DNA from: Lacihabitans soyangensis | Lineage (GTDB): Bacteria > Bacteroidota > Bacteroidia > Cytophagales > Spirosomataceae | Direction of reading: 5' to 3' | DNA: 64,000 nt | Assembly: GCF_024343775.1 (NCBI RefSeq) | Contig: NZ_RJUF01000003.1 | Location: 124,001 to 188,000, forward strand | In this document: in pieces, positions 1 to 64,000 of the stretch | Layout: the number at the start of each line of letters is the position of its first letter | How positions within the stretch are numbered: the stretch's first letter is position 1 | Program-made: the position numbers and the translations under genes | Notes under the pieces: generated by a model | Told to the model about the DNA's origin: nothing | The model's database searches: none | The model's input: only the letters and a program-made list of their open reading frames with translations

Positions 1-390
1 CTTATTTTAGAATTCATATAATATAAAAGAAGATTATTAATATAAATTATTGTTATTAATTATTATGTCTGTGAATAAGTGGAATACTTTATTTGGTAAA
101 TATAAATGTTTATTTCTTAAGTTTTCTGTGGATAAGTTATTCCTTTATCCACATATAAACGCTTGTTTTTAAGTTTTTTAGCTTTGAATGTTAATTTATT
201 ATTAAATTTAATTAACAAGTTTATTATGCTTTTTGATTGTTTGATTCCTGTTAGTAATTTTCTCTAAGTTGTTAGTTATATTCTTTTATTGGTTATTGTG
301 ACAATATATTCTTGAAACTATGTTTTTAACTTTGATTACCCACGCTTTAATCCACATTTATACGAGGTTTTACACAGGCTTATCCACATG
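1..390. other. candidate replication origin (oriC) with DnaA boxes
   Basis: This gene-free edge is very AT-rich, especially the first 65 bases, which could serve as a DNA-unwinding element. Boxes of the DnaA consensus TTATCCACA are perfect at 127-135 (minus), 145-153 (plus) and 380-388 (plus). TTATTCACA occurs at 70-78 (minus), and a one-mismatch copy TAATCCACA at 348-356 (plus). Five such 9-mers in 390 bases is far above chance. mnmG, a frequent origin neighbour, and two parS sites lie within 4 kb. The element may extend left of the window. Origin function is inferred; no GC-skew was computed. Confidence 0.68.
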
Positions 391-1965
391 TTACTCTATT
401 TTTTGATCTTTTAGTTCAAAATTTGCTCTTACACGAATTGATTCCTTACTTATTAACACTCTTTCGGGTAGTTTTAAAGTTTTAATATTTCCTGGATCCC
501 AAATACCATTCTGGTTTTCATCAAAAATTATTTTAACGAGGTATGAGCCGGGAATGATATTTTTAAAATAAAATTTATTTGTGAATACTTGTGTATCGGT
601 TACTAAGCCAGAATCTTCATTTATCAATTGTGCAATTTTTGTGCCTTTGTCTGTTATTGTATTTCCTTCCATGGTTCCTAGGTCGTCTGGGCCTAGGATG
701 GGATTTTTTATTGCAAAGATGGAATTGGTATCGCCCTTATAATTTTCAAGGATGTTGGAAGGAAATATTATCTCAGTTTGTTGCTTGGCTTTGGTAGTTA
801 GGCTGACTTCAAGATTATTTTTGGATATCCATTTATAATTTGGTTTTTCAATTTGTAACGTGTCTGTTTTGAAAATGACCTTGGAAGAATCAAATCTAGT
901 TATGGGATATTGAAATAGAAAATTGAATTTTAAGTTTTTGGTGAGTTCTTGTCCATTTTTAATATTACTGTTAGCAGTGAAGCTTTGTATTTTTCTTTTA
1001 GTTTTTAGAGGTGATGAAAAATAGATCTTTTGGCTGATGGTGTCGGAAATATTCAGTGAATCGGTAAGAATTATTTGTGTTAATGTGGTATCTGTTTTGG
1101 GTGAAGAAAGTTTGAAAACATTTATGTTCAGTTTATCATAATTATAGACCAAGGCACTGTCCTGAATATTTATACTCGCAGATTTAATAGGTTTGTCTAA
1201 TTGTAATACAAACTCACTTTCCCTACTTATACTTTTTTTGATTCTGTTTTTTGTAAAGTTAGCTGAATAGGTTTCGAGTGTGTCTATGGTTTTATTTTGA
1301 TTTAAGACAATGGAGTCTTTCTTGAATGCAATGTTTTCATTTTTTTGGTCATATAGGAGATTTTGATTTTTATCCGTAAAGGCCATCAAGAAATATTTAT
1401 CAGCTTTTATGTTTTCAAATTCATATTTACCTGAAGAATCGGTTTTTATAAAGTAGTCTGGTTTCTTTTTGCCGAATGGTATAGTGTCTTTCTTGTAAAG
1501 TCCTACAAGGGCGTCTAAAACAGGCTGCTTGTTCTGTAGGTCTATTATCGTCCCTGTTAGCTTGAGAGAGTCTATTTCTGGGCCTGTGCTAAATACTATC
1601 TTGAGGTTTTTACTAGGGTTTCTTTCGCTCAAATCTTTAATACCATTTCTGAAGTTAAATGTGTAGGTGGTACTATCAGCGAAGTCTTTATCAAAGATTA
1701 GTTTAACGTTTTTATCCTTTTGTTTTATAACGTACAAGGAATTGGGATCAGGAATAATAAGGAGCTCTTGTTTGAGTGCCGTTATATCTATGTACTCATC
1801 GAATTCCATGTTAATTGTCCTCCCCTTGAAGTTTTTGGTTTTTGAGACAGGATCTGAACCCAATAGTTTTGGTTCTGCTTGGTCGGTGGGTCCGCCTGTT
1901 GGTGGAACAAACTGAGCACAGCCATAAAAGATGTAAGATATGAATAGAATTATTAGGTATCTCAT
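391..1965 (-). CDS. Ig-like domain lipoprotein
   Basis: A 524-residue exported protein. The N-terminus has a lipoprotein-type signal ending in YGC near residue 16. It is followed by the PPTGGPxD...P segment and a bacterial Ig-like (SbsA-type) domain around residues 25-130, a combination typical of a conserved Bacteroidota surface lipoprotein family. A carboxypeptidase-regulatory or CNA-B-like beta domain follows at about 135-215 (GTIIDLQNKQPV start), and the C-terminus has a DENQNGIWDPG motif resembling a calcium-binding loop. The start overlaps the mnmG stop by 4 bases, so translation is probably coupled. The family's function is not established; an envelope-structural role is a guess. Confidence 0.8.
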   Translation of the reverse strand: MRYLIILFISYIFYGCAQFVPPTGGPTDQAEPKLLGSDPVSKTKNFKGRTINMEFDEYIDITALKQELLIIPDPNSLYVIKQKDKNVKLIFDKDFADSTTYTFNFRNGIKDLSERNPSKNLKIVFSTGPEIDSLKLTGTIIDLQNKQPVLDALVGLYKKDTIPFGKKKPDYFIKTDSSGKYEFENIKADKYFLMAFTDKNQNLLYDQKNENIAFKKDSIVLNQNKTIDTLETYSANFTKNRIKKSISRESEFVLQLDKPIKSASINIQDSALVYNYDKLNINVFKLSSPKTDTTLTQIILTDSLNISDTISQKIYFSSPLKTKRKIQSFTANSNIKNGQELTKNLKFNFLFQYPITRFDSSKVIFKTDTLQIEKPNYKWISKNNLEVSLTTKAKQQTEIIFPSNILENYKGDTNSIFAIKNPILGPDDLGTMEGNTITDKGTKIAQLINEDSGLVTDTQVFTNKFYFKNIIPGSYLVKIIFDENQNGIWDPGNIKTLKLPERVLISKESIRVRANFELKDQKIE

Positions 1966-3824
1966 CGTCCAAGGTGAAGCATAATAACAGATATATCTGC
2001 AGGTGAAACTCCGCTTATGCGAGAGGCTTGTCCCAAAGTAATGGGTTTTAGTTTTTTTAATTTTTGTCTGGCCTCTATTGAAATAGACTTCAAATTTTCG
2101 TAGTCAAAATCTGGATTGATTTTGAGGTCATCAAACTTGGTAAGTTTCTCGGCAAGGAGTAATTCTTTTTCTATGTATTTTTCGTACTTGATTTTTATTT
2201 CAGTTTGTTCTAATTCGTCTTTGGTATATTCATTTACTATACTTTCAAAAACGCTATTTCCAATTTTAACATTTTCTATATTCAATTCTGGTCTTTTCAA
2301 GAGGTTGTAAAAAGTTGTTTTTTCTCTGATACTTGCCGAGTTATGAGATTCTAAAAACTCGTTTATCTCGTTAGGGTTAATTTTTGTTTCTCCTAAAATT
2401 TTATATAGCTCCTCTGATTTTTCTATTTTCTTTTTGACATTTGTTAGTCTTTCATCAGAAGCTAGACCAATTTCGTGGCCTTTGGCTGTTAGTCTTATAT
2501 CGGCATTGTCCTGTCTTAGAATTGTTCGGAATTCTGCTCGGGAAGTAAACATTCTATATGGTTCTTCGGTACCCTTGTTTACAAGATCATCTATTAATAC
2601 ACCTATATATGCTTCATCACGTTTCAAGATAAAAGTATCAAGTTCGTGTGATTTTCTATGTGCATTTATACCGGCCATTAGTCCTTGGGCACCTGCCTCT
2701 TCATAACCAGTAGTACCATTTATTTGACCTGCAAAAAATAGATTTTCTATGATATGAGTTTCAAGCGTTAGTTTCAACTGAGTAGGTGGAAAGAAATCAT
2801 ACTCTATGGCATAGCCCGGACGTAGCATTTTTATGTTTTCAAACCCAGGAATTTTACGTAAGGCAGAAAATTGGATTTCTTCTGGAAGTGAGGTTGAGAA
2901 TCCATTTACATACATTTCTATGGTTGTTCTTCCCTCGGGTTCCAGAAATATTTGGTGACTATCTTTATCGGCAAATCGGTTTATTTTGTCTTCGACTGAT
3001 GGGCAGTAACGTGGACCGAGTCCTTGGATACGACCGTTAAACATAGGGGATTTATCGAAACCCTTACGGAGTTCGTCGTGAACACTGAGGTTTGTGTAGC
3101 TGATCCAGCAGCTGTTTTGGTTTACAAGCTTTGGTGTATTTGTGTATGAGAACTTCTCTGGATTTTCATCGCCTAGTTGTTCTTCCATTGCCGAGTAGTT
3201 CACAGTACGAGAGTCTACTCTTGGTGGAGTTCCTGTTTTCATTCTACCAGATTCGAAACCTAGGCTTATTAATTGTTCAGTAATTCCAAATGCTGCCGAT
3301 TCACCCGTGCGTCCACCACCGAAGTTTTTTTCACCAATGTGTATTTTGCCATTTAAGAAAGTACCATTTGTCAGGACTACAGATGTCGCTTTTATTTCTA
3401 AACCTAGTGCAGTTTTAACGCCGATTACTATATTATCTTCAATCAAAAGACCAGTAACCATTTCTTGCCAGAACGACACATTTTGATTCTTTTCGAGTTT
3501 ATCTCTCCAGTTTAATGCAAACTCCATCCTGTTCGATTGACACCTAGGTGACCACATTGCAGGACCTTTTGAGCGATTGAGCATTCTGAATTGTATCATT
3601 GTCTCGTCAGATACTATACCCGACATTCCTCCTAGTGCATCTATCTCACGTACTATTTGTCCTTTTGCGACTCCTCCCATTGCTGGGTTACAAGACATCT
3701 GTGCTATGGTTTGAAGGTTCATAGTTATAAGTAAAACTTTTGAACCCATTGTGGCGGCTGCATGAGCGGCTTCACAGCCGGCATGTCCCGCTCCTACTAC
3801 TATTACATCGTATTTTTCGAACAT
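1962..3824 (-). CDS. mnmG: tRNA uridine-5-carboxymethylaminomethyl modification enzyme MnmG (GidA)
   Basis: The FAD-binding subunit of the MnmE-MnmG complex, which installs the cmnm5 group on U34 of certain tRNAs in the cytoplasm. The Rossmann FAD motif VGAGHAGCEAA is at residues 8-18 of this start. The conserved SCNPAMGG segment, the FAGQINGTTGYEEAGAQGL signature and the C-terminal helical MnmE-binding region (ending near PADISVIMLHLGR) are all present. I chose the ATG at 3824, giving about 620 residues starting MFEKYDVIVVGAG, as in the family. A longer frame from 3854 would add ten residues (MHVSRETQIY) that merely translate the parS palindrome. No clear Shine-Dalgarno is visible, as is usual in Bacteroidota. 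Confidence 0.97.
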   Translation of the reverse strand: MFEKYDVIVVGAGHAGCEAAHAAATMGSKVLLITMNLQTIAQMSCNPAMGGVAKGQIVREIDALGGMSGIVSDETMIQFRMLNRSKGPAMWSPRCQSNRMEFALNWRDKLEKNQNVSFWQEMVTGLLIEDNIVIGVKTALGLEIKATSVVLTNGTFLNGKIHIGEKNFGGGRTGESAAFGITEQLISLGFESGRMKTGTPPRVDSRTVNYSAMEEQLGDENPEKFSYTNTPKLVNQNSCWISYTNLSVHDELRKGFDKSPMFNGRIQGLGPRYCPSVEDKINRFADKDSHQIFLEPEGRTTIEMYVNGFSTSLPEEIQFSALRKIPGFENIKMLRPGYAIEYDFFPPTQLKLTLETHIIENLFFAGQINGTTGYEEAGAQGLMAGINAHRKSHELDTFILKRDEAYIGVLIDDLVNKGTEEPYRMFTSRAEFRTILRQDNADIRLTAKGHEIGLASDERLTNVKKKIEKSEELYKILGETKINPNEINEFLESHNSASIREKTTFYNLLKRPELNIENVKIGNSVFESIVNEYTKDELEQTEIKIKYEKYIEKELLLAEKLTKFDDLKINPDFDYENLKSISIEARQKLKKLKPITLGQASRISGVSPADISVIMLHLGR

Positions 3825-3833
3825 ATATATTTG

Positions 3834-3849
3834 TGTTTCACGTGAAACA
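3834..3849. promoter_or_regulatory. parS site 1 (ParB-binding centromere)
   Basis: The 16-base palindrome TGTTTCACGTGAAACA matches the conserved bacterial parS consensus perfectly. It lies 10 bases upstream of the mnmG start. ParB loads at such sites and, with ParA and SMC, segregates newly replicated origins; parS normally clusters near oriC. Confidence 0.92.
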
Positions 3850-3859
3850 TGCACGTAAT

Positions 3860-3875
3860 AGTTTCACGTGAAACA
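3860..3875. promoter_or_regulatory. parS site 2 (ParB-binding centromere)
   Basis: AGTTTCACGTGAAACA matches the parS consensus at 15 of 16 positions. Its centre is 26 bases from that of the perfect site, and both fit in the 55-base gap between the DUF4175 stop and the mnmG start. Confidence 0.88.
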
Positions 3876-3879
3876 TTTA

Positions 3880-6800
3880 TTAATTGATTCTTTTGAAATA
3901 ACTATCTGTTTGTTTTTTATAGAAAGGCGTAAAGTTTGGAGGTGTAGTTCTTAGTAATTCCACCTGTTTTTCTTTTTCCTTTCTGAACTTTTCAAGGTCT
4001 GGTGGGCTGACACGATTAAATGTAACACCAGTATTTGATTTACGTTTCGCGTCTAACTCTTGTTCTTTTATAGCTTTTTCGGCTTCAAGAAGTCTGATTT
4101 CAATTTCCTTTTGACGCTTAAGTAGATTAGGTGTGATACGTTTGTTTACCAAATCGTTTTCACTCTCATCCATTTTCTTTTGTATTTCTTCAAGGTTATT
4201 ACCCATTTTTTTACCTTGCTCAGTACCATTCATTTGCTCCTGTAGGTCTTTCAACTGTTTTCTGATCTTCGCTTGCTCGTTGGCTATTTTGGCTAATTCC
4301 TCAGACATCTGTTTTCCGCCTTGACCCGATTGTCCCAGGCCTTGAATTTTTTTGTTAAGTTCCTGTTGTTTTTGGCCCATGCCATCACTTGGAGCATTGC
4401 CATCTTTTCCACCTTTTCCAGAGCCTGGCATAGACATGGCCATCATTTGTTGCATTTGTTTAAAGGTATCTCCCAACATCAAGGCTAGATTATTCATCGA
4501 TGTCATTGAGAATTGTTGTTTGGATGCGGCCTGTGGTGTTTTACGCTCTTTGATGAATTTCACAGACTCGTCAATGCTATTTTTCATATCCGTTACTTCT
4601 TTGGTTATGAAAGATTCTATTTGCATTACACGTTTGGCTAGTGAGTAAAGGGAGTCTTCTACTACTTTTGCATCGTCAGAGATTTTCAATTGTTCCTGCG
4701 AGAGAGAGACAAACCGAGGGTCAGAAACCGAAATTGATCGGAAGTTTTTCATTACTCTTTCTTGGTCATGTGATACTTTTAGAAGGTTTTCCAGAATATC
4801 TCTTAAGGCATCTATGTCAAGGTCAAGTTGTTTCATCTCTCCTTCTTGCATGCTTTCGGCCATTTGAGCTGCCATGTTACGCATTGATTTCGAAGCCTTC
4901 TTTTGAGCCTTACTAGCGGCTTTGTTATCTTTGTTCTCCATCTCCTTTTGAGCTTTTTTCTGCTCTTCAGAGACTTCTTTTTGGTCTTCCTTTTGTGTGT
5001 CTACATCTTTCTTAAGTTCTTTACTCAGTTTTTCTATGTCTTTTAGTTTTTCTTTTTTCTCCTCAAACTCCTTGTTTAGTTTTTCTTGTTCCTTCTTTAG
5101 TTCTTCGTTTTTTGGCGATTCTTTGTTTTCTTTATCGGTTTTTTCAGCCAACTCTTCTTGTTTATCAGCAAGTTTTTCTAGTTCTTTTACCGTCTCTTGT
5201 ACTTTTTGTTTAAGTTGTAAATCTTTAAAGAGCTTCATGGTGCGGTCTATCTCCTTATCTATATTTCTTTGGTCTTTTTTGAAGTCATTCATTTTATCCA
5301 AAGATTTTTCATTAAGCTGTTCCTCCATCATTTTTTTCAGATCTTCTAATACTTTACTTTCCTCACTTTTCATGAGTTCGTCTAGCATCTTTTGTAGGAG
5401 ATCCATTTTCTGCTGTAATTCTGGACTTTGTTTGTCAAACCTATTTTGCTTTTCTTTGAGATCTTCTAATTGTTTTTGAAGATCTTTAAGTTCCTTCATC
5501 ATTTCGTCTTTCTTTTTCAACAGATCCTCAAACTCTTTTTTGTCTTGAAAATCCATTTCTTTTTTCTTCTTTAAATCGGCTTCAAGGTTTTCAAGAGCCT
5601 TTTTAAATTCCTTGGACTTTTGAAGTAAATCCTCAAACTTATCTTCTGTTTTTTCTATTTGTTTTTCTACCTCTTGGTCAAACTGCTGGGCTGTTGGCAT
5701 TCCAAAAACCATAGTACCCGACTTAGTAGATTTACGGCCATTTACGCCATCGTTGTCAGTAACTTGGAGATAATATTCTAGTTTATCACTTTTTTCTAAG
5801 CCAAGATTGTTGATGTTTACTTGATAAAAGAATGTTTGTGAAAGAGATGTTTTGTTGAATGGAATATCTACTGCCTTAAAGGGCGTATTGCCCGATTTGG
5901 TGCGGTACATAAATTTAAAATCAGAAAGGCCGTAATCATCTGTTATGCTCCCTCCTATTCCGATATAATTGTAAAGACTGCTGTCTTTTATTTGTTCAAA
6001 GCTTATCTGCGGGTACTTGTCAGGTATTACATTGATGTAATAAGAAATTTTGTCTGCGTTGGTGGTAGCATTTTTGTTTTTTAGGAGTACCTCGTAGTTT
6101 TGGGACTTTGCAAATCTTTTTTGAAAGTTGAAGTCTGTTATTAGACCTTTAGAAACTTTTAGAGGTTTTGAGCCTTCAAAAATTACATTCAATGAATCGG
6201 CTTCGTCAGTTTTGAATTTCCACTCCACAACGGTTCCTTCTGGCACTATGAGGTTACCAACGTTGTCAAAATCTTCTGAAGTTTTGTTTAAGTAAGCTGG
6301 ATATTTTAGCTGAACATTGAACGACAATAAACTTGGCCTGGCTATCATACCGAGCTTGAAAGTGTTCGAAGTAAATCCGCCCGCAAGAAAGTGGAATTCG
6401 GTTTCTTCCTGAACTTTGGAAAATACGAAATCAAAGTTTCTTGGGTCTTTGAGGTTCATTTTGTATTTTCTGTCATTATAGACTAGGAATACATCTTCAG
6501 GAAGGGAATTGCCTATCAGTTTCAAGTTTAGTTGATAGTCTTCGTTTTTTACTGCTTGTAGATTTTTGTTCAAGATTTCGAACTGAAATGGAGCAGGCTC
6601 GGCGAAGTTGCGTTTGAAATATACGATACGTTCTGTACTCTTGAAAAAGGATGGAGCTATCGCAGAGATTAATAAAATTGCCAGTAGTGGTGGCAATGCA
6701 TATTTAAGATATTTTTTGTTTTCCTGTAGATTTATGGCATCTGCAAATTTGACCAACTTAAGTTCTTTGGTTTTCTGTGCGATGCTGGCTTCTAAAAGTG

Positions 6801-7179
6801 CATTATCGGCATCAGAAAGTCCGTTCGCAAGCTGTAGTGTATTTAGAAGCTTATCTTTGATATTTGGAAAAAACTGACCAATTTGTTCTGCGGCAGTTTC
6901 ATCAGATATGGGCTTGTTTATATTCAGTAAATAAAAAAGTGGTTTTAGAATATAGAAAAACAGCGTGTAGGCCGACACCCCTATAAAGCCAACCAGCAAG
7001 ATGGCCCGAAAGTTAGAGCTGAATCTTCCGAAGTATTCAAGAAAATTGACAACTATGTAGGAAACCAGAATAAGGGAAAGACCAATAAGGGCTCCTTTCA
7101 AAAGTAAATTTTTGTAGTATTTACTTTTAAACTCTGATATCTTCTCTAAAAGGCCTGAAAACTCAATGTTGTTTTTCAT
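3880..7179 (-). CDS. DUF4175 family membrane protein
   Basis: A 1,099-residue protein. The N-terminus has transmembrane segments near residues 28-50, 58-80 and 158-172, followed by an extracytoplasmic beta-rich region to about residue 490. Then comes a very long Lys/Glu-rich coiled coil (about 500-780), a second helical region, a Gly/Met-rich segment near 900-950 and a charged C-terminus. This layout fits the DUF4175 family common in Bacteroidota; its function is unknown. It sits in the minus-strand run between exonuclease III and mnmG, 39 bases from the former. The extended coil suggests an envelope-spanning or scaffolding role, which is inference. Confidence 0.85.
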   Translation of the reverse strand: MKNNIEFSGLLEKISEFKSKYYKNLLLKGALIGLSLILVSYIVVNFLEYFGRFSSNFRAILLVGFIGVSAYTLFFYILKPLFYLLNINKPISDETAAEQIGQFFPNIKDKLLNTLQLANGLSDADNALLEASIAQKTKELKLVKFADAINLQENKKYLKYALPPLLAILLISAIAPSFFKSTERIVYFKRNFAEPAPFQFEILNKNLQAVKNEDYQLNLKLIGNSLPEDVFLVYNDRKYKMNLKDPRNFDFVFSKVQEETEFHFLAGGFTSNTFKLGMIARPSLLSFNVQLKYPAYLNKTSEDFDNVGNLIVPEGTVVEWKFKTDEADSLNVIFEGSKPLKVSKGLITDFNFQKRFAKSQNYEVLLKNKNATTNADKISYYINVIPDKYPQISFEQIKDSSLYNYIGIGGSITDDYGLSDFKFMYRTKSGNTPFKAVDIPFNKTSLSQTFFYQVNINNLGLEKSDKLEYYLQVTDNDGVNGRKSTKSGTMVFGMPTAQQFDQEVEKQIEKTEDKFEDLLQKSKEFKKALENLEADLKKKKEMDFQDKKEFEDLLKKKDEMMKELKDLQKQLEDLKEKQNRFDKQSPELQQKMDLLQKMLDELMKSEESKVLEDLKKMMEEQLNEKSLDKMNDFKKDQRNIDKEIDRTMKLFKDLQLKQKVQETVKELEKLADKQEELAEKTDKENKESPKNEELKKEQEKLNKEFEEKKEKLKDIEKLSKELKKDVDTQKEDQKEVSEEQKKAQKEMENKDNKAASKAQKKASKSMRNMAAQMAESMQEGEMKQLDLDIDALRDILENLLKVSHDQERVMKNFRSISVSDPRFVSLSQEQLKISDDAKVVEDSLYSLAKRVMQIESFITKEVTDMKNSIDESVKFIKERKTPQAASKQQFSMTSMNNLALMLGDTFKQMQQMMAMSMPGSGKGGKDGNAPSDGMGQKQQELNKKIQGLGQSGQGGKQMSEELAKIANEQAKIRKQLKDLQEQMNGTEQGKKMGNNLEEIQKKMDESENDLVNKRITPNLLKRQKEIEIRLLEAEKAIKEQELDAKRKSNTGVTFNRVSPPDLEKFRKEKEKQVELLRTTPPNFTPFYKKQTDSYFKRIN

Positions 7180-7218
7180 AAAATATTGAATATCAATAAC
7201 ATATAGAAATATTTCTAT

Positions 7219-7983
7219 TTATAGACTCAACTCCACTGAAACAGGGCAATGGTCAGACATGACCACATCTGCATGTATTGTAGAATCCGAAACTATGTTT
7301 TTGTGGCTCTCGTTTACAAAAATGTAATCAATACGCCAGCCCAAGTTTTTAGGCCTCGCTCCTGCCCTATACGACCACCACGTATAATGGTGAGGGTCAG
7401 GGTTTTTCAGCCTAAAGCAATCAATAAATCCACTATCAAGAAACTTGCCAACCCAAGCCCTTTCACTTGGTAAGAAACCAGATGTATTGGCGTTGGATTT
7501 AGGATTATGGATGTCTATTTCGGTATGGCATATGTTTACATCACCGCATACAAAAATAGGTTTATCAGACTTTTCTAAAGAATGTATGTAGTCATACATA
7601 TCGTCAAGAAAAGCCATTTTTATCTCTTGTCTAATATCTCCAGTGGTCCCCGAAGGAAAGTAGGCACTCATCACGTGAAACTTTTCAAAAGTTGCGGTAA
7701 TGGTTCTACCCTCTGAATCGTATTGATGAATACCAACACCATATTTTACTTCCAGTGGTTTTTCTTTACTTAACAAGCCCACACCGGAATAACCTTTCTT
7801 TTGTGCCGGATACCAAAGACAATGATAACCCAATGACTGAAAAATAGGTTCTACCAGCTCAGTTTCAGACAGTTTTATTTCTTGTAAACAAAGAACGTCA
7901 GGATTGTGGCTTTTAAGCCATTCTTCAAGGCCTTTGTTCAGGGCAGATCTAATACCGTTTACGTTGAAGGTAGTGATTTTCAT
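7219..7983 (-). CDS. xth: exodeoxyribonuclease III / AP endonuclease
   Basis: A 254-residue Mg-dependent nuclease of the ExoIII/APE1 family. It cleaves 5' of abasic sites and trims 3' ends in base-excision repair. The N-terminus MKITTFNVNGIRSA holds the metal/DNA-binding Asn7. LCLQEIK carries the metal-ligand Glu35, CGDVNICH the catalytic Asp/Asn pair, WRIDYIFV the substrate pocket, and MSDHCPV the catalytic Asp-His. Length is normal for the family. The start codon overlaps the stop of the upstream 119-residue gene by 4 bases (ATGA), implying co-transcription. Confidence 0.95.
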   Translation of the reverse strand: MKITTFNVNGIRSALNKGLEEWLKSHNPDVLCLQEIKLSETELVEPIFQSLGYHCLWYPAQKKGYSGVGLLSKEKPLEVKYGVGIHQYDSEGRTITATFEKFHVMSAYFPSGTTGDIRQEIKMAFLDDMYDYIHSLEKSDKPIFVCGDVNICHTEIDIHNPKSNANTSGFLPSERAWVGKFLDSGFIDCFRLKNPDPHHYTWWSYRAGARPKNLGWRIDYIFVNESHKNIVSDSTIHADVVMSDHCPVSVELSL

Positions 7984-8339
7984 ATATGTAGGCCAATGTC
8001 GTTTCTAAAGTATTCTATTATGTAATGTTTGAGTAATTGTTCCTGACTCAAAAGATCAAAAGAAGGCAAAGGTTTTATCAGTTTCCAATGCGGCCAGCCT
8101 TCTGTATCGATTCCGTCCAATTCATAAAAACCACCTAAACTTAGCACTTTGCATATAGCTATGTGCATGAGGTCTTGTTTTTCTTCTTTTGAAAAACGCA
8201 AATTACCTTTGCCTAATTCCTGAATTCCGATTAAAAATAGAACTCCGTTTAAGTCAGATGGTTTTTTACCAGTCGTTTGTTTTAAAAAACGAATTAAATT
8301 GTCCCATATTTCTTTATTATCTTTGATTTCTAACGACAT
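7980..8339 (-). CDS. conserved hypothetical protein (119 aa)
   Basis: A small soluble protein with no signal peptide or membrane segment. It contains KPSDLNGVLFLIGIQELGKG and later GWPHWKLIKPLPSFDLLSQEQLLKHYI, which looks like a compact helical Bacteroidota-specific protein. I cannot assign a domain. It is translationally coupled to exonuclease III (4-base overlap). Its start lies only 6 bases from the divergent comF start, so its promoter must lie inside comF. A role linked to DNA repair is possible by association only. Confidence 0.75.
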   Translation of the reverse strand: MSLEIKDNKEIWDNLIRFLKQTTGKKPSDLNGVLFLIGIQELGKGNLRFSKEEKQDLMHIAICKVLSLGGFYELDGIDTEGWPHWKLIKPLPSFDLLSQEQLLKHYIIEYFRNDIGLHI

Positions 8340-8345
8340 ACAATT

Positions 8346-9050
8346 ATGAAAACCACATTTAAAAGATACCTCAACTTACTTTTGGATTTTGTTTATCCTC
8401 GGGTCTGTGTGAGTTGTGAAAAAAATTTACTTGGTCCAGAGAACCATTTGTGCATAGAATGTCTGTTCTCGATTCCTAAGACAAATTCTCATTTGCACCC
8501 AATTGAGCTTTTAGAGCGAAAGTTTTGGGGAAAATTAAACGTGAAACAGGTGTATTCTTTTTTGAAATTTTCTAAAAAAGGAAAAGTTCAGAACATTCTT
8601 CATGCACTTAAATACAAAAATAAGCCAGAATTGGCAGAATATATTGGAAAAATGTATGCAAATGATTTAAACAGTGTGGATTTTGCTGAAAAAATAGATT
8701 TGATAGTGGGAATTCCGCTCCACACAGACAAGCAAAAGCTTAGGGGCTACAATCAGGCCGATGCTTTTGCGAAAGGCCTCTCAGAGGTCTTAAAAACGCC
8801 TTATGACGACACTTCAATGATACGTCAGACATTTACGATTTCTCAGACCAAGACTGGGAGCAGGTTTAAAAGGTTTAAGAATATTGAAGGAGTTTTTGTA
8901 GTTGAAAAACCAGACAATATTAAAGGAAAAAGAATAGCTCTAGTGGACGATGTGCTTACTACAGGATCAACTTTAGAAGAAGCTGGAAATGCACTCCTAG
9001 GAGCTGGCTGCGTGGAATTGTATATAATAACAATCGCCTCGGCTTACTGA
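8346..9050 (+). CDS. comF: ComF family phosphoribosyltransferase-like protein
   Basis: A 234-residue ComF-type protein, related to competence proteins that act in single-strand DNA uptake. An N-terminal zinc-finger-like cluster CVSC...CIEC (about residues 20-42) precedes a type I phosphoribosyltransferase fold. The fold has the RGYNQADAFAKGL segment and the PRPP-binding loop ALVDDVLTTGSTL around residues 198-210. The biochemical activity of ComF is not settled. It is divergent from the 119-residue gene with a 6-base gap. A strong hairpin overlaps its last codons. Confidence 0.9.
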   Translation: MKTTFKRYLNLLLDFVYPRVCVSCEKNLLGPENHLCIECLFSIPKTNSHLHPIELLERKFWGKLNVKQVYSFLKFSKKGKVQNILHALKYKNKPELAEYIGKMYANDLNSVDFAEKIDLIVGIPLHTDKQKLRGYNQADAFAKGLSEVLKTPYDDTSMIRQTFTISQTKTGSRFKRFKNIEGVFVVEKPDNIKGKRIALVDDVLTTGSTLEEAGNALLGAGCVELYIITIASAY

Positions 9051-9065
9051 AAAACCGAGGCGATT
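9032..9065. terminator. hairpin terminator between comF and the gldJ-like gene
   Basis: Perfect 11-base arms AATCGCCTCGG / CCGAGGCGATT surround a 12-base loop. The left arm lies inside the comF coding end. The two flanking genes converge here. The downstream U-tract is weak on both strands. Confidence 0.7.
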
Positions 9066-9089
9066 AAGTATTTATTCGAGACTAAATTC

Positions 9090-10358
9090 TTACAAAGATT
9101 TCTTTCCTTTAGGCCCTACTGAAATCATTGCACATCTGAATCCTATAGTGGCTGTTGAAGAGTCCTGATCCAATGATCTTCTTGTACCTGGAGACAACCA
9201 GTAAGCGATATCGTTCCAAGAACCACCTTTGTAAACTCTTTGTTTGTTGTCTATCAAGGAGTTAAAGTTTTCTTTGTCGTAAAGCTTGGCTTCGTCTTGG
9301 AAGTCGCTTCTACGGATTGGGTTCAAGTCGTTAAAGTCTTGGTAAGAACCTTGTCTGTAAAGGTCATATACCCACTCGTTCACATTTCCGGCCATATTGT
9401 ACAAACCAAAATCGTTAGGAGCAAAAGAATAAACCTCTTCAGTAATGATTGCCTTATCGTTTTGTTTTCCAGCTATACCAGCGTAGTCACCACGGCCTCT
9501 TTTGAAGTTGGCCATCATATTTCCTTTGTTTTTACCTTTAGCTTTACGCATGGCCGAGCCATCCCAAGGATAAATTCTCTGATTTGACTGGTTCTCGTCG
9601 ATGTATTGCGTTCCAATCATACTTTTTGCGGCATAGTCCCATTCAGCCTCAGTAGGTAGTCTAAAGTCAGGAATGTTAATACCTGTTTCTATAGGCACCC
9701 TACCCGTTACTTTTGGTGCGGCAGCAACTTCTGCAGCAGCCCCTTTCTTTTTCTTACCAAACGGAAGACCGCCCTTTTTCTTAGAACCGTCGCCATATTT
9801 GGCTGACAGGCCTGCATTCACAACAGCAGAACGCCATTTGCAATAGTCATTGGCCTGAATCCATGATACTCCCACAACTGGAAAGTTTCTGAAACCAGGG
9901 TAACGAAGATATTGATCTACGTATTGGTCGTTGAATGACATCTCGTTTGCCCATACAGTAGTATCTGGCAAGGCAGCTTGTACAAACTCACGAGTTGAGT
10001 CTTGACCGATAGAATAAATGTATTCGAGATAGTCAATGTTGGCTATTTCGGTTTCATCCATGTAAAAAGATGCTACGGTAACCGTACGCTCAATGTTATC
10101 GCGGGTGTAGGTAACATCCTCTTCAAGTGTACCCATGGTAAAACGTCCCCCCTCGATAAAAACCATGTTAGGACCAGCAGGTTGTCCAGCAAAAGAAGCT
10201 ACTTGAAACCCTTCTTTTCCTTTTTTAGCATAGGCTGCTCCAGTGGTTCTACTCTTTTTACCTGGATTTAGACTAGTTGCTTTTTTACCTTTGCTACATG
10301 AGGTAGCTACAAAAAGAGAAAGTGTAAGCATTGTCACACTGAAAATAAGTCTCTTCAT
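9090..10358 (-). CDS. gldJ: GldJ-like gliding motility lipoprotein (FGE-sulfatase fold)
   Basis: A 422-residue lipoprotein with a signal ending ATSC (Cys near 21). The body is a formylglycine-generating-enzyme (SUMF1) fold: MVFIEGGRFTMG at about 70, SFYMDETEIANIDYLEYI at about 100, FPVVGVSWIQANDYCKWR at about 160, RLPTEAEWDYAA, and YNMAGNVNEWVYD near the end. The spacing and the LPDTTVW...YLRYPGFRNFPVVGVSWIQA stretch resemble GldJ more than GldK. GldJ stabilises the type 9 secretion/gliding apparatus. A Lys/Ala-rich insertion of about 40 residues after KYGDG is unusual. The exact paralogue (GldJ, GldK or another SUMF1 protein) is not certain. Confidence 0.65.
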   Translation of the reverse strand: MKRLIFSVTMLTLSLFVATSCSKGKKATSLNPGKKSRTTGAAYAKKGKEGFQVASFAGQPAGPNMVFIEGGRFTMGTLEEDVTYTRDNIERTVTVASFYMDETEIANIDYLEYIYSIGQDSTREFVQAALPDTTVWANEMSFNDQYVDQYLRYPGFRNFPVVGVSWIQANDYCKWRSAVVNAGLSAKYGDGSKKKGGLPFGKKKKGAAAEVAAAPKVTGRVPIETGINIPDFRLPTEAEWDYAAKSMIGTQYIDENQSNQRIYPWDGSAMRKAKGKNKGNMMANFKRGRGDYAGIAGKQNDKAIITEEVYSFAPNDFGLYNMAGNVNEWVYDLYRQGSYQDFNDLNPIRRSDFQDEAKLYDKENFNSLIDNKQRVYKGGSWNDIAYWLSPGTRRSLDQDSSTATIGFRCAMISVGPKGKKSL

Positions 10359-10420
10359 TCTTTTTTTATTTTGTTTTCTGCGAATTAAAACACAAAAATA
10401 GTTTAAAATATATTATTAAG

Positions 10421-13400
10421 TCATTTTTTGGCATCAATGAAAGCCACAATTTTTTCGAATAAATCATTGATTTTGTTGATATTAACGGTGTTTTCTGCTG
10501 AAAATATCAATTTGTCTTTGATTTGCTTTAAACTGCACTCTTTAGGATGCAATTTTATGTAATCAAGAATTTTGCCAAACTTATCCGTTTGATAATAATC
10601 TTGGTGCTTTTCTGAAACGAAATACCCTTTAAGGATATTATTTTTAAGTGTTATTTTTTCAAAACCTATGTATTCGGCCTTCCAACGCACTTTTACGATC
10701 TTGAATAATTCTTCTACTTCTTGCGGTAATTTTCCAAATCTATCAATCAATGAAACAGATAATTTGTTGAGTTCGTCCTCAGTTTTGAGATCATCTATGG
10801 CATTATAGACCGAGAGTCTTTCAGACATGTTAACAATGTAATGGTCAGGGATTAATATTTGGAGGTCGGTTTCTATCTGACAATCTTCTACCTTAAAGGT
10901 TTTTTGTGAAAGCTCGCCTGCAAATAAACTTTTGAATTCGTTTTCTTTTAATTCTGCAACGGCCTCGTCCAATATCTTGTGATACATATCATATCCTAGG
11001 TCATTCACAAACCCGCTTTGCTCCGCACCAAGTAGATTTCCAGCTCCGCGAATGTCTAAATCTCGCATGGCAACCTTAAATCCATCCCCCAAATCCGTGA
11101 ATTCCTCTAAGGTTTGAAGGCGTTTTCTGGCATCTTTGGTGAGCCCAGAACTCGGTGGACCCAAAAGAAAACAGTAGGCTTTTTTGTTTGATCGCCCTAC
11201 CCTACCCCGCATTTGATGCAAGTCAGAAAGACCAAACATGTGGGCTTGATTGATAATGATGGTATTGGCGTTTGGAATGTCAAGTCCCGACTCAATGATA
11301 TTGGTGGAAATCAAGATATTTATCTCGTTTTCAATAAACCGCATCATTACTTTTTCGAGTTTGTCGCCTTCCATTTGGCCATGGGCAATGCCTATTTTGG
11401 CCTCTGGAACTAAGCGATAAATGATATTGGCTATGGACTCAATATCTCCAACTCTATTGTGCACAAAAAACACTTGGCCGCCCCTGTTGAGCTCATAACT
11501 GATGGCGTCACGGATGATTTCTTCCTTGAAAACCTCAACCTGAGTGGTTACGGGTTGGCGGTTGGCAGGCGGAGTGGCTATTACTGACAAATCGCGAGCA
11601 CCCATAAGGGAGAAATGCAGTGTACGAGGAATTGGCGTAGCTGTAAGTGTCAAAACATCTACGTTTAGTTTCAATTCCTTTATTCTATCTTTTGATTTAA
11701 CACCAAACTTTTGTTCTTCATCGATAATTAATAGCCCCAAGTTTTTGAACTCTATATTTTTGTTGAGCAATTTGTGCGTGCCTATTACTATATCCACTTT
11801 GCCTTCCTTCAGCCCCTTCAGAGTTTTGGTGTTGTCGGCTGCTGACTTGAATCTATTCAAATAATCGACGTTAACAGGCATTTTGGCAAGTCTTTCAGAA
11901 AAAGTTCTGTGGTGTTGCATGGCCAAAATGGTGGTTGGAACCAATATCGCCACCTGCTTGGAGTCGTTTACGGCCTTGAAAGCCGCACGAATAGCTACCT
12001 CAGTTTTTCCAAATCCAACATCACCACAGACCAATCTGTCCATTGGATACGGTTTTTCCATATCCTCCTTGACTTTTGCGGTAGCAGAGGCTTGGTCGGG
12101 CGTATCCTCATACATAAATGAAGATTCTAGCTCAATCTGCAGGTAATTGTCCGGTGAAAAAGCGAAACCATGAACTTCTCGCCGTTTGGCATAAAGAGCT
12201 ATTAACTCTTTGGCAATGTCTTTTACTTGACGTTTTGCCTTCGATTTTTTGTTTTCCCAATCGCCCGAACCCAACTTACTCATGTTTGGAGCATTTCCTT
12301 CTTTGCCTGAGTATTTGGCTATTTTGTGCAAACTGTGGATGTTGATATACAGCAGGTCGTTGTCTTTGTAGACCAACCTGATGGCCTCTTGTTTTTTGCC
12401 ACCTACATCGATGGTTTCCATGCCCGCAAAGCGACCAATGCCATAGTCTACGTGCGTCACATAATCACCTGTTTGTAAGGTTTTTAATTCCTTTATGGTT
12501 AGGGCTTTGGACTTTGAAAAACGGTCTTTTACCTTGTATCTGTTCAGCCTTTCAAATATCTGATGGTCGGTGTAAACAAGTATTTTATTCTGGAGGTCTA
12601 TGAAACCTTCTCTGAAATTGGCATAAACCGAAAGAAACCGAATCGTCGGGTTGATTTCTGTGAAAATGGTTTCTAGTCTATTGAGCTGTTTGAGCGAATC
12701 AGAACTTATATAACATGAAAATCCATTGGCTTGATTTTCGGCGATGTCATTTATTAATATTGTAAAGTCCTTATTGAAAGATGGTTGTGGCTTTGATGAG
12801 TAGCTAATTTTATGTGATTCTTTAAGGAAGCTTTTTCTGCCAAATTCTACGGTAGGATAAATTTTGAGGAAATCAGTAAATTCTTTTTTAGCAAGAAAAG
12901 AATGGTCAGGTTTAAACAAAAGATTGATGTCTCCCCCACTTGCCATTTTGGAATCATAAATTTCGGTTATCCGACGGAGGTTGTCCTCTACTCTATCCTG
13001 CGTAAAAGCAAAGTCTTTTATCCAAAGCGTAGTTTTTTCAGGAATAAAACTGAACACGGGAACGGTCTCCTCGAAACGAAGTTTCTCATGGATGTTGGGC
13101 ACAATACTAATGGCATCCATGTTTTTGTTCGAAAGCTGTGTTTCGGTATCGAATATCCTTATGCTCTCTATTTCATCGCCAAAAAGCTCTATTCTGAAAG
13201 GTGTGTCTGCTGCGTAAGAATAGACATCGAAAATACCACCTCTAATGGCAAACTGACCAGGTTCATAAACGAAATCTGTTTTTTCGAAATCGTAAGAAAC
13301 CAAAAGCTCCGTAACGAAATTGAGGTCAAGTGTATCACCTACTTTTACACGTAATGTGTTGGCTACCAGTGTTTTTTTGCTTACCACTTTTTCGGAAAGG

Positions 13401-13783
13401 GCTTCAGCATAACTCACGATAAGCAATGGATCAACAGAATTATTGAGGCGATTGAGCAGCTCGGCTCGCTGGATAACATTAGCGTTTTCTATTTCCTCAT
13501 ATTCATAAGGTCTTTTGAAAGATGCCGGGAAATACGCAATTTTTGGACTTTCGAAACCAAAAATATTCTGCAAATCATTGAAGAAATATAAGGCATCTTC
13601 TTTGTCTGGTAGTACAATCAAGCTCGATTGAGGATTACTCTGATAGGTTGCAGCAACCAAAATAGCATCCAGACTTCCTGAAGTACCTTCTAGGTGAATT
13701 TTTGAATGCGTTTTTTGCGACAAAACGATGTTTTGTACAAAACTATCTTCGGAGTATATTTTTAGGAAATCCTCTGAGTTCAA
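10421..13783 (-). CDS. mfd: transcription-repair coupling factor Mfd
   Basis: An 1,120-residue ATPase that displaces RNA polymerase stalled at lesions and recruits UvrA. Domains in order are a UvrB-like N-terminal module, the RNA-polymerase-interacting CarD/RID Tudor domain (QTGDYVTHVDYGIGRFAGM), and the RecG-like helicase with Walker A GDVGFGKTE, the DEEQ box IIDEEQKFGV, the TATPIPRTLHFSL motif and motif VI QMRGRVGRS. The C-terminal TRCF domain follows (about residues 990-1090). Length is typical. It appears to be transcribed alone, with 137-174 base gaps to its neighbours on either side or less. Confidence 0.97.
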   Translation of the reverse strand: MNSEDFLKIYSEDSFVQNIVLSQKTHSKIHLEGTSGSLDAILVAATYQSNPQSSLIVLPDKEDALYFFNDLQNIFGFESPKIAYFPASFKRPYEYEEIENANVIQRAELLNRLNNSVDPLLIVSYAEALSEKVVSKKTLVANTLRVKVGDTLDLNFVTELLVSYDFEKTDFVYEPGQFAIRGGIFDVYSYAADTPFRIELFGDEIESIRIFDTETQLSNKNMDAISIVPNIHEKLRFEETVPVFSFIPEKTTLWIKDFAFTQDRVEDNLRRITEIYDSKMASGGDINLLFKPDHSFLAKKEFTDFLKIYPTVEFGRKSFLKESHKISYSSKPQPSFNKDFTILINDIAENQANGFSCYISSDSLKQLNRLETIFTEINPTIRFLSVYANFREGFIDLQNKILVYTDHQIFERLNRYKVKDRFSKSKALTIKELKTLQTGDYVTHVDYGIGRFAGMETIDVGGKKQEAIRLVYKDNDLLYINIHSLHKIAKYSGKEGNAPNMSKLGSGDWENKKSKAKRQVKDIAKELIALYAKRREVHGFAFSPDNYLQIELESSFMYEDTPDQASATAKVKEDMEKPYPMDRLVCGDVGFGKTEVAIRAAFKAVNDSKQVAILVPTTILAMQHHRTFSERLAKMPVNVDYLNRFKSAADNTKTLKGLKEGKVDIVIGTHKLLNKNIEFKNLGLLIIDEEQKFGVKSKDRIKELKLNVDVLTLTATPIPRTLHFSLMGARDLSVIATPPANRQPVTTQVEVFKEEIIRDAISYELNRGGQVFFVHNRVGDIESIANIIYRLVPEAKIGIAHGQMEGDKLEKVMMRFIENEINILISTNIIESGLDIPNANTIIINQAHMFGLSDLHQMRGRVGRSNKKAYCFLLGPPSSGLTKDARKRLQTLEEFTDLGDGFKVAMRDLDIRGAGNLLGAEQSGFVNDLGYDMYHKILDEAVAELKENEFKSLFAGELSQKTFKVEDCQIETDLQILIPDHYIVNMSERLSVYNAIDDLKTEDELNKLSVSLIDRFGKLPQEVEELFKIVKVRWKAEYIGFEKITLKNNILKGYFVSEKHQDYYQTDKFGKILDYIKLHPKECSLKQIKDKLIFSAENTVNINKINDLFEKIVAFIDAKK

Positions 13784-13957
13784 AAGCAGCCTGTTTCTTT
13801 TGATAAATGCATTATAATAATCTATAAATACCCTTATCGAGATTAAATTATTTTATTGAAAAGCACTCTTTTTGGCCGCTAATGTTTTGGCCATACTTGA
13901 AAACCATAGCAAAGATACTAAGAAAGATGATTTTGCAGGAAATTTCATTTCAAAATA

Positions 13958-14773
13958 TCAAGACATTCGGAGTATTCCACGAAGATAACCCACGGACTCC
14001 GTGAGGCCGTAAGCGGCATTTTCGGCATCTTTTTCGTATTCTACTCCTATAATTCCCTCGTATTTGAGTTCTTTGAGAACTTGTAAGTATAAAGAAATGT
14101 TCATGACTCCCCTTCCAATTTCCACATTTTCGGCCTCAGGTTTTTGGGAATTGAGGTCTTTCAAGTGAATATCGAAGAGTCTGTCTCTAAATTTACGAAA
14201 TTCCGCCGCTGGGTCTTGATTTAGCCTAAAAGTATGCCCCGTGTCTATGCAAAGGCCGATTCGAGCGTCGAGGTTTTTGATTTTTTCATACACGCTAGCT
14301 GGCGATGGAAAGATTTTATCTTCTGGTCCATGGTTATGAATGGCTATTTTTACATCGGTGGCTTTAACCATTTCTTCTACTTTGGTCAACAAATGGTGTT
14401 CAGGTGCCCCAACTATCATTTTCAAGCCAGCGTTTTGTGCATATTTGAAGTATTTTTCTACTTCTTCGTTGGTTTTCATGTAAATAACTCCCCCAGCGTA
14501 TACATTTAAGCCGTTAGATTTGAATTTTTCAGCTGTGGCTTTTAATTCCTGAGGTGAGGCATCATAAGGTAAATGAAAACTCTTGAGGCATACATCTTTT
14601 ATGGCTAGGCTTTTCATAATTTCTATGACTTGGTCCACAGAATATTTGCGTAAAGTGTAAGACGCCAAACCGATTTTTAAACCTTGAAATGCTGGTAAAG
14701 ACTCAAAATGGGCCTTCGTTGACAATGCCAAAGAACTTAACCCGAGGGTTTTGATGAACTGTTTTCTTTTCAT
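13958..14773 (-). CDS. exported sugar phosphate isomerase/epimerase-like protein
   Basis: A TIM-barrel protein of the AP-endonuclease-2 / xylose isomerase-like superfamily. I prefer the ATG at 14773 (MKRKQFIKTLGLSSLALS), an export-type signal, over the frame start eight codons upstream. Barrel motifs include KIGLASYTLRKYSVDQV, VYAGGVIYM, IAIHNHGPEDKIFPSP (metal-ligand His), IGLCIDTGHTFRLNQDP (Asp/His), LFDIHLKDLN and GVEYEKD, so the metal site looks intact. Substrate cannot be read from sequence. A second family member lies at 54,073-54,966; related exported proteins in Bacteroidota often act on sugars or inositols. Confidence 0.85.
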   Translation of the reverse strand: MKRKQFIKTLGLSSLALSTKAHFESLPAFQGLKIGLASYTLRKYSVDQVIEIMKSLAIKDVCLKSFHLPYDASPQELKATAEKFKSNGLNVYAGGVIYMKTNEEVEKYFKYAQNAGLKMIVGAPEHHLLTKVEEMVKATDVKIAIHNHGPEDKIFPSPASVYEKIKNLDARIGLCIDTGHTFRLNQDPAAEFRKFRDRLFDIHLKDLNSQKPEAENVEIGRGVMNISLYLQVLKELKYEGIIGVEYEKDAENAAYGLTESVGYLRGILRMS

Positions 14774-14871
14774 TTTTTGGTTGAATTTACGGAACAAATG
14801 TTTGTTTTTTGCGTTCTAGGTATCACCAATGTCAATGACTTTACTGGTTTTAACAATTTAGGAAAATTGTT

Positions 14872-15756
14872 TTACCCTTGATTCTGCTGTTTGATGGTAT
14901 CAATCAAACCTAAAAGCGTTTGTTTCCTAGCTTCATCAGGTTCTGGATAGCTCATTTTTAGTTCTTTAAGCCTTTCTACAATTATTTTAGCGACAATTAA
15001 ACGCATGTTTTTTTTGTCGTCGGCGGGTATCACATACCATGGATTTTGTTTGGTAGCTGTGGTGTTTATCATTTCTTCGTATGCTTTTTGGTAATCGTCC
15101 CAAAAGCCCCGCTCTTTGATATCTCCTTCTTCAAATTTCCAATTTTTTGTGATGTCTTCTATCCTCTCTATCAGGCGGTTACCTTGCTCCTCTTTGGATA
15201 CATTTAAGAAAAACTTTAAAACCACTATACCATTGTTGGCCAGGTAATCCTCGAAGTTTTTAATGTCTTGGTATCTTTTTTCCCAAACACCCTTTCCTTT
15301 TAATTCATCAGGTATTTTCTGGTAATTTTCTAGTATTTCGGGGTGTACTTTCACCACCAAAACTTCCTCATAGTAGGAACGATTGAAGACCTGCATCTTA
15401 CCTCTTTCTGGCAGTTCTTTAAAGCACCGCCACATATAATCATGGTTAAGTTCGGTTTCTGAAGGTCTTTTGAAAGAATAAAAACTCAGTCCCAATGGGT
15501 GAACTCCCTGAAAAACAGCCTTCATGGTGCCATCTTTTCCGGCAGCATCCATCGCCTGAAAAACAGCTAAAACACCATATTTGGAGTGGGCATACATGAT
15601 GCTTTGCAACTCGTCCATTTCGGTTTGCAGTTTTTTCAGAATCTCCTCATAGTCAGCCTTATCCTCGTAAAAATCTTTGATTTTTGTTGGATGGCTTGTG
15701 GGTTTATATTTATCGTTGCCAGAAATTTGAAAGTTTTTTATGTCGAAATTTTTCAT
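14872..15756 (-). CDS. polyphosphate kinase 2 (PPK2) family protein
   Basis: A 294-residue cytoplasmic P-loop kinase that transfers phosphate between polyphosphate and nucleotides. The Walker A region is FQAMDAAGKDGTMKAVFQG near residues 66-83. The NRSYYEEVLVVKVHPE lid/Arg segment is near 122-138, followed by the catalytic-core stretch GIVVLKFFLNVSKEEQGNRL. The single-domain length fits class I or III PPK2. Whether it prefers AMP, ADP or both is not decidable here. It starts just upstream of the hairpin-repeat array and seems monocistronic. Confidence 0.9.
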   Translation of the reverse strand: MKNFDIKNFQISGNDKYKPTSHPTKIKDFYEDKADYEEILKKLQTEMDELQSIMYAHSKYGVLAVFQAMDAAGKDGTMKAVFQGVHPLGLSFYSFKRPSETELNHDYMWRCFKELPERGKMQVFNRSYYEEVLVVKVHPEILENYQKIPDELKGKGVWEKRYQDIKNFEDYLANNGIVVLKFFLNVSKEEQGNRLIERIEDITKNWKFEEGDIKERGFWDDYQKAYEEMINTTATKQNPWYVIPADDKKNMRLIVAKIIVERLKELKMSYPEPDEARKQTLLGLIDTIKQQNQG

Positions 15757-15921
15757 TTTTTAAGATAATATTGGTTTGAGCAATTCACAATTTGACGCAA
15801 AGAATACAAAAGGTTTCACGGATGTTTTTGGTCAAAAAAATAATTTTTTATGCAAGATATTTATTTTATTCGAAGAAAATAATTGAGGATAGTTGATAAT
15901 GTAAGATGAGATGTTTGGTGG

Positions 15922-16136
15922 GGATGTTTGTGAGGACACAAACATTGGCGATTGAGAAGTTTGTGCAAAGACATACTTGGACTAGATGGACATAAACATG
16001 GGCCGAAATGTTTGCGAGGACACAAACACGGGCGATTGGGGATTGAGAAGTTTGTGCAAAGACAAACTTGGACTAGGTGGACATAAACATGGGCCGAAAT
16101 GTTTATGAGGACACAAACATTGGCGACACAAACATA
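15922..16136. repeat. tandem hairpin repeat array
   Basis: Within the 456-base gap between the PPK2 and NIPSNAP genes, a unit of 84-91 bases is repeated about 2.4 times (unit starts near 15924, 16008 and 16099). Each unit contains a hairpin, best at 15924-15945 (ATGTTTGTG agga CACAAACAT), then an AAGTTTGT...ACAAACTT hairpin. Across unit junctions CATAAACAT pairs with ATGTTTATG. The middle unit carries a 7-base insertion. The first 165 bases of the gap (15757-15921) show nothing recognisable. Confidence 0.85.
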
Positions 16137-16158
16137 TGCATCACAAACGGGTAATGTG

Positions 16159-16190
16159 TTTGGGTAAATACAAACTTTGATTTACATTTG
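16159..16190 (+). promoter_or_regulatory. Bacteroidota-type promoter for the NIPSNAP gene
   Basis: A TTTG element at 16159-16162 and TACATTTG at 16183-16190 are separated by 20 bases. This matches the sigma-ABfr consensus (-33 TTTG, -7 TAnnTTTG) and lies 22 bases upstream of the start codon. Confidence 0.65.
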
Positions 16191-16212
16191 ATAAAAAAAC
16201 AATTCGACCAAA

Positions 16213-16962
16213 ATGAAAAAAACAATTTTACTGCTGATGGCTATGACCATTTCTGTTTTGAGTTTCGCCAAGAAAAAGCCTTCTAAATATTATGAACTTA
16301 GGGTGTATTATTGCCATCCCGGTAAACTACCTAACTTAATAACCAGATTTACAGACCATACCACCAAACTTTTTGAAAAACATGGTATGGAAAACATAGG
16401 ATATTGGACACCAACAACGGCAGACAATAATGTGCTTTATTATGTGTTGGGCTACCCAAGCAAAGAGGCAAGAGATGCATCTTGGAAGGCATTTGGAGCA
16501 GACCCAGAATGGAAAGAAGTGGCTAAAAAGTCAGAAGAAAGCGGTAAAATTGTGGCCAAAGTAGAGTCTAAGTTTATGACTCTACACCCTGAACTCACCA
16601 AGAAAATTAAATTTCAACAAGCCAATCCAGAGCGTTTGTTTGAAATGAGAACCTACTATTGTTTGCCCGGAAGGTATCCAAACATTGTAGCACGTTTCAG
16701 AGATCATACGAGAAAGCTTTTTGAAAAGCATGGAATGGAAAACGTTATGTATTTTGAGACTATTGAAAAAGATGGTGGTCAGGCTACCCTACTCTATTTT
16801 CTTGCTCACAAAGATGCAGATGCCGCAAAAAAATCATGGGACGGTTTCAGAGCTGACCCAAATTGGATAAAAGTACGAGATGCTTCTGAGGAGTCTGGCA
16901 AAATTGTAGAAAAAGTGGAATCTGTATTTATGAAACCTGCGGGTTTTTCGAGGATAAAATAG
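16213..16962 (+). CDS. exported NIPSNAP family protein, duplicated domain
   Basis: A 249-residue protein with a signal peptide (residues 1-19, cleaving after SFA). Two tandem NIPSNAP-type ferredoxin-like domains follow at about 26-125 and 135-245. The halves share YELRVYYCHPG / FEMRTYYCLPG, the RFxDHTxKLFEKHGMEN block and a SGKIVxKVES end, showing an internal duplication. NIPSNAP-domain functions are poorly defined in bacteria. A good promoter lies upstream and a strong terminator starts at the stop codon, so it is a single-gene unit. Confidence 0.88.
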   Translation: MKKTILLLMAMTISVLSFAKKKPSKYYELRVYYCHPGKLPNLITRFTDHTTKLFEKHGMENIGYWTPTTADNNVLYYVLGYPSKEARDASWKAFGADPEWKEVAKKSEESGKIVAKVESKFMTLHPELTKKIKFQQANPERLFEMRTYYCLPGRYPNIVARFRDHTRKLFEKHGMENVMYFETIEKDGGQATLLYFLAHKDADAAKKSWDGFRADPNWIKVRDASEESGKIVEKVESVFMKPAGFSRIK

Positions 16963-16992
16963 AAAGAGAGGGCTCATAATTGCCCTCTCTTT
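16963..16992 (+). terminator. rho-independent terminator of the NIPSNAP gene
   Basis: Perfect 11-base arms AAAGAGAGGGC / GCCCTCTCTTT surround an 8-base loop, directly after the stop codon. It has A-rich and T-rich edges, so it may work in both directions. Confidence 0.85.
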
Positions 16993-17043
16993 TGAATCTA
17001 TTAATCTGAAAAAAGCTATGCGGTTGTGTGGAAAAAACGGAGG

Positions 17044-18009
17044 TTAATTCAGAATGCCGCCTAAAGAAATACTAAGTGAAAGGTTGGTTTGAGCCCCAGC
17101 GTTTACACCAACACTTTTTAGGTCTACATTACTCTTGATATTAAGCAGTGTATTTAAACCCAAGCCTAAAGCATTTTTATCAGGTTTGTCACAGTAGACT
17201 TCATACTCACCAGCAGGCAAATAGGCTAAAGTAAAGTTACCCGCACCATCAGTTTTGGTACTTGTAATGGCATTGGCAAACTTTAAATCGCTTGAGCCTT
17301 GGCCATTTATTTCCTTACTGCTGTTAAAAGTTCCCTTTTTGTAAACATACACCACAACATCAGACTTTGCGATGGAATAATTTTCAATTTTGCCCTTTAA
17401 TGTTCCAGTGGCCGCTTTGTTTTCAGCCCTTACGGCAGATTTTAGTTCACCAAGTGTAACAAAGGCAAATCCATTATTTTTGGATTTAATGGACTTTCTT
17501 AAATCAAAATCCATTACGATTTCGGTGTTTGCGTTTTCATTTATGGTGAAGTTTTTTGGTTTGAGGTCAATTTCTGTGGCACCATTTCCGGATATTTCAA
17601 GGGCTTGTTTTGTACCGTTTGTTTTGGTTATATAACACCCAGGAGCATTTTGAGCCTCGTCTTTGGTAGCGTCAATCACCAATGTGAGCGTACTATACGA
17701 ATCTACGGCCGCATCACCTTTGCCTAACTCGAGCGTATTGCCATTTTGTAGTGCCAAAAGATTAACCGTTTTTGGCCCCTTAAAGCCCGAAAATGTTTTT
17801 CCGTCTACTTTTATCTCTGTGATAGTCACGAAAACAGCAGATACATCGCCTTGGTCTATTGGTGCGTCAGTGATGCTCAAGCTGAGGCTACCTTTGGCAG
17901 AATCAGTATTGTTGATGTCGTTTTTTGGGCCAAATAATTCGGATTCACACGAGATGCTGAAAACAGACAAAGTGACAACGGTGGCGATTAGTTTTTTTAG
18001 ATTTTTCAT
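17044..18009 (-). CDS. DUF4382 lipoprotein with carboxypeptidase-like C-terminal domain
   Basis: A 321-residue lipoprotein with signal MKNLKKLIATVVTLSVFSISC. Residues about 40-190 form a DUF4382 domain (GSLSLSITDAPID...VFVTITEIKVDGK, then a DFDLRKSI...FVTLGEL end). A carboxypeptidase-regulatory-like beta domain follows at about 200-290 (TGTLKGKIENYSIAKSDVVVYVY; TDGAGNFTLAYLPAGEYEVYC). DUF4382 proteins are surface lipoproteins of unknown role. The gene converges on the NIPSNAP terminator. Confidence 0.87.
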   Translation of the reverse strand: MKNLKKLIATVVTLSVFSISCESELFGPKNDINNTDSAKGSLSLSITDAPIDQGDVSAVFVTITEIKVDGKTFSGFKGPKTVNLLALQNGNTLELGKGDAAVDSYSTLTLVIDATKDEAQNAPGCYITKTNGTKQALEISGNGATEIDLKPKNFTINENANTEIVMDFDLRKSIKSKNNGFAFVTLGELKSAVRAENKAATGTLKGKIENYSIAKSDVVVYVYKKGTFNSSKEINGQGSSDLKFANAITSTKTDGAGNFTLAYLPAGEYEVYCDKPDKNALGLGLNTLLNIKSNVDLKSVGVNAGAQTNLSLSISLGGILN

Positions 18010-18215
18010 AATTAGAAATGTTTAGTTAAAAAGAAATTCCATCAAAAAGGCCCATTCAGAACCTGCCACAAAGGAGAAAAGCCCAACTTAAATGGAAATT
18101 AAATCAAGATTAAATTTTTTTTAATGTGTTCGTGGAGGATTAAAATTGTGATTTTCGATAGTCTTTTTGGCTTTATGGTGATAGATTTACGTTAGAAAAC
18201 TATTGTGATAGACGT

Positions 18216-18881
18216 TTGATATTTAAAAGATTTAATTTGCATTTGTGCTTATTCGGCTTGGTGGGACTAGCCTTTGCGGCCGTAATGGCTTCCAACACCC
18301 TACCCTATTTCGACTTCGTCCCGCGTAAAGGTTTTCTGGGTACTAAGACATTTGCAGTTACTTCTAAGCTTATTTTTAGAATTGGCTTTTACTTGCACAT
18401 CAGTTCTGCATTGGTGGTTTGGCTGGCGGGTATTCCACAGTTTTGGCCAACCTTGATTCTGAAATATCCGAAATGGCATAGAAATCTGGGCAAAATTTAT
18501 GTTTTCGGAATTCTTGCGTTGGCTGCCCCTTCAGGTCTTATTCTTGCTCGATTTGCCAACGGGGGGTTATCGGCACAAGTCGGGTTTGCTTTGCAATGTT
18601 TGGTGTGGTGGTTTTTGACTTTCAAGGCGTTTATGTTTATCAGAGAAGGAAACATTTCCGAACATGTCCGTTACATGATCAGAAGTTTGGCAGTAACCTT
18701 TGCGGCATTTAGTTTACGTACAGAGAGTTATATCATGTATCAATATTTTGGTACAAAACCCATAGAAACCTACCTCACTGTGGTTTGGTTAAGCTGGGTG
18801 GGCAATTTTTTTCTGGCAGAAATTTTAATATTAACTAAAATAGACAGATATTTCGTAAAATTAATAAACCCCCTAAAATGA
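18216..18881 (+). CDS. DUF2306-like integral membrane protein
   Basis: A 221-residue protein with about six hydrophobic helices and the motif KYPKWHRNLGKIYVFGIL, typical of DUF2306 membrane proteins, plus a later EHVRYMIRSLAVTFAAFSLR segment. No in-frame ATG lies upstream, so the start is the TTG at 18216 (the first internal ATG would remove most of the first helix). The stop overlaps the next gene's start by 4 bases (ATGA), implying translational coupling. Function is unknown. Confidence 0.75.
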   Translation: MIFKRFNLHLCLFGLVGLAFAAVMASNTLPYFDFVPRKGFLGTKTFAVTSKLIFRIGFYLHISSALVVWLAGIPQFWPTLILKYPKWHRNLGKIYVFGILALAAPSGLILARFANGGLSAQVGFALQCLVWWFLTFKAFMFIREGNISEHVRYMIRSLAVTFAAFSLRTESYIMYQYFGTKPIETYLTVVWLSWVGNFFLAEILILTKIDRYFVKLINPLK

Positions 18882-19711
18882 AAACTAAACTGTTATTGAT
18901 TGCTGTAATTGCTATTTTTTTAACCCAACTATCATGTGCCGATAAGAAGAAAATGGTATTACAAACCCACAAAGAGGCTGTGGATACCCTCAGCACCGGC
19001 TCCAAAGATACTTTGGTGAAATTTGCAGACATAGACATTCATAAGTTGCTAGATACGAGCGATCTATCTCGGATGTTTTGTAATTATGATTCGCTCGGGG
19101 CGTTTGATAATCGCTTTGATGGCTTTTTTGGAGAGGATCATTATCGTATTCAGTTCTATTTTGCTAGCGTAAAACGTGACAGTGTCAACCATTTGGTTTA
19201 TAACATCGAAGGGAAAAGCAAATTCAAAGAAAATATAGCTCCCTTTAAAGGAAAAATAGTGCTTGAAAAAGCAAGAAGCTTTACTGATCCTAAAATAAAC
19301 TTGGCTGAATGGAAATACAATGGGGATTCGTTAACAGGGATATACAGCTTAGTTGGGCGGTTGATTTTGGAAGAAGACAAAAAGCTTGGTCATGCGGGTG
19401 TTTTTAATGGTGATTTCAGAGTGGAGTTTGCCAATATGGCCAAAAGCGATAAGTTTCTGTGGTTTTACTCACCTTCCATTGGCTCCAAAGGGGCTGGATT
19501 TGCTTCGGCAGGAACTTGGCAACAATACGGAAAGCCTAATGCCAAGCCATTTGTATTTGGTAGAGATATTTTTATGTTTGCCAATGATATCCTAGCAGAC
19601 TTCAGCTATGGTGAAAGAGATATTCAAATCAATGAAAAATATGTACACCTCGGCTGGGACAATTACTGGGAGCAAGATGAATGGTGGGTAGAATCTAAAA
19701 AGGCGATGTGA
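18878..19711 (+). CDS. hypothetical lipoprotein (277 aa)
   Basis: A lipoprotein with signal MKTKLLLIAVIAIFLTQLSC. The mature part is rich in aromatic residues and predicted beta strands (DHYRIQFYFASVKRD, YNGDSLTGIYSLVGRLI), and ends in a charged segment including YWEQDEWWVESKK. The FCNYDSLGAFDNRFDGFFGEDHYRI region may form a calycin-like barrel, but I recognise no family. It is coupled to the DUF2306-like membrane gene, suggesting the two work together in the envelope. Confidence 0.75.
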   Translation: MKTKLLLIAVIAIFLTQLSCADKKKMVLQTHKEAVDTLSTGSKDTLVKFADIDIHKLLDTSDLSRMFCNYDSLGAFDNRFDGFFGEDHYRIQFYFASVKRDSVNHLVYNIEGKSKFKENIAPFKGKIVLEKARSFTDPKINLAEWKYNGDSLTGIYSLVGRLILEEDKKLGHAGVFNGDFRVEFANMAKSDKFLWFYSPSIGSKGAGFASAGTWQQYGKPNAKPFVFGRDIFMFANDILADFSYGERDIQINEKYVHLGWDNYWEQDEWWVESKKAM

Positions 19712-19728
19712 AGTACTTTTATCAATCT

Positions 19729-19766
19729 AATAGCCAAGCACTTTGCTTTTCAAGTGTTTGGTTATT
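19729..19766. terminator. terminator between convergent genes
   Basis: The 15-base arms AATAGCCAAGCACTT / AAGTGTTTGGTTATT (13 of 15 pair as Watson-Crick, the rest as G-T type) surround an 8-base loop between the ends of two convergent genes. It can serve both strands. Confidence 0.7.
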
Positions 19767-19771
19767 AACTA

Positions 19772-20605
19772 TTAAACCTCCAGCTTATACCCCTTCCCAT
19801 GGCTGTTGGTGATTTTGACGGAAGGATCTCCAGCAAGTTTTTTACGGAGTTTTGATACCAATACATCTAAGTTTCGGCTGATAACAAATACGCCCTCATT
19901 TTCCCAAATTTCTTTAAGAAGATGCTCTCTAGCAACGGTTTCATTGGGTTTTTCAAGAAGAAGATTCAGCAGCTTGTTTTCTTTTTCTGAGAGTTCAATT
20001 TTTTGAAATTCTAGGACCAGAACACCCGTCTGTTGGAAATAATTAAATGCCCCAAGTTTCTGAAAATCACCTGCATTTTCGGTAGAAATGGTTTCATCTT
20101 TTTTGTTTTTTCTAAAGAATACGACATAAAAAAGTAATAGAACCAAGAGAGCTACAAAAGCTCCCCAAAGCATGTTGGGATTAATGCCTGATTGGAGCAC
20201 TTCTATTTCTACAATATAACAGTTCTCGGGTAATCCTCGACCCAAGCAGGTTACCTCTTCCGTACTTTTAGGACTCCACTCAAAGCCATATACCATTTCA
20301 GTTTTTTGGCAGGTAAACACACTCACACGATACTGGTTCTGGGGATTGCTATTTTGAAGGGTTTTTATGGTAATATTGGCCAAACTATCCGGCATTATCT
20401 CAAAACTATTTTCGAACCTAATCTGATAAATGCCATTTGCGGTTTTCTGAATAGGCATGATGCGAGACGTGGAATCGCCCGAGGCTAACAATAGTTGATG
20501 CCCAATAGTACGAAAAAGTACTATTCGGTGTTTTTCATCATCCTGTGTTCGGCTGCATGAAAACCCCAAAAACAATAAAAGAAATAGAAGTATTTTGCTT
20601 TGCAT
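19772..20605 (-). CDS. membrane-anchored winged-helix transcription regulator
   Basis: A 277-residue one-component regulator of unusual topology. Residues 1-17 are a signal (possibly lipid-anchored at Cys17). Residues 18-145 form an exported beta-rich domain with three Cys (100, 120, 129). A transmembrane helix spans about 146-164, followed by FRKNKK as cytoplasmic anchor. Residues about 183-277 are an OmpR/PhoB-type winged helix (LSEKENKLLNLLLEKPNETVAREHLL...SRNLDVLVSKLRKKL...NSHGKGYKLEV). It resembles ToxR/CadC turned round, with the sensor at the N-terminus. It is divergent from the propeller operon, whose promoter carries PhoB-like direct repeats. Confidence 0.82.
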   Translation of the reverse strand: MQSKILLFLLLFLGFSCSRTQDDEKHRIVLFRTIGHQLLLASGDSTSRIMPIQKTANGIYQIRFENSFEIMPDSLANITIKTLQNSNPQNQYRVSVFTCQKTEMVYGFEWSPKSTEEVTCLGRGLPENCYIVEIEVLQSGINPNMLWGAFVALLVLLLFYVVFFRKNKKDETISTENAGDFQKLGAFNYFQQTGVLVLEFQKIELSEKENKLLNLLLEKPNETVAREHLLKEIWENEGVFVISRNLDVLVSKLRKKLAGDPSVKITNSHGKGYKLEV

Positions 20606-20667
20606 TGTGTTGCAAGATATTTCAAAAAAAGCTCATCTTACTTATCTTTTGCGTTCGTTTTGCAATT

Positions 20668-20687
20668 ATTTACATTCTATTTACATT
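20668..20687 (+). promoter_or_regulatory. direct-repeat operator candidate for the winged-helix regulator
   Basis: Two copies of ATTTACATT (20668-20676 and 20679-20687) are spaced 11 bases start to start, one helical turn. This is the geometry bound by OmpR/PhoB-type winged helices. They lie in the 173-base divergent region, directly upstream of a TAGTTTTG -7-like element. Confidence 0.5.
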
Positions 20688-20705
20688 TTTTGGGGTCATT
20701 GGGAA

Positions 20706-20713
20706 TAGTTTTG
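20706..20713 (+). promoter_or_regulatory. -7 element candidate of the propeller operon
   Basis: TAGTTTTG matches TAnnTTTG. No well-placed -33 TTTG is present; instead the 11-base-spaced direct repeats sit near that position, as expected of an activator-dependent promoter. The untranslated leader would be about 60 bases. Confidence 0.4.
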
Positions 20714-20778
20714 GGTAGTTCTTAGGAGGCCGTGTGAAATAAACATGTTTTGAAAAGTATTTAAAAAAAAGTGGAGAA

Positions 20779-21834
20779 ATGATGTATTTAAAAACCATTT
20801 TATTGATAATGATAAGTTTTGTAGCTTTTGGACAAAAATCGAACGAAAGGTTCCCAAAAAGCCAAACACCAGGATTCTTTACATTAAATACACTCAAAAA
20901 TTCTTGTTTTGATAACTCTCAAAAAAAGCAAGTCAGTGAATACATCAGAGAGATTTATGAGGACAAAAAGGGCGTGTTGTGGTTTGGCACCAATGGTGAT
21001 GGCGTTTGTAGGTACGATGGTTCGAAAATGCAGTATTTTACCAAAAAAGATGGCTTGGCGGGGAATCAAATAAATGGAATAACGGAAGACAAAAAGGGAA
21101 ATATATGGCTGGCGACGGATGAAGGACTTAGCCGATACAACGGGAAAAAGTTTACCAATTACACTACAAAAAATGGACTGTCTGATAATCAATTGTGGAG
21201 TATTCTGTTGGACAGAAAAGGTAATGTTTGGATAGGGACTTTGGCCGGTGTAAATAAGTTTGACGGACGCAAATTTCATAAAATTGATCTGCCGAAATTG
21301 GAGAAACCGGGTATTTCGAGGTTCAACCAGTCTGTGGCTTGGAGTATGATAGAAGACCGCAAGGGAAATATTTGGTTTGGTACAGATGGGGGAGGCCTGA
21401 AGAAGTTTGATGGTAAAACATTTTATAGCTTTACACAGAAAGACGGCCTTGGTTCCAACAATATTAGAAGCGTTTTTGAAGACGACAAGGGCTTGGTTTG
21501 GATAGGGACACAAGGATCAGGCGTTAGCAGATTTGACGGCAAAAAATTCACAAATTTTAGCACAAAAAATGGCCTGAGTAGCAACGATGTCTGGACTATT
21601 TATGAAGACAAAAAGCATCAAATATGGTTTGGAACTGGTGGCGGAGGAGCGATTCGATACGACGGAAAAAGCTTTAAAACATTTAAGGAAAACAAAGGTC
21701 TTACAAAAAACCATGTTCAGAGTATCGGGCAAGACAAAAGGGGTAACCTTTGGTTGGGTTTTTCGGGTGGATTATACAGAATGAAGGGCGATACAGTTGA
21801 GAATGTGCCAGCTGGAATGTTGGTCGGATGTTAA
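20779..21834 (+). CDS. exported seven-bladed regulator-propeller protein
   Basis: A 351-residue secreted protein (signal to about residue 19, MISFVAFGQ). It consists of seven repeats of the two-component-regulator propeller type, each like IxEDxKGxxWxGTxxGVxxFDGxxFxxxxxxxGLxxNx. That is enough for exactly one complete beta-propeller. In hybrid two-component systems of Bacteroidota such propellers are the periplasmic sensor of a kinase, but here no transmembrane, kinase or Y_Y_Y domain follows. It starts ATGATG. It heads a three-gene run and is divergent from a membrane winged-helix regulator, a plausible signalling partner. Confidence 0.85.
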   Translation: MMYLKTILLIMISFVAFGQKSNERFPKSQTPGFFTLNTLKNSCFDNSQKKQVSEYIREIYEDKKGVLWFGTNGDGVCRYDGSKMQYFTKKDGLAGNQINGITEDKKGNIWLATDEGLSRYNGKKFTNYTTKNGLSDNQLWSILLDRKGNVWIGTLAGVNKFDGRKFHKIDLPKLEKPGISRFNQSVAWSMIEDRKGNIWFGTDGGGLKKFDGKTFYSFTQKDGLGSNNIRSVFEDDKGLVWIGTQGSGVSRFDGKKFTNFSTKNGLSSNDVWTIYEDKKHQIWFGTGGGGAIRYDGKSFKTFKENKGLTKNHVQSIGQDKRGNLWLGFSGGLYRMKGDTVENVPAGMLVGC

Positions 21835-21865
21835 GTATTTCAAATAAAACAAACAAATAAGAGGT

Positions 21866-22279
21866 ATGAAAAAAATGATAGTGGTTTTTATGCTTGCTCT
21901 ATTAGCAGAGTCTTATGGGCAAGACACTTTTTCAAGTTGTTCGGCCGTATTTCTTAACGACCAGATGATTGTGGACGAATATTCGGCCTCTGCCAAGGCA
22001 AAAATTTCTAAAGATGCCGTTGGGTGGATTTCGGCCGGTGCAGTGAACTTGGGTGATGTGAGTAAAGGGGAGAAGAAGGCCGAGATTACAGAAAAACTTG
22101 AGTTCGGAGTTGCGATTAAAGACGCAAATACCGGAACGATTATTCTTTTTTCAACTAAAACACTCAAGAAAATAGAAGCGGAGAAAGTCCTCGCAAAGTG
22201 TAAGAAAGGCGACTCGATAATTATCATGACCACCGATAATACATTTGCACTCCCTCACAACGAAATATTGGTTTATTGA
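21866..22279 (+). CDS. exported hypothetical protein (137 aa)
   Basis: A small secreted protein with a signal ending LLAESYGQ. The mature part begins DTFSSCSAVFLNDQMIVDEYSASAKAKISKDAVG and continues with short strands (KLEFGVAIKDANTGTIILFSTKTLKKIEAEKVLAKCKKGDSIIIMTTDN). Two Cys may be disulfide-linked. I do not recognise the family. It lies between the propeller and YceI genes, with a 31-base gap upstream and a 2-base gap downstream, so the three are probably one operon. Confidence 0.75.
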   Translation: MKKMIVVFMLALLAESYGQDTFSSCSAVFLNDQMIVDEYSASAKAKISKDAVGWISAGAVNLGDVSKGEKKAEITEKLEFGVAIKDANTGTIILFSTKTLKKIEAEKVLAKCKKGDSIIIMTTDNTFALPHNEILVY

Positions 22280-22281
22280 CT

Positions 22282-22863
22282 ATGAAAAACATTCTAATAC
22301 TACTTCTAGTGGCCTGTTTACCAGCTATTTCACAACAGAAATTGGTTTTGAATATCGCTGAAAGCAGTGTGCATTGGAAAGGAAAAATGTGGCTCGGAAA
22401 CGACAGTCATGACGGGACTATTCGATTTTCTAATGGAAGTATGACGGTGGATAAGACAGGAAAAATAACCGCCGCAAGCTTCGAAATAGACATGAATACA
22501 ATTCGGACAGAAGGTGCAAGGCCTGATAATGACGGACTGGCTGAGCACTTGAAATCAGAAGATTTTTTTGCTGTCAAAAGATTTCCGAAAGCGTATTTTG
22601 TGGCAACCCAAATAGATAAAACCGTTGTGCCGAACAATTATAATGTACAAGGCAATTTGACGATTAAGGGCGTACAGAAACTAATATCCTTTTCAGCGAA
22701 AATACTGGCAAGCCCAACTGGCACGAAAGCTGGTGCTGAAGCTACGCTTTTTAGGTCTTGGTGGGGAGTAAGTTACAAAGCACCAGATTTTCTATCCTCT
22801 CTAAAAAATGATTTAATTGCAGAGGAGGTACCTATTAAATTGAACTTGGTTTTTGTGAAGTAA
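22282..22863 (+). CDS. YceI family periplasmic protein
   Basis: A 193-residue lipocalin-like protein of the YceI family, which binds polyprenyl-type lipids in a beta-barrel. It has a signal (MKNILILLLVACLPAISQ), then SSVHWKGKMWLGNDSHDGTIRFSNGSM, the conserved DMNTIRTEG..DNDGLAEHLKSEDFFAVKRFPKAYF core and GNLTIKGVQKLISF. I chose the ATG at 22282, 2 bases after the upstream stop, over a TTG two codons earlier. It closes the propeller operon. Confidence 0.88.
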   Translation: MKNILILLLVACLPAISQQKLVLNIAESSVHWKGKMWLGNDSHDGTIRFSNGSMTVDKTGKITAASFEIDMNTIRTEGARPDNDGLAEHLKSEDFFAVKRFPKAYFVATQIDKTVVPNNYNVQGNLTIKGVQKLISFSAKILASPTGTKAGAEATLFRSWWGVSYKAPDFLSSLKNDLIAEEVPIKLNLVFVK

Positions 22864-22918
22864 GCTTGGTTTTGTTGAGAAATGTATGCGACATTAGCCG
22901 GTCATAATTTATAGCTAT

Positions 22919-23263
22919 TTACACCAAAGTTTTTTTGATATACAATCGTTTTGAAGAGCCAAACATCAGGTCTATTTCTTGTCTTTTTCTACGAGAACAT
23001 CCGCAAGAAAGACCATTTGTGAGTGAAAGAACCCCAGATTCGTACTTTAAGATGTATTCAGTATTAATCAAGAACGATTTGTGAGGTCTTATGAAGCCAC
23101 AGCCTTCGAGCTTTTCTTCCATTCTTTTGAGGGTAGTGGCCACCAAAAATTCCCGTCCATCTTTCATTTTTACAATCGAATAGTTGGCTTTGGCTTGCAC
23201 GTAAACTACGTCGGTTGATCGAACATTCTTTTGGCAACCAACAAAAATGTATTTTAGGTTCAT
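22919..23263 (-). CDS. orphan LytTR-domain DNA-binding protein
   Basis: A 114-residue protein consisting almost only of a LytTR DNA-binding domain (VVYVQAKANYSIVKMKDGREFLVATTLKRMEEKLEGCGFIRPHKSFLINTEYILKY), without a receiver. It has six Cys, including CGCSRRKR near the C-terminus, which is unusual for a DNA-binding protein. It is followed leftwards by the convergent YceI gene, and 300 bases separate it from a divergent LytTR response regulator. A similar arrangement recurs at 44,422. Confidence 0.85.
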   Translation of the reverse strand: MNLKYIFVGCQKNVRSTDVVYVQAKANYSIVKMKDGREFLVATTLKRMEEKLEGCGFIRPHKSFLINTEYILKYESGVLSLTNGLSCGCSRRKRQEIDLMFGSSKRLYIKKTLV

Positions 23264-23293
23264 AGGTTTTGTACTTGATACATGTTTTTTAAA

Positions 23294-23326
23294 TAAAGTA
23301 GAGGGCTTTTATACCGCTCTACTTTA
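23294..23326. promoter_or_regulatory. inverted repeat upstream of the orphan LytTR gene
   Basis: Perfect 10-base arms TAAAGTAGAG / CTCTACTTTA flank 13 bases, 31 bases before the LytTR start. It could be an operator or a leader hairpin. The rest of the 300-base divergent gap shows nothing I recognise. Confidence 0.45.
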
Positions 23327-23563
23327 AAATTCATGGCAATAACTTTTTACTTCTTGGGTTTTGAATCCATCGCTCTTAATCTTTAGAGACGTTCAAAGAA
23401 TTAACAACAGTACAATTTGGCGTGAAGATATTTCAGGCGAAAATAAATTTGAGGAATGCTATGGAAAAGTAGATTTCATACCGCCATTTGTAGATTAACA
23501 AAATATTAGGAAGACCGTTTGTAGATTATACCTAATTTTACGGAAAGGAATTAACCAAGTTGA

Positions 23564-24310
23564 ATGTACAATTGTGTAATTGTCGATGACAGCCTCATAG
23601 AGCGGGATTTGATGGCCTTACATGTTTCAAAAATCAAAAACCTAAATGTCGTAGCCGAATGTGCTGATGGGCTAGATGCAATGGAGGTGATTCAAAATCA
23701 GGATATTGACATCGTTTTTTCGGATATTGACATGCCCGATCTTTCGGGAATAGGCCTAGTGAAGGCTCTAAAGAAAGCCCCAGTTTTTGTGTTTGTAACC
23801 AGTTATGCCGACTATGCCGTGGAGAGTTATAACCTTGACGTTATAGACTTTATTGTTAAGCCTGCAAGTTTTGAGCGGGTTTTTAAGGCAGCCAACAAGG
23901 CCATTGAGTACCTAGAACTCAAAAAAAAGCAAAATGAAGACCCGAGAATTGAAGCTATAAAACCAGAAACGGACACTTTTTTTTATGTTAAAGACAATCA
24001 TTCTTACATAAAGGTGGTTTATGATGAAGTTTCCCACATAGAAAGCATGGGCGATTTTTCGAAAATTTATACCCTAAACAACAAAGTATATGTGGTTTTG
24101 GTGAGCCTTAAGAACATCATTGGTCAACTACCTCAAGACAATTTCAGAAGAGTACACAAACAATTTATCGTAAACCTTAAGCATATCTTGGCGATTCTCC
24201 CTACCGAAATAAACCTCTCCAATAATCAGTCGGTACCCTTTAGTGCCAGTTATAAGGCCGAGTTTATGGAAACCCAGGTGGACACAAAAACATTGAAAAG
24301 GTTTGGTTAA
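23564..24310 (+). CDS. LytTR response regulator
   Basis: A 248-residue two-component regulator. The receiver (residues 1-120) has the acidic pair D8/D9, phospho-acceptor D54 (VFSDIDMPDLSG), a VTSYADYAVES switch region and the Lys of DFIVKPASF. The LytTR domain (about 140-245) contains KDNHSYIKVVYDEVSHIESMGDFSKIY and VHKQFIVNLKHILAI. Its gene runs into the convergent TPR histidine kinase with only 3 bases between their ends. That kinase is its likely partner, although the two are not co-transcribed. Confidence 0.92.
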   Translation: MYNCVIVDDSLIERDLMALHVSKIKNLNVVAECADGLDAMEVIQNQDIDIVFSDIDMPDLSGIGLVKALKKAPVFVFVTSYADYAVESYNLDVIDFIVKPASFERVFKAANKAIEYLELKKKQNEDPRIEAIKPETDTFFYVKDNHSYIKVVYDEVSHIESMGDFSKIYTLNNKVYVVLVSLKNIIGQLPQDNFRRVHKQFIVNLKHILAILPTEINLSNNQSVPFSASYKAEFMETQVDTKTLKRFG

Positions 24311-24313
24311 TAT

Positions 24314-26338
24314 TTATCCTTTTTGTAATTCAAGCGTAAACATACTACCTTCATTTTCAGCACTTTGTGCAGTCAGTTGACCTTTTATCAGTTTGGCAAA
24401 AGTCTTGGAAAGCATTAGCCCCATGCCGGTACCTTTTTCGTTTTGAGTACCCGTGCTACTTTCAATGAGTTGATTCTTTGGGTCGTTTATTTGTTGAAGT
24501 TTTTCGAGCGGTATTCCTTTTCCGTTGTCTTTTATGGCGACTTTTATTGCATTGTTTTCTTCTAAAGCTGTAACTTCTATCTTTCCATTTTTAGGGCTAA
24601 ATTTTATGGCGTTGGCCAACAGATTCCTCACAATTAAGCTCAGCATATCGGTATCTACCAGAGCCGTGGAGGTTTCCGAAATCTGGTTATTTATCTCTAT
24701 ACCTTTCAACTCTGCTTGATTTTTGATGTTTTCAATTACCACATTTATTGCCTGAAAAAGGTTTTGTTGCCGGAGTATGGGTTTGTAGCCCTGCATTTGG
24801 CTAGCAGCCCAGCTGAGCATGTTTTCCATGAGACTAGTGGTGGAGGTCAGCTGATTCTTCAACTCGGCGGCATAGAGGCTTAGTTTTTCTTGAGAGATTT
24901 GGTGGTTTTCGAGCAAAGTGATAAACGAAATGAGGGCATTCACAGGCGTACGCATGTCGTGGCTCACTAGGCTAAACATCTTGTCTTTCACCATTCCGAG
25001 TTGTTCTAATTCAATTTTTTGTTTAGAGATTATATCGTTTAATTTCTTGGTTTTCTGTTGGTTACGATAAACTAAAATCGCAAGCACCAGTAAAACTGAA
25101 GCAGATATTCCGAGAATCCATTGGATCTTTTTATCAAATTCCTGCTTGCTTTTATATTCTTCCTCTTTGATTTCAAAGTCAAGTTTTAGCTGTTTTCGGG
25201 TAATTTCCTTTTCTTTTTCTTGGTCTATAATTTGATCTTTTACAAGCAAAAACTCACGGTGTCTTTCAAGGGCTGCTTGATAATTCCCCAATCGTTCTTC
25301 TACTACGTTCAGTTTTTCGAGGGCCTCTTTTTGGTTTTCAAGAAGTTTCGTTTTTTTCGAAAGAGTGAGGCTTTTGGTCAGAAACGTTTTGCTTTCAGCG
25401 TAATTTTGGTTTTTCAGGTGATGCAGCCCTAGTGAAAGATACAAGTCGCTCAGGTTTTCGTCAATATTTCTTTTTTCAGCTATTTCTAGGGCTAAATTAT
25501 AGTTTATCAGGGCATTCTTTTCGTCATTAATCTGGTCATAAAGTTCGGCTTTTTGCATGTAAACCGTTCCGTTTAGCCCCTCATCTTTCATAGCTTTAGC
25601 CACTTTTAGTGCTTCGTTAAGATATTTAAAAGCTAGGCCTGACTGTTGGTTTTTAGAGATATTGAGCTGTTTTAATTCTTCAGAATGGCATTTCATGTAC
25701 GCCTCGGCTAGATTTAAGTTGGCCGAATATACGCCGTAGTTTATTCCATTTTCCGAAAGTACAAAAGCTTGATTGGCCTTTTTGATGTATTCGATGGCCT
25801 TTAAAGGTTGACTGAGGTACAGATAAATATTGCCGATATTCATGTAGCAAGAGTATAGGTCGTCTTTAAGACCTTCTTGTTTATACAGCTCCATTGCTTT
25901 TTCGGTGGCTCCAAGTGCTTTTGGATAGTCTGAAATTGTTGAATATAAAGCACTTAAGTTTAGATAAAAATTGGCTTCTTTAGATCTGTTTTTTCTTTCG
26001 AGAGCTTGCTCTATACCTTTTAGATATATTTTTTCGGCTTCCAGAAACCTAGAATTCCCATGGTAACACATCCCTAGGCGTTCGTAAACATTAAGGTAAA
26101 TATTGGTGTTTTTTAGGTTTTTTGAGGCGTCTAATGCTTTCTGGCCATATTCTGCTACTTTATTAAAGTTGGGAATTTTGTTGTACGCCACAAAAATTTT
26201 GATGTAATGCTTTGTCTTTACGGAGTCGTTGGTGAAACTTTTTTCTGGAATGGCCAAAAGGCTATCAAGGTTTGGTTTTTGGGCTGTGGCCAAAAGAGAA
26301 ATATTTATGGCCAAAAAAGTAAAAACAAGTTTAAACAT
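24314..26338 (-). CDS. TPR-containing sensor histidine kinase
   Basis: A 674-residue kinase. It has a signal peptide (to TAQ, residue 20), a series of TPR repeats (about 35-380) in the periplasm, a coil, and a transmembrane helix (WILGISASVLLVLAILVY). The HisKA dimerisation domain has the H-box SLVSHDMRTPVNAL, followed by HATPase with N-box NLLANAIKFSP, G1 DNGKGIP and G2 GTGMGLML. The architecture is common in Bacteroidota, where the TPR domain senses periplasmic peptides or partner proteins. It is tail-to-tail with the LytTR response regulator. Confidence 0.92.
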   Translation of the reverse strand: MFKLVFTFLAINISLLATAQKPNLDSLLAIPEKSFTNDSVKTKHYIKIFVAYNKIPNFNKVAEYGQKALDASKNLKNTNIYLNVYERLGMCYHGNSRFLEAEKIYLKGIEQALERKNRSKEANFYLNLSALYSTISDYPKALGATEKAMELYKQEGLKDDLYSCYMNIGNIYLYLSQPLKAIEYIKKANQAFVLSENGINYGVYSANLNLAEAYMKCHSEELKQLNISKNQQSGLAFKYLNEALKVAKAMKDEGLNGTVYMQKAELYDQINDEKNALINYNLALEIAEKRNIDENLSDLYLSLGLHHLKNQNYAESKTFLTKSLTLSKKTKLLENQKEALEKLNVVEERLGNYQAALERHREFLLVKDQIIDQEKEKEITRKQLKLDFEIKEEEYKSKQEFDKKIQWILGISASVLLVLAILVYRNQQKTKKLNDIISKQKIELEQLGMVKDKMFSLVSHDMRTPVNALISFITLLENHQISQEKLSLYAAELKNQLTSTTSLMENMLSWAASQMQGYKPILRQQNLFQAINVVIENIKNQAELKGIEINNQISETSTALVDTDMLSLIVRNLLANAIKFSPKNGKIEVTALEENNAIKVAIKDNGKGIPLEKLQQINDPKNQLIESSTGTQNEKGTGMGLMLSKTFAKLIKGQLTAQSAENEGSMFTLELQKG

Positions 26339-26490
26339 TTATCCTGCAAAAGGTACGGTAAGCCATTCTGGCTTTGACATAGCAAATTTATAGAAATCTA
26401 ATCTTGATTTTGCCAAAACCCTCAATTTATAACAGAATTCTTGCGAGAGATTTAGTACTTTTAAAATCAAAATTCGACCAAAATAAAATT

Positions 26491-27165
26491 ATGAGTTTAA
26501 ACAAAGCATTCTTGCTTATTTTGTGGTGCCTGGGATTCTCCGTAACTGCCCAAAAACCAGCGATTAGCCTATTTAATGGGAAAGATTTCACCGGCTGGCA
26601 CATAGATGTGCCCAAACTTGACGAAAACCCCAATGGTAAGAACCCATTTATCGTCCGAGAGGGTAAATTGGTGAGCTTGGCGGATCCACAGGGCCACATC
26701 ATCACAGACAAAGTCTATGAGAACTTTGAGCTCGAAGTCCAGTACCGTTTCGCTGGAAAACCAGGCAACTGTGGCGTTTTGGTGTTTTGTTCTACGCCAC
26801 GAATACTTTACAAAATGTTTCCAAAATCCATTGAATGCCAGCTTATGCACACCAATGCAGGCGATTTTTGGTGTATTGGTGAAGACGTTGTCACGCCAAA
26901 TATGGAATCTCGCCGAGGCAAAAAGGAGGATTGGGGCGTAACCGAAGGCAAAGAACGCCGAGTGAAAAACCTCACGGATAATTCAGAAAAACCGGTAGGG
27001 GAGTGGAATACCATGAAAGTAAGGTGCGATGGAAATAAAATAACCGTTTGGGTAAATGGCGACCTTGTAAACGAAGGTTTTGCAACAGCGAGTAAGGGTC
27101 AAATAGCCTTACAAGCCGAAGGTTCGGAGGTTGAATTTAGGAAAGTGGAGCTGAGGGAGTTGTGA
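26491..27165 (+). CDS. exported DUF1080 (3-keto-disaccharide hydrolase-like) protein
   Basis: I chose the ATG at 26491 (MSLNKAFLLILWCLGFSVTAQ, a clean signal peptide), giving 224 residues. A longer frame from 26404 has a non-signal N-terminus. The mature protein is a DUF1080 jelly-roll domain: SLFNGKDFTGWHID, GKLVSLADPQGHIITDKVYENFELEVQYRFAGKPGNCGVLVF, KSIECQLMHTNAGDFWCIG, WNTMKVRCDGNKITVWVNGDLVNE and GQIALQAEGSEVEFRKVELREL. Members bind or hydrolyse glucosides and 3-keto-sugars. Its leader shares a 14-base motif with the NIPSNAP gene. Confidence 0.88.
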   Translation: MSLNKAFLLILWCLGFSVTAQKPAISLFNGKDFTGWHIDVPKLDENPNGKNPFIVREGKLVSLADPQGHIITDKVYENFELEVQYRFAGKPGNCGVLVFCSTPRILYKMFPKSIECQLMHTNAGDFWCIGEDVVTPNMESRRGKKEDWGVTEGKERRVKNLTDNSEKPVGEWNTMKVRCDGNKITVWVNGDLVNEGFATASKGQIALQAEGSEVEFRKVELREL

Positions 27166-27298
27166 GTTTAATGAATTGTGTAATTTTCTATTTGTTTATT
27201 TTTTCAAAATATAATTACTTTAACAATTATTTAGAACCAAGCAACTCGTTCCTGAATATTAAATCACCTTTTATTTTATAACCACAAAAATTTAAATT

Positions 27299-28486
27299 AT
27301 GTTTTATTCCGCAAACAAAACAAGCCTACTCACATTTTTATTAGTACAATTTTTTTTAACCACCTACTCACAAACGGTTTTTAAAAAAGGTTATTATCTC
27401 GATAAAACAGGCCAGAAAGTACAATGTTTGATAAAAGACGAAGATTGGTTAAAGAACCCGAAGGTTATTGAAACCCGATTGGAGGATAACGAAGAAATAA
27501 AATTAATCTATCCAAAGGATATTCAAGAATTCGAAATTTATGAAAACAGCAAATATTTAAGTAGGACAGTTAAAATTGATGTTTCTTCTGATGATATTGG
27601 GAAACTAACCTCTGACAAGGAGCCCCTTTGGGAAGAGCGAGAAGTGTTTTTAAAAGTATTGCTTGAGGGTATCAAAGGGTCGTTGTATTCGTTTAATGGA
27701 ATTGGTTTTCGTAGACTCTTTTTTTCTAATAATTCCCAAAATTTAGAGCAGCTTATTTATAAGAAATTTATTGTTACCGAATCAAAAACAGCTTATAATT
27801 TAGCTTTTAAGTCCCAATTGATAAATTTAGTTGGAGAGGATCAGAGTCTTAGAATACTTAATATGAATTATTCTGAGCAGGCAATTATGGATATTTTTAA
27901 ATTCTTTAATAACAACGACTATAAAGAGTTTGTCCGAAAGGAAAAGAGAGATAGGTTTGAGCTTAAAGTACTACCAGGACTGTCCTACTCTGATATGACT
28001 TTAAATCTTGGAAGGTCCCAAGTTAAATATGAAAATCAGTTTGACTATCGGATTGGTTTAGAGCTTGGTTTTACCTTGCCTTTTTTCAATAACTCTTGGA
28101 GTGTAATTGCAGAACCGAATATATACATAAGCCCTACAAGGAAACCACAAGGTCAAGTGGCTATCCAGGATATTGAATATAAGTTTTTGACTGTTCCTTT
28201 GGGCATTAAAGGTAAATCATTTCTAGATAAGAAACGGAGTTTGGTTTACAAGGGATTGTTTGATTTTGGAACAAAAATATACCCGAGTTTCAATAGAAAT
28301 GAAGGAAATGGATTTATCTTCTCGGGAGGAACCAACCTTACTGTTGGAGTGGGTTACGAAGTTGGTAAATCTTGCTTTGAATTTAGATATGTTACAAACT
28401 CGAATATTTTGCGTCTGTACCCAGATTATAATTCTCTACATCAGAAGTTTATGATCGTTTATGGATATAGTTTGTTGAAAAAGTAG
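27299..28486 (+). CDS. exported outer-membrane beta-barrel-like protein (395 aa)
   Basis: A secreted protein with a signal ending TTYSQ. The N-terminal part (about 28-130) has the pattern KGYYLDKTGQKVQCLIKDEDWLKNPKVIE, seen in a Bacteroidota-specific secreted family. The C-terminal half (from about 225) alternates amphipathic strands (FELKVLPGLSYSDMTLNL, FDYRIGLELGFTLPFF, SWSVIAEPNIYISP) and ends near an aromatic strand, resembling an eight-to-ten-strand barrel. The gene is more AT-rich than its neighbours. Function is unknown. Confidence 0.75.
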   Translation: MFYSANKTSLLTFLLVQFFLTTYSQTVFKKGYYLDKTGQKVQCLIKDEDWLKNPKVIETRLEDNEEIKLIYPKDIQEFEIYENSKYLSRTVKIDVSSDDIGKLTSDKEPLWEEREVFLKVLLEGIKGSLYSFNGIGFRRLFFSNNSQNLEQLIYKKFIVTESKTAYNLAFKSQLINLVGEDQSLRILNMNYSEQAIMDIFKFFNNNDYKEFVRKEKRDRFELKVLPGLSYSDMTLNLGRSQVKYENQFDYRIGLELGFTLPFFNNSWSVIAEPNIYISPTRKPQGQVAIQDIEYKFLTVPLGIKGKSFLDKKRSLVYKGLFDFGTKIYPSFNRNEGNGFIFSGGTNLTVGVGYEVGKSCFEFRYVTNSNILRLYPDYNSLHQKFMIVYGYSLLKK

Positions 28487-28515
28487 TTTACAGAATATAG
28501 AATCTCCTTAAAAAA

Positions 28516-29508
28516 ATGAAAGTATTATTTATAGGCGGTACAGGCAACATCAGCACTCCCGTAAGCGAAATGGCCATTGCACGAGGCATAGATTTGTATC
28601 ATCTTAATCGTGGCAATAGAACGCCGATAGAGGGAGTTAAGAACTTGGTTGCCGATATTGAGAACTTAGCCGAAACCGAGAAAGTATTAAGAACCCACGA
28701 GTGGGATGTGGTGGTAAACTGGATAGCTTATACACCTGAGCAGGTGCAGCGAGATATCGATCTTTTCAAAAACAAAACTCGGCAGTATGTATTCATCAGC
28801 TCGGCATCGTGCTACGAAAAACCGCCGACCAATTATATTATCACCGAGTCTACTCCACTCAAAAACCCGCATTGGCAATACTCCAGAGACAAAATAGCGT
28901 GTGAAGATTTGCTCGTAAAAGCTTTCAGAGAGCAGAATTTTCCAATGACCATCATCAGGCCTTCACATACTTACTATTCGGTCTTTCCGCTGTCTTTGGG
29001 TGGGTGGATGGAGTTCAACGCCGTCGATCGTATGCGAAAAGGCCAGCCTGTGGTGGTGCAAGGCGATGGCACATCACTTTGGACAGTTACCCACGCACGT
29101 GATTTTGCAAAAGCATTTTTAGGTATGATGGGCAGACCAGCGGCTATAGGAGAGGCATATCATATCACCTCCGACGAAGTACTCACTTGGAACCAAATCT
29201 ACACCCAACTGGCTGAGGCAGCAGGAGCTAAGGCTGATATTGTGCACGTGCCTTCTAAAAAAATCATAGAATACGCTAACGAAAATGGCTTTGAGTCTGA
29301 AGAAGGTGGACTATGGGGCGACAAATCGCATTGTGCGATATTTGACAACACTAAAATCAAACGCTTAGTACCCGATTACGTGGCCACCATTCCTTACGCC
29401 GAAGGTATCAAAGAAACAATTGCCTGGTTTGAGGCAGACCCAGCTAGAATGATTATCAATCCAGTAACCAACAAGCTTTTGGATGGTTTGGTGAAGAAGT
29501 GGGGGTGA
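28516..29508 (+). CDS. NAD-dependent epimerase/dehydratase family protein
   Basis: A 330-residue extended short-chain dehydrogenase-like protein. Its Rossmann motif is FIGGTGNIS (residues 5-13, GxxGxxS/G-like). A YSRDK motif (residues about 119-123) supplies the catalytic Tyr-Lys, and IRPSHTY and HARDFAKAFL are typical later blocks. The SSASCYEKPP stretch resembles the CSP41/NmrA-like branch of the family. The exact substrate is unknown; sugar-nucleotide modification is plausible. It follows the barrel gene by 29 bases. Confidence 0.87.
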   Translation: MKVLFIGGTGNISTPVSEMAIARGIDLYHLNRGNRTPIEGVKNLVADIENLAETEKVLRTHEWDVVVNWIAYTPEQVQRDIDLFKNKTRQYVFISSASCYEKPPTNYIITESTPLKNPHWQYSRDKIACEDLLVKAFREQNFPMTIIRPSHTYYSVFPLSLGGWMEFNAVDRMRKGQPVVVQGDGTSLWTVTHARDFAKAFLGMMGRPAAIGEAYHITSDEVLTWNQIYTQLAEAAGAKADIVHVPSKKIIEYANENGFESEEGGLWGDKSHCAIFDNTKIKRLVPDYVATIPYAEGIKETIAWFEADPARMIINPVTNKLLDGLVKKWG

Positions 29509-29559
29509 AGCTTGAATTTAAGAATTTGGCTAAAGCCCAAAGTAGATATAATAAACAAA

Positions 29560-29684
29560 CACCAGCTAAAGCTGGTGGGAATTCAAAAATAAATCGATCT
29601 AATTTTAACGCTGCGAGATTTTAATTACCACTGGCTTTAGCCAGTGGATGGTGAAAAGTCAGAACTTGTTTGACTTTAGTCAAA
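29560..29684. repeat. three palindromes with a CTTTAG/CTAAAG core (REP-like)
   Basis: Perfect palindromic hairpins occur at 29560-29577 (CACCAGCT aa AGCTGGTG), 29628-29647 (CCACTGGCT tt AGCCAGTGG) and 29669-29684 (TTTGACT tt AGTCAAA). All share a CT-(2 bases)-AG centre, with the first in the opposite orientation. A further near-perfect hairpin (29754-29775) sits closer to the phosphoesterase stop. They fill the 284-base gap between the epimerase and the convergent phosphoesterase and look like an extragenic palindrome cluster. Confidence 0.75.
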
Positions 29685-29792
29685 TTGCGGTAATTGGAAT
29701 ATTCTGTTTCAAGATAAATGAATAGAGTTTATCTAATAACAAAACCCGTCTCAGGTCCGACCTATGGGTCTGACCGCCTTACAGGAAACACC

Positions 29793-30611
29793 CTAAACCG
29801 ATATCTTCTCCTCCAAAATTCTAACAGTTGGATTCATCATATAAGTCAAGATACTATTGTCTTTCATGACTTCTACCACCCTGAAACCGCGGTATTCGGT
29901 GCCCCAGTTGCCGCCAAAGTGGGCATCAAAAAGGTAGGGGAGGCCATTATGCATTTTTAGACCGTCAAGTGAATGGATATGCCCATGAAAAACGGCTTTG
30001 ATATTCTTGTATTCACCGAAAAGTTTTATCAAATCGGGGCTATCGATGCAATGTTCCACCCAAGGAACCTGCGGAACGTGTAGAAAAATAAAGGTGTTTT
30101 TTTGTGCTTTGGCCTTTTCGAGTTCGCTTCTCATCCAATTGAGATCAGGCATCAAATATTCGCCTTTGATGTTAGAGGTATTTCCCAATATTACTGCGTG
30201 ATTTTTTGTGGTAAAACTATGATTTACAGGCATTTTCCATACTTCTTCCCAAAGGTTGTCCGACACCCTGTCGTGGTTACCTCGGGTTACGTAATAAGGC
30301 GTTTTGAGTTGGTCTAGCTTTTGTTTTACTTGTGGCAACAGGCTGGGGTCGTCGTGAAAAAGGTCGCCGTTGATGACACAAAAATCAACTTTTTCTTTTT
30401 CGGCAAACTTATTTACGTGGCCAATCAGGGTATCGTGCATGGTATCAAACTCCGTTTTGGGCTGACCATAATGACCATCAGATGCCACGATGAAGCGGAG
30501 TTTCACCTTACTTCTTGAAGCCACAAAGCTGTCTGCAGAAAAAGCTTCACCAGACAAAAATACGGCACCCGAAAGCCCCAATGTTTTTAGAAAATCTCTT
30601 CTATTTTTCAT
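29793..30611 (-). CDS. exported calcineurin-like metallophosphoesterase
   Basis: I chose the ATG at 30611 (MKNRRDFLKTLGLSGAVFLSG), a Tat-like signal with an RR pair, giving 272 residues; a longer frame adds ten non-signal residues. Metallophosphoesterase motifs appear in order: ASDGHYG (Asp/His metal ligands), INGDLFHDDP, TRGNHDR, the VILGN and FIFLHVP region, and HGHIHSLDG. The N-terminal DxH is partly altered to SDGHY. The substrate is unknown. It is convergent with the epimerase across the palindrome cluster. Confidence 0.87.
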   Translation of the reverse strand: MKNRRDFLKTLGLSGAVFLSGEAFSADSFVASRSKVKLRFIVASDGHYGQPKTEFDTMHDTLIGHVNKFAEKEKVDFCVINGDLFHDDPSLLPQVKQKLDQLKTPYYVTRGNHDRVSDNLWEEVWKMPVNHSFTTKNHAVILGNTSNIKGEYLMPDLNWMRSELEKAKAQKNTFIFLHVPQVPWVEHCIDSPDLIKLFGEYKNIKAVFHGHIHSLDGLKMHNGLPYLFDAHFGGNWGTEYRGFRVVEVMKDNSILTYMMNPTVRILEEKISV

Positions 30612-30629
30612 GATTGTATTTGTTTTTTT

Positions 30630-30961
30630 ACACAGAGTCACACGGCGTTTTTTTTTACTCAGATTGCGTTTTTGAGTCTCACAAAGTTTTTAGCTTTGTT
30701 TAATTCCTAGCGTCTTCCCGCCTTTGCGGTTACAAACTATGTTCTCTCTGTTTAATAATTCGACACAGTGTCACGCAGAGATTTCTTGAATTCGCTTTGC
30801 GTTTTTGAGTCTCACAGAGTTTTTCGCTTCGCTCATTTCCTCGCGTCTTTCCGCCTTTGCGGTTAAAAACTATGTTCTCTTTGTTTAATAATTCGACACA
30901 GTGTCACGCAGAGATTTCTTTTATTCGCTATGCGTTTTTGAGTCTCACAGAGTTTATACGT
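30630..30961. repeat. 133-base tandem repeat block
   Basis: In the 626-base gap before the SGNH gene, a 133-base unit is repeated 2.5 times (starts at 30630, 30763 and 30896), each beginning ACACAG...TCAC. Shared segments include GCGTTTTTGAGTCTCACA and CGCCTTTGCGGTTA. The second and third copies are nearly identical over 65 bases. It looks like an interspersed-type non-coding repeat amplified in place. Nothing recognisable follows in 30962-31267. Confidence 0.8.
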
Positions 30962-31267
30962 AAGAGTTTGTTTTCCAAAGGCTTTGGGTTTTTAAATTTG
31001 TGTTAAAAGTATTAGAATTTATGAATTTCTACATTCAAAATTTGGTTGAATAAATTCTTTCCCTAAATTTCGGGTTTTTCAGGCTTAATCTCGGTTAAAC
31101 GCTTATGGTTTTGACAATTACAAAAGAATAATTAGGACGAATATACAATATTTTATGCATCGTAGCCTAAATTCTTTTTGAACCAGAAAATTTAAATAAG
31201 CAATTCAATTTGACTGAAATTTTCCCAAATACAAAGTAATAAGACCCAAAATTTTCTTACTATAAAG

Positions 31268-32467
31268 ATGACTAAAAATCAATTAAACACAATTGGTCTT
31301 TTAATTTCGATTTTACTTTTTAGCCTAGCAATTTTTAGACAGGACCTGTTTTTCTGGCCGAGCAGACCACGAATAAACTATTTTTTATCGCAATATTTCA
31401 ATAATTATTTAATTTCTCTTTCTTTCATACTGTTTTCCATTTTTTTTTCAAAACTATTAAGGCAAAAATGGTGGTTACTACTTTCTTTTTTTCTTTTGTT
31501 AGAAATCGCTTATTTGTTCTCATTAAACTTCGGACCTGTCTTTTTCTTTGACAAAATAAGAAACACAAAATTACTTTATCACTTTCAAAGAGTTAGCCTT
31601 TCCGTCAGACCTTTGATACAGTTTGAAAAAGAATGTTCGAGATTTGACAAAGAACTACTTTATACTTTAAAACCAGGTAGATCGTCTTTTAATCACCATG
31701 AATTTGACATTCAGTTAGAGATTAATTCAGTTGGACTTAGAGATAAAGAAAATGATTTGGCTTCTCCCAAGGCTATTTTTTTAGGAGATTCCTATACGAT
31801 GGGGTGGGGTGTAGACCAAGAGAATACTTTTGTGGAATTGTTCCAAAAAGCTTCAGGTCTAAAATCACTAAATGCGGGAGTTTCTTCTTATGGTACTGCA
31901 AGAGAATATTTGATGTTTAAAAGGTTGCAAATGGACTCTCTGAAATTGGTTGTCATTCAGTTTAATGAAACGGACCCTCCAGAAAATCAATATTTTATAA
32001 AAAACCAAACACTAGGTATTAAAAAGGAAGAAGATTATAATGGTTCTGTATTGTCGAATAGTAAACTTAAAAAGTATTATTTATTTAAGTACATAAAATC
32101 GGCTTTTATGATCTTTGTAAACGAAAGTCTGATTCCATCATTGAAGAAAGAAAAAATAAGGAACAGTTCATTCGAAGAAGAGTTTCCAAATTATGCCCCT
32201 GAATTCATTTACTTCGTGGAAAATATCAGAAAAATGTACAATGGTGATATTTTAATAACTTATATTGGAGGTTTTAATACGCCGAAGAATGTCATAAATA
32301 CTTTTCAAGATCATTTCAAGGGCAGTGAAAGAGTTCATTTTTTAAATCTCGGAGAGACATTGAAACCAAGCGATTATTTTTATTTAGACGATCATTTAAA
32401 CACTCATGGGCACAAAAAGGTATCTGATGAGTTGGTTCGAAAATTTGCTGGTTTAAATAAGGATTAA
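31268..32467 (+). CDS. SGNH hydrolase-like membrane protein
   Basis: A 399-residue protein. Hydrophobic helices lie at about 8-25, 47-62 and 68-88, followed by an SGNH/GDSL-type domain. Block I is AIFLGDSYTMGWG, with nucleophile Ser175; a Gly-Asn-like block is at LNAGVSSYG; and block V is DDHLNTHGHKK near residue 378. This resembles membrane-anchored SGNH proteins linked to polysaccharide acetylation or export. The gene has low G+C and no close partner. The promoter is not evident. Confidence 0.82.
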   Translation: MTKNQLNTIGLLISILLFSLAIFRQDLFFWPSRPRINYFLSQYFNNYLISLSFILFSIFFSKLLRQKWWLLLSFFLLLEIAYLFSLNFGPVFFFDKIRNTKLLYHFQRVSLSVRPLIQFEKECSRFDKELLYTLKPGRSSFNHHEFDIQLEINSVGLRDKENDLASPKAIFLGDSYTMGWGVDQENTFVELFQKASGLKSLNAGVSSYGTAREYLMFKRLQMDSLKLVVIQFNETDPPENQYFIKNQTLGIKKEEDYNGSVLSNSKLKKYYLFKYIKSAFMIFVNESLIPSLKKEKIRNSSFEEEFPNYAPEFIYFVENIRKMYNGDILITYIGGFNTPKNVINTFQDHFKGSERVHFLNLGETLKPSDYFYLDDHLNTHGHKKVSDELVRKFAGLNKD

Positions 32468-32491
32468 ACCCATGGCCAATCACTAACAATA

Positions 32492-32956
32492 CTAACTATA
32501 AAACAGGCCCCAATCGTCAGGAATATCGTTGGATTTGTCGAAACTGTTTACCCAATCGACAAAAAGAATTCTGAATTCCTCCATCTCCTCACGCAAAAGA
32601 TTGAGGTGTTCTTCATAGCCAAGGTTCATCATTTTAAGTCCAGACGTAATGGTAATAATACTTCTAGCATGAACTTTAATGAGTACCGCATTTTCCATTC
32701 GGAGTGTGTAAAGATCACCAGCCTCTGCACCTCTTATTTTGGCATTTATGATAGCAATATCTTCAAAAAGGGTTTCTTGGTAGCGAAATTTGTCCTTTTC
32801 TGAGTCTATAGTTGCAACGAGGCTACTTATGGTCTCAAAAATCTCATTACCTTTCTTTGTAATGGGCAAATTTGCTACCCTTTTACGTTCCTCTGCCCTT
32901 TTTCTTTCAAACTCTTCGTCACTTTCGAAGTCGTCGTCATCATCGTCAAAGTCCAT
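32492..32956 (-). CDS. acidic conserved hypothetical protein (154 aa)
   Basis: A soluble protein without a signal peptide. The N-terminus is a run of Asp and Glu (MDFDDDDDDFESDEEFERKR), followed by a predicted all-helical body (ANLPITKKGNEIFETISSLVATIDSEKDKFRYQETLFEDIAIINAKIRGAEAGDLYTLRMEN). I recognise no named family, although it looks like a conserved cytoplasmic protein of Cytophagales. It converges on the SGNH gene and is 25 bases from the ThuA gene's end, so the two may be unlinked transcripts. Confidence 0.72.
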   Translation of the reverse strand: MDFDDDDDDFESDEEFERKRAEERKRVANLPITKKGNEIFETISSLVATIDSEKDKFRYQETLFEDIAIINAKIRGAEAGDLYTLRMENAVLIKVHARSIITITSGLKMMNLGYEEHLNLLREEMEEFRILFVDWVNSFDKSNDIPDDWGLFYS

Positions 32957-32981
32957 TTTTTCAGATAATTTGAATTTAACC

Positions 32982-33956
32982 TCACTTCACAAACGCCCGT
33001 GAACTCGTTTTATCCACAGTCGGAAAATCTGAGGGAATCGGAATGGTCACTTTTCCAGTAGCCGCCCATTGTGAGCCTCGGAGTAGGGTAGTGATAAACC
33101 CTACGCACTCCACAGAGTAATCAATATGGCCCATTGGTGTATGGAAAATCCGCCCTTTGCCGTAGTCTATGGTCATGAGCATAGGTTCGTGGCGTGCGGT
33201 TCCTCTGTTTTCTTTTGATGAATATGCCGTGGCCAAAACCTTCATGTTTTCGGCCGGGCCTCGCAGACGGTCATATAGTTCGTCTTTGGCGTGGAGCCAT
33301 TTCATAGGCATACCTTTGGTTATCGGATGCTCGGCGTCTCTGACTTCTATGGTGTATTCGTGCTGTGGTCCATGTGAGCCAGCTTTTCCAGGCGAGTTGT
33401 CTCTAACCAATTTGCCGGCATCGTCAAAATAGACATACGGGCCATCTTTTTCGGTGCGGTCGCCCCAGCCACCCAAACCAATCATTTGGTTATAAGCTGG
33501 CCAAGTCGGAAACGAATTATCTGCTGCGTGGATAATTACTACTCCACCGCCTTTTTTCACAAAATTGTCAAAGGCTTGGTTGGTGGCATCCGGCCAAGGG
33601 GCGGCATTCCAGCCAAAGTTGACAATTACCAGGTCGTATTTCTTAAAGTCAGGTGAGAAATTAGGGTCGGCTTTTGGCTTTTTCTCGGCTGTTGTTTGAG
33701 GCACACCAGCTATAGCAAAATCATTGATTTGGCCATCGGCTTCTCCCCAAGTATAGGCACTGCGTTGCACATCGACCTTAAAAAGACCGGTTTCCTCCAA
33801 GTACTTCTTCATCATGTAGGTAATCTTTGGCCAGTGTGTATGGTTATTCTGACCGTCTACAATAAGCGTTTTAATAAGTTTTTTCTTGGATTGGGCAGTG
33901 GAGGTATTGACCATAAAGAATGCTAAAGCAAATAAAATAAGGTATTTGATTTTCAT
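32982..33956 (-). CDS. exported ThuA-domain protein
   Basis: A 324-residue secreted protein (signal to about residue 21, STAQ). The body is a ThuA-like flavodoxin-type fold: LIVDGQNNHTHWPKITYMMKKYLEETG, YDLVIVNFGWNAAPWPDAT, FVKKGGGVVIIHAADNSFPTWPAYNQMIGLGG, HPITKGMPMKWLHAKDELYDRL, and GKGRIFHTPMGHIDYS with a conserved His pair. ThuA proteins are implicated in trehalose or other sugar catabolism; here the reaction is unknown. Confidence 0.87.
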   Translation of the reverse strand: MKIKYLILFALAFFMVNTSTAQSKKKLIKTLIVDGQNNHTHWPKITYMMKKYLEETGLFKVDVQRSAYTWGEADGQINDFAIAGVPQTTAEKKPKADPNFSPDFKKYDLVIVNFGWNAAPWPDATNQAFDNFVKKGGGVVIIHAADNSFPTWPAYNQMIGLGGWGDRTEKDGPYVYFDDAGKLVRDNSPGKAGSHGPQHEYTIEVRDAEHPITKGMPMKWLHAKDELYDRLRGPAENMKVLATAYSSKENRGTARHEPMLMTIDYGKGRIFHTPMGHIDYSVECVGFITTLLRGSQWAATGKVTIPIPSDFPTVDKTSSRAFVK

Positions 33957-34126
33957 TGAAACATTGGGGTTGAATTTGGTATAAAGATATAAAACAAATA
34001 TTTAAATCGAATTGGGTTTTTCTTTCAAAAACGACAAGTTATGGGTTTTCGGAACAAATAAAACGGAAAAACTAGGTCTCAGAATATTTAAGAGTAGAAA
34101 ACAGGACTATTTTTACAAAAAAATAA

Positions 34127-34933
34127 TTGAAATTGAAGAAGCTGTTAATGTTACTTTTTTTGGCCACCAATTGCTATTCACAACATTTTTTGAGAGACAT
34201 TAAAAAAGAAATTGATGCATGGCGACAGAAAGAATGGAACCACGAAAGTATTTATAAGTATAGTGCTTTAGGTGGGGTTCAGCAAAATTTGCAACAACAA
34301 AGTTTTTCACAAAATCAATTTAGGGGTTTAGGTCTGGCCGTTTTTGGAAGCAAAGTGGTGGACAGAACTAAATACGAAATGGGCGTTGAACGGTATTTGA
34401 GTGCTTTGCCATTTTACAAATCAGAAAATGGATCGGCCAATTCATACTCCGGAAATATGTCTTTAGCAAGGCATTATTTGAGAAAAGTAAATAAGAACTT
34501 TGCCATTGGAGCTCAAGTTTCTTTTAATGTTTCTGCCCGATTTGGGCCCGAATACGATAACAATTCTATTTCGTCGGAAGTATTTTTGAGCCTAAATCCG
34601 AAAATAAAGTATGTAAGAGAATTTAGATTACTTAGAAAAAGCTACGCCATCGATTATAGCCTTTCGGCATCATTGGCCAGTGTAGGATTCTGGACGCCAA
34701 CTTTTACCTCCAATTTTACCAACAATAAGTTTGATGGATTTCTTCCAAACTCTTACAACGCTGTCAATAGCAGGCTTTTGTTGAGATTTCCGAACAAAAA
34801 GCGTATTACAAGTATAAGCCCAATGCTGGGCTACGGTTGGAACTTACAAGCCCTTACACCGAGCAAATATCCAAGTGTAATCAACGGCACCCACACCATT
34901 TATTTAATAGCTAACCTTCATAAAATCAAGTAA
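34127..34933 (+). CDS. exported hypothetical protein, beta-barrel-like (268 aa)
   Basis: The only in-frame starts are TTG at 34127, TTG at 34133 or ATG at 34148. The first gives MKLKKLLMLLFLATNCYSQ, a good signal peptide, and a TAA codon sits just upstream. The mature protein has strand-rich repeats (YSGNMSLARHYLRKVNKNFAIGAQVSFNVSARFG, YAIDYSLSASLASVGFWTP) that fit an outer-membrane barrel. The stop is 2 bases before the S41 peptidase start, so the two genes are probably co-translated. Confidence 0.75.
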   Translation: MKLKKLLMLLFLATNCYSQHFLRDIKKEIDAWRQKEWNHESIYKYSALGGVQQNLQQQSFSQNQFRGLGLAVFGSKVVDRTKYEMGVERYLSALPFYKSENGSANSYSGNMSLARHYLRKVNKNFAIGAQVSFNVSARFGPEYDNNSISSEVFLSLNPKIKYVREFRLLRKSYAIDYSLSASLASVGFWTPTFTSNFTNNKFDGFLPNSYNAVNSRLLLRFPNKKRITSISPMLGYGWNLQALTPSKYPSVINGTHTIYLIANLHKIK

Positions 34934-34935
34934 AT

Positions 34936-35940
34936 ATGAAAAAGTATATCGTTTTAGTATTTGCCGTTTTTTTGTTGTCATGTGAGAGCCTTTTCATGAA
35001 GCCTCAGCCTGAAAATACCCCGAAATCAATCTTTGATCAAGTATGGACTTTCGTAAATGAGAAGTATGCTTTTTTTGAATTTAAAAATGTGGATTGGAAG
35101 CTGATTTATAACAAATACCAGACTCGGATAAGTGATAATATGTCTGACGAGGAGCTTTTTCAGGTATGTTATGACATGTTGTATGAGCTAAAAGACGAAC
35201 ACACCAACCTCATTTCCAAGTTTAATGTCTCACGAAATCCTGAAGTATTTTTGGATTATCCTGAAAATTATTCGGGAGATTTATTGAACAGAAACTATTT
35301 CAAAGGCCGCACTCAGATTGTGTCTCCGTTCTCTTATTTTGATTTTGGCGATGTGGCTTATTTTAGGTATGACTCGTTCATAGATAGCATTTCGGACGAA
35401 GCCCTCGATTATATTTTAGAAAAGTCAAAAACAAAAAAAGGCTTGATATTGGATGTGCGGAATAATGGGGGAGGTGCCGTCATAAATATAGATAAGTTGG
35501 CAAGCAGATTTATTAGCGATACGACGTTATTGGGAACTGAATTTCATAAAAACGGACCAGGTAAAAATGATTTTGTAGAAGAAAAGTCTGAAATTTATCC
35601 TGCTAAAGACGTTGAAACCTATCTCGACAAACCCCTTGTAATTCTGACAAACCGTGGGTGTTACAGTGCTACCAATATGTTTGCAGCATTTATGAAAGGT
35701 CTTAAAAACGTAACACTAATTGGTGGAAAAACTGGCGGTGGCGGAGGCTTACCTACAGCCACTGAGCTAAGTAATGGTTGGATTTTACGAGTTTCTGGTT
35801 CAATAACTTTAGACCGAAATGGCTTTAATATCGAAAACGGGATAGAACCCGATATGAAAATAGATATGTCGAAAGCGGATATGGATAAAGGGAAAGATAC
35901 TATTTTGGAGGAAGGGATGAAGGTGATTAGGCAGAATTGA
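34936..35940 (+). CDS. S41 family peptidase lipoprotein
   Basis: A 334-residue lipoprotein (signal ending LLSC, Cys near 16). The N-terminal helical region (IFDQVWTFVNEKYAFFEFKNVDW...YDMLYELKDEHTNL) resembles tricorn-core/S41B peptidases. The catalytic region has KTKKGLILDVRNNGGGAVINI and TNRGCYSATNMFAAFMKGLKNVTLIGGKTGGGGGLPTATELSNGW, with the nucleophile Ser in GCYSATN. No PDZ domain is obvious. It probably trims peptides in the periplasm. It is coupled to the barrel-like gene 2 bases upstream. Confidence 0.87.
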   Translation: MKKYIVLVFAVFLLSCESLFMKPQPENTPKSIFDQVWTFVNEKYAFFEFKNVDWKLIYNKYQTRISDNMSDEELFQVCYDMLYELKDEHTNLISKFNVSRNPEVFLDYPENYSGDLLNRNYFKGRTQIVSPFSYFDFGDVAYFRYDSFIDSISDEALDYILEKSKTKKGLILDVRNNGGGAVINIDKLASRFISDTTLLGTEFHKNGPGKNDFVEEKSEIYPAKDVETYLDKPLVILTNRGCYSATNMFAAFMKGLKNVTLIGGKTGGGGGLPTATELSNGWILRVSGSITLDRNGFNIENGIEPDMKIDMSKADMDKGKDTILEEGMKVIRQN

Positions 35941-36080
35941 GACAAGCTTTGTTGATTTAAAACCACCCTATGAAATTTACACTTTAAGGCAATTGTGAAA
36001 AACTCAGTAGCAATTCTATATGTAAAAAATAATATCCTAAGCAGTCTCTATTCTATGAGTTGCTATTTTGCAAAATAATA

Positions 36081-38015
36081 TCAATGCCTAAAATAAAAAT
36101 CTCCATCAAACTCGGAATACCAAGCGGGTTTTTGCTGGTCGTTGGTTTTGAGTTTTACGGCTTTTGAGGTTTCTTTTACTACTTCCTCTAGCTTAAGGTT
36201 GGGTTTGTCAATAAACTTCAGCAATTCTCCCGTGAAAATACCGTTTCGGCTTCCTTCGCCTTCTAAGGCCGTTTGGTTGGCCGATGCAGCATAAAATATA
36301 AATGAGCCTTGTGGGTTTTGGGTAGGGGCAGACAGGCCTCGTGAGCCAGAGCCACGGGTGGCGTTTCTGGCATCCAGCGGATTATCTCTACAAGCATCCA
36401 AAATGATGATGTTTACTTTTGAGTTGGCTTTTTTCATTTGTCCAAAAAGCTCGTCCACTTCCACACAATATTTGTTGAAATCTTGGTCGGTTTTGATGGC
36501 TTCGGCATCTATGGGTACCAGAAAATTGGTGCCGCTGCCGTTTTGCAAACCGTGGCCAGCATAAAAAAACATACCCACGTCATAACTGGCCAGTTCTCTA
36601 CCGAATTTTATAAATGCCATGCTCATTTCTTCGGCTTTCAGGTTTTTGTGTTTGATTACCTTAAAACCCAATCCTTCGAGTTTTTTGGCCATGTCGTCCA
36701 CGTCGTTCAGCGTGTTGTTGAGGGGTTTGTGTTTGTAGGCGGCATTGCCTATCAAAAGGGCTATTCTCCGCTCTTCAGCCTCTGGATTTTGCGATTTTAT
36801 TTTGTATATTTTTCGACTTGACTCCACACTTCCTCCAGAGTTTTTAGCCACAAATCTGAGGTTTGTAAGGTTGGCGTTGGGTGGTATAGTTACCTGTTTT
36901 TCAAATCTATATGGGCAGTCGGGTTGTTTGGATGGTACTATGACGAAATCTCTAGAAGTTAGCTCTACACCGTCGGCATACAAACTCATGGTTGGTTTTT
37001 CCGAACTATTTACACATGCTTTTATGGTTACTACATTTTCTGAAGTTTCTATAGTTTCTTGTGCTGGATATACCCAGCTGATGGTTGGTTTTGAATACTT
37101 AGGCGTATTTTTTACAACCACTTCCTCTTCTTCAGTTTCGCCGCAATCTACACTTAAGGTTTCGAGTTTGTTCTTGCTGAAATTATCGTTTGAATTTAAT
37201 TTTATGGCATATTCAAAATTCTCTTTGGCTTTTTCACAATCTTCCAGTTTGATATAAATCATACCTAAGTTTCTGAAAGCCAAATAAATGTCTTTCATGT
37301 TAAGGTCGATAGATTTTTGGGTGTCTTCTATTGCCTCATCGATATTGTCCAACATGATTTTTGAAAAACCACGGTAATGATATCCGTAAGGATCATTGGG
37401 TTTTTGTTTGATATAAAAATCAAAGTCTGCTATACTTTGTTTCCATTTACCATTGCTCAGATAGGCATTTCCTCGCCAATAGTAGAGGCTGTAATCTGTT
37501 GGTTTATAGGGCATACTGAGCGTATAATTCTCAGCAGCTTTACCAAAGTCAGAAAGTGCGTAGTAGGCGTTGGCTATTTGATAATAGCAGTCTCCGGGGC
37601 TGTATTTATACATCAAAGCAAAGTTAAAATCTTTGATGGCTTCGTTGTATTGGCCACGTTTGTGCTGGGCCAGGGCTCTGTCATAAAGGGTCAATCCATA
37701 CGCTTTCAAAATATTGGCGGGCATTTCTCCGATTTTGGTGTATCCGAGTTTGTTGAGGTCTTTTACAGCAAGGTTATAGTCTTCGTATGCTTCGTTGTAT
37801 TGTTTTTGGTAATATTTACACAATCCTCTGTAAGTTAGGGTATTATATGCCGGTTCAATGTCTTCATCTAGGGCACTATCGAATGCTATCTGGGCATTTT
37901 TGTAGTCTGCTTTTTTGTAATATTCTACACCTTTTTGGTAAGAACTTTGTCCAAAACTCAGCAAAGGCAGCAATATTATTATCAATATATAAAGTTTGTT
38001 TTTCATTGAATTCAT
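36081..38015 (-). CDS. exported TPR-caspase family protein (peptidase C14)
   Basis: A 644-residue protein with a signal peptide (to FGQ, residue 23). TPR repeats follow at about 26-285 and an Ig-like region at about 305-405 (TISWVYPAQETIETSENVVTIKACVNS). The caspase-like domain (about 414-640) starts ERRIALLIGNAAYKHKPLNNTLNDV. The catalytic dyad is intact, His488 in FYAGHG and Cys542 in LDACRDNP. The alternative ATG three codons in is equally possible. It lies 5 bases downstream of the papain-like gene, implying an operon. An exported caspase paired with a second exported protease is notable. Confidence 0.9.
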   Translation of the reverse strand: MNSMKNKLYILIIILLPLLSFGQSSYQKGVEYYKKADYKNAQIAFDSALDEDIEPAYNTLTYRGLCKYYQKQYNEAYEDYNLAVKDLNKLGYTKIGEMPANILKAYGLTLYDRALAQHKRGQYNEAIKDFNFALMYKYSPGDCYYQIANAYYALSDFGKAAENYTLSMPYKPTDYSLYYWRGNAYLSNGKWKQSIADFDFYIKQKPNDPYGYHYRGFSKIMLDNIDEAIEDTQKSIDLNMKDIYLAFRNLGMIYIKLEDCEKAKENFEYAIKLNSNDNFSKNKLETLSVDCGETEEEEVVVKNTPKYSKPTISWVYPAQETIETSENVVTIKACVNSSEKPTMSLYADGVELTSRDFVIVPSKQPDCPYRFEKQVTIPPNANLTNLRFVAKNSGGSVESSRKIYKIKSQNPEAEERRIALLIGNAAYKHKPLNNTLNDVDDMAKKLEGLGFKVIKHKNLKAEEMSMAFIKFGRELASYDVGMFFYAGHGLQNGSGTNFLVPIDAEAIKTDQDFNKYCVEVDELFGQMKKANSKVNIIILDACRDNPLDARNATRGSGSRGLSAPTQNPQGSFIFYAASANQTALEGEGSRNGIFTGELLKFIDKPNLKLEEVVKETSKAVKLKTNDQQKPAWYSEFDGDFYFRH

Positions 38016-38020
38016 GGGTT

Positions 38021-39850
38021 TTAATTCACATGGTTTATTTCTAGGGTAATAGGGATTACGGTTTTGCCGTTTAGTTTTGCTTCAAAGTTTATTTTGTCTT
38101 TGGCTAGGTTTATGCTTCTGTTTTCTACCATTTTATTTTGAAGGACGGCCTTTAGCTTGGTATCAAAACTACCCGATTGCCTTTGCATTTGTTTGGTTAT
38201 GGCTTTTATGTCTAATTCTTCTTTCGAAAACAAAATACAAAGATAATCTGTGCCGATGTTGTTGTCCAGCTGTACCCAATAATCTTCGTTGGGTATCATA
38301 ATTTCGTTTTTGGAGTAGTCTAAAAGGGCACTGTATCCATCAAAAGGGAAGATATTGCTTACTTTTTGGGTGTTGGTGCCATAACTTAGTAAATACACAT
38401 AAGCGGGTTGATTGTTGGTAAAACTCAAACGAAACTGTGTGCCTGTGCTGTATGATTTGGTGGCGGTGTAGTTTACGGTTTCGGTTGTAGAATTATTTAA
38501 TCTCACCGGCATGCTATTGCCATTGTCTAATATTACCTCAAAACTTCCTGCCAAATCGGCCCAGGTATTGTTTGGTGTAGAGGCTTCATAATCAGCCATT
38601 TCATAGGCTTCGTAGGTTACTGCTGCAAAGTCTTTGTATTTAAGCCACGTAAAGCCCTCGTTTCCCCAAAACGTACCCCAACTATTGATGATTTCAAATG
38701 CACCGCCATATTTTGTGTCGTCGTATCCAATCACAGTAATGGCATGTCGGCTAACCATTTTGCCCTTTTTGCCTTCCCAAAGCCCTTTGGTGGCTGAAGC
38801 ACTTGGTCTTTGGAACGAATCATAAACTTCCATGGCAATCACTACGGGGCGTTTTTCTGATAGACTTTTTTTGATGTTTTCCATCATTTGGCTGCGGTCA
38901 GAATTGTAATCTCTCGAAAGACGTTTGTAGTTTTTGATTTTGAATTTTGATGCCATTCTTACGTCTTGATTTTCGATAACAGGGGAGCAGCTGTACTCAA
39001 AGTCAACGTTTTTGATGGATCCTAAATCTTTGATAAGTTTGACGGCATCTTGTATGTAAGAGCCTTGTTTACACGCCGCTTCGGTTTGGCTAGATTTTAT
39101 CTGACTATAAGTAAACGACGGTGCAAAGGTTTCAGCGGTAATGGTTTGTCGGTTTTTTATGTTGTTCCTGATGGCGTAAAGAATCGTTCGGGCAGCGTAA
39201 GTGGTAGACCAGCCTACGCAGTCGCTGTATTGTTGTAAACCGGGTTTCGGGCAATATTCTTTCAAAGAAAACCGCTCTGGCAGACTTGTGTAGGACCTGT
39301 TAATGAGTCTCGATACTTGTGGAATGGATTGATATTGAGCTTCGTCGCTCATCAAACCAGTGAGTGTGGGAAGACTTTTGTCGTATTTGTTTTGTAAAAA
39401 ATCAAAGGCTTTTTTTACGGCATTTTCATCGAATCGGCTTTTTAGATATGGCTCGATGTAATTGCCATAGTTTTGTTCAAATGATTGGCCATTTCTTGCC
39501 AAAATATCCATTATGTTGGTTAGCTCCTTTTCTAATGGTATGTTTTCTGACTCCGAAAAAGAGCGGGTAGTTGTACTTTTTGAAAGCTCTTGGTTTTTTA
39601 TCAAAATGCCTAATTCTGTGGTGTTTATATTAGGGATATTACTATCAATATTTATAAATCCGCTTGGAGAAAGTAGGTTTAGTTTACTTTCTTTTCCAAA
39701 AATTAGCAGAGATTTTTCTGAAACCTGGTCTCCTTTTTTTAGTACTTTTCCATTAAGAGAAACCTGTCCTTGAGTTTCTAAAACGTAGATCTGGGCTTTG
39801 GAAATATTAGATAAAAAGACACAAAGAATCAGGAAGAAGGTTTTTTTCAT
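38021..39850 (-). CDS. exported papain-like C1 peptidase with DUF4384-type C-terminus
   Basis: A 609-residue protein with a signal peptide (to KAQ, residue 20). Residues about 21-70 look like a FecR-like beta domain (VLETQGQVSLNGKVLKKGDQV). The C1 peptidase domain (about 190-405) has catalytic Cys211 (QQYSDCVGWS), His369 (SRHAITVIGYDD) and Asn389 (INSWGTFWG). Residues about 440-555 match a DUF4384-like domain (GTQFRLSFTNNQPAYVYLLSYG, VSNIFPFDGYSALLDYSKNEIMIPNEDYWVQLD). It is upstream of the caspase gene with a 5-base gap. The DUF4384 domain often accompanies caspase or kinase domains, strengthening the link. Confidence 0.88.
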   Translation of the reverse strand: MKKTFFLILCVFLSNISKAQIYVLETQGQVSLNGKVLKKGDQVSEKSLLIFGKESKLNLLSPSGFINIDSNIPNINTTELGILIKNQELSKSTTTRSFSESENIPLEKELTNIMDILARNGQSFEQNYGNYIEPYLKSRFDENAVKKAFDFLQNKYDKSLPTLTGLMSDEAQYQSIPQVSRLINRSYTSLPERFSLKEYCPKPGLQQYSDCVGWSTTYAARTILYAIRNNIKNRQTITAETFAPSFTYSQIKSSQTEAACKQGSYIQDAVKLIKDLGSIKNVDFEYSCSPVIENQDVRMASKFKIKNYKRLSRDYNSDRSQMMENIKKSLSEKRPVVIAMEVYDSFQRPSASATKGLWEGKKGKMVSRHAITVIGYDDTKYGGAFEIINSWGTFWGNEGFTWLKYKDFAAVTYEAYEMADYEASTPNNTWADLAGSFEVILDNGNSMPVRLNNSTTETVNYTATKSYSTGTQFRLSFTNNQPAYVYLLSYGTNTQKVSNIFPFDGYSALLDYSKNEIMIPNEDYWVQLDNNIGTDYLCILFSKEELDIKAITKQMQRQSGSFDTKLKAVLQNKMVENRSINLAKDKINFEAKLNGKTVIPITLEINHVN

Positions 39851-40162
39851 TTAAATATTTTAGGTTTTAATGGCTAGGGTATGACAATTTACCTTTCAAA
39901 CCTCAATATTAATCTTGAAAATTCATAGTTCGGCGATTTTAACCGTCAATTAACATAAATTTTTAAATGGAAATTTGTAAACGGAGGACAAAATCTATTG
40001 TTTCACGATAATCTTGGAATATATAAATATTGAAACCTCTTTATCTTACAGACCTAAATTTGTATTTACGAAATCATTAATCCTTTGCACGGTTGTACAA
40101 ATCATAACATCCTCATATTATCGTTTTTAAGAATTACTTCTTGCCAGTTTTTTTTGCAAAAA

Positions 40163-40190
40163 AAATACCCTGATTTGCATCAAGGTATTT
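40163..40190 (-). terminator. rho-independent terminator of the Ig-repeat protein gene
   Basis: The 11-base arms AAATACCCTGA / TCAAGGTATTT pair at all but one position. On the minus strand they are followed by a U-tract (the A run at 40157-40165). It stands 20 bases past the stop of the large minus-strand gene. The rest of the 359-base stretch up to 39851 shows no recognisable feature. Confidence 0.75.
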
Positions 40191-40209
40191 CAAATTAGGT
40201 CATTGATTA

Positions 40210-43200
40210 TCAATTACAAACTCCTCTTTCAGCCAAGAAAACCGTTCCGTTGGCGGCTAAAAACCCAGGTGAAAGCTCTATGGCTTGTGCTGAACGGTAG
40301 GTAATGTTAGCGGTTCCGGTTATTTTATTTGCTGCAGTTATTTTTACGTTCGAAGCCTTTACTTGAAGACCCGTGCTGTAGTCATCAGTGGGGCTAACGA
40401 GATTAAACGTGGAGCCACAGATATTTACAACAATAGGTTTGATGTCTGTGCAGCCAGCAAGGCTAGTTGCCTTGATGTAGTACGTTCCGGAGTTTGCCAC
40501 GGCCGTTGGAGTTGATAAAATGTTGGTGGCCAATAAGTTGGTAAAATAACTCAGGATGGTTCCAGATGGCAAAGTACTTCCAGAGGTAGCCGAAGGCACC
40601 GTGATGTTTACGGGGCCATTTCCTGGAGTATTTTGATTCGTAATTACCAAAATAGGATTTGGATTTACCGTTACAGCAACAGTTCCATTGGCCGAACAAC
40701 TTCCAAGCGTGACAGTAACCGAATAGGTACCCGACATGCCTACCGTTGCTGTATTTGAAACCAAGGGATCTTCAAGTATAGAACTGAAACTTGACGGCCC
40801 AGACCACCCATAAGTGGCTGATGGTGTATTGTTTACGTTTAAAGTCAAAGCAGCCCCTTGGCAAATATTTACTGGTGAGGTTGTAGAAACTGTTGGTCTA
40901 AGATTAACCACATTTACTACTGTAGTATTTACACTGCAGCCATTTAGGTTTACAGTTACGCTATAGGTTCCGCTGGCATTGGTTGCTGCCGAATTTATAG
41001 TTAGGTCCTCTAAACCAGAAGTAAAACTATTGGGTCCGGTCCAACTATAGGTAGAACCTGCAGTAGCGTCTATTCCAAAGTTCAAGTTATTGCCAGAACA
41101 AATGGGTGAGTTGGTATTTGTTCCTGAAATGACAGGAAGGGGTTTTACAGTTACCGCTACTGTGTTGGATGCATTACACGAACCGAGAGTAACCGTAACA
41201 GAATATGTGCCCGACATACCTGTAGTGGCTGTATTTGAAACCAAAGGATTTTGACCCGCACCTGCAAAAAACGGCCCAGACCACAAGTAAGTGGCTGAAG
41301 GGGTGTTGTTTACTGCCAAAGACAAAGGCTGGTTTGCACAAATTATTACGGGTGAAGTGGTATTGGCAGTTGGGGTTTGGTTTACCACGTTTACAATGGT
41401 AGTATTTACAACGCAGCCATTTAGGGTTACCGCAACACTGTAAGTGCCACTCGCACTGGTACTTGCCGAATTTATCGATTGATCCTCAGTAGTCGAAATA
41501 AAGCTGTTTGGTCCTATCCAGCTATAAGTCGAGCCAGGGCTTGCATTGAGACCAAAGGTGAGTGTAATGCCAGAGCAGATAGGCGAGTTGGTACTGATTC
41601 CTGACAGTACAGGTAATGGTTTTACGATTATTTTTATCGAGTCTATTTTAATACAAGCATTAGGTGACATATAAGAAACTTTGTAAAATCCTGAGTCAGC
41701 TAAAGTCACAGCAGAAACAGTTTTATTACCACCACTTCCACCAATATTTACATTCCCTCTTGCCCATCCTAAAAACGAGTTTCCAACAGCTGAAGAAGTA
41801 AGATTAATATTTTGACCTTCACAAACAGGCGAATTACTACCTAGCGTAATAACAGGCAGGGGGTTTACGGTTATTATCAAGGAAGCAGATGAAGTGCATC
41901 CTGCCATAGTTGATGTAGCATTAACAGTGTATGTTCCCCCACCATTGGCTGGAATATTTGCTCTGGTAGGAGCATTTCCGGTTGCTGTAAAACCTGCCGG
42001 TCCTGTCCATGAATAAGTGGCTGGTACATTTGAATTTACACCCAAAATTAATGTTGCCATTTCACAAGGAACGGTATTATTTGCAGATGGCGTTAATGTT
42101 AAACCTATAGTCAGCGAAGTGGCGGCCGTGTCTCTTATCATAGGTAAAGTGCTTTCTACCATTACCTTATAGCCAGATGCTATGGCTATATTATTGGGTA
42201 TGGTACCCACCAATGTGTCGCCTGTAGTATTCATGGACGAAGTGATACCAACAAAATTCTGACCAAGGCTATTTGAAAGTTTAATTGTAAAAGTACTTAT
42301 CAGGGCCGGATTATTCCGTGGCCAATTTCCTGTTGTATCAATCGGTATTTTTATTATTCCACCGGGGCAAAATTCTGTGGAAAGCGTATTATTCGCTAGT
42401 CGGGGTTCACCTATTTGCATTTTTATGGTGGTATCTATCCGTACTACGGTTTGGTAAAAATGTGAGTTTTTTGAACTTACTATGCTCGAATCGAGCATAG
42501 TTGAACCAAACACTTTGAAGGTCATCACATGTACACCATGCGATAGTCCGGTAGTTGTTATTTCTCTACTACCAATCACGTCGGAGTCAAAGCTGTCACG
42601 CTTTAGTGTGTCGGCTACATTGAAGGTCACATTTAAAAAATCATTAGGAGGCGTGCCCACATAAGAATAGCCACCCAGAGCATATCTGATAGAATCTACC
42701 CTCGCCAATTCACCTGATTGCCTACCCATAACTAAAATGCTTTCTGATTGCCAAGGAGTGAATAATCCATATTTGTCTTTAAACCTAAAAAAGAGCTGGT
42801 TGGCACCTTTTACTGCCCCAGCAGTGGGAAAATTGAGATTAAATGTGAAATTATTATCCGACGCAGGCATTAAAATAGTTTGGGAAGGATTGGTGTCTGA
42901 GTTCCAATAATAGGTCATTTCTTTCATTTCTAAGGAATCAACTTGGTCAGTTGCACCAGCTAAATGATTTTCGGGACTTATTAATATCGGCTGACCTTCT
43001 GCCTGTGACCAAAGGGTGTCGTTAAGCTTAAACCTTACAAAGAGTATATGTTGACCGGCGGTTAATGGTCCAGCTACATTTAGGTTGAACGTTTCGTCTC
43101 CAATACCGCCAGATATTTCGGAGGGCGTTAGTGCGGTACCCAGTCCAACACCAGGGTCGGTATTCCAAAAATATTCACCCGCAACAATATTTTGTGCAGA

Positions 43201-43254
43201 TGCTATATTAGAAAACCACACCCAAAGAGTAACTAAAAGCAATAATTTTTTCAT
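40210..43254 (-). CDS. large Ig-repeat surface protein with C-terminal coathanger-type domain
   Basis: A 1,014-residue secreted protein (signal to ASAQ, residue 21). The N-terminal 300 residues hold beta domains with EYFWNTDPGVGLGTA-type sequence. From about residue 390 there are tandem Ig/PKD-like repeats, many ending with a GTYSVTVTL pattern. Two domain types alternate over a unit of roughly 160 residues that is duplicated almost exactly. The C-terminus (ICGSTFNLVS...TANITYRSAQAIELSPGFLAANGTVFLAERGVCN) is a Cys-flanked beta stack of the coathanger kind seen on Bacteroidota surface proteins. An adhesin role is likely but unproven. Confidence 0.85.
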   Translation of the reverse strand: MKKLLLLVTLWVWFSNIASAQNIVAGEYFWNTDPGVGLGTALTPSEISGGIGDETFNLNVAGPLTAGQHILFVRFKLNDTLWSQAEGQPILISPENHLAGATDQVDSLEMKEMTYYWNSDTNPSQTILMPASDNNFTFNLNFPTAGAVKGANQLFFRFKDKYGLFTPWQSESILVMGRQSGELARVDSIRYALGGYSYVGTPPNDFLNVTFNVADTLKRDSFDSDVIGSREITTTGLSHGVHVMTFKVFGSTMLDSSIVSSKNSHFYQTVVRIDTTIKMQIGEPRLANNTLSTEFCPGGIIKIPIDTTGNWPRNNPALISTFTIKLSNSLGQNFVGITSSMNTTGDTLVGTIPNNIAIASGYKVMVESTLPMIRDTAATSLTIGLTLTPSANNTVPCEMATLILGVNSNVPATYSWTGPAGFTATGNAPTRANIPANGGGTYTVNATSTMAGCTSSASLIITVNPLPVITLGSNSPVCEGQNINLTSSAVGNSFLGWARGNVNIGGSGGNKTVSAVTLADSGFYKVSYMSPNACIKIDSIKIIVKPLPVLSGISTNSPICSGITLTFGLNASPGSTYSWIGPNSFISTTEDQSINSASTSASGTYSVAVTLNGCVVNTTIVNVVNQTPTANTTSPVIICANQPLSLAVNNTPSATYLWSGPFFAGAGQNPLVSNTATTGMSGTYSVTVTLGSCNASNTVAVTVKPLPVISGTNTNSPICSGNNLNFGIDATAGSTYSWTGPNSFTSGLEDLTINSAATNASGTYSVTVNLNGCSVNTTVVNVVNLRPTVSTTSPVNICQGAALTLNVNNTPSATYGWSGPSSFSSILEDPLVSNTATVGMSGTYSVTVTLGSCSANGTVAVTVNPNPILVITNQNTPGNGPVNITVPSATSGSTLPSGTILSYFTNLLATNILSTPTAVANSGTYYIKATSLAGCTDIKPIVVNICGSTFNLVSPTDDYSTGLQVKASNVKITAANKITGTANITYRSAQAIELSPGFLAANGTVFLAERGVCN

Positions 43255-43304
43255 AGGAATATGATTTTTATTATTTTGATAATAAGTTATTTACCATCAA
43301 AATA

Positions 43305-44402
43305 TTAATTATTGGTTTTGGCTTTTACGGTAACAGGTATCACAGAGTTGGCAGCAGCCAAAGTAGGTACAGACATGCTATAAATTTGTGGGCCAACAGG
43401 TATGCCACTCAAAACATAAGGTTGGTCGCCACCGAATGGACCAGCGTCAGTAACGGGTGAATTACTTGCATAAGGAGCTTTGCGACCATAGTTGGTGGCA
43501 GGACTTCCCGGTGATAGCACTGCCCTTCCATCTGCATTATTTAGGCCGTTGGTGTTGGTTGGATAGCCACCGAATATTTTGGCTGTAGTTACAAGATTGT
43601 CGCTAGGCAAGGTGATACCAGAGGTGAGTTTGTCTATAATGTTATACTTGAATGCATAAGGATGGTAAAGTGGGTTGGTGGGATTAAACATGTAAATTGT
43701 GGTGTTTGGAAAACCCCCTTTAAATACATTGTTATAGAATGAAATATTATTGATACCTCCACTCATAGCAAATACTTCTCCAGCTCCAGAGCCTCCTGTG
43801 TTTGTACTATCTATATCAAAAACGTTGTTTATTATTAGGCCCGACGAGGCATTGTCGTGGTCAAATCTAAGTTTAGTTAAACATATATTGTTGGCAATCA
43901 AATAGTTGTTCTGAATTACTCCTGCAGAAAAACCAATATTTATAGAGGCATAAGAGCTACTATTCGTAGTACCAAGATAGTTTTGAGTTATTTTATTATT
44001 TGTTGTACTGACATTACCTTGGTTCAGGTCATACCCCATTAGAAATTGGAAGAAAATTTTATTTCGGGTGATGGTATTGTTACTAGAGCCAATGTAAAAG
44101 TCATTTAGAATATCCATTCCAGCAATATAACTTCCGCTTGAGCCCGTTGTTAAATTCATGTTTGTTACTTGTGCAGAACCAGCAGACCTAAAATAACCTG
44201 GGCCCAAAATGGTTAGTTTTTTATTGATATTTATAGTGCTACCTGTGTAGTTTCCAACTCCCACAATTAACACATCCCCCGCAGTAGCATTTGTAATCTT
44301 TGTTTGTAAATTGTCACCATTTACCACTGAAATAACGGCAGCTTGGCCAATTAAACAAGCAGAAAGCATCAAAAAAGAAAGAAGTAAAAATTTTGTTTTC
44401 AT
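43305..44402 (-). CDS. exported right-handed beta-helix repeat protein
   Basis: A 365-residue secreted protein (signal to IGQA, residue 21). It starts with NGDNLQTKITNATAGDVLIVGVGNYTGSTININKKLTILGPGY, the typical pectate-lyase-like N-cap. It then has parallel beta-helix turns rich in Asn/Ile/Thr (NTITRNKIFFQF, NNKITQNYLGTT, NNYLIANNICL, NNISFYNNVFKG). No catalytic residues are evident, so a structural surface role is more likely than lyase activity. It lies 19 bases from the orphan LytTR gene and 50 bases before the Ig-repeat gene, so the three probably form an operon. Confidence 0.87.
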   Translation of the reverse strand: MKTKFLLLSFLMLSACLIGQAAVISVVNGDNLQTKITNATAGDVLIVGVGNYTGSTININKKLTILGPGYFRSAGSAQVTNMNLTTGSSGSYIAGMDILNDFYIGSSNNTITRNKIFFQFLMGYDLNQGNVSTTNNKITQNYLGTTNSSSYASINIGFSAGVIQNNYLIANNICLTKLRFDHDNASSGLIINNVFDIDSTNTGGSGAGEVFAMSGGINNISFYNNVFKGGFPNTTIYMFNPTNPLYHPYAFKYNIIDKLTSGITLPSDNLVTTAKIFGGYPTNTNGLNNADGRAVLSPGSPATNYGRKAPYASNSPVTDAGPFGGDQPYVLSGIPVGPQIYSMSVPTLAAANSVIPVTVKAKTNN

Positions 44403-44421
44403 TGTATTAAATTGTTTAAAA

Positions 44422-44757
44422 TCAATTGATTAAATATTTTTGAATGTAGTTTTGAGCATCTGCTGCTCTGCGACGAGAAAAGGTAATCTTGACGCCATTG
44501 TTTAGCTCAACGGTCTGTTTGTTTGTATTATCGCCAAGGCATTTTACATGAAATGCATTCAGCATAACTTGTCTATTTACCCTTACAAAGGGGGCATCTT
44601 TTACAATTTCAGAAATCTGTTTCAGGGTTTTGGCAACAGTAAGTTTTCTGCCATTTTGAAGCCATATTAGAGAATAATTGACGTCCGATTCAAACATCAA
44701 AATATCTTCCGGATCTAACTCTATGTTTCGGATGATATGCAGGTTCTTGAGGGCCAT
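44422..44757 (-). CDS. orphan LytTR-domain DNA-binding protein
   Basis: A 111-residue protein that is essentially one LytTR domain (ILMFESDVNYSLIWLQNGRKLTVAKTLKQISEIVKDAPFVRVNRQVMLNAFHVKCL), without a receiver. It has the positively charged TFSRRRAADAQNYI C-terminus. It leads the run of beta-helix and Ig-repeat surface genes and is divergent from a NarL-type response regulator. An 11-base inverted repeat lies in the 171-base divergent region. It likely controls its own operon (inference). Confidence 0.87.
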   Translation of the reverse strand: MALKNLHIIRNIELDPEDILMFESDVNYSLIWLQNGRKLTVAKTLKQISEIVKDAPFVRVNRQVMLNAFHVKCLGDNTNKQTVELNNGVKITFSRRRAADAQNYIQKYLIN

Positions 44758-44806
44758 AATCTATTTTGGATTGATAACCCAAAATTGATGGTAATTCAAA
44801 GCCTTG

Positions 44807-44884
44807 TCAATAAGGCATTTGCCCTATTTTTGTGTTATTGGTTACCATTGGATAAATTTCTAAATACGTCATTTGCCTTATTGA
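44807..44884. promoter_or_regulatory. spaced inverted repeat between LytTR and response-regulator genes
   Basis: Perfect 11-base arms TCAATAAGGCA (44807-44817) and TGCCTTATTGA (44874-44884) sit in the divergent region, 56 bases apart. A short GGCATTTGCC dyad follows the left arm. The pair could bind one regulator at two divergent promoters. Confidence 0.45.
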
Positions 44885-44928
44885 TTTTAATATTTGTTAT
44901 CTTGTATTTTTGTATAAAAACAAACTCC

Positions 44929-45585
44929 ATGATTACCATTGGCCTCGTTGACGACAACCCAACTTTGCTCCGAAACATTAGTCAGAATCTCTCGATTTTT
45001 GATGAAGTTGAGGTTATTTTTAAAGCCAATGGAGGTCATGATGCTTTGGACAAGCTTAACAATCACCACCCTGACATGCTGCTGATGGATATAGAAATGC
45101 CCGAAATGGACGGCATAGAAACCACCAGGCGGATAAAGGAGCTTTTTCCTGAAATAAAAATCATGATGTTGAGTGTGCTCGACCGTGAAGACAAAATTTT
45201 TGAAGCCATAAAAGCCGGAGCTTCGGGCTACCTGACCAAAGACGAAAAACCCTCAAAAATAGTAGCTGCCATAGAAGAATTGATGGAAGGTGGTGCACCG
45301 ATGTCGCCAACTATAGCCATGAAAACTTTACAAATACTAAGAAATCAGGAGATTGTTGGCCAAAAGACCGAATCTTACGAGAGTCCGGAATTCTACAATC
45401 TGACAAAAAGAGAAATAGAAATACTAGAAAAAGTGGCTGCTGGATTAACTTATAATCAGATAGCAGACCAGCTCTTTATTTCTGCCAAAACTGCCCGTAA
45501 GCATATAGAAAACATTTATCAAAAGCTTCACGTACATTCCAAACTGGAAGCCGTAGCCGTAGCACAAAAGAATAGGTGGGTATGA
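44929..45585 (+). CDS. NarL/FixJ-family response regulator
   Basis: A 218-residue two-component regulator. I chose the ATG at 44929 (MITIGLVDDN), because an upstream frame adds 64 hydrophobic residues with no family match. The receiver has D8/D9, phospho-acceptor D54 (LLMDIEMPEMDG) and a Lys in GYLTKDE. The C-terminal LuxR-type HTH spans about 150-215 (LTKREIEILEKVAAGLTYNQIADQLFISAKTARKHIENIYQKLHV). It overlaps the histidine-kinase start by 10 bases, a typical cognate pair. Confidence 0.93.
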   Translation: MITIGLVDDNPTLLRNISQNLSIFDEVEVIFKANGGHDALDKLNNHHPDMLLMDIEMPEMDGIETTRRIKELFPEIKIMMLSVLDREDKIFEAIKAGASGYLTKDEKPSKIVAAIEELMEGGAPMSPTIAMKTLQILRNQEIVGQKTESYESPEFYNLTKREIEILEKVAAGLTYNQIADQLFISAKTARKHIENIYQKLHVHSKLEAVAVAQKNRWV

Positions 45586-47210
45586 GAAGTTCGTTTTTCT
45601 GTATTTTTATTTTCGTGTCATTAGATGCTATGGCACAAAAAACCAATCCTCAAGCTTACATTGATTCAGCCTATCATTATCTATATGATCATGAAAATTT
45701 CAAACTTTCAAAATTTTGGATCAATAAAGCCGAAAAAAGCCTTTTGACAAAAGCCAATACCCTTCAAAAATTCAATTTAATGTATTTTTATGGTAATTTA
45801 TATCATGAATTAGGCGATAAAGAAAAATCTATAAATAGTTTCAAACAAGCCCTAGAATTTGCGAAACTAAAAAATGATAATAACTTGATAATCAGAGGAA
45901 AAAGAGGCTTGGGGAGTGCTTATTTTCATTTTAACCTCATACCCGAAGCCAAGAAAATATACATTAATTTAGCAAAAAATTATCTAAAACAAAACGACTC
46001 TACTAATTATGCCAATACTCTATCTGTTTTAGGAAATCTACAAAGAAAGCAGGGTGATTTTTCTAATGCTTTTGCTAATCTAAATAAGGCTTACAATATT
46101 CAATTAAAAATAAAAGATGTTTGGAGAATAGTAAACACTACGCGATTTTTAAGTATGTATTATACTGAAACTGGGAATTATAAACTGGCAGAAAAGTTAA
46201 TTGAAGAATCAGATCAGGTAATAAAAAAGAACAAATATGACTCTGAAATAAACAAGACTTTAATTGTTCGACAACGACTTGCTTTTGCGAGTAAAAATTT
46301 TACCTTGGGCGATGAACTTGGCAAGTTAATTAATCTTAGAATTGACTCCGCACGAGTCAAAAAAAGAGAAAAAGAAATGGTTGAGTTTGAAGCACGATTA
46401 AAAACTGCCGAAAAAGAAGCCAAACTGAAAGAAGCACAACTAGAAATCTCACAAAAAAGAAATTGGATTATAGGACTTAGTCTTGGATTTTTAGGAATAA
46501 TGGTAACAGGTGGATTATTGTGGCGAATATCCACTATAAAAACCAAAGCAAAAGAAACTGAAAAACTAAAAAACCTTGAAATAGAAAACCAGAAAAAACT
46601 GCTTTCTGCCAAAGAAATCGAACGCCAACGCATAGCCAAAGAACTCCACGATAGCGTAGGAAGTCAACTTACGGTGGTAAGTACTAGTCTTGACAATGCC
46701 TTTTATCTGTTTGAAAATCAAAAACTTAAACCTGAGAAACTTGAGAATATTTCAGTGGAGGTTCGCTTGGCTGCTCAGAGTTTGCGAGATACGATTTGGG
46801 CCACCTATAATTCAGAAATTTCAGTTGCAGATTTGAGGTCAAGGATTCAGGAATTTGTAAAGAAATTCAGTGATGAAAATAGCTTCAACGTAGAAATTAG
46901 TATAAATGGTGAAGGGGTAGTTTTAACGCCAATTGAGGGTCTAAATCTATTCAGAATCGTGCAAGAGGCACTTAACAATACCCAAAAATACGCTTCGGCG
47001 AGTTTGGTGAAAATTAATGCTGATTTTTCAGAAAAAAATTACGTTTTAGAAATAGCTGATAATGGTAAAGGCTTTGATTTAGAGCAAAATAAAGTCTCGG
47101 AGTCTTATGGACTCAACAACATGAAAACCCGTGCTGAGGAGATTGACGGTAAAATAGAAATAAAATCCACTGTCGGTGGAGGTACAGCAATTATATTTGA
47201 GAAAACATAG
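45576..47210 (+). CDS. TPR-containing HisKA_3-type sensor histidine kinase
   Basis: A 544-residue kinase with a signal peptide (to MAQ, about residue 20). Periplasmic TPR repeats span about 25-235, then a coil, a transmembrane helix (WIIGLSLGFLGIMVTGGLLW) and a cytoplasmic coil. The HisKA_3 domain has the H-box AKELHDSVGSQLTVV. HATPase follows, with N-box RIVQEALNNTQKYA and G1 IADNGKGFDL. This is the kinase for the NarL-type regulator just upstream (10-base overlap). Confidence 0.93.
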   Translation: MGMRSSFFCIFIFVSLDAMAQKTNPQAYIDSAYHYLYDHENFKLSKFWINKAEKSLLTKANTLQKFNLMYFYGNLYHELGDKEKSINSFKQALEFAKLKNDNNLIIRGKRGLGSAYFHFNLIPEAKKIYINLAKNYLKQNDSTNYANTLSVLGNLQRKQGDFSNAFANLNKAYNIQLKIKDVWRIVNTTRFLSMYYTETGNYKLAEKLIEESDQVIKKNKYDSEINKTLIVRQRLAFASKNFTLGDELGKLINLRIDSARVKKREKEMVEFEARLKTAEKEAKLKEAQLEISQKRNWIIGLSLGFLGIMVTGGLLWRISTIKTKAKETEKLKNLEIENQKKLLSAKEIERQRIAKELHDSVGSQLTVVSTSLDNAFYLFENQKLKPEKLENISVEVRLAAQSLRDTIWATYNSEISVADLRSRIQEFVKKFSDENSFNVEISINGEGVVLTPIEGLNLFRIVQEALNNTQKYASASLVKINADFSEKNYVLEIADNGKGFDLEQNKVSESYGLNNMKTRAEEIDGKIEIKSTVGGGTAIIFEKT

Positions 47211-47214
47211 CAAC

Positions 47215-47430
47215 GTGAAACTACAAAACCTCCTTGTTTTGTCTCTATTTCTTTTGCTTGGTATAGCCTGGGCACAGCCTGGACCTACGCATTTTGCACA
47301 AATAACAGAACTTGCGTATGAAGCCGTATATGACAAAAATTTTGCTGAGGCTGCTAAAAAAATTACCGAGTTAGAGAAAATTTGTCTGGCTACGAAAAGT
47401 CGAACACAGTTTTTTGAACTTTGCTATTAG
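47215..47430 (+). CDS. short exported protein, possibly a truncated TPR protein
   Basis: The frame from GTG at 47215 (4 bases after the kinase stop) gives a signal peptide MKLQNLLVLSLFLLLGIAWAQ and only about 50 further residues (THFAQITELAYEAVYDKNFAEAAKKITELEK), one TPR-like helical pair. It ends at a stop shortly after KSRTQFFELCY. This could be the decayed 5' remnant of a TPR protein or a genuine small partner of the kinase. Confidence 0.45.
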   Translation: MKLQNLLVLSLFLLLGIAWAQPGPTHFAQITELAYEAVYDKNFAEAAKKITELEKICLATKSRTQFFELCY

Positions 47431-47525
47431 AGATAAAATCAATAAAGAGAGGCTGTTGGGCAAACTTAAGTATAGCTCTGTTTAAAATTGACTAAAGATG
47501 GGTTCAGTCGATATGTAACAAAAAT

Positions 47526-47556
47526 CGTCGGCATAGTTGAAAAAACCATACCGACG
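47526..47556. terminator. bidirectional terminator
   Basis: Arms CGTCGGCAT / ATACCGACG (one G-T type mismatch) surround 13 bases. A runs on the left and T runs on the right give U-tracts for both strands, consistent with the convergent small protein gene and tricorn-like gene. Confidence 0.7.
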
Positions 47557-47579
47557 TTTTAAAAAGATGATCTTAAAAT

Positions 47580-50500
47580 TTACTTCTTAGCATCAATATC
47601 TTTCAAAAGCACTTCAACTGCTGTTTTGAGTTGGTCGTCAGTGCCTTTTGAAATCCAATCTAGTTGGTTTTCTACGATAATATCAGGTATGGCTGGCCCG
47701 AGTTCTTGATTTTTATCGGTAGCTTTAGTAAACCAGCCACGGAAAGGTAAACGTACAAACGAACCATCCATTAATGCTTTACCACCCGTCGAAATTACAG
47801 AACCATTGGTTGGCACTCCCACCAACTTCCCAATTCCAAGTGTTTTGTAGGCGTGCGAGAAAATTTCAGCGTTTGAGTAACTGCCTTCATTACAAAGGGC
47901 TACCGAAGGTTTTGTCCAAGCGGCATAAACTAAGCGTTCGCCAGTTGGGTAATAATCCTTGAACTTCAATTTATCTTTTTCTAAATCATTGCTCGCTCCT
48001 CTTGGAATCGTGTAGGCGTGTTGCTTATAATTGAGCATCGTCATCAAATAATCAGTTGTTGAGCCTCCGCCATTATAACGTACATCAATCAATAATCCTT
48101 CTTTTCCGTAGCCAGCTGCTGTAAATTCACGCTCAACTACTTCAAAACTCGGAAAATCCATGCCTTTAATATGAATATAACCCAAGCGTCCGTTTGAATA
48201 TTTTTCTACCAATTTCTTGCGATTTTCTACCCATTCTTCATACAAATTATTCGAAATGCTCGCAGTCAATCTGATAGCTACTTCACGAGTTTTTCCATCA
48301 GTAGCTTTTACAGTCAATAATACTTTTTCATTGACTAAACCATTCAATAAACCATGAAAGTTAGCAGTTTCACTTACATTTTCACCATTTACTGCCACAA
48401 TTACGTCCCCCTCGTTGAGTTTACTTTTCTCTTTATCGGCTGGAGTTTCTGGCACAATATGATTGATTTTCACACCACCACTCACAGGCACAATTTCTGC
48501 TCCGAGCAAACCCGTTGCTTCACGTTGAGTTTCGGCACGGTCGGTTACAGTAAGCCCCATGTGGCTTGAGTTGAGTTCGCCCAAAAGCAGGTTAAACATA
48601 TCTCTAAAATCATTGCCCGTGCTGGCATTTACGCAACGCTCTTTGTATTTATCGTGGAGTTTTACCCAGTCGTTTCCGTGAAATTTAGGGTCGTAGAAAC
48701 CATCACGGATGGTACGCCAAGCTTCTTCAAAAACCTGTGTACGCTCGGCGGTATAATCAACTTTCATTTTTGAAACAAAAGGTAGATTTTCCGATGCACT
48801 CGTTTTTATATCAATTCTGCCCAAAGCTCCTTGTTTGGCAAAATACAAGTATTTTCCATCTTTGTCCATCGTCACTCCGCTCGGATTTGCACCGCCTTTC
48901 GTGATTTCTTTCAAATCTTTTCCGTCCCATTTGATGCTGAACAAATCTCTGCCTTTGGCGTTACTGCTGGTAGTTGTATAATAAAAGGTTTCACCGTCTT
49001 TCGAGATTACGAGGTCGCTTTCATCACCTGGAAAATTGGTTACTTGCACTACACGCTCATAGATTTTATCGAAATCAATTTTGATTGGCTTCGGTGTTTT
49101 ATCTTTTTTGTCGTTTGGTTTTGCAGGAGCGGCTTCGGTTGGCGTTTCACGCTCTTGCCAATCTTGGATTTCTTTTTCCCAATCTTCTTTTTTGAGCCAC
49201 ACAAACCAAACATCGCCACTACGGCCCACGCTTCGCTGCGAAATAAATCCTAATTTCGAGCCATCCGCACTCCAAAACGGACGACTATCACCTCTTGGGT
49301 GCATCGAAACGTTAACAGGTTTTGACGAATTATCGGCCGCATGAATGAAAACTTCTTCGTTGAAATACAAATCTTCGAGCGAGTAAGCCAGCCATTTATT
49401 ATCAGGACTCCAAACGATACTGCTCGGCGATGCCCAACTATCGTTCAAGATTTTTTCGTTGCTAAATTTTCCATCTGCCGAAATATCAGCTACCACAAAA
49501 GTGCCCCTTCCACGGACATAGGCAATCTTTTTGCCATCCGACGACACACTCATGTTGGTTTCATCAGTCGGCGTTTTGGTGATTTGTACGAGTTCGTGTT
49601 TGAGCGATTTGAAAATATTGCGTTGCGTAGTATCGGCCGAACGAACCATGTAAATATCAAAGTTTCCGTTGGCTCTATCGCTGCTGAAAAGAAGCGTCGA
49701 ATCATTCAGCCAAGTTGGTTCAACATCACGAAACCCATGCTCTGAAACGTTGATACTTCTTGATTTTTCTTTATCGGCTTCTTTCACGAAAACCTCTCCA
49801 CGAATCGAATAAGCTAACATTTTGCCATTGGGAGAAACAGCGTATTGGCTCGCTCCTGTGGTAAATGTTTTTTGTTCGGTGGCATCCAAGCGGTCATCGG
49901 CACTGATTTGAACATTGAGTTTTTGAGCCGAACCACCCGAAGTTTTTATGGTATAAAGGTTCATGTCTTTTTCGAAAACTATCGAATTCCCATCAGCCGA
50001 CACACTAAATGCACGAATTGATTCATCTTTAAAATTGGTCAATTTTTCAGCTTTTTCGGCAGCTTTACCATTGGTATCAATTTTTAAGCGGTAAATATTG
50101 TACGCACCATCAATGCTACTCAGAAAATAAAGCGTACTGTTTCCGCCCCATTGTGGCAAAACATCGTTGGTTTCAAAACTTGGGAGTTGTTGATAAGTTT
50201 TGTTTTTGGTATCATATAACCAAAGGTCACGGTCGGAGCTTCCTTTGTAGTCTTGGCGAGCCACTGGGTTAATATCGCCACGAACAAAAGCCACAAAACG
50301 ACCATCGGGCGAAAGAATCGGGTCAAAACCAACAGCATCTAAAAAACGAGATTCTGTTCCACCTTTTGAACTGATTGAATAAACCTCACTTGGACGTTCG
50401 ATTTGTTTAAACTCACGGTTGGTAGAAAATAAAATTTTATCGGCGTGAGTCCAGCTTGAAATATTATCTGAGCCCGAATGGTAAGTCAAACGCTTGGGCA

Positions 50501-50795
50501 TTCCACCCTCGGTTGGCATCACAAAAATATCGTTATTGCCAAATCTTGCTCCAGAAAAAGCAATCTGACTGCCATCTGGACTAAAAACAGGATTGCTTTC
50601 ATAAGCTTCGTGGATGGTCAGACGAGACGCTTTTCCACCCGAACTAGGCACTGTCCAGATATCGCCTTGAAACGAAAATGCTACTGTTGAGCCATCTTTG
50701 TTGATAGCTGGCTGGCGGAGCAGTAAATTGTTTTGTGCTTGTAAAAAAAGGCTTGAGCAGCCAAGAAATGCTGCGGTAAGGATAGTTTTTTTCAT
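47580..50795 (-). CDS. tricorn-like S41 peptidase with propeller domains
   Basis: A 1,071-residue exported protease (signal to about residue 21). PD40/TolB-type beta-propeller repeats dominate residues 25-650 (FSPDGSQIAFSGAR, LSPDGRFVAFVRG, WSPDNKWLAYSLEDLYF). A helical linker, a PDZ domain (about 760-840, VSGGVKINHIVPETPADKEKSKLNEGDVIVAVNG) and the S41 core follow (YIHIKGMDFPS, GLLIDVRYNGGGSTTDYL, catalytic Ser in CNEGSYSNAEIFSHAY). The domain order matches tricorn-protease homologues. These complete peptide degradation, here probably periplasmic. Confidence 0.93.
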   Translation of the reverse strand: MKKTILTAAFLGCSSLFLQAQNNLLLRQPAINKDGSTVAFSFQGDIWTVPSSGGKASRLTIHEAYESNPVFSPDGSQIAFSGARFGNNDIFVMPTEGGMPKRLTYHSGSDNISSWTHADKILFSTNREFKQIERPSEVYSISSKGGTESRFLDAVGFDPILSPDGRFVAFVRGDINPVARQDYKGSSDRDLWLYDTKNKTYQQLPSFETNDVLPQWGGNSTLYFLSSIDGAYNIYRLKIDTNGKAAEKAEKLTNFKDESIRAFSVSADGNSIVFEKDMNLYTIKTSGGSAQKLNVQISADDRLDATEQKTFTTGASQYAVSPNGKMLAYSIRGEVFVKEADKEKSRSINVSEHGFRDVEPTWLNDSTLLFSSDRANGNFDIYMVRSADTTQRNIFKSLKHELVQITKTPTDETNMSVSSDGKKIAYVRGRGTFVVADISADGKFSNEKILNDSWASPSSIVWSPDNKWLAYSLEDLYFNEEVFIHAADNSSKPVNVSMHPRGDSRPFWSADGSKLGFISQRSVGRSGDVWFVWLKKEDWEKEIQDWQERETPTEAAPAKPNDKKDKTPKPIKIDFDKIYERVVQVTNFPGDESDLVISKDGETFYYTTTSSNAKGRDLFSIKWDGKDLKEITKGGANPSGVTMDKDGKYLYFAKQGALGRIDIKTSASENLPFVSKMKVDYTAERTQVFEEAWRTIRDGFYDPKFHGNDWVKLHDKYKERCVNASTGNDFRDMFNLLLGELNSSHMGLTVTDRAETQREATGLLGAEIVPVSGGVKINHIVPETPADKEKSKLNEGDVIVAVNGENVSETANFHGLLNGLVNEKVLLTVKATDGKTREVAIRLTASISNNLYEEWVENRKKLVEKYSNGRLGYIHIKGMDFPSFEVVEREFTAAGYGKEGLLIDVRYNGGGSTTDYLMTMLNYKQHAYTIPRGASNDLEKDKLKFKDYYPTGERLVYAAWTKPSVALCNEGSYSNAEIFSHAYKTLGIGKLVGVPTNGSVISTGGKALMDGSFVRLPFRGWFTKATDKNQELGPAIPDIIVENQLDWISKGTDDQLKTAVEVLLKDIDAKK

Positions 50796-51272
50796 ATAGC
50801 GTTAGTTTGTTGAAGGGCCAAAAATATAACCTCATTTCACTAACAAAGTTATGATTTTTAGGCAATTTTCAACAAAAAAGAGAGCAAAGTGGATGTCTCA
50901 TAGACCAAAAGAGTAAATATTAATACGACTGTTGCTGAAACACGCGTCTCCCACCTGTGCTTCAACAAAACCTGGAGGTCTATTGTTTGCTTAAAATTTA
51001 AAGTCAACAAGCTATTATTACCAAGGATGTTTCCTTGAAAATGTTCAAATGTCTTCAAAAATGATTAGTTTCAGAGCCTTAGCCTAGAAATTAAATTATC
51101 TAGACCTAACCCATTTCACACACTGAGTAAAAGCGATTGGTTTTACAGTTAAGGAAGCCAATAAACCTTCCGATGTCCAGCATTTCATGATTTATTTATT
51201 CGGGAGTTTCATTTTTTACAATTTTCTTATTCAAAAATTCTTTTAACTTGCACAAATTCAATTCTTTCCTGA
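50796..51272. other. 477-base non-coding region before the AraC gene
   Basis: No gene is visible. It holds an imperfect hairpin at 50932-50968 (TTGCTGAAACAC / GTGCTTCAACAA, 10 of 12 paired), a near-palindrome CTAGA...TCTAG at 51084-51103 and, near its end, the element at 51204-51225 described separately. A small RNA is conceivable but not supported. Confidence 0.4.
51204..51225 (+). promoter_or_regulatory. shared element, copy 1 (upstream of AraC gene)
   Basis: A 22-base sequence ending in ...CATTTTTTACAATTTT occurs identically here and at 52117-52138. This copy ends 47 bases before the AraC start and about 18 bases before a TAACTTG -7-like element, so it would overlap the -33 region. It is a likely binding site for the AraC regulator. 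Confidence 0.55.
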
Positions 51273-52118
51273 ATGGATGCACCCGTCAATATAAAAATAA
51301 ATGAAGGTATGGATTTCTTTATCAAGAAACCCAACACCAGACTTTTGCCTTATATTGACCTCATTTGGGCGAGCAATGGCCGGCCTAACTTCAAGGAGGA
51401 GCGAGTCATTCCTGATGGATCCTGTTTGTTACTTTTTAATTTTGGGAAACCTGTCGCCAGCATCAGCGGTAAGTTACATTTGCCCATCAAACGCTGCGTT
51501 TTTACTGGGGTCTTTACCAATTTTATTTCTATGAAATATGACTCAGAAGAAGAAATTCACCAGCAAGTGGGGGTTATTTTTAAATCTGGCGGGGCTTATC
51601 CTTTCATAAAAATTCCGATAGAAGAATTTAAAAACCAAGCCATTGATGCCGACTTGATCAACAAAAACCTCTTCGAAAGTATCTATCACGATTTGGGTGA
51701 AGTGGAATGTTGCGAGACCAAGATTCTTATTCTTGAAAAAATATTGACAAACATTCTTTCCAAGTTTGACAGCTTAACTTTACCTCAGGATTTCATCAAC
51801 TTAATAAAATTCAGGAATGAGTTGAATATCAATGCAATAATTGACAAAACAGGGTACTCGCACCAGTATGTCAACAAAATTTTGAGGTCTCATGCAGGCG
51901 TAAGTATCAAAAGCCTTCAGAATATTTATAAAGTCGGCCAGGCCATTCAAATGCTCAAACAAGACTCCAAAATTGAGAATTTCACGGCTTTGGCTCATGA
52001 ATTAAACTATTATGACCAAGCACACTTTATACATCAAGTCAAAAAGATGACGGGTTTTACACCTAAGGAATTCAAAAATCTCTCGCTGCCCATCACTTCA
52101 CGGGTTATTTATCTTTGA
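51273..52118 (+). CDS. AraC-family transcription regulator
   Basis: A 281-residue regulator. Residues about 10-150 form a DUF6597-like N-terminal domain (FFIKKPNTRLLPYIDLIWASNGRPNFKEERVIPDGSCLLLFNFG). Residues about 180-275 are the twin-HTH AraC domain (NINAIIDKTGYSHQYVNKILRSHAGVSIKSLQNIYKVGQAIQML...LAHELNYYDQAHFIHQVKKMTGFTPKEFKNL), with the conserved second-helix pattern. It is followed by the cupin gene, and both carry the same 22-base element upstream. Confidence 0.9.
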   Translation: MDAPVNIKINEGMDFFIKKPNTRLLPYIDLIWASNGRPNFKEERVIPDGSCLLLFNFGKPVASISGKLHLPIKRCVFTGVFTNFISMKYDSEEEIHQQVGVIFKSGGAYPFIKIPIEEFKNQAIDADLINKNLFESIYHDLGEVECCETKILILEKILTNILSKFDSLTLPQDFINLIKFRNELNINAIIDKTGYSHQYVNKILRSHAGVSIKSLQNIYKVGQAIQMLKQDSKIENFTALAHELNYYDQAHFIHQVKKMTGFTPKEFKNLSLPITSRVIYL

Positions 52119-52138
52119 GTTTCATTTTTTACAATTTT
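52117..52138 (+). promoter_or_regulatory. shared element, copy 2 (upstream of cupin gene)
   Basis: Identical to the 22 bases at 51204-51225. It overlaps the AraC stop codon and ends 52 bases before the cupin start, 17 bases before TAATTTTG (52156-52163), a good -7 element. Spacing to the start and to the -7 element matches copy 1. Confidence 0.6.
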
Positions 52139-52190
52139 TGAGGTTTTGAGCACTATAATTTTGTAACATAATTATTACAATTTTATAGCC

Positions 52191-52814
52191 ATGATTCAAA
52201 AAATTATCATTTACATTCTCGGCTTTCTTGTGGTTTATTTGGTTGGCGGAGGTATTTTATTTAACCATGTTCTCCTACCAAAACCTATTGATTATTCGGC
52301 ATATTTCGAGAAACAGCAACAGTTTGCTAGTAGAGCGGAGGGAATGCAATTGAGCATAAAAAAGCTCGACAAGCAAAATGTTTTTCTGAAGGTGTCAGTT
52401 GAGCCTTACGCCGCTGGACCTCCCGAACATATTCACCAGAACTTCGATGAGTTTTTTGTGGTAGAAACTGGAACGCTGAGTTTACTCATTAATGGCCAAA
52501 AACGCACATTAAAGGCCGGTGAAAGTATTTTGATTCCGAAAGGAACACCTCATAAGCCATTTAATGAAACCAATCAAATGGTTATCTTGAACGATAGTAC
52601 AGACGCTCATCCTACCATGCCGTCTCATTTTGCATATGGTTTAAGCCAGCTCTACCCAGTCATGGATCAGCATGGTGCCCAATCGCCCAAAGTGCTTTTG
52701 AAGTTGGCTAGTTTGGGACAAAACTTCGACACTTGGGTGGCAGATGTGCCCATATTTGCACAGAAAGCTATTCGGTGGTTGCTTGGCCCAACAGTCAGAA
52801 TAATTAGGCAGTAA
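52191..52814 (+). CDS. membrane-anchored cupin-domain protein
   Basis: A 207-residue protein with one N-terminal transmembrane helix (KIIIYILGFLVVYLVGGGILF) and a cupin domain around residues 70-130. The cupin has HIHQNFDEFFVVETGTLSLLINGQKRTLKAGESILIPKGTPHKPFN, in which the His/His/Glu/His metal ligands are present. The C-terminal 70 residues are hydrophobic and may contain a second membrane-associated helix. Function is unknown. It is preceded by a good -7 element and the same operator-like element as the AraC gene, so it is probably an AraC target. Confidence 0.8.
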   Translation: MIQKIIIYILGFLVVYLVGGGILFNHVLLPKPIDYSAYFEKQQQFASRAEGMQLSIKKLDKQNVFLKVSVEPYAAGPPEHIHQNFDEFFVVETGTLSLLINGQKRTLKAGESILIPKGTPHKPFNETNQMVILNDSTDAHPTMPSHFAYGLSQLYPVMDQHGAQSPKVLLKLASLGQNFDTWVADVPIFAQKAIRWLLGPTVRIIRQ

Positions 52815-53082
52815 CCAGAATTGGGCATTGACTTCAATTTACGCTTTTAGTCATATTTAATTACTGGCGTCTGCTGAAACTATTTCTAAGAATCTTATCT
52901 GCCTGAATGTTAAACCCTTACAGGATTTGGGGTTAATTGGGGGTGTTTTTGTTAATATACTTCAATCCCTCTGGGGTTGTTCATTATCAATTATTTAAGA
53001 ATTTTAAACTCATCAATTAATATTTAGTCGGACGCCAGTAATATTTAATTATTTCATCTTTTAACATTAAAAATAACATTCC

Positions 53083-53463
53083 ATGAAAACCAAACTTACC
53101 GTTTACATTTTTATTTTGCTATTATTGAATCTTTCATGTGCTAAAGAAGACGCAAGTCCAGACCCCACCTCCCAAATAACCAATAAATGGTGGTGTGCAA
53201 AAACTGGTACGGGTACTATTTCTTCGCAATATTTTAAAGCCGACGGTACTTGGGAACAGGGCTCTAAAGGCGGGCGGTTTAACGACACAGGCAAGTGGGC
53301 TTTGTCGTCCAATAAAAAGAAAATCGTAATCAGCAGTGTACTAGACTATAACAAGAAATCAAAAACCGGTTGGGAATATGATATTGAGACTTTTTCGGAA
53401 ACTAACCTTAAGATGAATTGGAGTGCATTTGGGGTAATATTGGATTTGGAGGTGTGTAAGTAG
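53083..53463 (+). CDS. small lipoprotein (126 aa)
   Basis: A lipoprotein (signal ending LNLSC, Cys near 19). The mature part, with KWWCAKTGTGTISSQYFKADGTWEQGSKGGRFNDTGKWALSSNKKKIVISS, alternates strands and turns like a lipocalin-like (calycin) barrel. It has two Cys outside the lipobox that could form a disulfide. No named family can be assigned. It is flanked by long non-coding stretches and ends at a strong hairpin. Confidence 0.78.
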   Translation: MKTKLTVYIFILLLLNLSCAKEDASPDPTSQITNKWWCAKTGTGTISSQYFKADGTWEQGSKGGRFNDTGKWALSSNKKKIVISSVLDYNKKSKTGWEYDIETFSETNLKMNWSAFGVILDLEVCK

Positions 53464-53518
53464 GAAATTATAATGGTTAGGGTTAAATGGCTCCGTTGAT
53501 TTTGATGGGGTCATTTTT

Positions 53519-53569
53519 TTGCCACAGATTCAAGAGTTTATTATTTTAATAGTAGTGAATCTGTGGCAA
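53519..53569. terminator. hairpin between convergent genes
   Basis: Perfect 14-base arms TTGCCACAGATTCA / TGAATCTGTGGCAA flank a 23-base loop, between the ends of a lipoprotein gene and a DUF1761 gene. The arms contain the ATCTGTG core also seen in the repeat near 59.3 kb, so it may be a terminator derived from an interspersed repeat. Confidence 0.6.
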
Positions 53570-53588
53570 ATTTATTATTATATATAGT

Positions 53589-54017
53589 TTAGCCCATGAA
53601 AGTCAAAATTCCTGAAACCAACAGCAGAGAAGCTAAAGCATAGCCAGTGTTGATAAAAAATAATTTCCAAGAGCGACTTTCCCACACGATGGCCCCGAGA
53701 TGGTAGGGAACATAAAAACCAAGCCAAGTGAAAATGGCAGAATTGAGGATCGTACCAACTTTTCCCATCTGATCCATTCCTGGTACAAAACTCCAAGCGG
53801 CGTTATTATGAGCCAACACATAGGCCATAAAAAAATTACCGATGAGATTGAACACCATGCCTTTTATCATCACTTTCGAGTCAGGCGTTTGAGTGGTATC
53901 CATTTTGAGTTCTTTAGCCCAAGCTTTACCGAAAAGTGGCGTGTACCAGAGAAAACCAAGTACAAAATGGGCTACAACGGCAATGATTATTGCCAAATAA
54001 TTGATGTTTAAATCCAT
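53589..54017 (-). CDS. DUF1761 membrane protein
   Basis: A 142-residue protein with four predicted helices and the DUF1761 signature MDLNINYLAIIIAVVAHFVLGFLWYTPLFGKAWAKELKMD, then VFNLIGNFFMAYVLAH and FTWLGFYVPYHLGAIVWESRSWKLFFINTGY. The function of the family is unknown. It converges on the small lipoprotein gene and stands 56 bases from the end of the sugar isomerase gene on the same strand. Confidence 0.88.
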   Translation of the reverse strand: MDLNINYLAIIIAVVAHFVLGFLWYTPLFGKAWAKELKMDTTQTPDSKVMIKGMVFNLIGNFFMAYVLAHNNAAWSFVPGMDQMGKVGTILNSAIFTWLGFYVPYHLGAIVWESRSWKLFFINTGYALASLLLVSGILTFMG

Positions 54018-54072
54018 GATTAATAGTGTTTTAGGGTTAGAATATTTCCAAAAGTATGAAAAATCTGGAAAA

Positions 54073-54966
54073 TCAAAACTGTTTTTGGATATATTCTACA
54101 AAACTTGGTAAAGCCACCTCAGGATTTGGTAATTCAGGATGCCAGCGTTTTTCCCATTCGAAACTTATGAAACCTTTGTAATTGTCTTTTTCAATTATTC
54201 TGAGAATTTCATTAATTGGCACTTCACCTTTGCCCGTGAGGGTATATTCGTAGGTATTATTGGGCTTAAAAAAACCGTCTTTTATCTGTACTATTTTTAT
54301 GTAAGATTTCAGGGTTTCATACATTTTTTGTGGACTTTCTTTGGTAATCAAATGCATATTGAAAAAATCCCAGATGATACCAACATGTTTTTTATCAAGG
54401 CCTTGCATCATTTTTAGGAGGTCTTCTGACCAAACCAAATCACCATGGGCATCGAGCAACACTTTTACTTTTGAGCCTTTGCAATAATCGATGAGTTTTT
54501 CGTAATTGGACTTTATGGTATCCAAAGCAAACTCCTTAGATTTCTCTTTCGGAAATTTATCGGGAAAAACTCTCACATAAGGACAATCCAAATGCTGAGC
54601 TAGGTCAATGTATCTCTTTGCTGTTTCAAGGTTTTTTGTTCTTTTCTCAGGCTCATATTCATGCAAAACCACAGAAGAATTGAGATTCAGAATTTTTACA
54701 CCATAATCCTCAGACATTTTTCTAATATCGGTGATTCTCGATGGGGCAAACTCAGGACTATTCAGGATATCTACATCGCCCTTTATCCCTCTGATTTCAA
54801 CAGCTTTGTAACCATACTTTTGGGCATTTGTCAGAACTTCTTGCAAACTCCAGTCGGGGCAAGCCAATGTATTAAAACAAAATTTCCGTTTGTTTTTTGG
54901 TTTTGAAAATGCTTGGGAGCCAATCAAAATACCAAGACTGGTTTGAAGGAATTTTTTTCTGTTCAT
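54073..54966 (-). CDS. exported sugar phosphate isomerase/epimerase-like protein
   Basis: A 297-residue TIM-barrel protein of the AP-endonuclease-2 superfamily, with an export-type N-terminus (MNRKKFLQTSLGILIGSQAFS). Barrel motifs are WSLQEVLTNAQKYGYKAVEIRG, LNLNSSVVLHEYEPEK, VRVFPDKFP, KVLLDAHGDLVW, VGIIWDFFNMH, IVQIKDG and GFISFEWEKRW. Metal ligands (Glu, Asp, His, Glu) appear at the expected strand ends. It is a paralogue of the gene at 13,958. The palindromes of the RAYT cluster begin right upstream. Confidence 0.85.
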   Translation of the reverse strand: MNRKKFLQTSLGILIGSQAFSKPKNKRKFCFNTLACPDWSLQEVLTNAQKYGYKAVEIRGIKGDVDILNSPEFAPSRITDIRKMSEDYGVKILNLNSSVVLHEYEPEKRTKNLETAKRYIDLAQHLDCPYVRVFPDKFPKEKSKEFALDTIKSNYEKLIDYCKGSKVKVLLDAHGDLVWSEDLLKMMQGLDKKHVGIIWDFFNMHLITKESPQKMYETLKSYIKIVQIKDGFFKPNNTYEYTLTGKGEVPINEILRIIEKDNYKGFISFEWEKRWHPELPNPEVALPSFVEYIQKQF

Positions 54967-54972
54967 TTAGTA

Positions 54973-55057
54973 GAGCGATTTTTCAAATCGCTCAAAAGTA
55001 TTAATTAAAAGTGTATTTTAGAAACTAGTCCTACGTAAAGCGATTTTTCAAATCGCT
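54973..55057. repeat. REP-like palindromes (5' side of RAYT cluster)
   Basis: Two hairpins lie here: GAGCGATTT ttc AAATCGCTC (54973-54993) and AGCGATTT ttc AAATCGCT (55039-55057). They sit in the 103-base gap between the RAYT stop and the sugar isomerase start, and the same unit recurs on the other side of the RAYT gene. Confidence 0.85.
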
Positions 55058-55069
55058 GTTAAAGAAAAG

Positions 55070-55714
55070 CTAACCAATTATATTTTTAAAGCTTTCTGCC
55101 AAATATGTCCATTTCCATTCAAAAGGCTTTATAACCAATCCTGCCTTTACTGGATTATTAACCACGTATTGAATGATTCGAAACCTTTCATCATCATTTC
55201 TAATTAGCCTATCATAGCTTTCATATTGCCAAAACTGCCCAGTTTTTCCCAAAACCTCATTACATTTTTTAGCTGAAAAACGTTTAATTGAATGCATTAC
55301 CTCATCGAGATACTTCGGGGTTTTTACTTCGAAATTATCTAATAACCGAAATACAACATGAACATGATTAGACATTATACAAAAACAAAACAAGTCAATT
55401 GTTCTTTTATCCCAAAAATGTAGTGACTCAGACACAACTAGAGCCAATTCATCATTCTTCAACCAACTTTCTCCCTGGTTTGCTGCATCTAAATATTTAT
55501 CTCTTTTTGCAAAATCAAGCTTTATCAATTTATCCAAATCCTCATCAAAGTTTTGAGAAAACAATTGGATAGACTTTTTCTGTATTTCAAATTCCTTAGC
55601 CCATTCATCCAGAACCCTTTTAGGGATTGCATCTGCTAGGTTAAATGTTACGAAAAAAGTTCCTCCAATTGGCTGATAATGTGGCAAGTTCCGTCTGTAG
55701 AATTCTTTTTTCAT
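55070..55714 (-). CDS. REP-associated tyrosine transposase (RAYT, Y1_Tnp)
   Basis: A single-strand-specific HUH-type transposase of the IS200-like RAYT group, which processes palindromic REP DNA. I chose the ATG at 55714 (MKKEFYRRNLPHYQPIGGTFFVTFNLADAIPK), giving 214 residues. The longer frame translates one of the palindromes. The HUH motif is MSNHVHVVFRL at about residue 118, and the catalytic Tyr is probably in QYESYDRLIRNDDERFRIIQYVVNNPVKAGL. Palindromes with an identical stem sit on both sides. Confidence 0.9.
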   Translation of the reverse strand: MKKEFYRRNLPHYQPIGGTFFVTFNLADAIPKRVLDEWAKEFEIQKKSIQLFSQNFDEDLDKLIKLDFAKRDKYLDAANQGESWLKNDELALVVSESLHFWDKRTIDLFCFCIMSNHVHVVFRLLDNFEVKTPKYLDEVMHSIKRFSAKKCNEVLGKTGQFWQYESYDRLIRNDDERFRIIQYVVNNPVKAGLVIKPFEWKWTYLAESFKNIIG

Positions 55715-55721
55715 AAAAGTA

Positions 55722-55923
55722 GAGCGATTTTTTAGATTACTCAAAAATAATACAAATCTGAACAATAAGTGTAGAGCGATTTTTCAAATCGCTGGCAAAG
55801 CCAATCATCGCCCTATATTGACCACGATTTGGATAATTGTGTTACTCCAAACTTCAGGCGATCTTCCAAATCTCTAACAAAGTCAATTATCGCCCTATTT
55901 TGACCACGATTTGAAAAATCGTG
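55722..55923. repeat. REP-like palindromes and 48-base direct repeat (3' side of RAYT cluster)
   Basis: A decayed copy lies at 55722-55742, an intact one at 55775-55793 (AGCGATTT ttc AAATCGCT), and an inverted-orientation one at 55905-55923 (CACGATTT gaa AAATCGTG). Two degenerate direct repeats (about 55797-55845 and 55878-55926, sharing CGCCCTAT...TTGACCACGATTTG) also occur. The last palindrome abuts the selD stop codon. Confidence 0.82.
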
Positions 55924-56976
55924 TTACATATTTATACCACCAATATTCACCACAAATTCCGAAGTTTCAGTCAAATACCCAATCGGCTCACAAAAATCGG
56001 TTAATCCGTTTTCTGAAAGTACTTTAACGACTTCTGAAGCTTGGTCTTTACTCACGGCTATGAGTAGTCCGCCACTGGTTTGCGGGTCGGCTAAGATGGC
56101 TTTTTGCAGGTCTGACATTGGAGCTATTTTATGCCCATAGCTGTCCATGTTTCGGTTGGTTCCCCCTGGAACTGAGCCTTGTGCAATGTAATCATATATT
56201 TCCGGCGTTATCACAGGAATTTTTTCAAAATCAATAACCGCACTCAAACCGGAGCCTTCAGCCATTTCGGTTAAATGCCCGAGTAAACCAAATCCAGTTA
56301 CATCTGTCATGGCTGACACGCAAGCCAATTTTCCCAATTCTTCGCCAACGTTATTGAGACGCATCATTTGGTTAGGTGCTAGGTCTTTGTGTTCGGGTTT
56401 AAGTATTGACTTTTTTTCGGCTGTTGTTAAAATTCCAACGCCCAAAGGCTTTGTTAAAAATAGCACATCGCCCGCTTTTGCTTGATTGTTTTGTTTGATG
56501 TTTTCTATCGGCACGATGCCATTGACAGCCAATCCAAATATCGGTTCTGGGGAATCAATACTGTGCCCACCAGCAAGAGAAATTCCCGCTTCAAGGCAGA
56601 TGCTTCTGCTGCCGTCTATTACTTTTTGAGCCACTTCGGCAGAAAGTTTGTTGATAGGCCAGCCCAAAATAGCAATAGCCAAAACTGGCTTTCCGCCCAT
56701 GGCGTACACGTCGCTGATGGCATTGCAGGAGGCTATTCGACCAAAGTTGTAGGGGTCGTCTACAATGGGCATAAAGAAATCCGTGGTAGAAATAAGGGCA
56801 GAGCCGTTGCCAAGATTCAGTACTGCAGCATCGTCTTTGCTGTGGTTGCCTACGATCAGATTTTCGTTGTTGGGCAGGGCAATATTTCCTTTTAAAATCA
56901 CGTCCAATACCTGGGGCGATATCTTGCAGCCACAACCCGCTCCGTGTGAATATTGCGTAAGTTTTATTTCTTCCAT
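55924..56976 (-). CDS. selD: selenide, water dikinase SelD
   Basis: A 350-residue ATP-dependent synthase that makes selenophosphate. The N-terminal loop [11 protein letters not shown] holds the catalytic Cys15 and Lys18 of the family. [56 protein letters not shown] and [18 protein letters not shown] supply the nucleotide and metal Asp residues, and [12 protein letters not shown] and [10 protein letters not shown] follow. The start overlaps mnmH by 13 bases, so both are one transcript. No selA or selB is seen here, so selenophosphate may serve tRNA modification only. Confidence 0.96.
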
Positions 56977-57998
56977 ATTCTTTCTATAATTTTTTTAGCG
57001 TTTATTTCTTTATTCACGCTTTCCCCTTCTATTTTTATTATTTCCCCTTTTTCTTTAGAATTCAGTCCTTTCTCATACCATTTGTCATAATATCGAAGCA
57101 GTATACCGAAACAAGCACTCAAATTCCCTTCTTCCAAATGCGAGATGGCATTCTTGGTTTCGAGACCACCAAGTCTTTTTTGAATTCTCAATATGGCACT
57201 TTTTATCTCCTCCAAAGGAAGTTTTCCGTATTCCTCTACCAAATATTTCAGGCGTTCTTCGAAGGGTATCTGTAGGTAAATCAATTCGCTTACTTTCATT
57301 TTTTGCCATAAAGCGTTGGGTATATTCACATTGCCTACGCGTTGGCTTTCGTCTTCGAGGAGAATACTTTCTTCTACTTTTTTAGCGAATAGTTTGTCGG
57401 CTAACAGATTTTCAAATAGCTCTTGGCTGGGTTGCGGAGGCTGATTAATGCCACCTAAGGCTGATCCTTTGTGGTGAGCAAGAGCTTCTAAGTCAATCAT
57501 TTGCATTCCTGATTTTTCCAATTCATGAAGTAGTGGTGTTTTGCCGCTACCAGTGTTACCGCTTATAATTTTAAAGTCATATGGCTTTTCAAATTGGCCC
57601 AGTACCCAGTTTCTATAGGCCTTATATCCGCCAGTTAATTGATATACTTTGAAGCCATAAAGATCTAATAACCAGGCTACTCCACCGCTACGCATACCAC
57701 CTCTCCAGCAATGCACTAGTATTTTTTTATTTCCAGATTTTACAAAATCCTCTACTTCCTCTACCATGGCTCTCATTTTTGGGCCGAAGTAGTCCAAGCC
57801 TATTTTTATGGCTTTTTCTTTGCTTTCTTGCTTGTATGCTGTTCCAACTACCTTTCGTTCTTGGTCGGTAAAAAGTGGCAAAGAATAGGCATTCGGAATA
57901 TGAGCATGGAGATACTCGCCAGGGCTTCTTACATCTAAAACCAAGCATTCATTCCGGTTTTTAATAAAATCGTCTATTCCTATTTTCTGAATTGCCAT
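56964..57998 (-). CDS. mnmH: tRNA 2-selenouridine synthase MnmH (SelU)
   Basis: A 344-residue enzyme that converts 2-thiouridine at tRNA position 34 to 2-selenouridine, using selenophosphate from SelD. The N-terminal rhodanese domain has catalytic Cys97 in [13 protein letters not shown], the same position as in E. coli. A P-loop domain follows with GNTGSGKT at 147-154, needed for the geranylated intermediate. Length is slightly below the E. coli enzyme (about 364). It overlaps selD and is preceded by a hairpin after the small Lys-rich gene. Confidence 0.96.
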
Positions 57999-58014
57999 TT
58001 TTTATGAATAAAAA

Positions 58015-58035
58015 AAACACCACAAAAGGGTGTTT
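58015..58035 (-). terminator. hairpin between the small Lys-rich gene and mnmH
   Basis: The 7-base arms AAACACC / GGTGTTT with a 7-base loop lie between the stop of the 35-residue gene and the mnmH start. The A run at 58011-58017 gives a U-tract on the minus strand. Confidence 0.6.
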
Positions 58036-58036
58036 C

Positions 58037-58144
58037 TCAATAATCTTTTCTGTTTTTCTTTTCTAGTTTTTCCTGCTTTTTCTCTTTGGCTGATTTAGCA
58101 GGTTCCTTTTTTGCCTCTTTTTTGGCGTCTTGTGCTTTTCCCAT
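58037..58144 (-). CDS. small Lys/Ala/Glu-rich protein (35 aa)
   Basis: An ATG-started frame of 35 codons, too short for common length cut-offs. It encodes MGKAQDAKKEAKKEPAKS followed by AKEKKQEKLEKKNRKDY. It is about 40% lysine, with a helix-like KKxxKK pattern, resembling very small basic proteins annotated as hypothetical in other Bacteroidota. It precedes a hairpin and mnmH. A nucleic-acid-binding role is plausible but unproven. Confidence 0.65.
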   Translation of the reverse strand: MGKAQDAKKEAKKEPAKSAKEKKQEKLEKKNRKDY

Positions 58145-58295
58145 TTTTATAAGTGTTTACATTGAAAAAAAAACAAAACCAAAATTCTCCGCAATTATTA
58201 GTGATTTTTGGTCTTTGATTCACAACGACTGCAATTTAAAAATATTTGCGTTATTTTCACTAAACTGTTGAAAAATTAGCCCTTGAAAATATCAG

Positions 58296-59084
58296 TCAAC
58301 TTAATCTTTTTGTATATTCATTTAAAGACTTCCGAATCAAAATCATAATCGGCAACAACACTGTATACCCGATAAAAAATATAACGATAAAGTTCTGATA
58401 ACCCAATATCAGCATTACTGACACAATAAGCAACTGGAAACCCAAACCATAAACCGAAACGAAGCTCATAAACCAGCTGGGGTAGTTTTTAGACCGATGT
58501 GCATTGGCATCAAGTGCTTGTACGAATCTATCAAAAAATCCGTATAACACGTTGAAAATCACGAACATAATGTTTACGGATTTCTGCTTTTCTCCCGGAA
58601 AGGCCGTTGGTGCTTTTTGCTCAAATACCTTACTGGTATTGTCACCACCGACAGTTATATTCCGCAGGATGACGTAGTAATAATTATACAAAGTACCTTG
58701 CAATTGTACACAGATAAAAGCCACGAAAGTCAACCAAAGTGGATTGTTTGACAAGTAACCAATCGATAAGAATAACAGAAAATTAAGGATGATGTCGAAG
58801 ATGCTATCCAAATATCTGCCTACATACGAAGGTGTGTTTTTTTGACGAGAAAGTTCGCCGTCAGCAGCATCGAGGATGGATTTTAGAATAAGAAAAAAGG
58901 CAGCAGCCCAATAATATTCTTTAAAAATACAGTAAATGGCTAGTAAACCAGACACCCCAAATGCAAGCGTAACATGAATAGGTGTGGCTTTGGTGTTTTT
59001 TAAAATGGCCGCTATTTTTCTTGCAATTGGCCGTCCGTAATCCGAAAAATCAATGAATTTGTCCTCGGGAGCGAGTTTCGACAT
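58296..59084 (-). CDS. CDP-alcohol phosphatidyltransferase family protein
   Basis: A 262-residue membrane enzyme that joins a CDP-linked lipid or alcohol to a partner alcohol in phospholipid synthesis. The CDP-OH signature is in DAADGELSRQKNTPSYVGRYLDSIFD (D-x2-DG-x2-SR-x8-G-x3-D-x3-D, with Ser in place of the usual Ala). About six hydrophobic segments follow. The N-terminus, about 40 residues before the first helix, starts MSKLAPEDKFIDFSDYGRPIARKIAAIL. The head group cannot be told from sequence. Confidence 0.88.
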   Translation of the reverse strand: MSKLAPEDKFIDFSDYGRPIARKIAAILKNTKATPIHVTLAFGVSGLLAIYCIFKEYYWAAAFFLILKSILDAADGELSRQKNTPSYVGRYLDSIFDIILNFLLFLSIGYLSNNPLWLTFVAFICVQLQGTLYNYYYVILRNITVGGDNTSKVFEQKAPTAFPGEKQKSVNIMFVIFNVLYGFFDRFVQALDANAHRSKNYPSWFMSFVSVYGLGFQLLIVSVMLILGYQNFIVIFFIGYTVLLPIMILIRKSLNEYTKRLS

Positions 59085-59255
59085 CGAAGGTTTTGTAATC
59101 CGTAATGCGACAAAATAGTCGTGGTTATGATTTCATAACAATTTGATAACCTTATAATGTTGATTTTGGTTTAAAATCGAAAATCAAATATTTGGGTACA
59201 ATCGAGAAATCCATATCGCTTATTGAAATTATAGATTTTTAAGCACTTTCAAAAA

Positions 59256-59325
59256 ATCAGTGAAATTCCACTATGTAGGTAGAAATCCGTGAAATCTGCG
59301 TTGCTTGCATCCGTGTTATCTGTGT
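59256..59325. repeat. interspersed repeat with ATCCGTG...ATCTGTG units
   Basis: In the 367-base gap before the next gene, 17-base units ATCCGTGAAATCTGCGT (59285-59301) and ATCCGTGTTATCTGTGT (59309-59325) repeat directly 24 bases apart. A diverged copy lies at 59256-59272. The rest of the gap is AT-rich and featureless. Confidence 0.6.
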
Positions 59326-59451
59326 CCCATTTACCACGCATTATAAAAACTTATTCTTTACCTAAATTAAGCAAAAATAAATTATCTTTAAGAGTAATTT
59401 CTGTGTAGAAATATACCGAATATAAACAGGTCATATTAAACCGATTCACAA

Positions 59452-60471
59452 TTGGAAATCTTAATTTTAGGAGGCAAAGGAGAGCTGGGGAGACAAATAG
59501 TAAAAGCCTGTGCAAAAGCAGGTTACAATTGCACATCCTCCAGCCGAAACCCACAAAAATCAGAAGTATATTTTGACTGGATGGTCTGTAAGACCTTTGA
59601 AAATGCTTTCAACTATGACGTAGTCATCAATGCAGCACCTGTTCCTGACTTTGAGCTATATTTTGATTTTGTTAAACAGACTTTGACTCAAAAGCGAATT
59701 TTCGTAGAAACCACAGCAAATTCCAGTCTAGTTCAAGCCATCATTGCTTTTCAAGAACAAAACAAATCCACTTCTCTTGGTCTTTTTGTACATGGGGTTG
59801 GGCTTTTTCCGGGCGTTAGCAATTTCCTATTTCGAGCAGCAACAAAGCAACTTCCCGAAACCAGCAAGGCGACGTTCAATGTCAAATACTCGGTTTTTAG
59901 CAAAGCTGGCCGCGACATGTGCCAGCTTATGGCCGAGAGCCTGACGAGGCCATCGGTTTATTATCAGGACCAAGAGTGGTTTGCCGAAAAATCAATTGGA
60001 CCAATCGCTGTTTTTCAGGAAAAAGCCCAACAAAAAAATACATGGAAGGGCTTTCTGGCGGACCTGCCTGACACACAATATTTCGCTGCTATTCGTTCAG
60101 ATTTGAAATTTATTGGCTCATACTTTTCGCCCATGGCCGATGCCCTATTTACACTGTTGAAATTGTTCAATTACGCACCAAAAGGTGCTGTTTTTGTCAA
60201 ACTTTATGCCCAAAGTTTCTATTTTATGAGAGGGATATTGTTTAAAAATCGTACTTCTGAAATGATTATTTCTGTGGTCATAAACGACAAAGACATCTCC
60301 CAAATAAAAGTAAAAGATGCCATCTACGCAGCTGGAGTTGGTGTGGCGGCTATTCTGCCTTTTCTTTCAAACCAAACCGGCGTTTTGCGGGTAGACGAGC
60401 TGGTGGAACCAGAAGTGTTTTTTGAGAAATTGAAACACAATGAATCTGATGTTTTTGAGTTTAGGATGTAG
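59452..60471 (+). CDS. saccharopine dehydrogenase-like NAD(P)-binding protein
   Basis: A 339-residue protein with an N-terminal Rossmann fold (ILILGGKGELGRQIVKACAKAGY, GxGxxG-like; residues 2-24), YDVVINAAPVPDF and a long C-terminal region with a hydrophobic stretch (AGVGVAAILPFLSNQTGVLRVDEL). This fits saccharopine dehydrogenase-type reductases of unknown substrate. The start is TTG at 59452, the only fitting start (no in-frame ATG nearby). The 101-base gap before the Crp gene contains its promoter. Confidence 0.8.
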   Translation: MEILILGGKGELGRQIVKACAKAGYNCTSSSRNPQKSEVYFDWMVCKTFENAFNYDVVINAAPVPDFELYFDFVKQTLTQKRIFVETTANSSLVQAIIAFQEQNKSTSLGLFVHGVGLFPGVSNFLFRAATKQLPETSKATFNVKYSVFSKAGRDMCQLMAESLTRPSVYYQDQEWFAEKSIGPIAVFQEKAQQKNTWKGFLADLPDTQYFAAIRSDLKFIGSYFSPMADALFTLLKLFNYAPKGAVFVKLYAQSFYFMRGILFKNRTSEMIISVVINDKDISQIKVKDAIYAAGVGVAAILPFLSNQTGVLRVDELVEPEVFFEKLKHNESDVFEFRM

Positions 60472-60502
60472 TGCCAAACCGCAAATGTTGGCTTTGGCTC
60501 AA

Positions 60503-60532
60503 TTTGATTTTACAAAAGTTTTTATAGCTTTG
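60503..60532 (+). promoter_or_regulatory. Bacteroidota-type promoter of the Crp/Fnr gene
   Basis: TTTG at 60503-60506 and TAGCTTTG at 60525-60532 are separated by 18 bases, slightly short of the usual 19-21. The start codon is 40 bases further on. Confidence 0.5.
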
Positions 60533-60572
60533 CGATTCCATATAATAAAAGTAAAAATTCAACCACCCAAAA

Positions 60573-61316
60573 ATGACTTTAATAGAATATTTCCAACAAA
60601 ATCACAATTTACCGACCGAATTGCTCCAAAACATCGACACACTTTTTGAAAAAGTAAGTTTTGAGCCAAATGAGTTTCTATTGAAAGAAGGCGAAATTTC
60701 AGACAAGATATACTTTGTAGAAAGTGGAATTCTCCGTGAATTTTCGTATATTGAATCTGAATCTGAATCTGAATCTGAATCTGAATCTGTTATAACCCAT
60801 TGGATATTGACAGACTCGGAATGGATTTACCAAGTAGAGAGTTTTGAATTAGGCATAAAGTCTAAGAGCAATATACAAGCGGTAACCAAAACCAAAGCCC
60901 GTTATATCAGAAAGTCTGATTTTGAAAACCTCTCTACGTCTAGCATGGAAGTTCTGCTGCAGATTCTTAAAATTTACCAAAACTACCTCTTGCAGCTTGA
61001 GTACCGCAACCGCCTGCACCAACTACGCAAAGTAGAAAATCGCCTGGAGATGTTTGAAAAACTACAGCCGAGTTTGGCCAACAGAGTACCTCAGAAGATG
61101 ATAGCCTCTTTTCTGAACACCACCCCCAGCCACTTGAGTAAAGTACGGAGCAAGCGGATGCTCAAAAAATATTGTAGCTACAGGAATTGCGAAATGACAA
61201 GCCATTTCTTGTCATTTCGCAATTGTTCGTCTCAAAAACCTTTCAGACCTTTACAAACAACAAAGCCCCCGAAGATCTTGGCAGACGCAGGGGGCTCTGG
61301 ATATTTAATCTTTTAA
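60573..61316 (+). CDS. Crp/Fnr-family regulator with SE repeat and unusual C-terminal extension
   Basis: A 247-residue regulator. A cyclic-nucleotide-binding-like beta-roll spans residues 20-115 (LLKEGEISDKIYFVESGILREF), but a run of Glu-Ser dipeptides (61-72) from a GAATCT hexanucleotide repeat lies inside it. The helical linker is about 120-165. The HTH is near 172-196 (VPQKMIASFLNTTPSHLSKVRSKRML), after which related proteins usually end. Here about 47 more residues follow, encoded by a 17-base-arm palindrome and a terminator-like region, which suggests the original stop was lost. Confidence 0.82.
   Translation: MTLIEYFQQNHNLPTELLQNIDTLFEKVSFEPNEFLLKEGEISDKIYFVESGILREFSYIESESESESESESVITHWILTDSEWIYQVESFELGIKSKSNIQAVTKTKARYIRKSDFENLSTSSMEVLLQILKIYQNYLLQLEYRNRLHQLRKVENRLEMFEKLQPSLANRVPQKMIASFLNTTPSHLSKVRSKRMLKKYCSYRNCEMTSHFLSFRNCSSQKPFRPLQTTKPPKILADAGGSGYLIF
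60753..60788 (+). repeat. hexanucleotide simple repeat (GAATCT)6
   Basis: Six perfect GAATCT copies encode (Glu-Ser)6 in the beta-roll of the Crp/Fnr gene. Because the unit is 6 bases, slippage keeps the frame but changes the length of the loop. Confidence 0.95.
61185..61224. repeat. 17-base-arm palindrome inside the Crp/Fnr C-terminus
   Basis: AATTGCGAAATGACAAG / CTTGTCATTTCGCAATT pair perfectly around a 6-base loop. It lies where the coding sequence of the family would normally end, and reads like an inserted palindromic element or a strong transcription terminator. Confidence 0.85.
61264..61296 (+). terminator. GC-rich terminator-like hairpin
   Basis: AGCCCCC / GGGGGCT arms with a 19-base loop end 20 bases before the CDS stop, followed by an AT-rich tail with a TTTT run. 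It sits inside the extended coding end of the Crp/Fnr gene, again pointing to coding sequence that runs into a former 3' region. Confidence 0.6.
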
Positions 61317-61337
61317 CAAAATTAAACATGTAAAGGT

Positions 61338-62243
61338 ATGAAAAAAGTACTATTCTCATTCGTATTTAGTTGGTTTTTATTTAGTTGCTCTAAAGAGGAA
61401 ATAAGCCAAAGTTCTCCCAAAATTGAAATTGTCAATGGAATTTTAAAATTTGAAAGCCGAAGTCATTTTGAGGAGTTTCAGAAATCATTAGAAATGAATA
61501 CTCTTGGTAAAGAAGATTTGCATTTAATTGATTCTTTTCAATCCTTTGAAAGAGAAGTTAAGAAAGAATTGACCAATCAAGAGAAAGAAAATATCGTTAA
61601 GAACAATGGGTCTAATGTGTTCTTTTTAAATAAAAGCGAGTCCAATGAAATTGAAGCAGTACCTCAAATAAAGGATCCCATTCTCAGAAAACTATTAAAT
61701 AAAGATGGTTTAGTTCTGTTAGGAAAAGATGCTTTAAAAGTAGAATTTGAAAGGGAAATAACTTTCGAAAATTTTGATCCAAAGTCTAACGTTATATTTA
61801 ATAACTATTCTAAATTTAATAGTTCTATTAAAGCAAATAGTAGAAATGGAAAAGTTAAGTCAATCAATAGTGCCTTACCGCAAAATGATTCTAGGCATGA
61901 TTATATGAGAAACGATTTGCGTCTTAAGGTAAGATATGATTATGATGGATCTACACCAAACCCCAATTATTGGAATAAAATTGAAATATGGGGAGAACTC
62001 CAAGATCGGTTGGCAGGTGTATGGTGGAATAGAACAGCTGATGTAATAACCATTTCTTCAAATTTTAGAAATGGAGTTGGTAATTCTAGTACGACAAATA
62101 ATAATTCGGTTTACTTAGAGGCGTACAATATTTATGGAATTGACTATGAATTTGGAAAAAACAATTCCCATCACTTTGATGCAACTGCAACTTGTATAGA
62201 AAATGGAGGCCAATACGTTGGTGATGTAACAGTTTCGAGATAA
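61338..62243 (+). CDS. lipoprotein upstream of a TonB receptor (301 aa)
   Basis: A lipoprotein (signal ending FSC, Cys near 17). It continues PKIEIVNGILKFESRSHFEEFQKSLEMNTLGKEDLHLIDSFQSFEREVKKEL, a helical domain, and then a strand-rich C-terminus (LRLKVRYDYDGSTPNPNYWNKIEIWGELQDRLAGVWWNRTADVITIS). The N-terminal pattern may fall in the DUF4848 lipoprotein family, but this is tentative. The TonB receptor gene follows 15 bases after the stop, so an operon is likely. Both genes are AT-rich. Confidence 0.78.
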   Translation: MKKVLFSFVFSWFLFSCSKEEISQSSPKIEIVNGILKFESRSHFEEFQKSLEMNTLGKEDLHLIDSFQSFEREVKKELTNQEKENIVKNNGSNVFFLNKSESNEIEAVPQIKDPILRKLLNKDGLVLLGKDALKVEFEREITFENFDPKSNVIFNNYSKFNSSIKANSRNGKVKSINSALPQNDSRHDYMRNDLRLKVRYDYDGSTPNPNYWNKIEIWGELQDRLAGVWWNRTADVITISSNFRNGVGNSSTTNNNSVYLEAYNIYGIDYEFGKNNSHHFDATATCIENGGQYVGDVTVSR

Positions 62244-62258
62244 TTACATTTAGTTTAC

Positions 62259-64000
62259 ATGAGACAAAAGACTGTTTTGGTTTTATTATTTTTTATTCCT
62301 ACGATAATTTGTTCTGCCCAAAAAATTTATGGAACAATAAAGGATTCGGAAACAGGGGAAACAATACCATATGTGTCAGTTCGAAACTCAAATGGAGGGA
62401 GTGTCTCTAACAAATATGGGTTTTATAGTATTCAATTTGTAGTTGGGGATAGTTTGACTTTTACTGCTATGGGCTATAATTCTGTTCTTATTAAGGGAGT
62501 TCTTGAGGACTCCCTTTTAAATGTTTTTTTATCACCTACAGAATATCTTTTAGAAGAGGTTACTATTAAGAGTACAAAAACACCCTCAGTTCAGGAAGGA
62601 ACCCAAATTACATTACAAAAAATTAAAGATACTCCGACACTTTTTGGCGAGTCAGATATTTTGAAAACATTGTTGTTTATGCCAGGTGTCACTCCAATAA
62701 GCGAAGCGTCAAATGGGTATTCAGTAAGAGGAGGGGCTCCAAATCAGAACTTAGTTTTGCTTGATGATGCTGTAGTTTATAACATTAATCACCTATTTGG
62801 CTTTGTATCAATTGTAAATTCTGATGCTGTAAAAAATGCTCAGTTTTACAAATCTTATTTACCAGCAAAATATGGAGGTAGGCTATCATCTGTTTTGGAC
62901 ATAGATTTGTTTGATGGAAATAAGGAAGCGATTAAAAAAGAGCTAACAATGGGTCTTGTAAGTTCTAGATTTAAAATAGATGGACCAATTTCAAGTAAAA
63001 CCACGTTTTCAGTTGCTACAAGAGCGTCTTATTTTGGTCTATTTTTATTGCCAACTTATTTTGCATACAAAAGAGGAAACAAAGATCAATATTTTAATTA
63101 CTGGCTATTTGATATTAATGCTAAAGTTAAATCTCAAATTAATAAAAAATCAAGTTTAACAACAGGGTTTTATTTAGGAAATGATAATTGGAATACTCTT
63201 TCGGGAGATAATTCAGATCAATCTCAACAAAAAACGACATGGGGAAACATTACTTTTTCAAGTAAATATCAAACTATTTTAAACCAAAAAACATTTATTA
63301 ACAGTCAAGTTCTTTATTCCAATTATCACCAAAAAATCTTAAATACCGATAACACCCATGGTTTTAAAAGTTTATCAGGTATTCAAACGGAACTGTTTGA
63401 CATAGGAATTAAAGAATCATTGGAATACTTTTTTCATTCTAAGGCTAAAGTACAAATAGGCTTTGAGGTTACAAAACATTATTTGTCGCCTTCACAGAAT
63501 ATCAACAATGAAAAGAGAAAGGGAATTAATAGCGTTGATAATTCACTATTTATAGAACTAGATGCTAAAGTTGGACAAAAATCACAAATCTTTGTAGGTG
63601 TTCGAAATGTGTTATATAATGTTCAAAAGATAAACTACAAAAGAATTGAGCCTCGGTTAAGTTGGAATTTTAAATTTAATTCACAACATTCTTTATCCAT
63701 ATCATACATTGAATCCAATCAGTTTATTCATCAAATAAGCAGCAATACGGTTGGTTTACCTACTGACCTTTGGTTAACCTCCACTGAAAACATTCCTCCC
63801 CAACACTCAGCTCAAATTTCATTGGGATATTTTATAAATATGATTAATAGTAAGTTTGGCTTTGAAATTTACAATAAAAACTATTCTGATTTAATTGATT
63901 TTAAAGACGGAATATCTTTATATAATACAAGTAATGATAATTTTGAAGAGTTTATTGGTGGGAGAGGTGTTGGTAAATCTTATGGATTAGAGGTTTCTTT
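62259..64000 (+). CDS. TonB-dependent outer-membrane receptor (partial, cut at window end)
   Basis: An open frame from ATG at 62259 to the edge, 580 codons, no stop seen. Signal peptide to CSAQ (residue 21). A carboxypeptidase-regulatory-like domain follows (IYGTIKDSETGETIPYVSVRNSNGGSVSNKYGFYSIQF, about 23-100), then a TonB plug-like segment (TPTLFGESDILKTLLFMPGV...YSVRGGAPNQNLVLLDDAVVYNINHLFGF...YGGRLSSVLDI, about 125-225) and the start of the barrel. It is the energy-dependent uptake pore, of unknown ligand. The upstream lipoprotein may be its surface partner, as in SusC/SusD-like pairs. Confidence 0.9.
   Translation, partial: MRQKTVLVLLFFIPTIICSAQKIYGTIKDSETGETIPYVSVRNSNGGSVSNKYGFYSIQFVVGDSLTFTAMGYNSVLIKGVLEDSLLNVFLSPTEYLLEEVTIKSTKTPSVQEGTQITLQKIKDTPTLFGESDILKTLLFMPGVTPISEASNGYSVRGGAPNQNLVLLDDAVVYNINHLFGFVSIVNSDAVKNAQFYKSYLPAKYGGRLSSVLDIDLFDGNKEAIKKELTMGLVSSRFKIDGPISSKTTFSVATRASYFGLFLLPTYFAYKRGNKDQYFNYWLFDINAKVKSQINKKSSLTTGFYLGNDNWNTLSGDNSDQSQQKTTWGNITFSSKYQTILNQKTFINSQVLYSNYHQKILNTDNTHGFKSLSGIQTELFDIGIKESLEYFFHSKAKVQIGFEVTKHYLSPSQNINNEKRKGINSVDNSLFIELDAKVGQKSQIFVGVRNVLYNVQKINYKRIEPRLSWNFKFNSQHSLSISYIESNQFIHQISSNTVGLPTDLWLTSTENIPPQHSAQISLGYFINMINSKFGFEIYNKNYSDLIDFKDGISLYNTSNDNFEEFIGGRGVGKSYGLEVS

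What the first reader, a model, noticed from the sequence alone, without database searches (positions are those of the whole stretch)
1..390. Probable chromosomal replication origin at the left edge
Five DnaA-box-like 9-mers, three of them perfect TTATCCACA, lie in 390 AT-rich gene-free bases, and mnmG and parS are 2-4 kb away. The region shows directly; that it is oriC is inference. The first 65 bases are almost all A/T, as an unwinding element would be.
Basis: partly seen in the sequence, partly recalled or inferred. Interest (0 to 1): 0.7.

Follow-up and report, generated by a model that had tools for sequence, protein, structure and literature searches.

The report
Chromosome replication origin in freshwater bacterium
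This 373-base stretch between two genes is very probably the place where the chromosome of a Lacihabitans-like bacterium starts to replicate; it is a new example of an ordinary kind of element, notable mainly because it lies far from the dnaA gene that is often used to mark the start.

Summary
Window 18-390 is gene-free and holds five DnaA boxes with at most one mismatch, three of them perfect; of the 53 perfect boxes in the 5.65-Mb genome no other three lie within 400 bp. GC3 skew corrected for gene orientation turns from minus to plus around this locus on the window's own contig, on long contigs of two congeners, and on a closed congener chromosome, whose second switch lies at the antipode. 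The first ~60 bases are the least stable 60-bp stretch of the 193-kb contig. In ten of ten genus members read, the gap keeps its two flanking genes and a length of 376-401 bp, and its box columns are conserved above background. The genome's only two exact parS 14-mers lie 3.4 kb away. dnaA is elsewhere: in the closed congener it lies 1.18 Mb from this locus, with no box cluster. Weak points: no experiment; DnaA-trios not above chance; the closed congener's gap has only two good boxes; skew in G028, of another family, does not fit. Verdict: oriC, a new member of a known kind.

The parts
18..390. Intergenic region proposed as oriC (373 bp between ORFs; 376 bp between the two protein matches, which leave out a stop codon)
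18..66 (.). Candidate DNA unwinding element: 46 of 49 bases A/T; the least stable 60-bp stretch of the 193-kb contig starts at window 3-6
70..78 (-). DnaA box TTATTCACA (1 mismatch), the member next to the AT-rich stretch of a co-oriented pair
78..86 (-). Weaker box-like 9-mer TATTCCACT (3 mismatches), overlapping the previous box by one base; the same layout is present in ten of ten genus members, each 9-mer with 1-3 mismatches; no chance control was run for the pair
127..135 (-). DnaA box, perfect TTATCCACA; mean column identity 0.86 in the genus
145..153 (+). DnaA box, perfect; inverted relative to the box at 127
336..344 (+). Possible weak box TTACCCACG (2 mismatches)
348..356 (+). DnaA box TAATCCACA (1 mismatch); the least conserved of the five (0.60)
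368..376 (+). Possible weak box TTTTACACA (2 mismatches)
380..388 (+). DnaA box, perfect; the most conserved 9-mer of the gap in the genus (0.88)
1..17 (-). First codons of the left neighbour, a 601-aa TPR-repeat protein that continues left (L010:2212-4017)
391..1965 (-). Right neighbour, a protein with a Big_5 (bacterial Ig-like) domain, 524 aa
1962..3854 (-). mnmG/gidA ORF; an ATG at 3824 fits the start of the congener's protein better than the GTG at 3854
3834..3849 (.). parS-like palindrome TGTTTCACGTGAAACA
3860..3875 (.). Second parS-like palindrome, 1 mismatch in the 16-mer, perfect inner 14-mer

Best explanation
Window 18-390 is the chromosomal origin oriC of this bacterium. Inferred mechanism: DnaA, encoded on another contig, binds the boxes at 127(-), 145(+), 348(+) and 380(+) and a co-oriented overlapping pair at 70/78(-), and forms an oligomer from the pair into the adjacent AT-rich stretch (about 18-66). 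The strands separate there, and two forks leave in opposite directions. ParB then uses the two parS sites 3.4 kb away to segregate the new origins. Shown from sequence: the boxes, the AT-rich unstable stretch, their conservation, the skew switch around the locus, and parS nearby. Inferred: DnaA binding, melting, helicase loading and ParB action.
For: Box cluster far above shuffles and the only triple of perfect boxes within 400 bp in the genome. Own contig, 12-kb bins of GC3 skew corrected for gene orientation: negative in 8 of the 9 bins before 108 kb, +0.001 in the next, not estimable in the bin holding the locus at 124 kb (no plus-strand ORFs), positive in all 6 after it, of which the last has no plus-strand ORFs. 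Closed congener G007: 9 of 10 sampled stretches left of the gap are negative (the exception has no minus-strand ORF) and 9 of 10 right are positive; the best-fitting origin interval contains the gap and the terminus is antipodal. G003: 13 of 13 bins left of the gap negative, 5 of 6 right positive, although the flanking genes are reversed in that contig; G001: switch between 100 and 136 kb, gap at 115 kb. G013, where the Ig-like gene lies 2.3 Mb away, has its best origin at or right of the TPR gene, with 10 boxes in 900 bp there. Gene pair with a gap under 1 kb in 27 of 39 genomes; box counts above all 200 shuffles in 20 of the 23 gaps read. Box columns 0.78 identical against 0.51 elsewhere, 0 of 375 circular shifts as high. 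In the 14 of 39 genomes with an exact parS 14-mer, every copy lies on the contig of the Ig-like gene and within 9 kb of it.
Against: No experiment. Skew resolves only about 20-30 kb. In G007 the gap has only 2 boxes with at most one mismatch, below the shuffle maximum of 3, while 6 lie in 600 bp inside the DUF4175 gene 5 kb away. G027 has no box with at most one mismatch in the gap, and G033 has 2, equal to its shuffle maximum. In G028 (another family) the best skew origin is 4.2-4.7 Mb, not the gap at 3.67 Mb, though skew there is weak and the gap has 13 boxes. In G001 three of the four bins farthest right of the gap are negative again. DnaA-trios are not above chance. Another AT-rich stretch at C3 about 20.7 kb is slightly less stable than the locus at 40, 100, 200 and 373 bp.
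Confidence: 0.93

Rival explanations
1. The origin is near, but initiation occurs elsewhere within the same ~10-20 kb (for example in the DUF4175/parS region), and this gap is an accessory DnaA-binding part of it.
For: Skew cannot separate sites this close. In G007 a looser scatter of 6 boxes lies in the DUF4175 gene.
Against: In G007 those boxes are inside a coding sequence; in the window the same gene has one box with at most one mismatch, at 5294. The gap has the least stable 60 bp of the contig, a conserved length and conserved box columns. In G013 the TPR side alone keeps boxes, close to the skew switch, with the Ig-like gene elsewhere.
Confidence: 0.05
2. The origin is beside dnaA, as in many bacteria, and this cluster is a DnaA-titrating or regulatory site (datA- or DARS-like).
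For: Many bacteria keep oriC at dnaA, and box clusters can have regulatory roles (both recalled).
Against: The 12 kb around dnaA in this genome has 4 boxes with at most one mismatch, none within 400 bp of another; the closed congener has 2 in 15.7 kb. GC3 skew there shows no minus-to-plus switch at dnaA: +0.078 at 3.89 Mb, +0.053 at dnaA (resting on little minus-strand sequence), -0.024 at 0.2 Mb, +0.250 at 0.41 Mb.
Confidence: 0.01
3. The cluster is the control region of the neighbouring genes, DnaA acting as a transcription factor, with no replication role.
For: The gap lies directly upstream of the TPR gene.
Against: It does not explain the skew switches, the parS neighbourhood or the AT-rich stretch.
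Confidence: 0.01

Closest known systems
Bacterial DnaA-dependent oriC in general, as catalogued by DoriC and Ori-Finder (PMC6323995 and PMC10225481: search listing and start of abstract only)
   Same: Intergenic, DnaA-box cluster, AT-rich unwinding element, at the skew minimum
   Different: Not beside dnaA; neighbours are a TPR-protein gene and an Ig-like protein gene. Whether DoriC lists the relatives' origins could not be looked up
Basal unwinding system (BUS) of Bacillus subtilis oriC (PMC8287927: abstract, search-program section, part 1 of 2 of results; PMC10721633 and PMC6669920: passages)
   Same: A co-oriented pair of box-like 9-mers directly beside the AT-rich element; PMC8235120 (passages) says that B. 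subtilis boxes 6/7 and H. pylori ts1/ts2 are fused or overlap, as here
   Different: DnaA-trios are not above chance in any of the ten genus members, the window included; the spacer reads GACA rather than a GC cluster; one 9-mer of the pair is weak (3 mismatches in the window)
E. coli oriC (recalled)
   Same: mnmG (gidA) close by; boxes in both orientations with an AT-rich stretch at one end
   Different: The Ig-like gene lies between mnmG and the gap, parS sites are present; IHF and Fis sites were not tested
Chromosomal ParABS near oriC (PMC7022226: start of abstract only)
   Same: parS-like palindrome (consensus recalled) a few kb from oriC
   Different: The parB-family genes found are on other contigs, and about 0.7 and 1.9 Mb from the gap in the closed congener

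Membership tests
Bacterial chromosomal oriC | Cluster of DnaA boxes beyond chance | tested here: met
   5 with at most 1 mismatch, shuffle mean 0.126; 3 perfect, none of 2000 shuffles; only such triple in the genome
Bacterial chromosomal oriC | AT-rich, easily melted element beside the boxes | tested here: met
   By sequence only: least stable 60 bp of the 193-kb contig; in the TPR-side quarter of the gap in 20 of 23 gaps
Bacterial chromosomal oriC | Minus-to-plus skew switch at the site | tested here: met
   Own contig and G007, G003 and G001; not at the site in G028 of another family
Bacterial chromosomal oriC | dnaA present in the genome | tested here: met
   One Bac_DnaA match on contig C12
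Bacterial chromosomal oriC | Start of replication in vivo; DnaA binding and melting | not testable with these tools
   Needs marker-frequency sequencing, footprinting or P1 assays
BUS-type origin | Co-oriented box pair beside the unwinding element | tested here: inconclusive
   Window 70-78 and 78-86, minus strand; same register in ten of ten genus members, 1-3 mismatches per 9-mer, overlapping by one base; no chance control was run for the pair
BUS-type origin | Three or more DnaA-trios within 16 bp of a box, more than chance | tested here: not met
   Three or more occur beside the pair in 6 of 10 genus members, but shuffles do as well (fraction of shuffles at or above observed 0.15 to 1.0; 0.94 for the whole gap of the window)
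dnaA-linked origin | oriC beside dnaA | tested here: not met
   dnaA on another contig; 1.18 Mb from the gap in the closed congener
Chromosomal ParABS | parS consensus near oriC and a parB gene in the genome | tested here: met
   Two parS, the only exact 14-mers in the genome; two parB-family matches over the cut-off
Chromosomal ParABS | ParB binds these sites | not testable with these tools
   Needs ChIP or binding assay

The most novel reading that the evidence does not exclude
This group of Bacteroidota opens its origin with an overlapping DnaA-box pair feeding into a conserved TAA/CAA-rich element that does not follow the DnaA-trio code, that is, a different single-strand engagement rule from the BUS, in an origin that lies away from dnaA but keeps its TPR-gene and Ig-like-gene neighbourhood.
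Probability: 0.1. Interest if true: 0.5.

Novelty: new member of a known kind. Interest (0 to 1): 0.3.

Why it matters
It fixes where replication very probably starts in Lacihabitans-like genomes and gives a gene-order landmark (TPR gene - origin - Ig-like gene, adjacent in 27 of 39 genomes) for finding origins in draft genomes of related Bacteroidota. That matters for growth-rate estimates from coverage and for orienting assemblies: the closed congener record begins at dnaA, about 1.2 Mb from the inferred origin.

Tried and rejected
DnaA-trios by the published rule: candidates exist, but equally many or more in shuffles; not used as support.

An origin beside dnaA: no box cluster and no minus-to-plus skew switch there.

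Other clusters: a pair of perfect boxes at the end of contig C33 lies in two copies of one repeated sequence, judged by eye. Six boxes in the DUF4175 gene of G007 are in coding sequence and not repeated in the window.

Raw GC skew: in G007 7 of 10 left stretches negative and 7 of 10 right positive; in G028 and G033 it seemed to follow gene orientation, so third-position skew of plus and minus ORFs was used instead. G033 then fits only loosely and G028 does not fit.

A first extraction of the gaps read the wrong side for genes on the minus strand; it was redone and one search is not used. The perfect-box list for six relatives was cut by the tool before the end, so only G028 and G033 could be read in full from it.

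Literature: of the papers listed by searches none showed, in title or start of abstract, an origin between these genes in this group; I did not open those on Bacteroidota genomes, and the library holds open-licence papers only.

Full report
Setting. The window is bases 124001-188000 of contig C3 (193,245 bp) in a 5.65-Mb genome of 198 contigs. Same-genus handles G001, G003 and G005 have contigs of exactly the length of records titled Lacihabitans sp. (LS3-19, CCS-44, CS3-21), so the genus is inferred to be Lacihabitans or very near it.

Observation. Five DnaA boxes with at most one mismatch lie in 70-388, three perfect; first-order shuffles of bases 1-390 give 0.126 on average and none of 2000 gave three perfect ones. 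Of 53 perfect boxes in the genome, no other three lie within 400 bp. The gene-free stretch is 18-390; bases 1-17 open a TPR-protein gene running left. The right neighbour has an Ig-like domain (Big_5), then come mnmG, two parS-like palindromes and a DUF4175 gene. The only exact 14-mer parS cores in the genome are these two.

Skew. Cumulative GC skew along C3 falls to about the locus, with a flat floor from about 120 to 140 kb, then rises, with a dip at 172-184 kb that stays above the floor. Because gene orientation also makes skew, I compared third codon positions of plus- and minus-strand ORFs. On C3, 8 of 9 bins before 108 kb are negative, the next is +0.001, the bin with the locus cannot be estimated, and all 6 after it are positive (the last has no plus-strand ORFs). 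In G007, a closed congener, 20 stretches of 20 kb (about 10% of 4.06 Mb) give the best origin between 2.874 and 2.895 Mb and terminus between 0.83 and 1.035 Mb; the orthologous gap is at 2.884 Mb and its antipode at 0.855 Mb. In G003, where the locus is reversed in the contig, 13 of 13 bins before the gap are negative and 5 of 6 after it positive. In G001, 4 of the 5 bins before 100 kb are negative; the two bins touching the gap are positive but rest on under 1 kb of plus-strand ORFs; the next 7 bins are positive; of the last 4, three are negative, one of them without minus-strand ORFs. Outside the genus, G013 puts the origin between 6.624 Mb (centre of the stretch holding its TPR gene) and the record start; G033 fits loosely (1.50-1.66 or, scoring a little lower, 1.76-1.84 Mb, gap at 1.746); G028 does not (4.2-4.7 Mb against 3.67 Mb).

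Gene order and boxes in relatives. Each flanking protein matches in 38 of 39 genomes (own genome included). By coordinates they are adjacent with a gap under 1 kb in 27 of 39: all 10 of the genus, 10 of the family, 7 of the order; in G016 and G019 one partner is a partial match. The other 12 are on different contigs, far apart, partial or missing; G021, with a partial TPR match next door, is counted among these 12. In one search I read 23 of the 27 gaps: 20 have more boxes than any of 200 shuffles; G007, G027 and G033 do not. For the other four (G019, G029, G030, G038) the densest 500 bp of the fetched stretch begins inside the gap or at most 79 bases before it, and in G021 at the end of the Ig-like gene, with 3 to 9 boxes; G027 again shows no cluster in 8 kb. 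In G028 the gap holds the only three perfect boxes within 400 bp among its 77. In named genomes, 14 of 20 loci examined (of 23 found; 3 dropped for lack of upstream sequence) have three or more boxes in the 800 bp upstream of the TPR gene; 6 have two or fewer. G013, without the Ig-like neighbour, has 10 boxes in the 900 bp there.

Conservation. Across ten genus members (own genome included) the gap is 376-401 bp long. Columns of the five boxes average 0.78 identity against 0.51 elsewhere, and none of 375 circular shifts of the box mask reaches this; the perfect boxes at 380 and 127 are the two most conserved 9-mers of the gap, while the box at 348 is poorly kept (0.60).

Unwinding element. By recalled nearest-neighbour energies, the least stable 60 bp in 193 kb starts at window 3-6; at 40, 100, 200 and 373 bp the locus ranks second, behind a stretch near C3 20.7 kb each time. 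In 20 of 23 gaps the least stable 60 bp lies in the first quarter, on the TPR side. Next to it, on the minus strand, is a pair of co-oriented box-like 9-mers overlapping by one base, in the same register in ten of ten genus members, with 1-3 mismatches each; no chance control was run for the pair. This resembles the box pair of the B. subtilis basal unwinding system, and PMC8235120 (passages read) says that such pairs are fused or overlap in B. subtilis and H. pylori. DnaA-trios, searched with the general rule of PMC8287927 (section read), are not more frequent than in shuffles. So the layout is BUS-like but the trio part is not shown.

dnaA and ParB. dnaA is on contig C12 with no box cluster in 12 kb around it; in G007 dnaA is at base 474 of the record, 1.18 Mb from the gap, without a minus-to-plus switch. 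parB-family genes are also elsewhere. Exact parS cores occur in 14 of 39 genomes, always on the contig of the Ig-like gene and within 9 kb of it. With up to two mismatches in the 16-mer, 5 of 10 further genomes have hits; those in G028 (1 of 4), G033 (1 of 1), G038 (4 of 5) and G014 (1 of 2) lie within about 6 kb of the gap, the one in G032 does not, and the backwards control gives as many or more in G028, G014 and G032, so only G033 and G038 count.

Judgement. It is a new member of a known kind. Open are the melting mechanism and the misfits in G007 (few boxes), G027 (no boxes) and G028 (skew).

Noticed in passing
G007 (closed congener) record start: The closed congener's record has dnaA at base 474, about 1.18 Mb from the inferred origin, so numbering from dnaA misplaces the origin there.
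   Followed up: yes
   Followed up: partly
window 3824-3854: The mnmG ORF called from GTG at 3854 reads through the first parS; the ATG at 3824 matches the start of the congener's MnmG, so parS probably lies just upstream of the gene.
   Followed up: partly
L199 (G000:C33:43001-45458), about 2171 and 2340: Two perfect DnaA boxes sit in two copies of one repeated sequence near the end of a contig, probably a repeat rather than an origin.
   Followed up: partly
L125 (G007:C1:2885001-2905000), 4839-5424: Six DnaA boxes with at most one mismatch in 600 bp inside the DUF4175 gene, not repeated in the window.
   Followed up: partly
window 46-67: An ATTATTGTTATTAATTATTATG stretch beside the box pair is among the most conserved non-box sequence of the gap, with a broken three-base rhythm that gives no trio run above chance.
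   Followed up: partly
C3 about 20.6-20.8 kb (window -103,400) and window 63,800 onward: Other very AT-rich, unstable stretches on the contig, cause unknown.
   Followed up: no
G028:C1: Corrected skew places the origin near 4.2-4.7 Mb while 13 boxes lie in the gap at 3.67 Mb; perhaps an inversion, a moved origin or merely weak skew.
   Followed up: no
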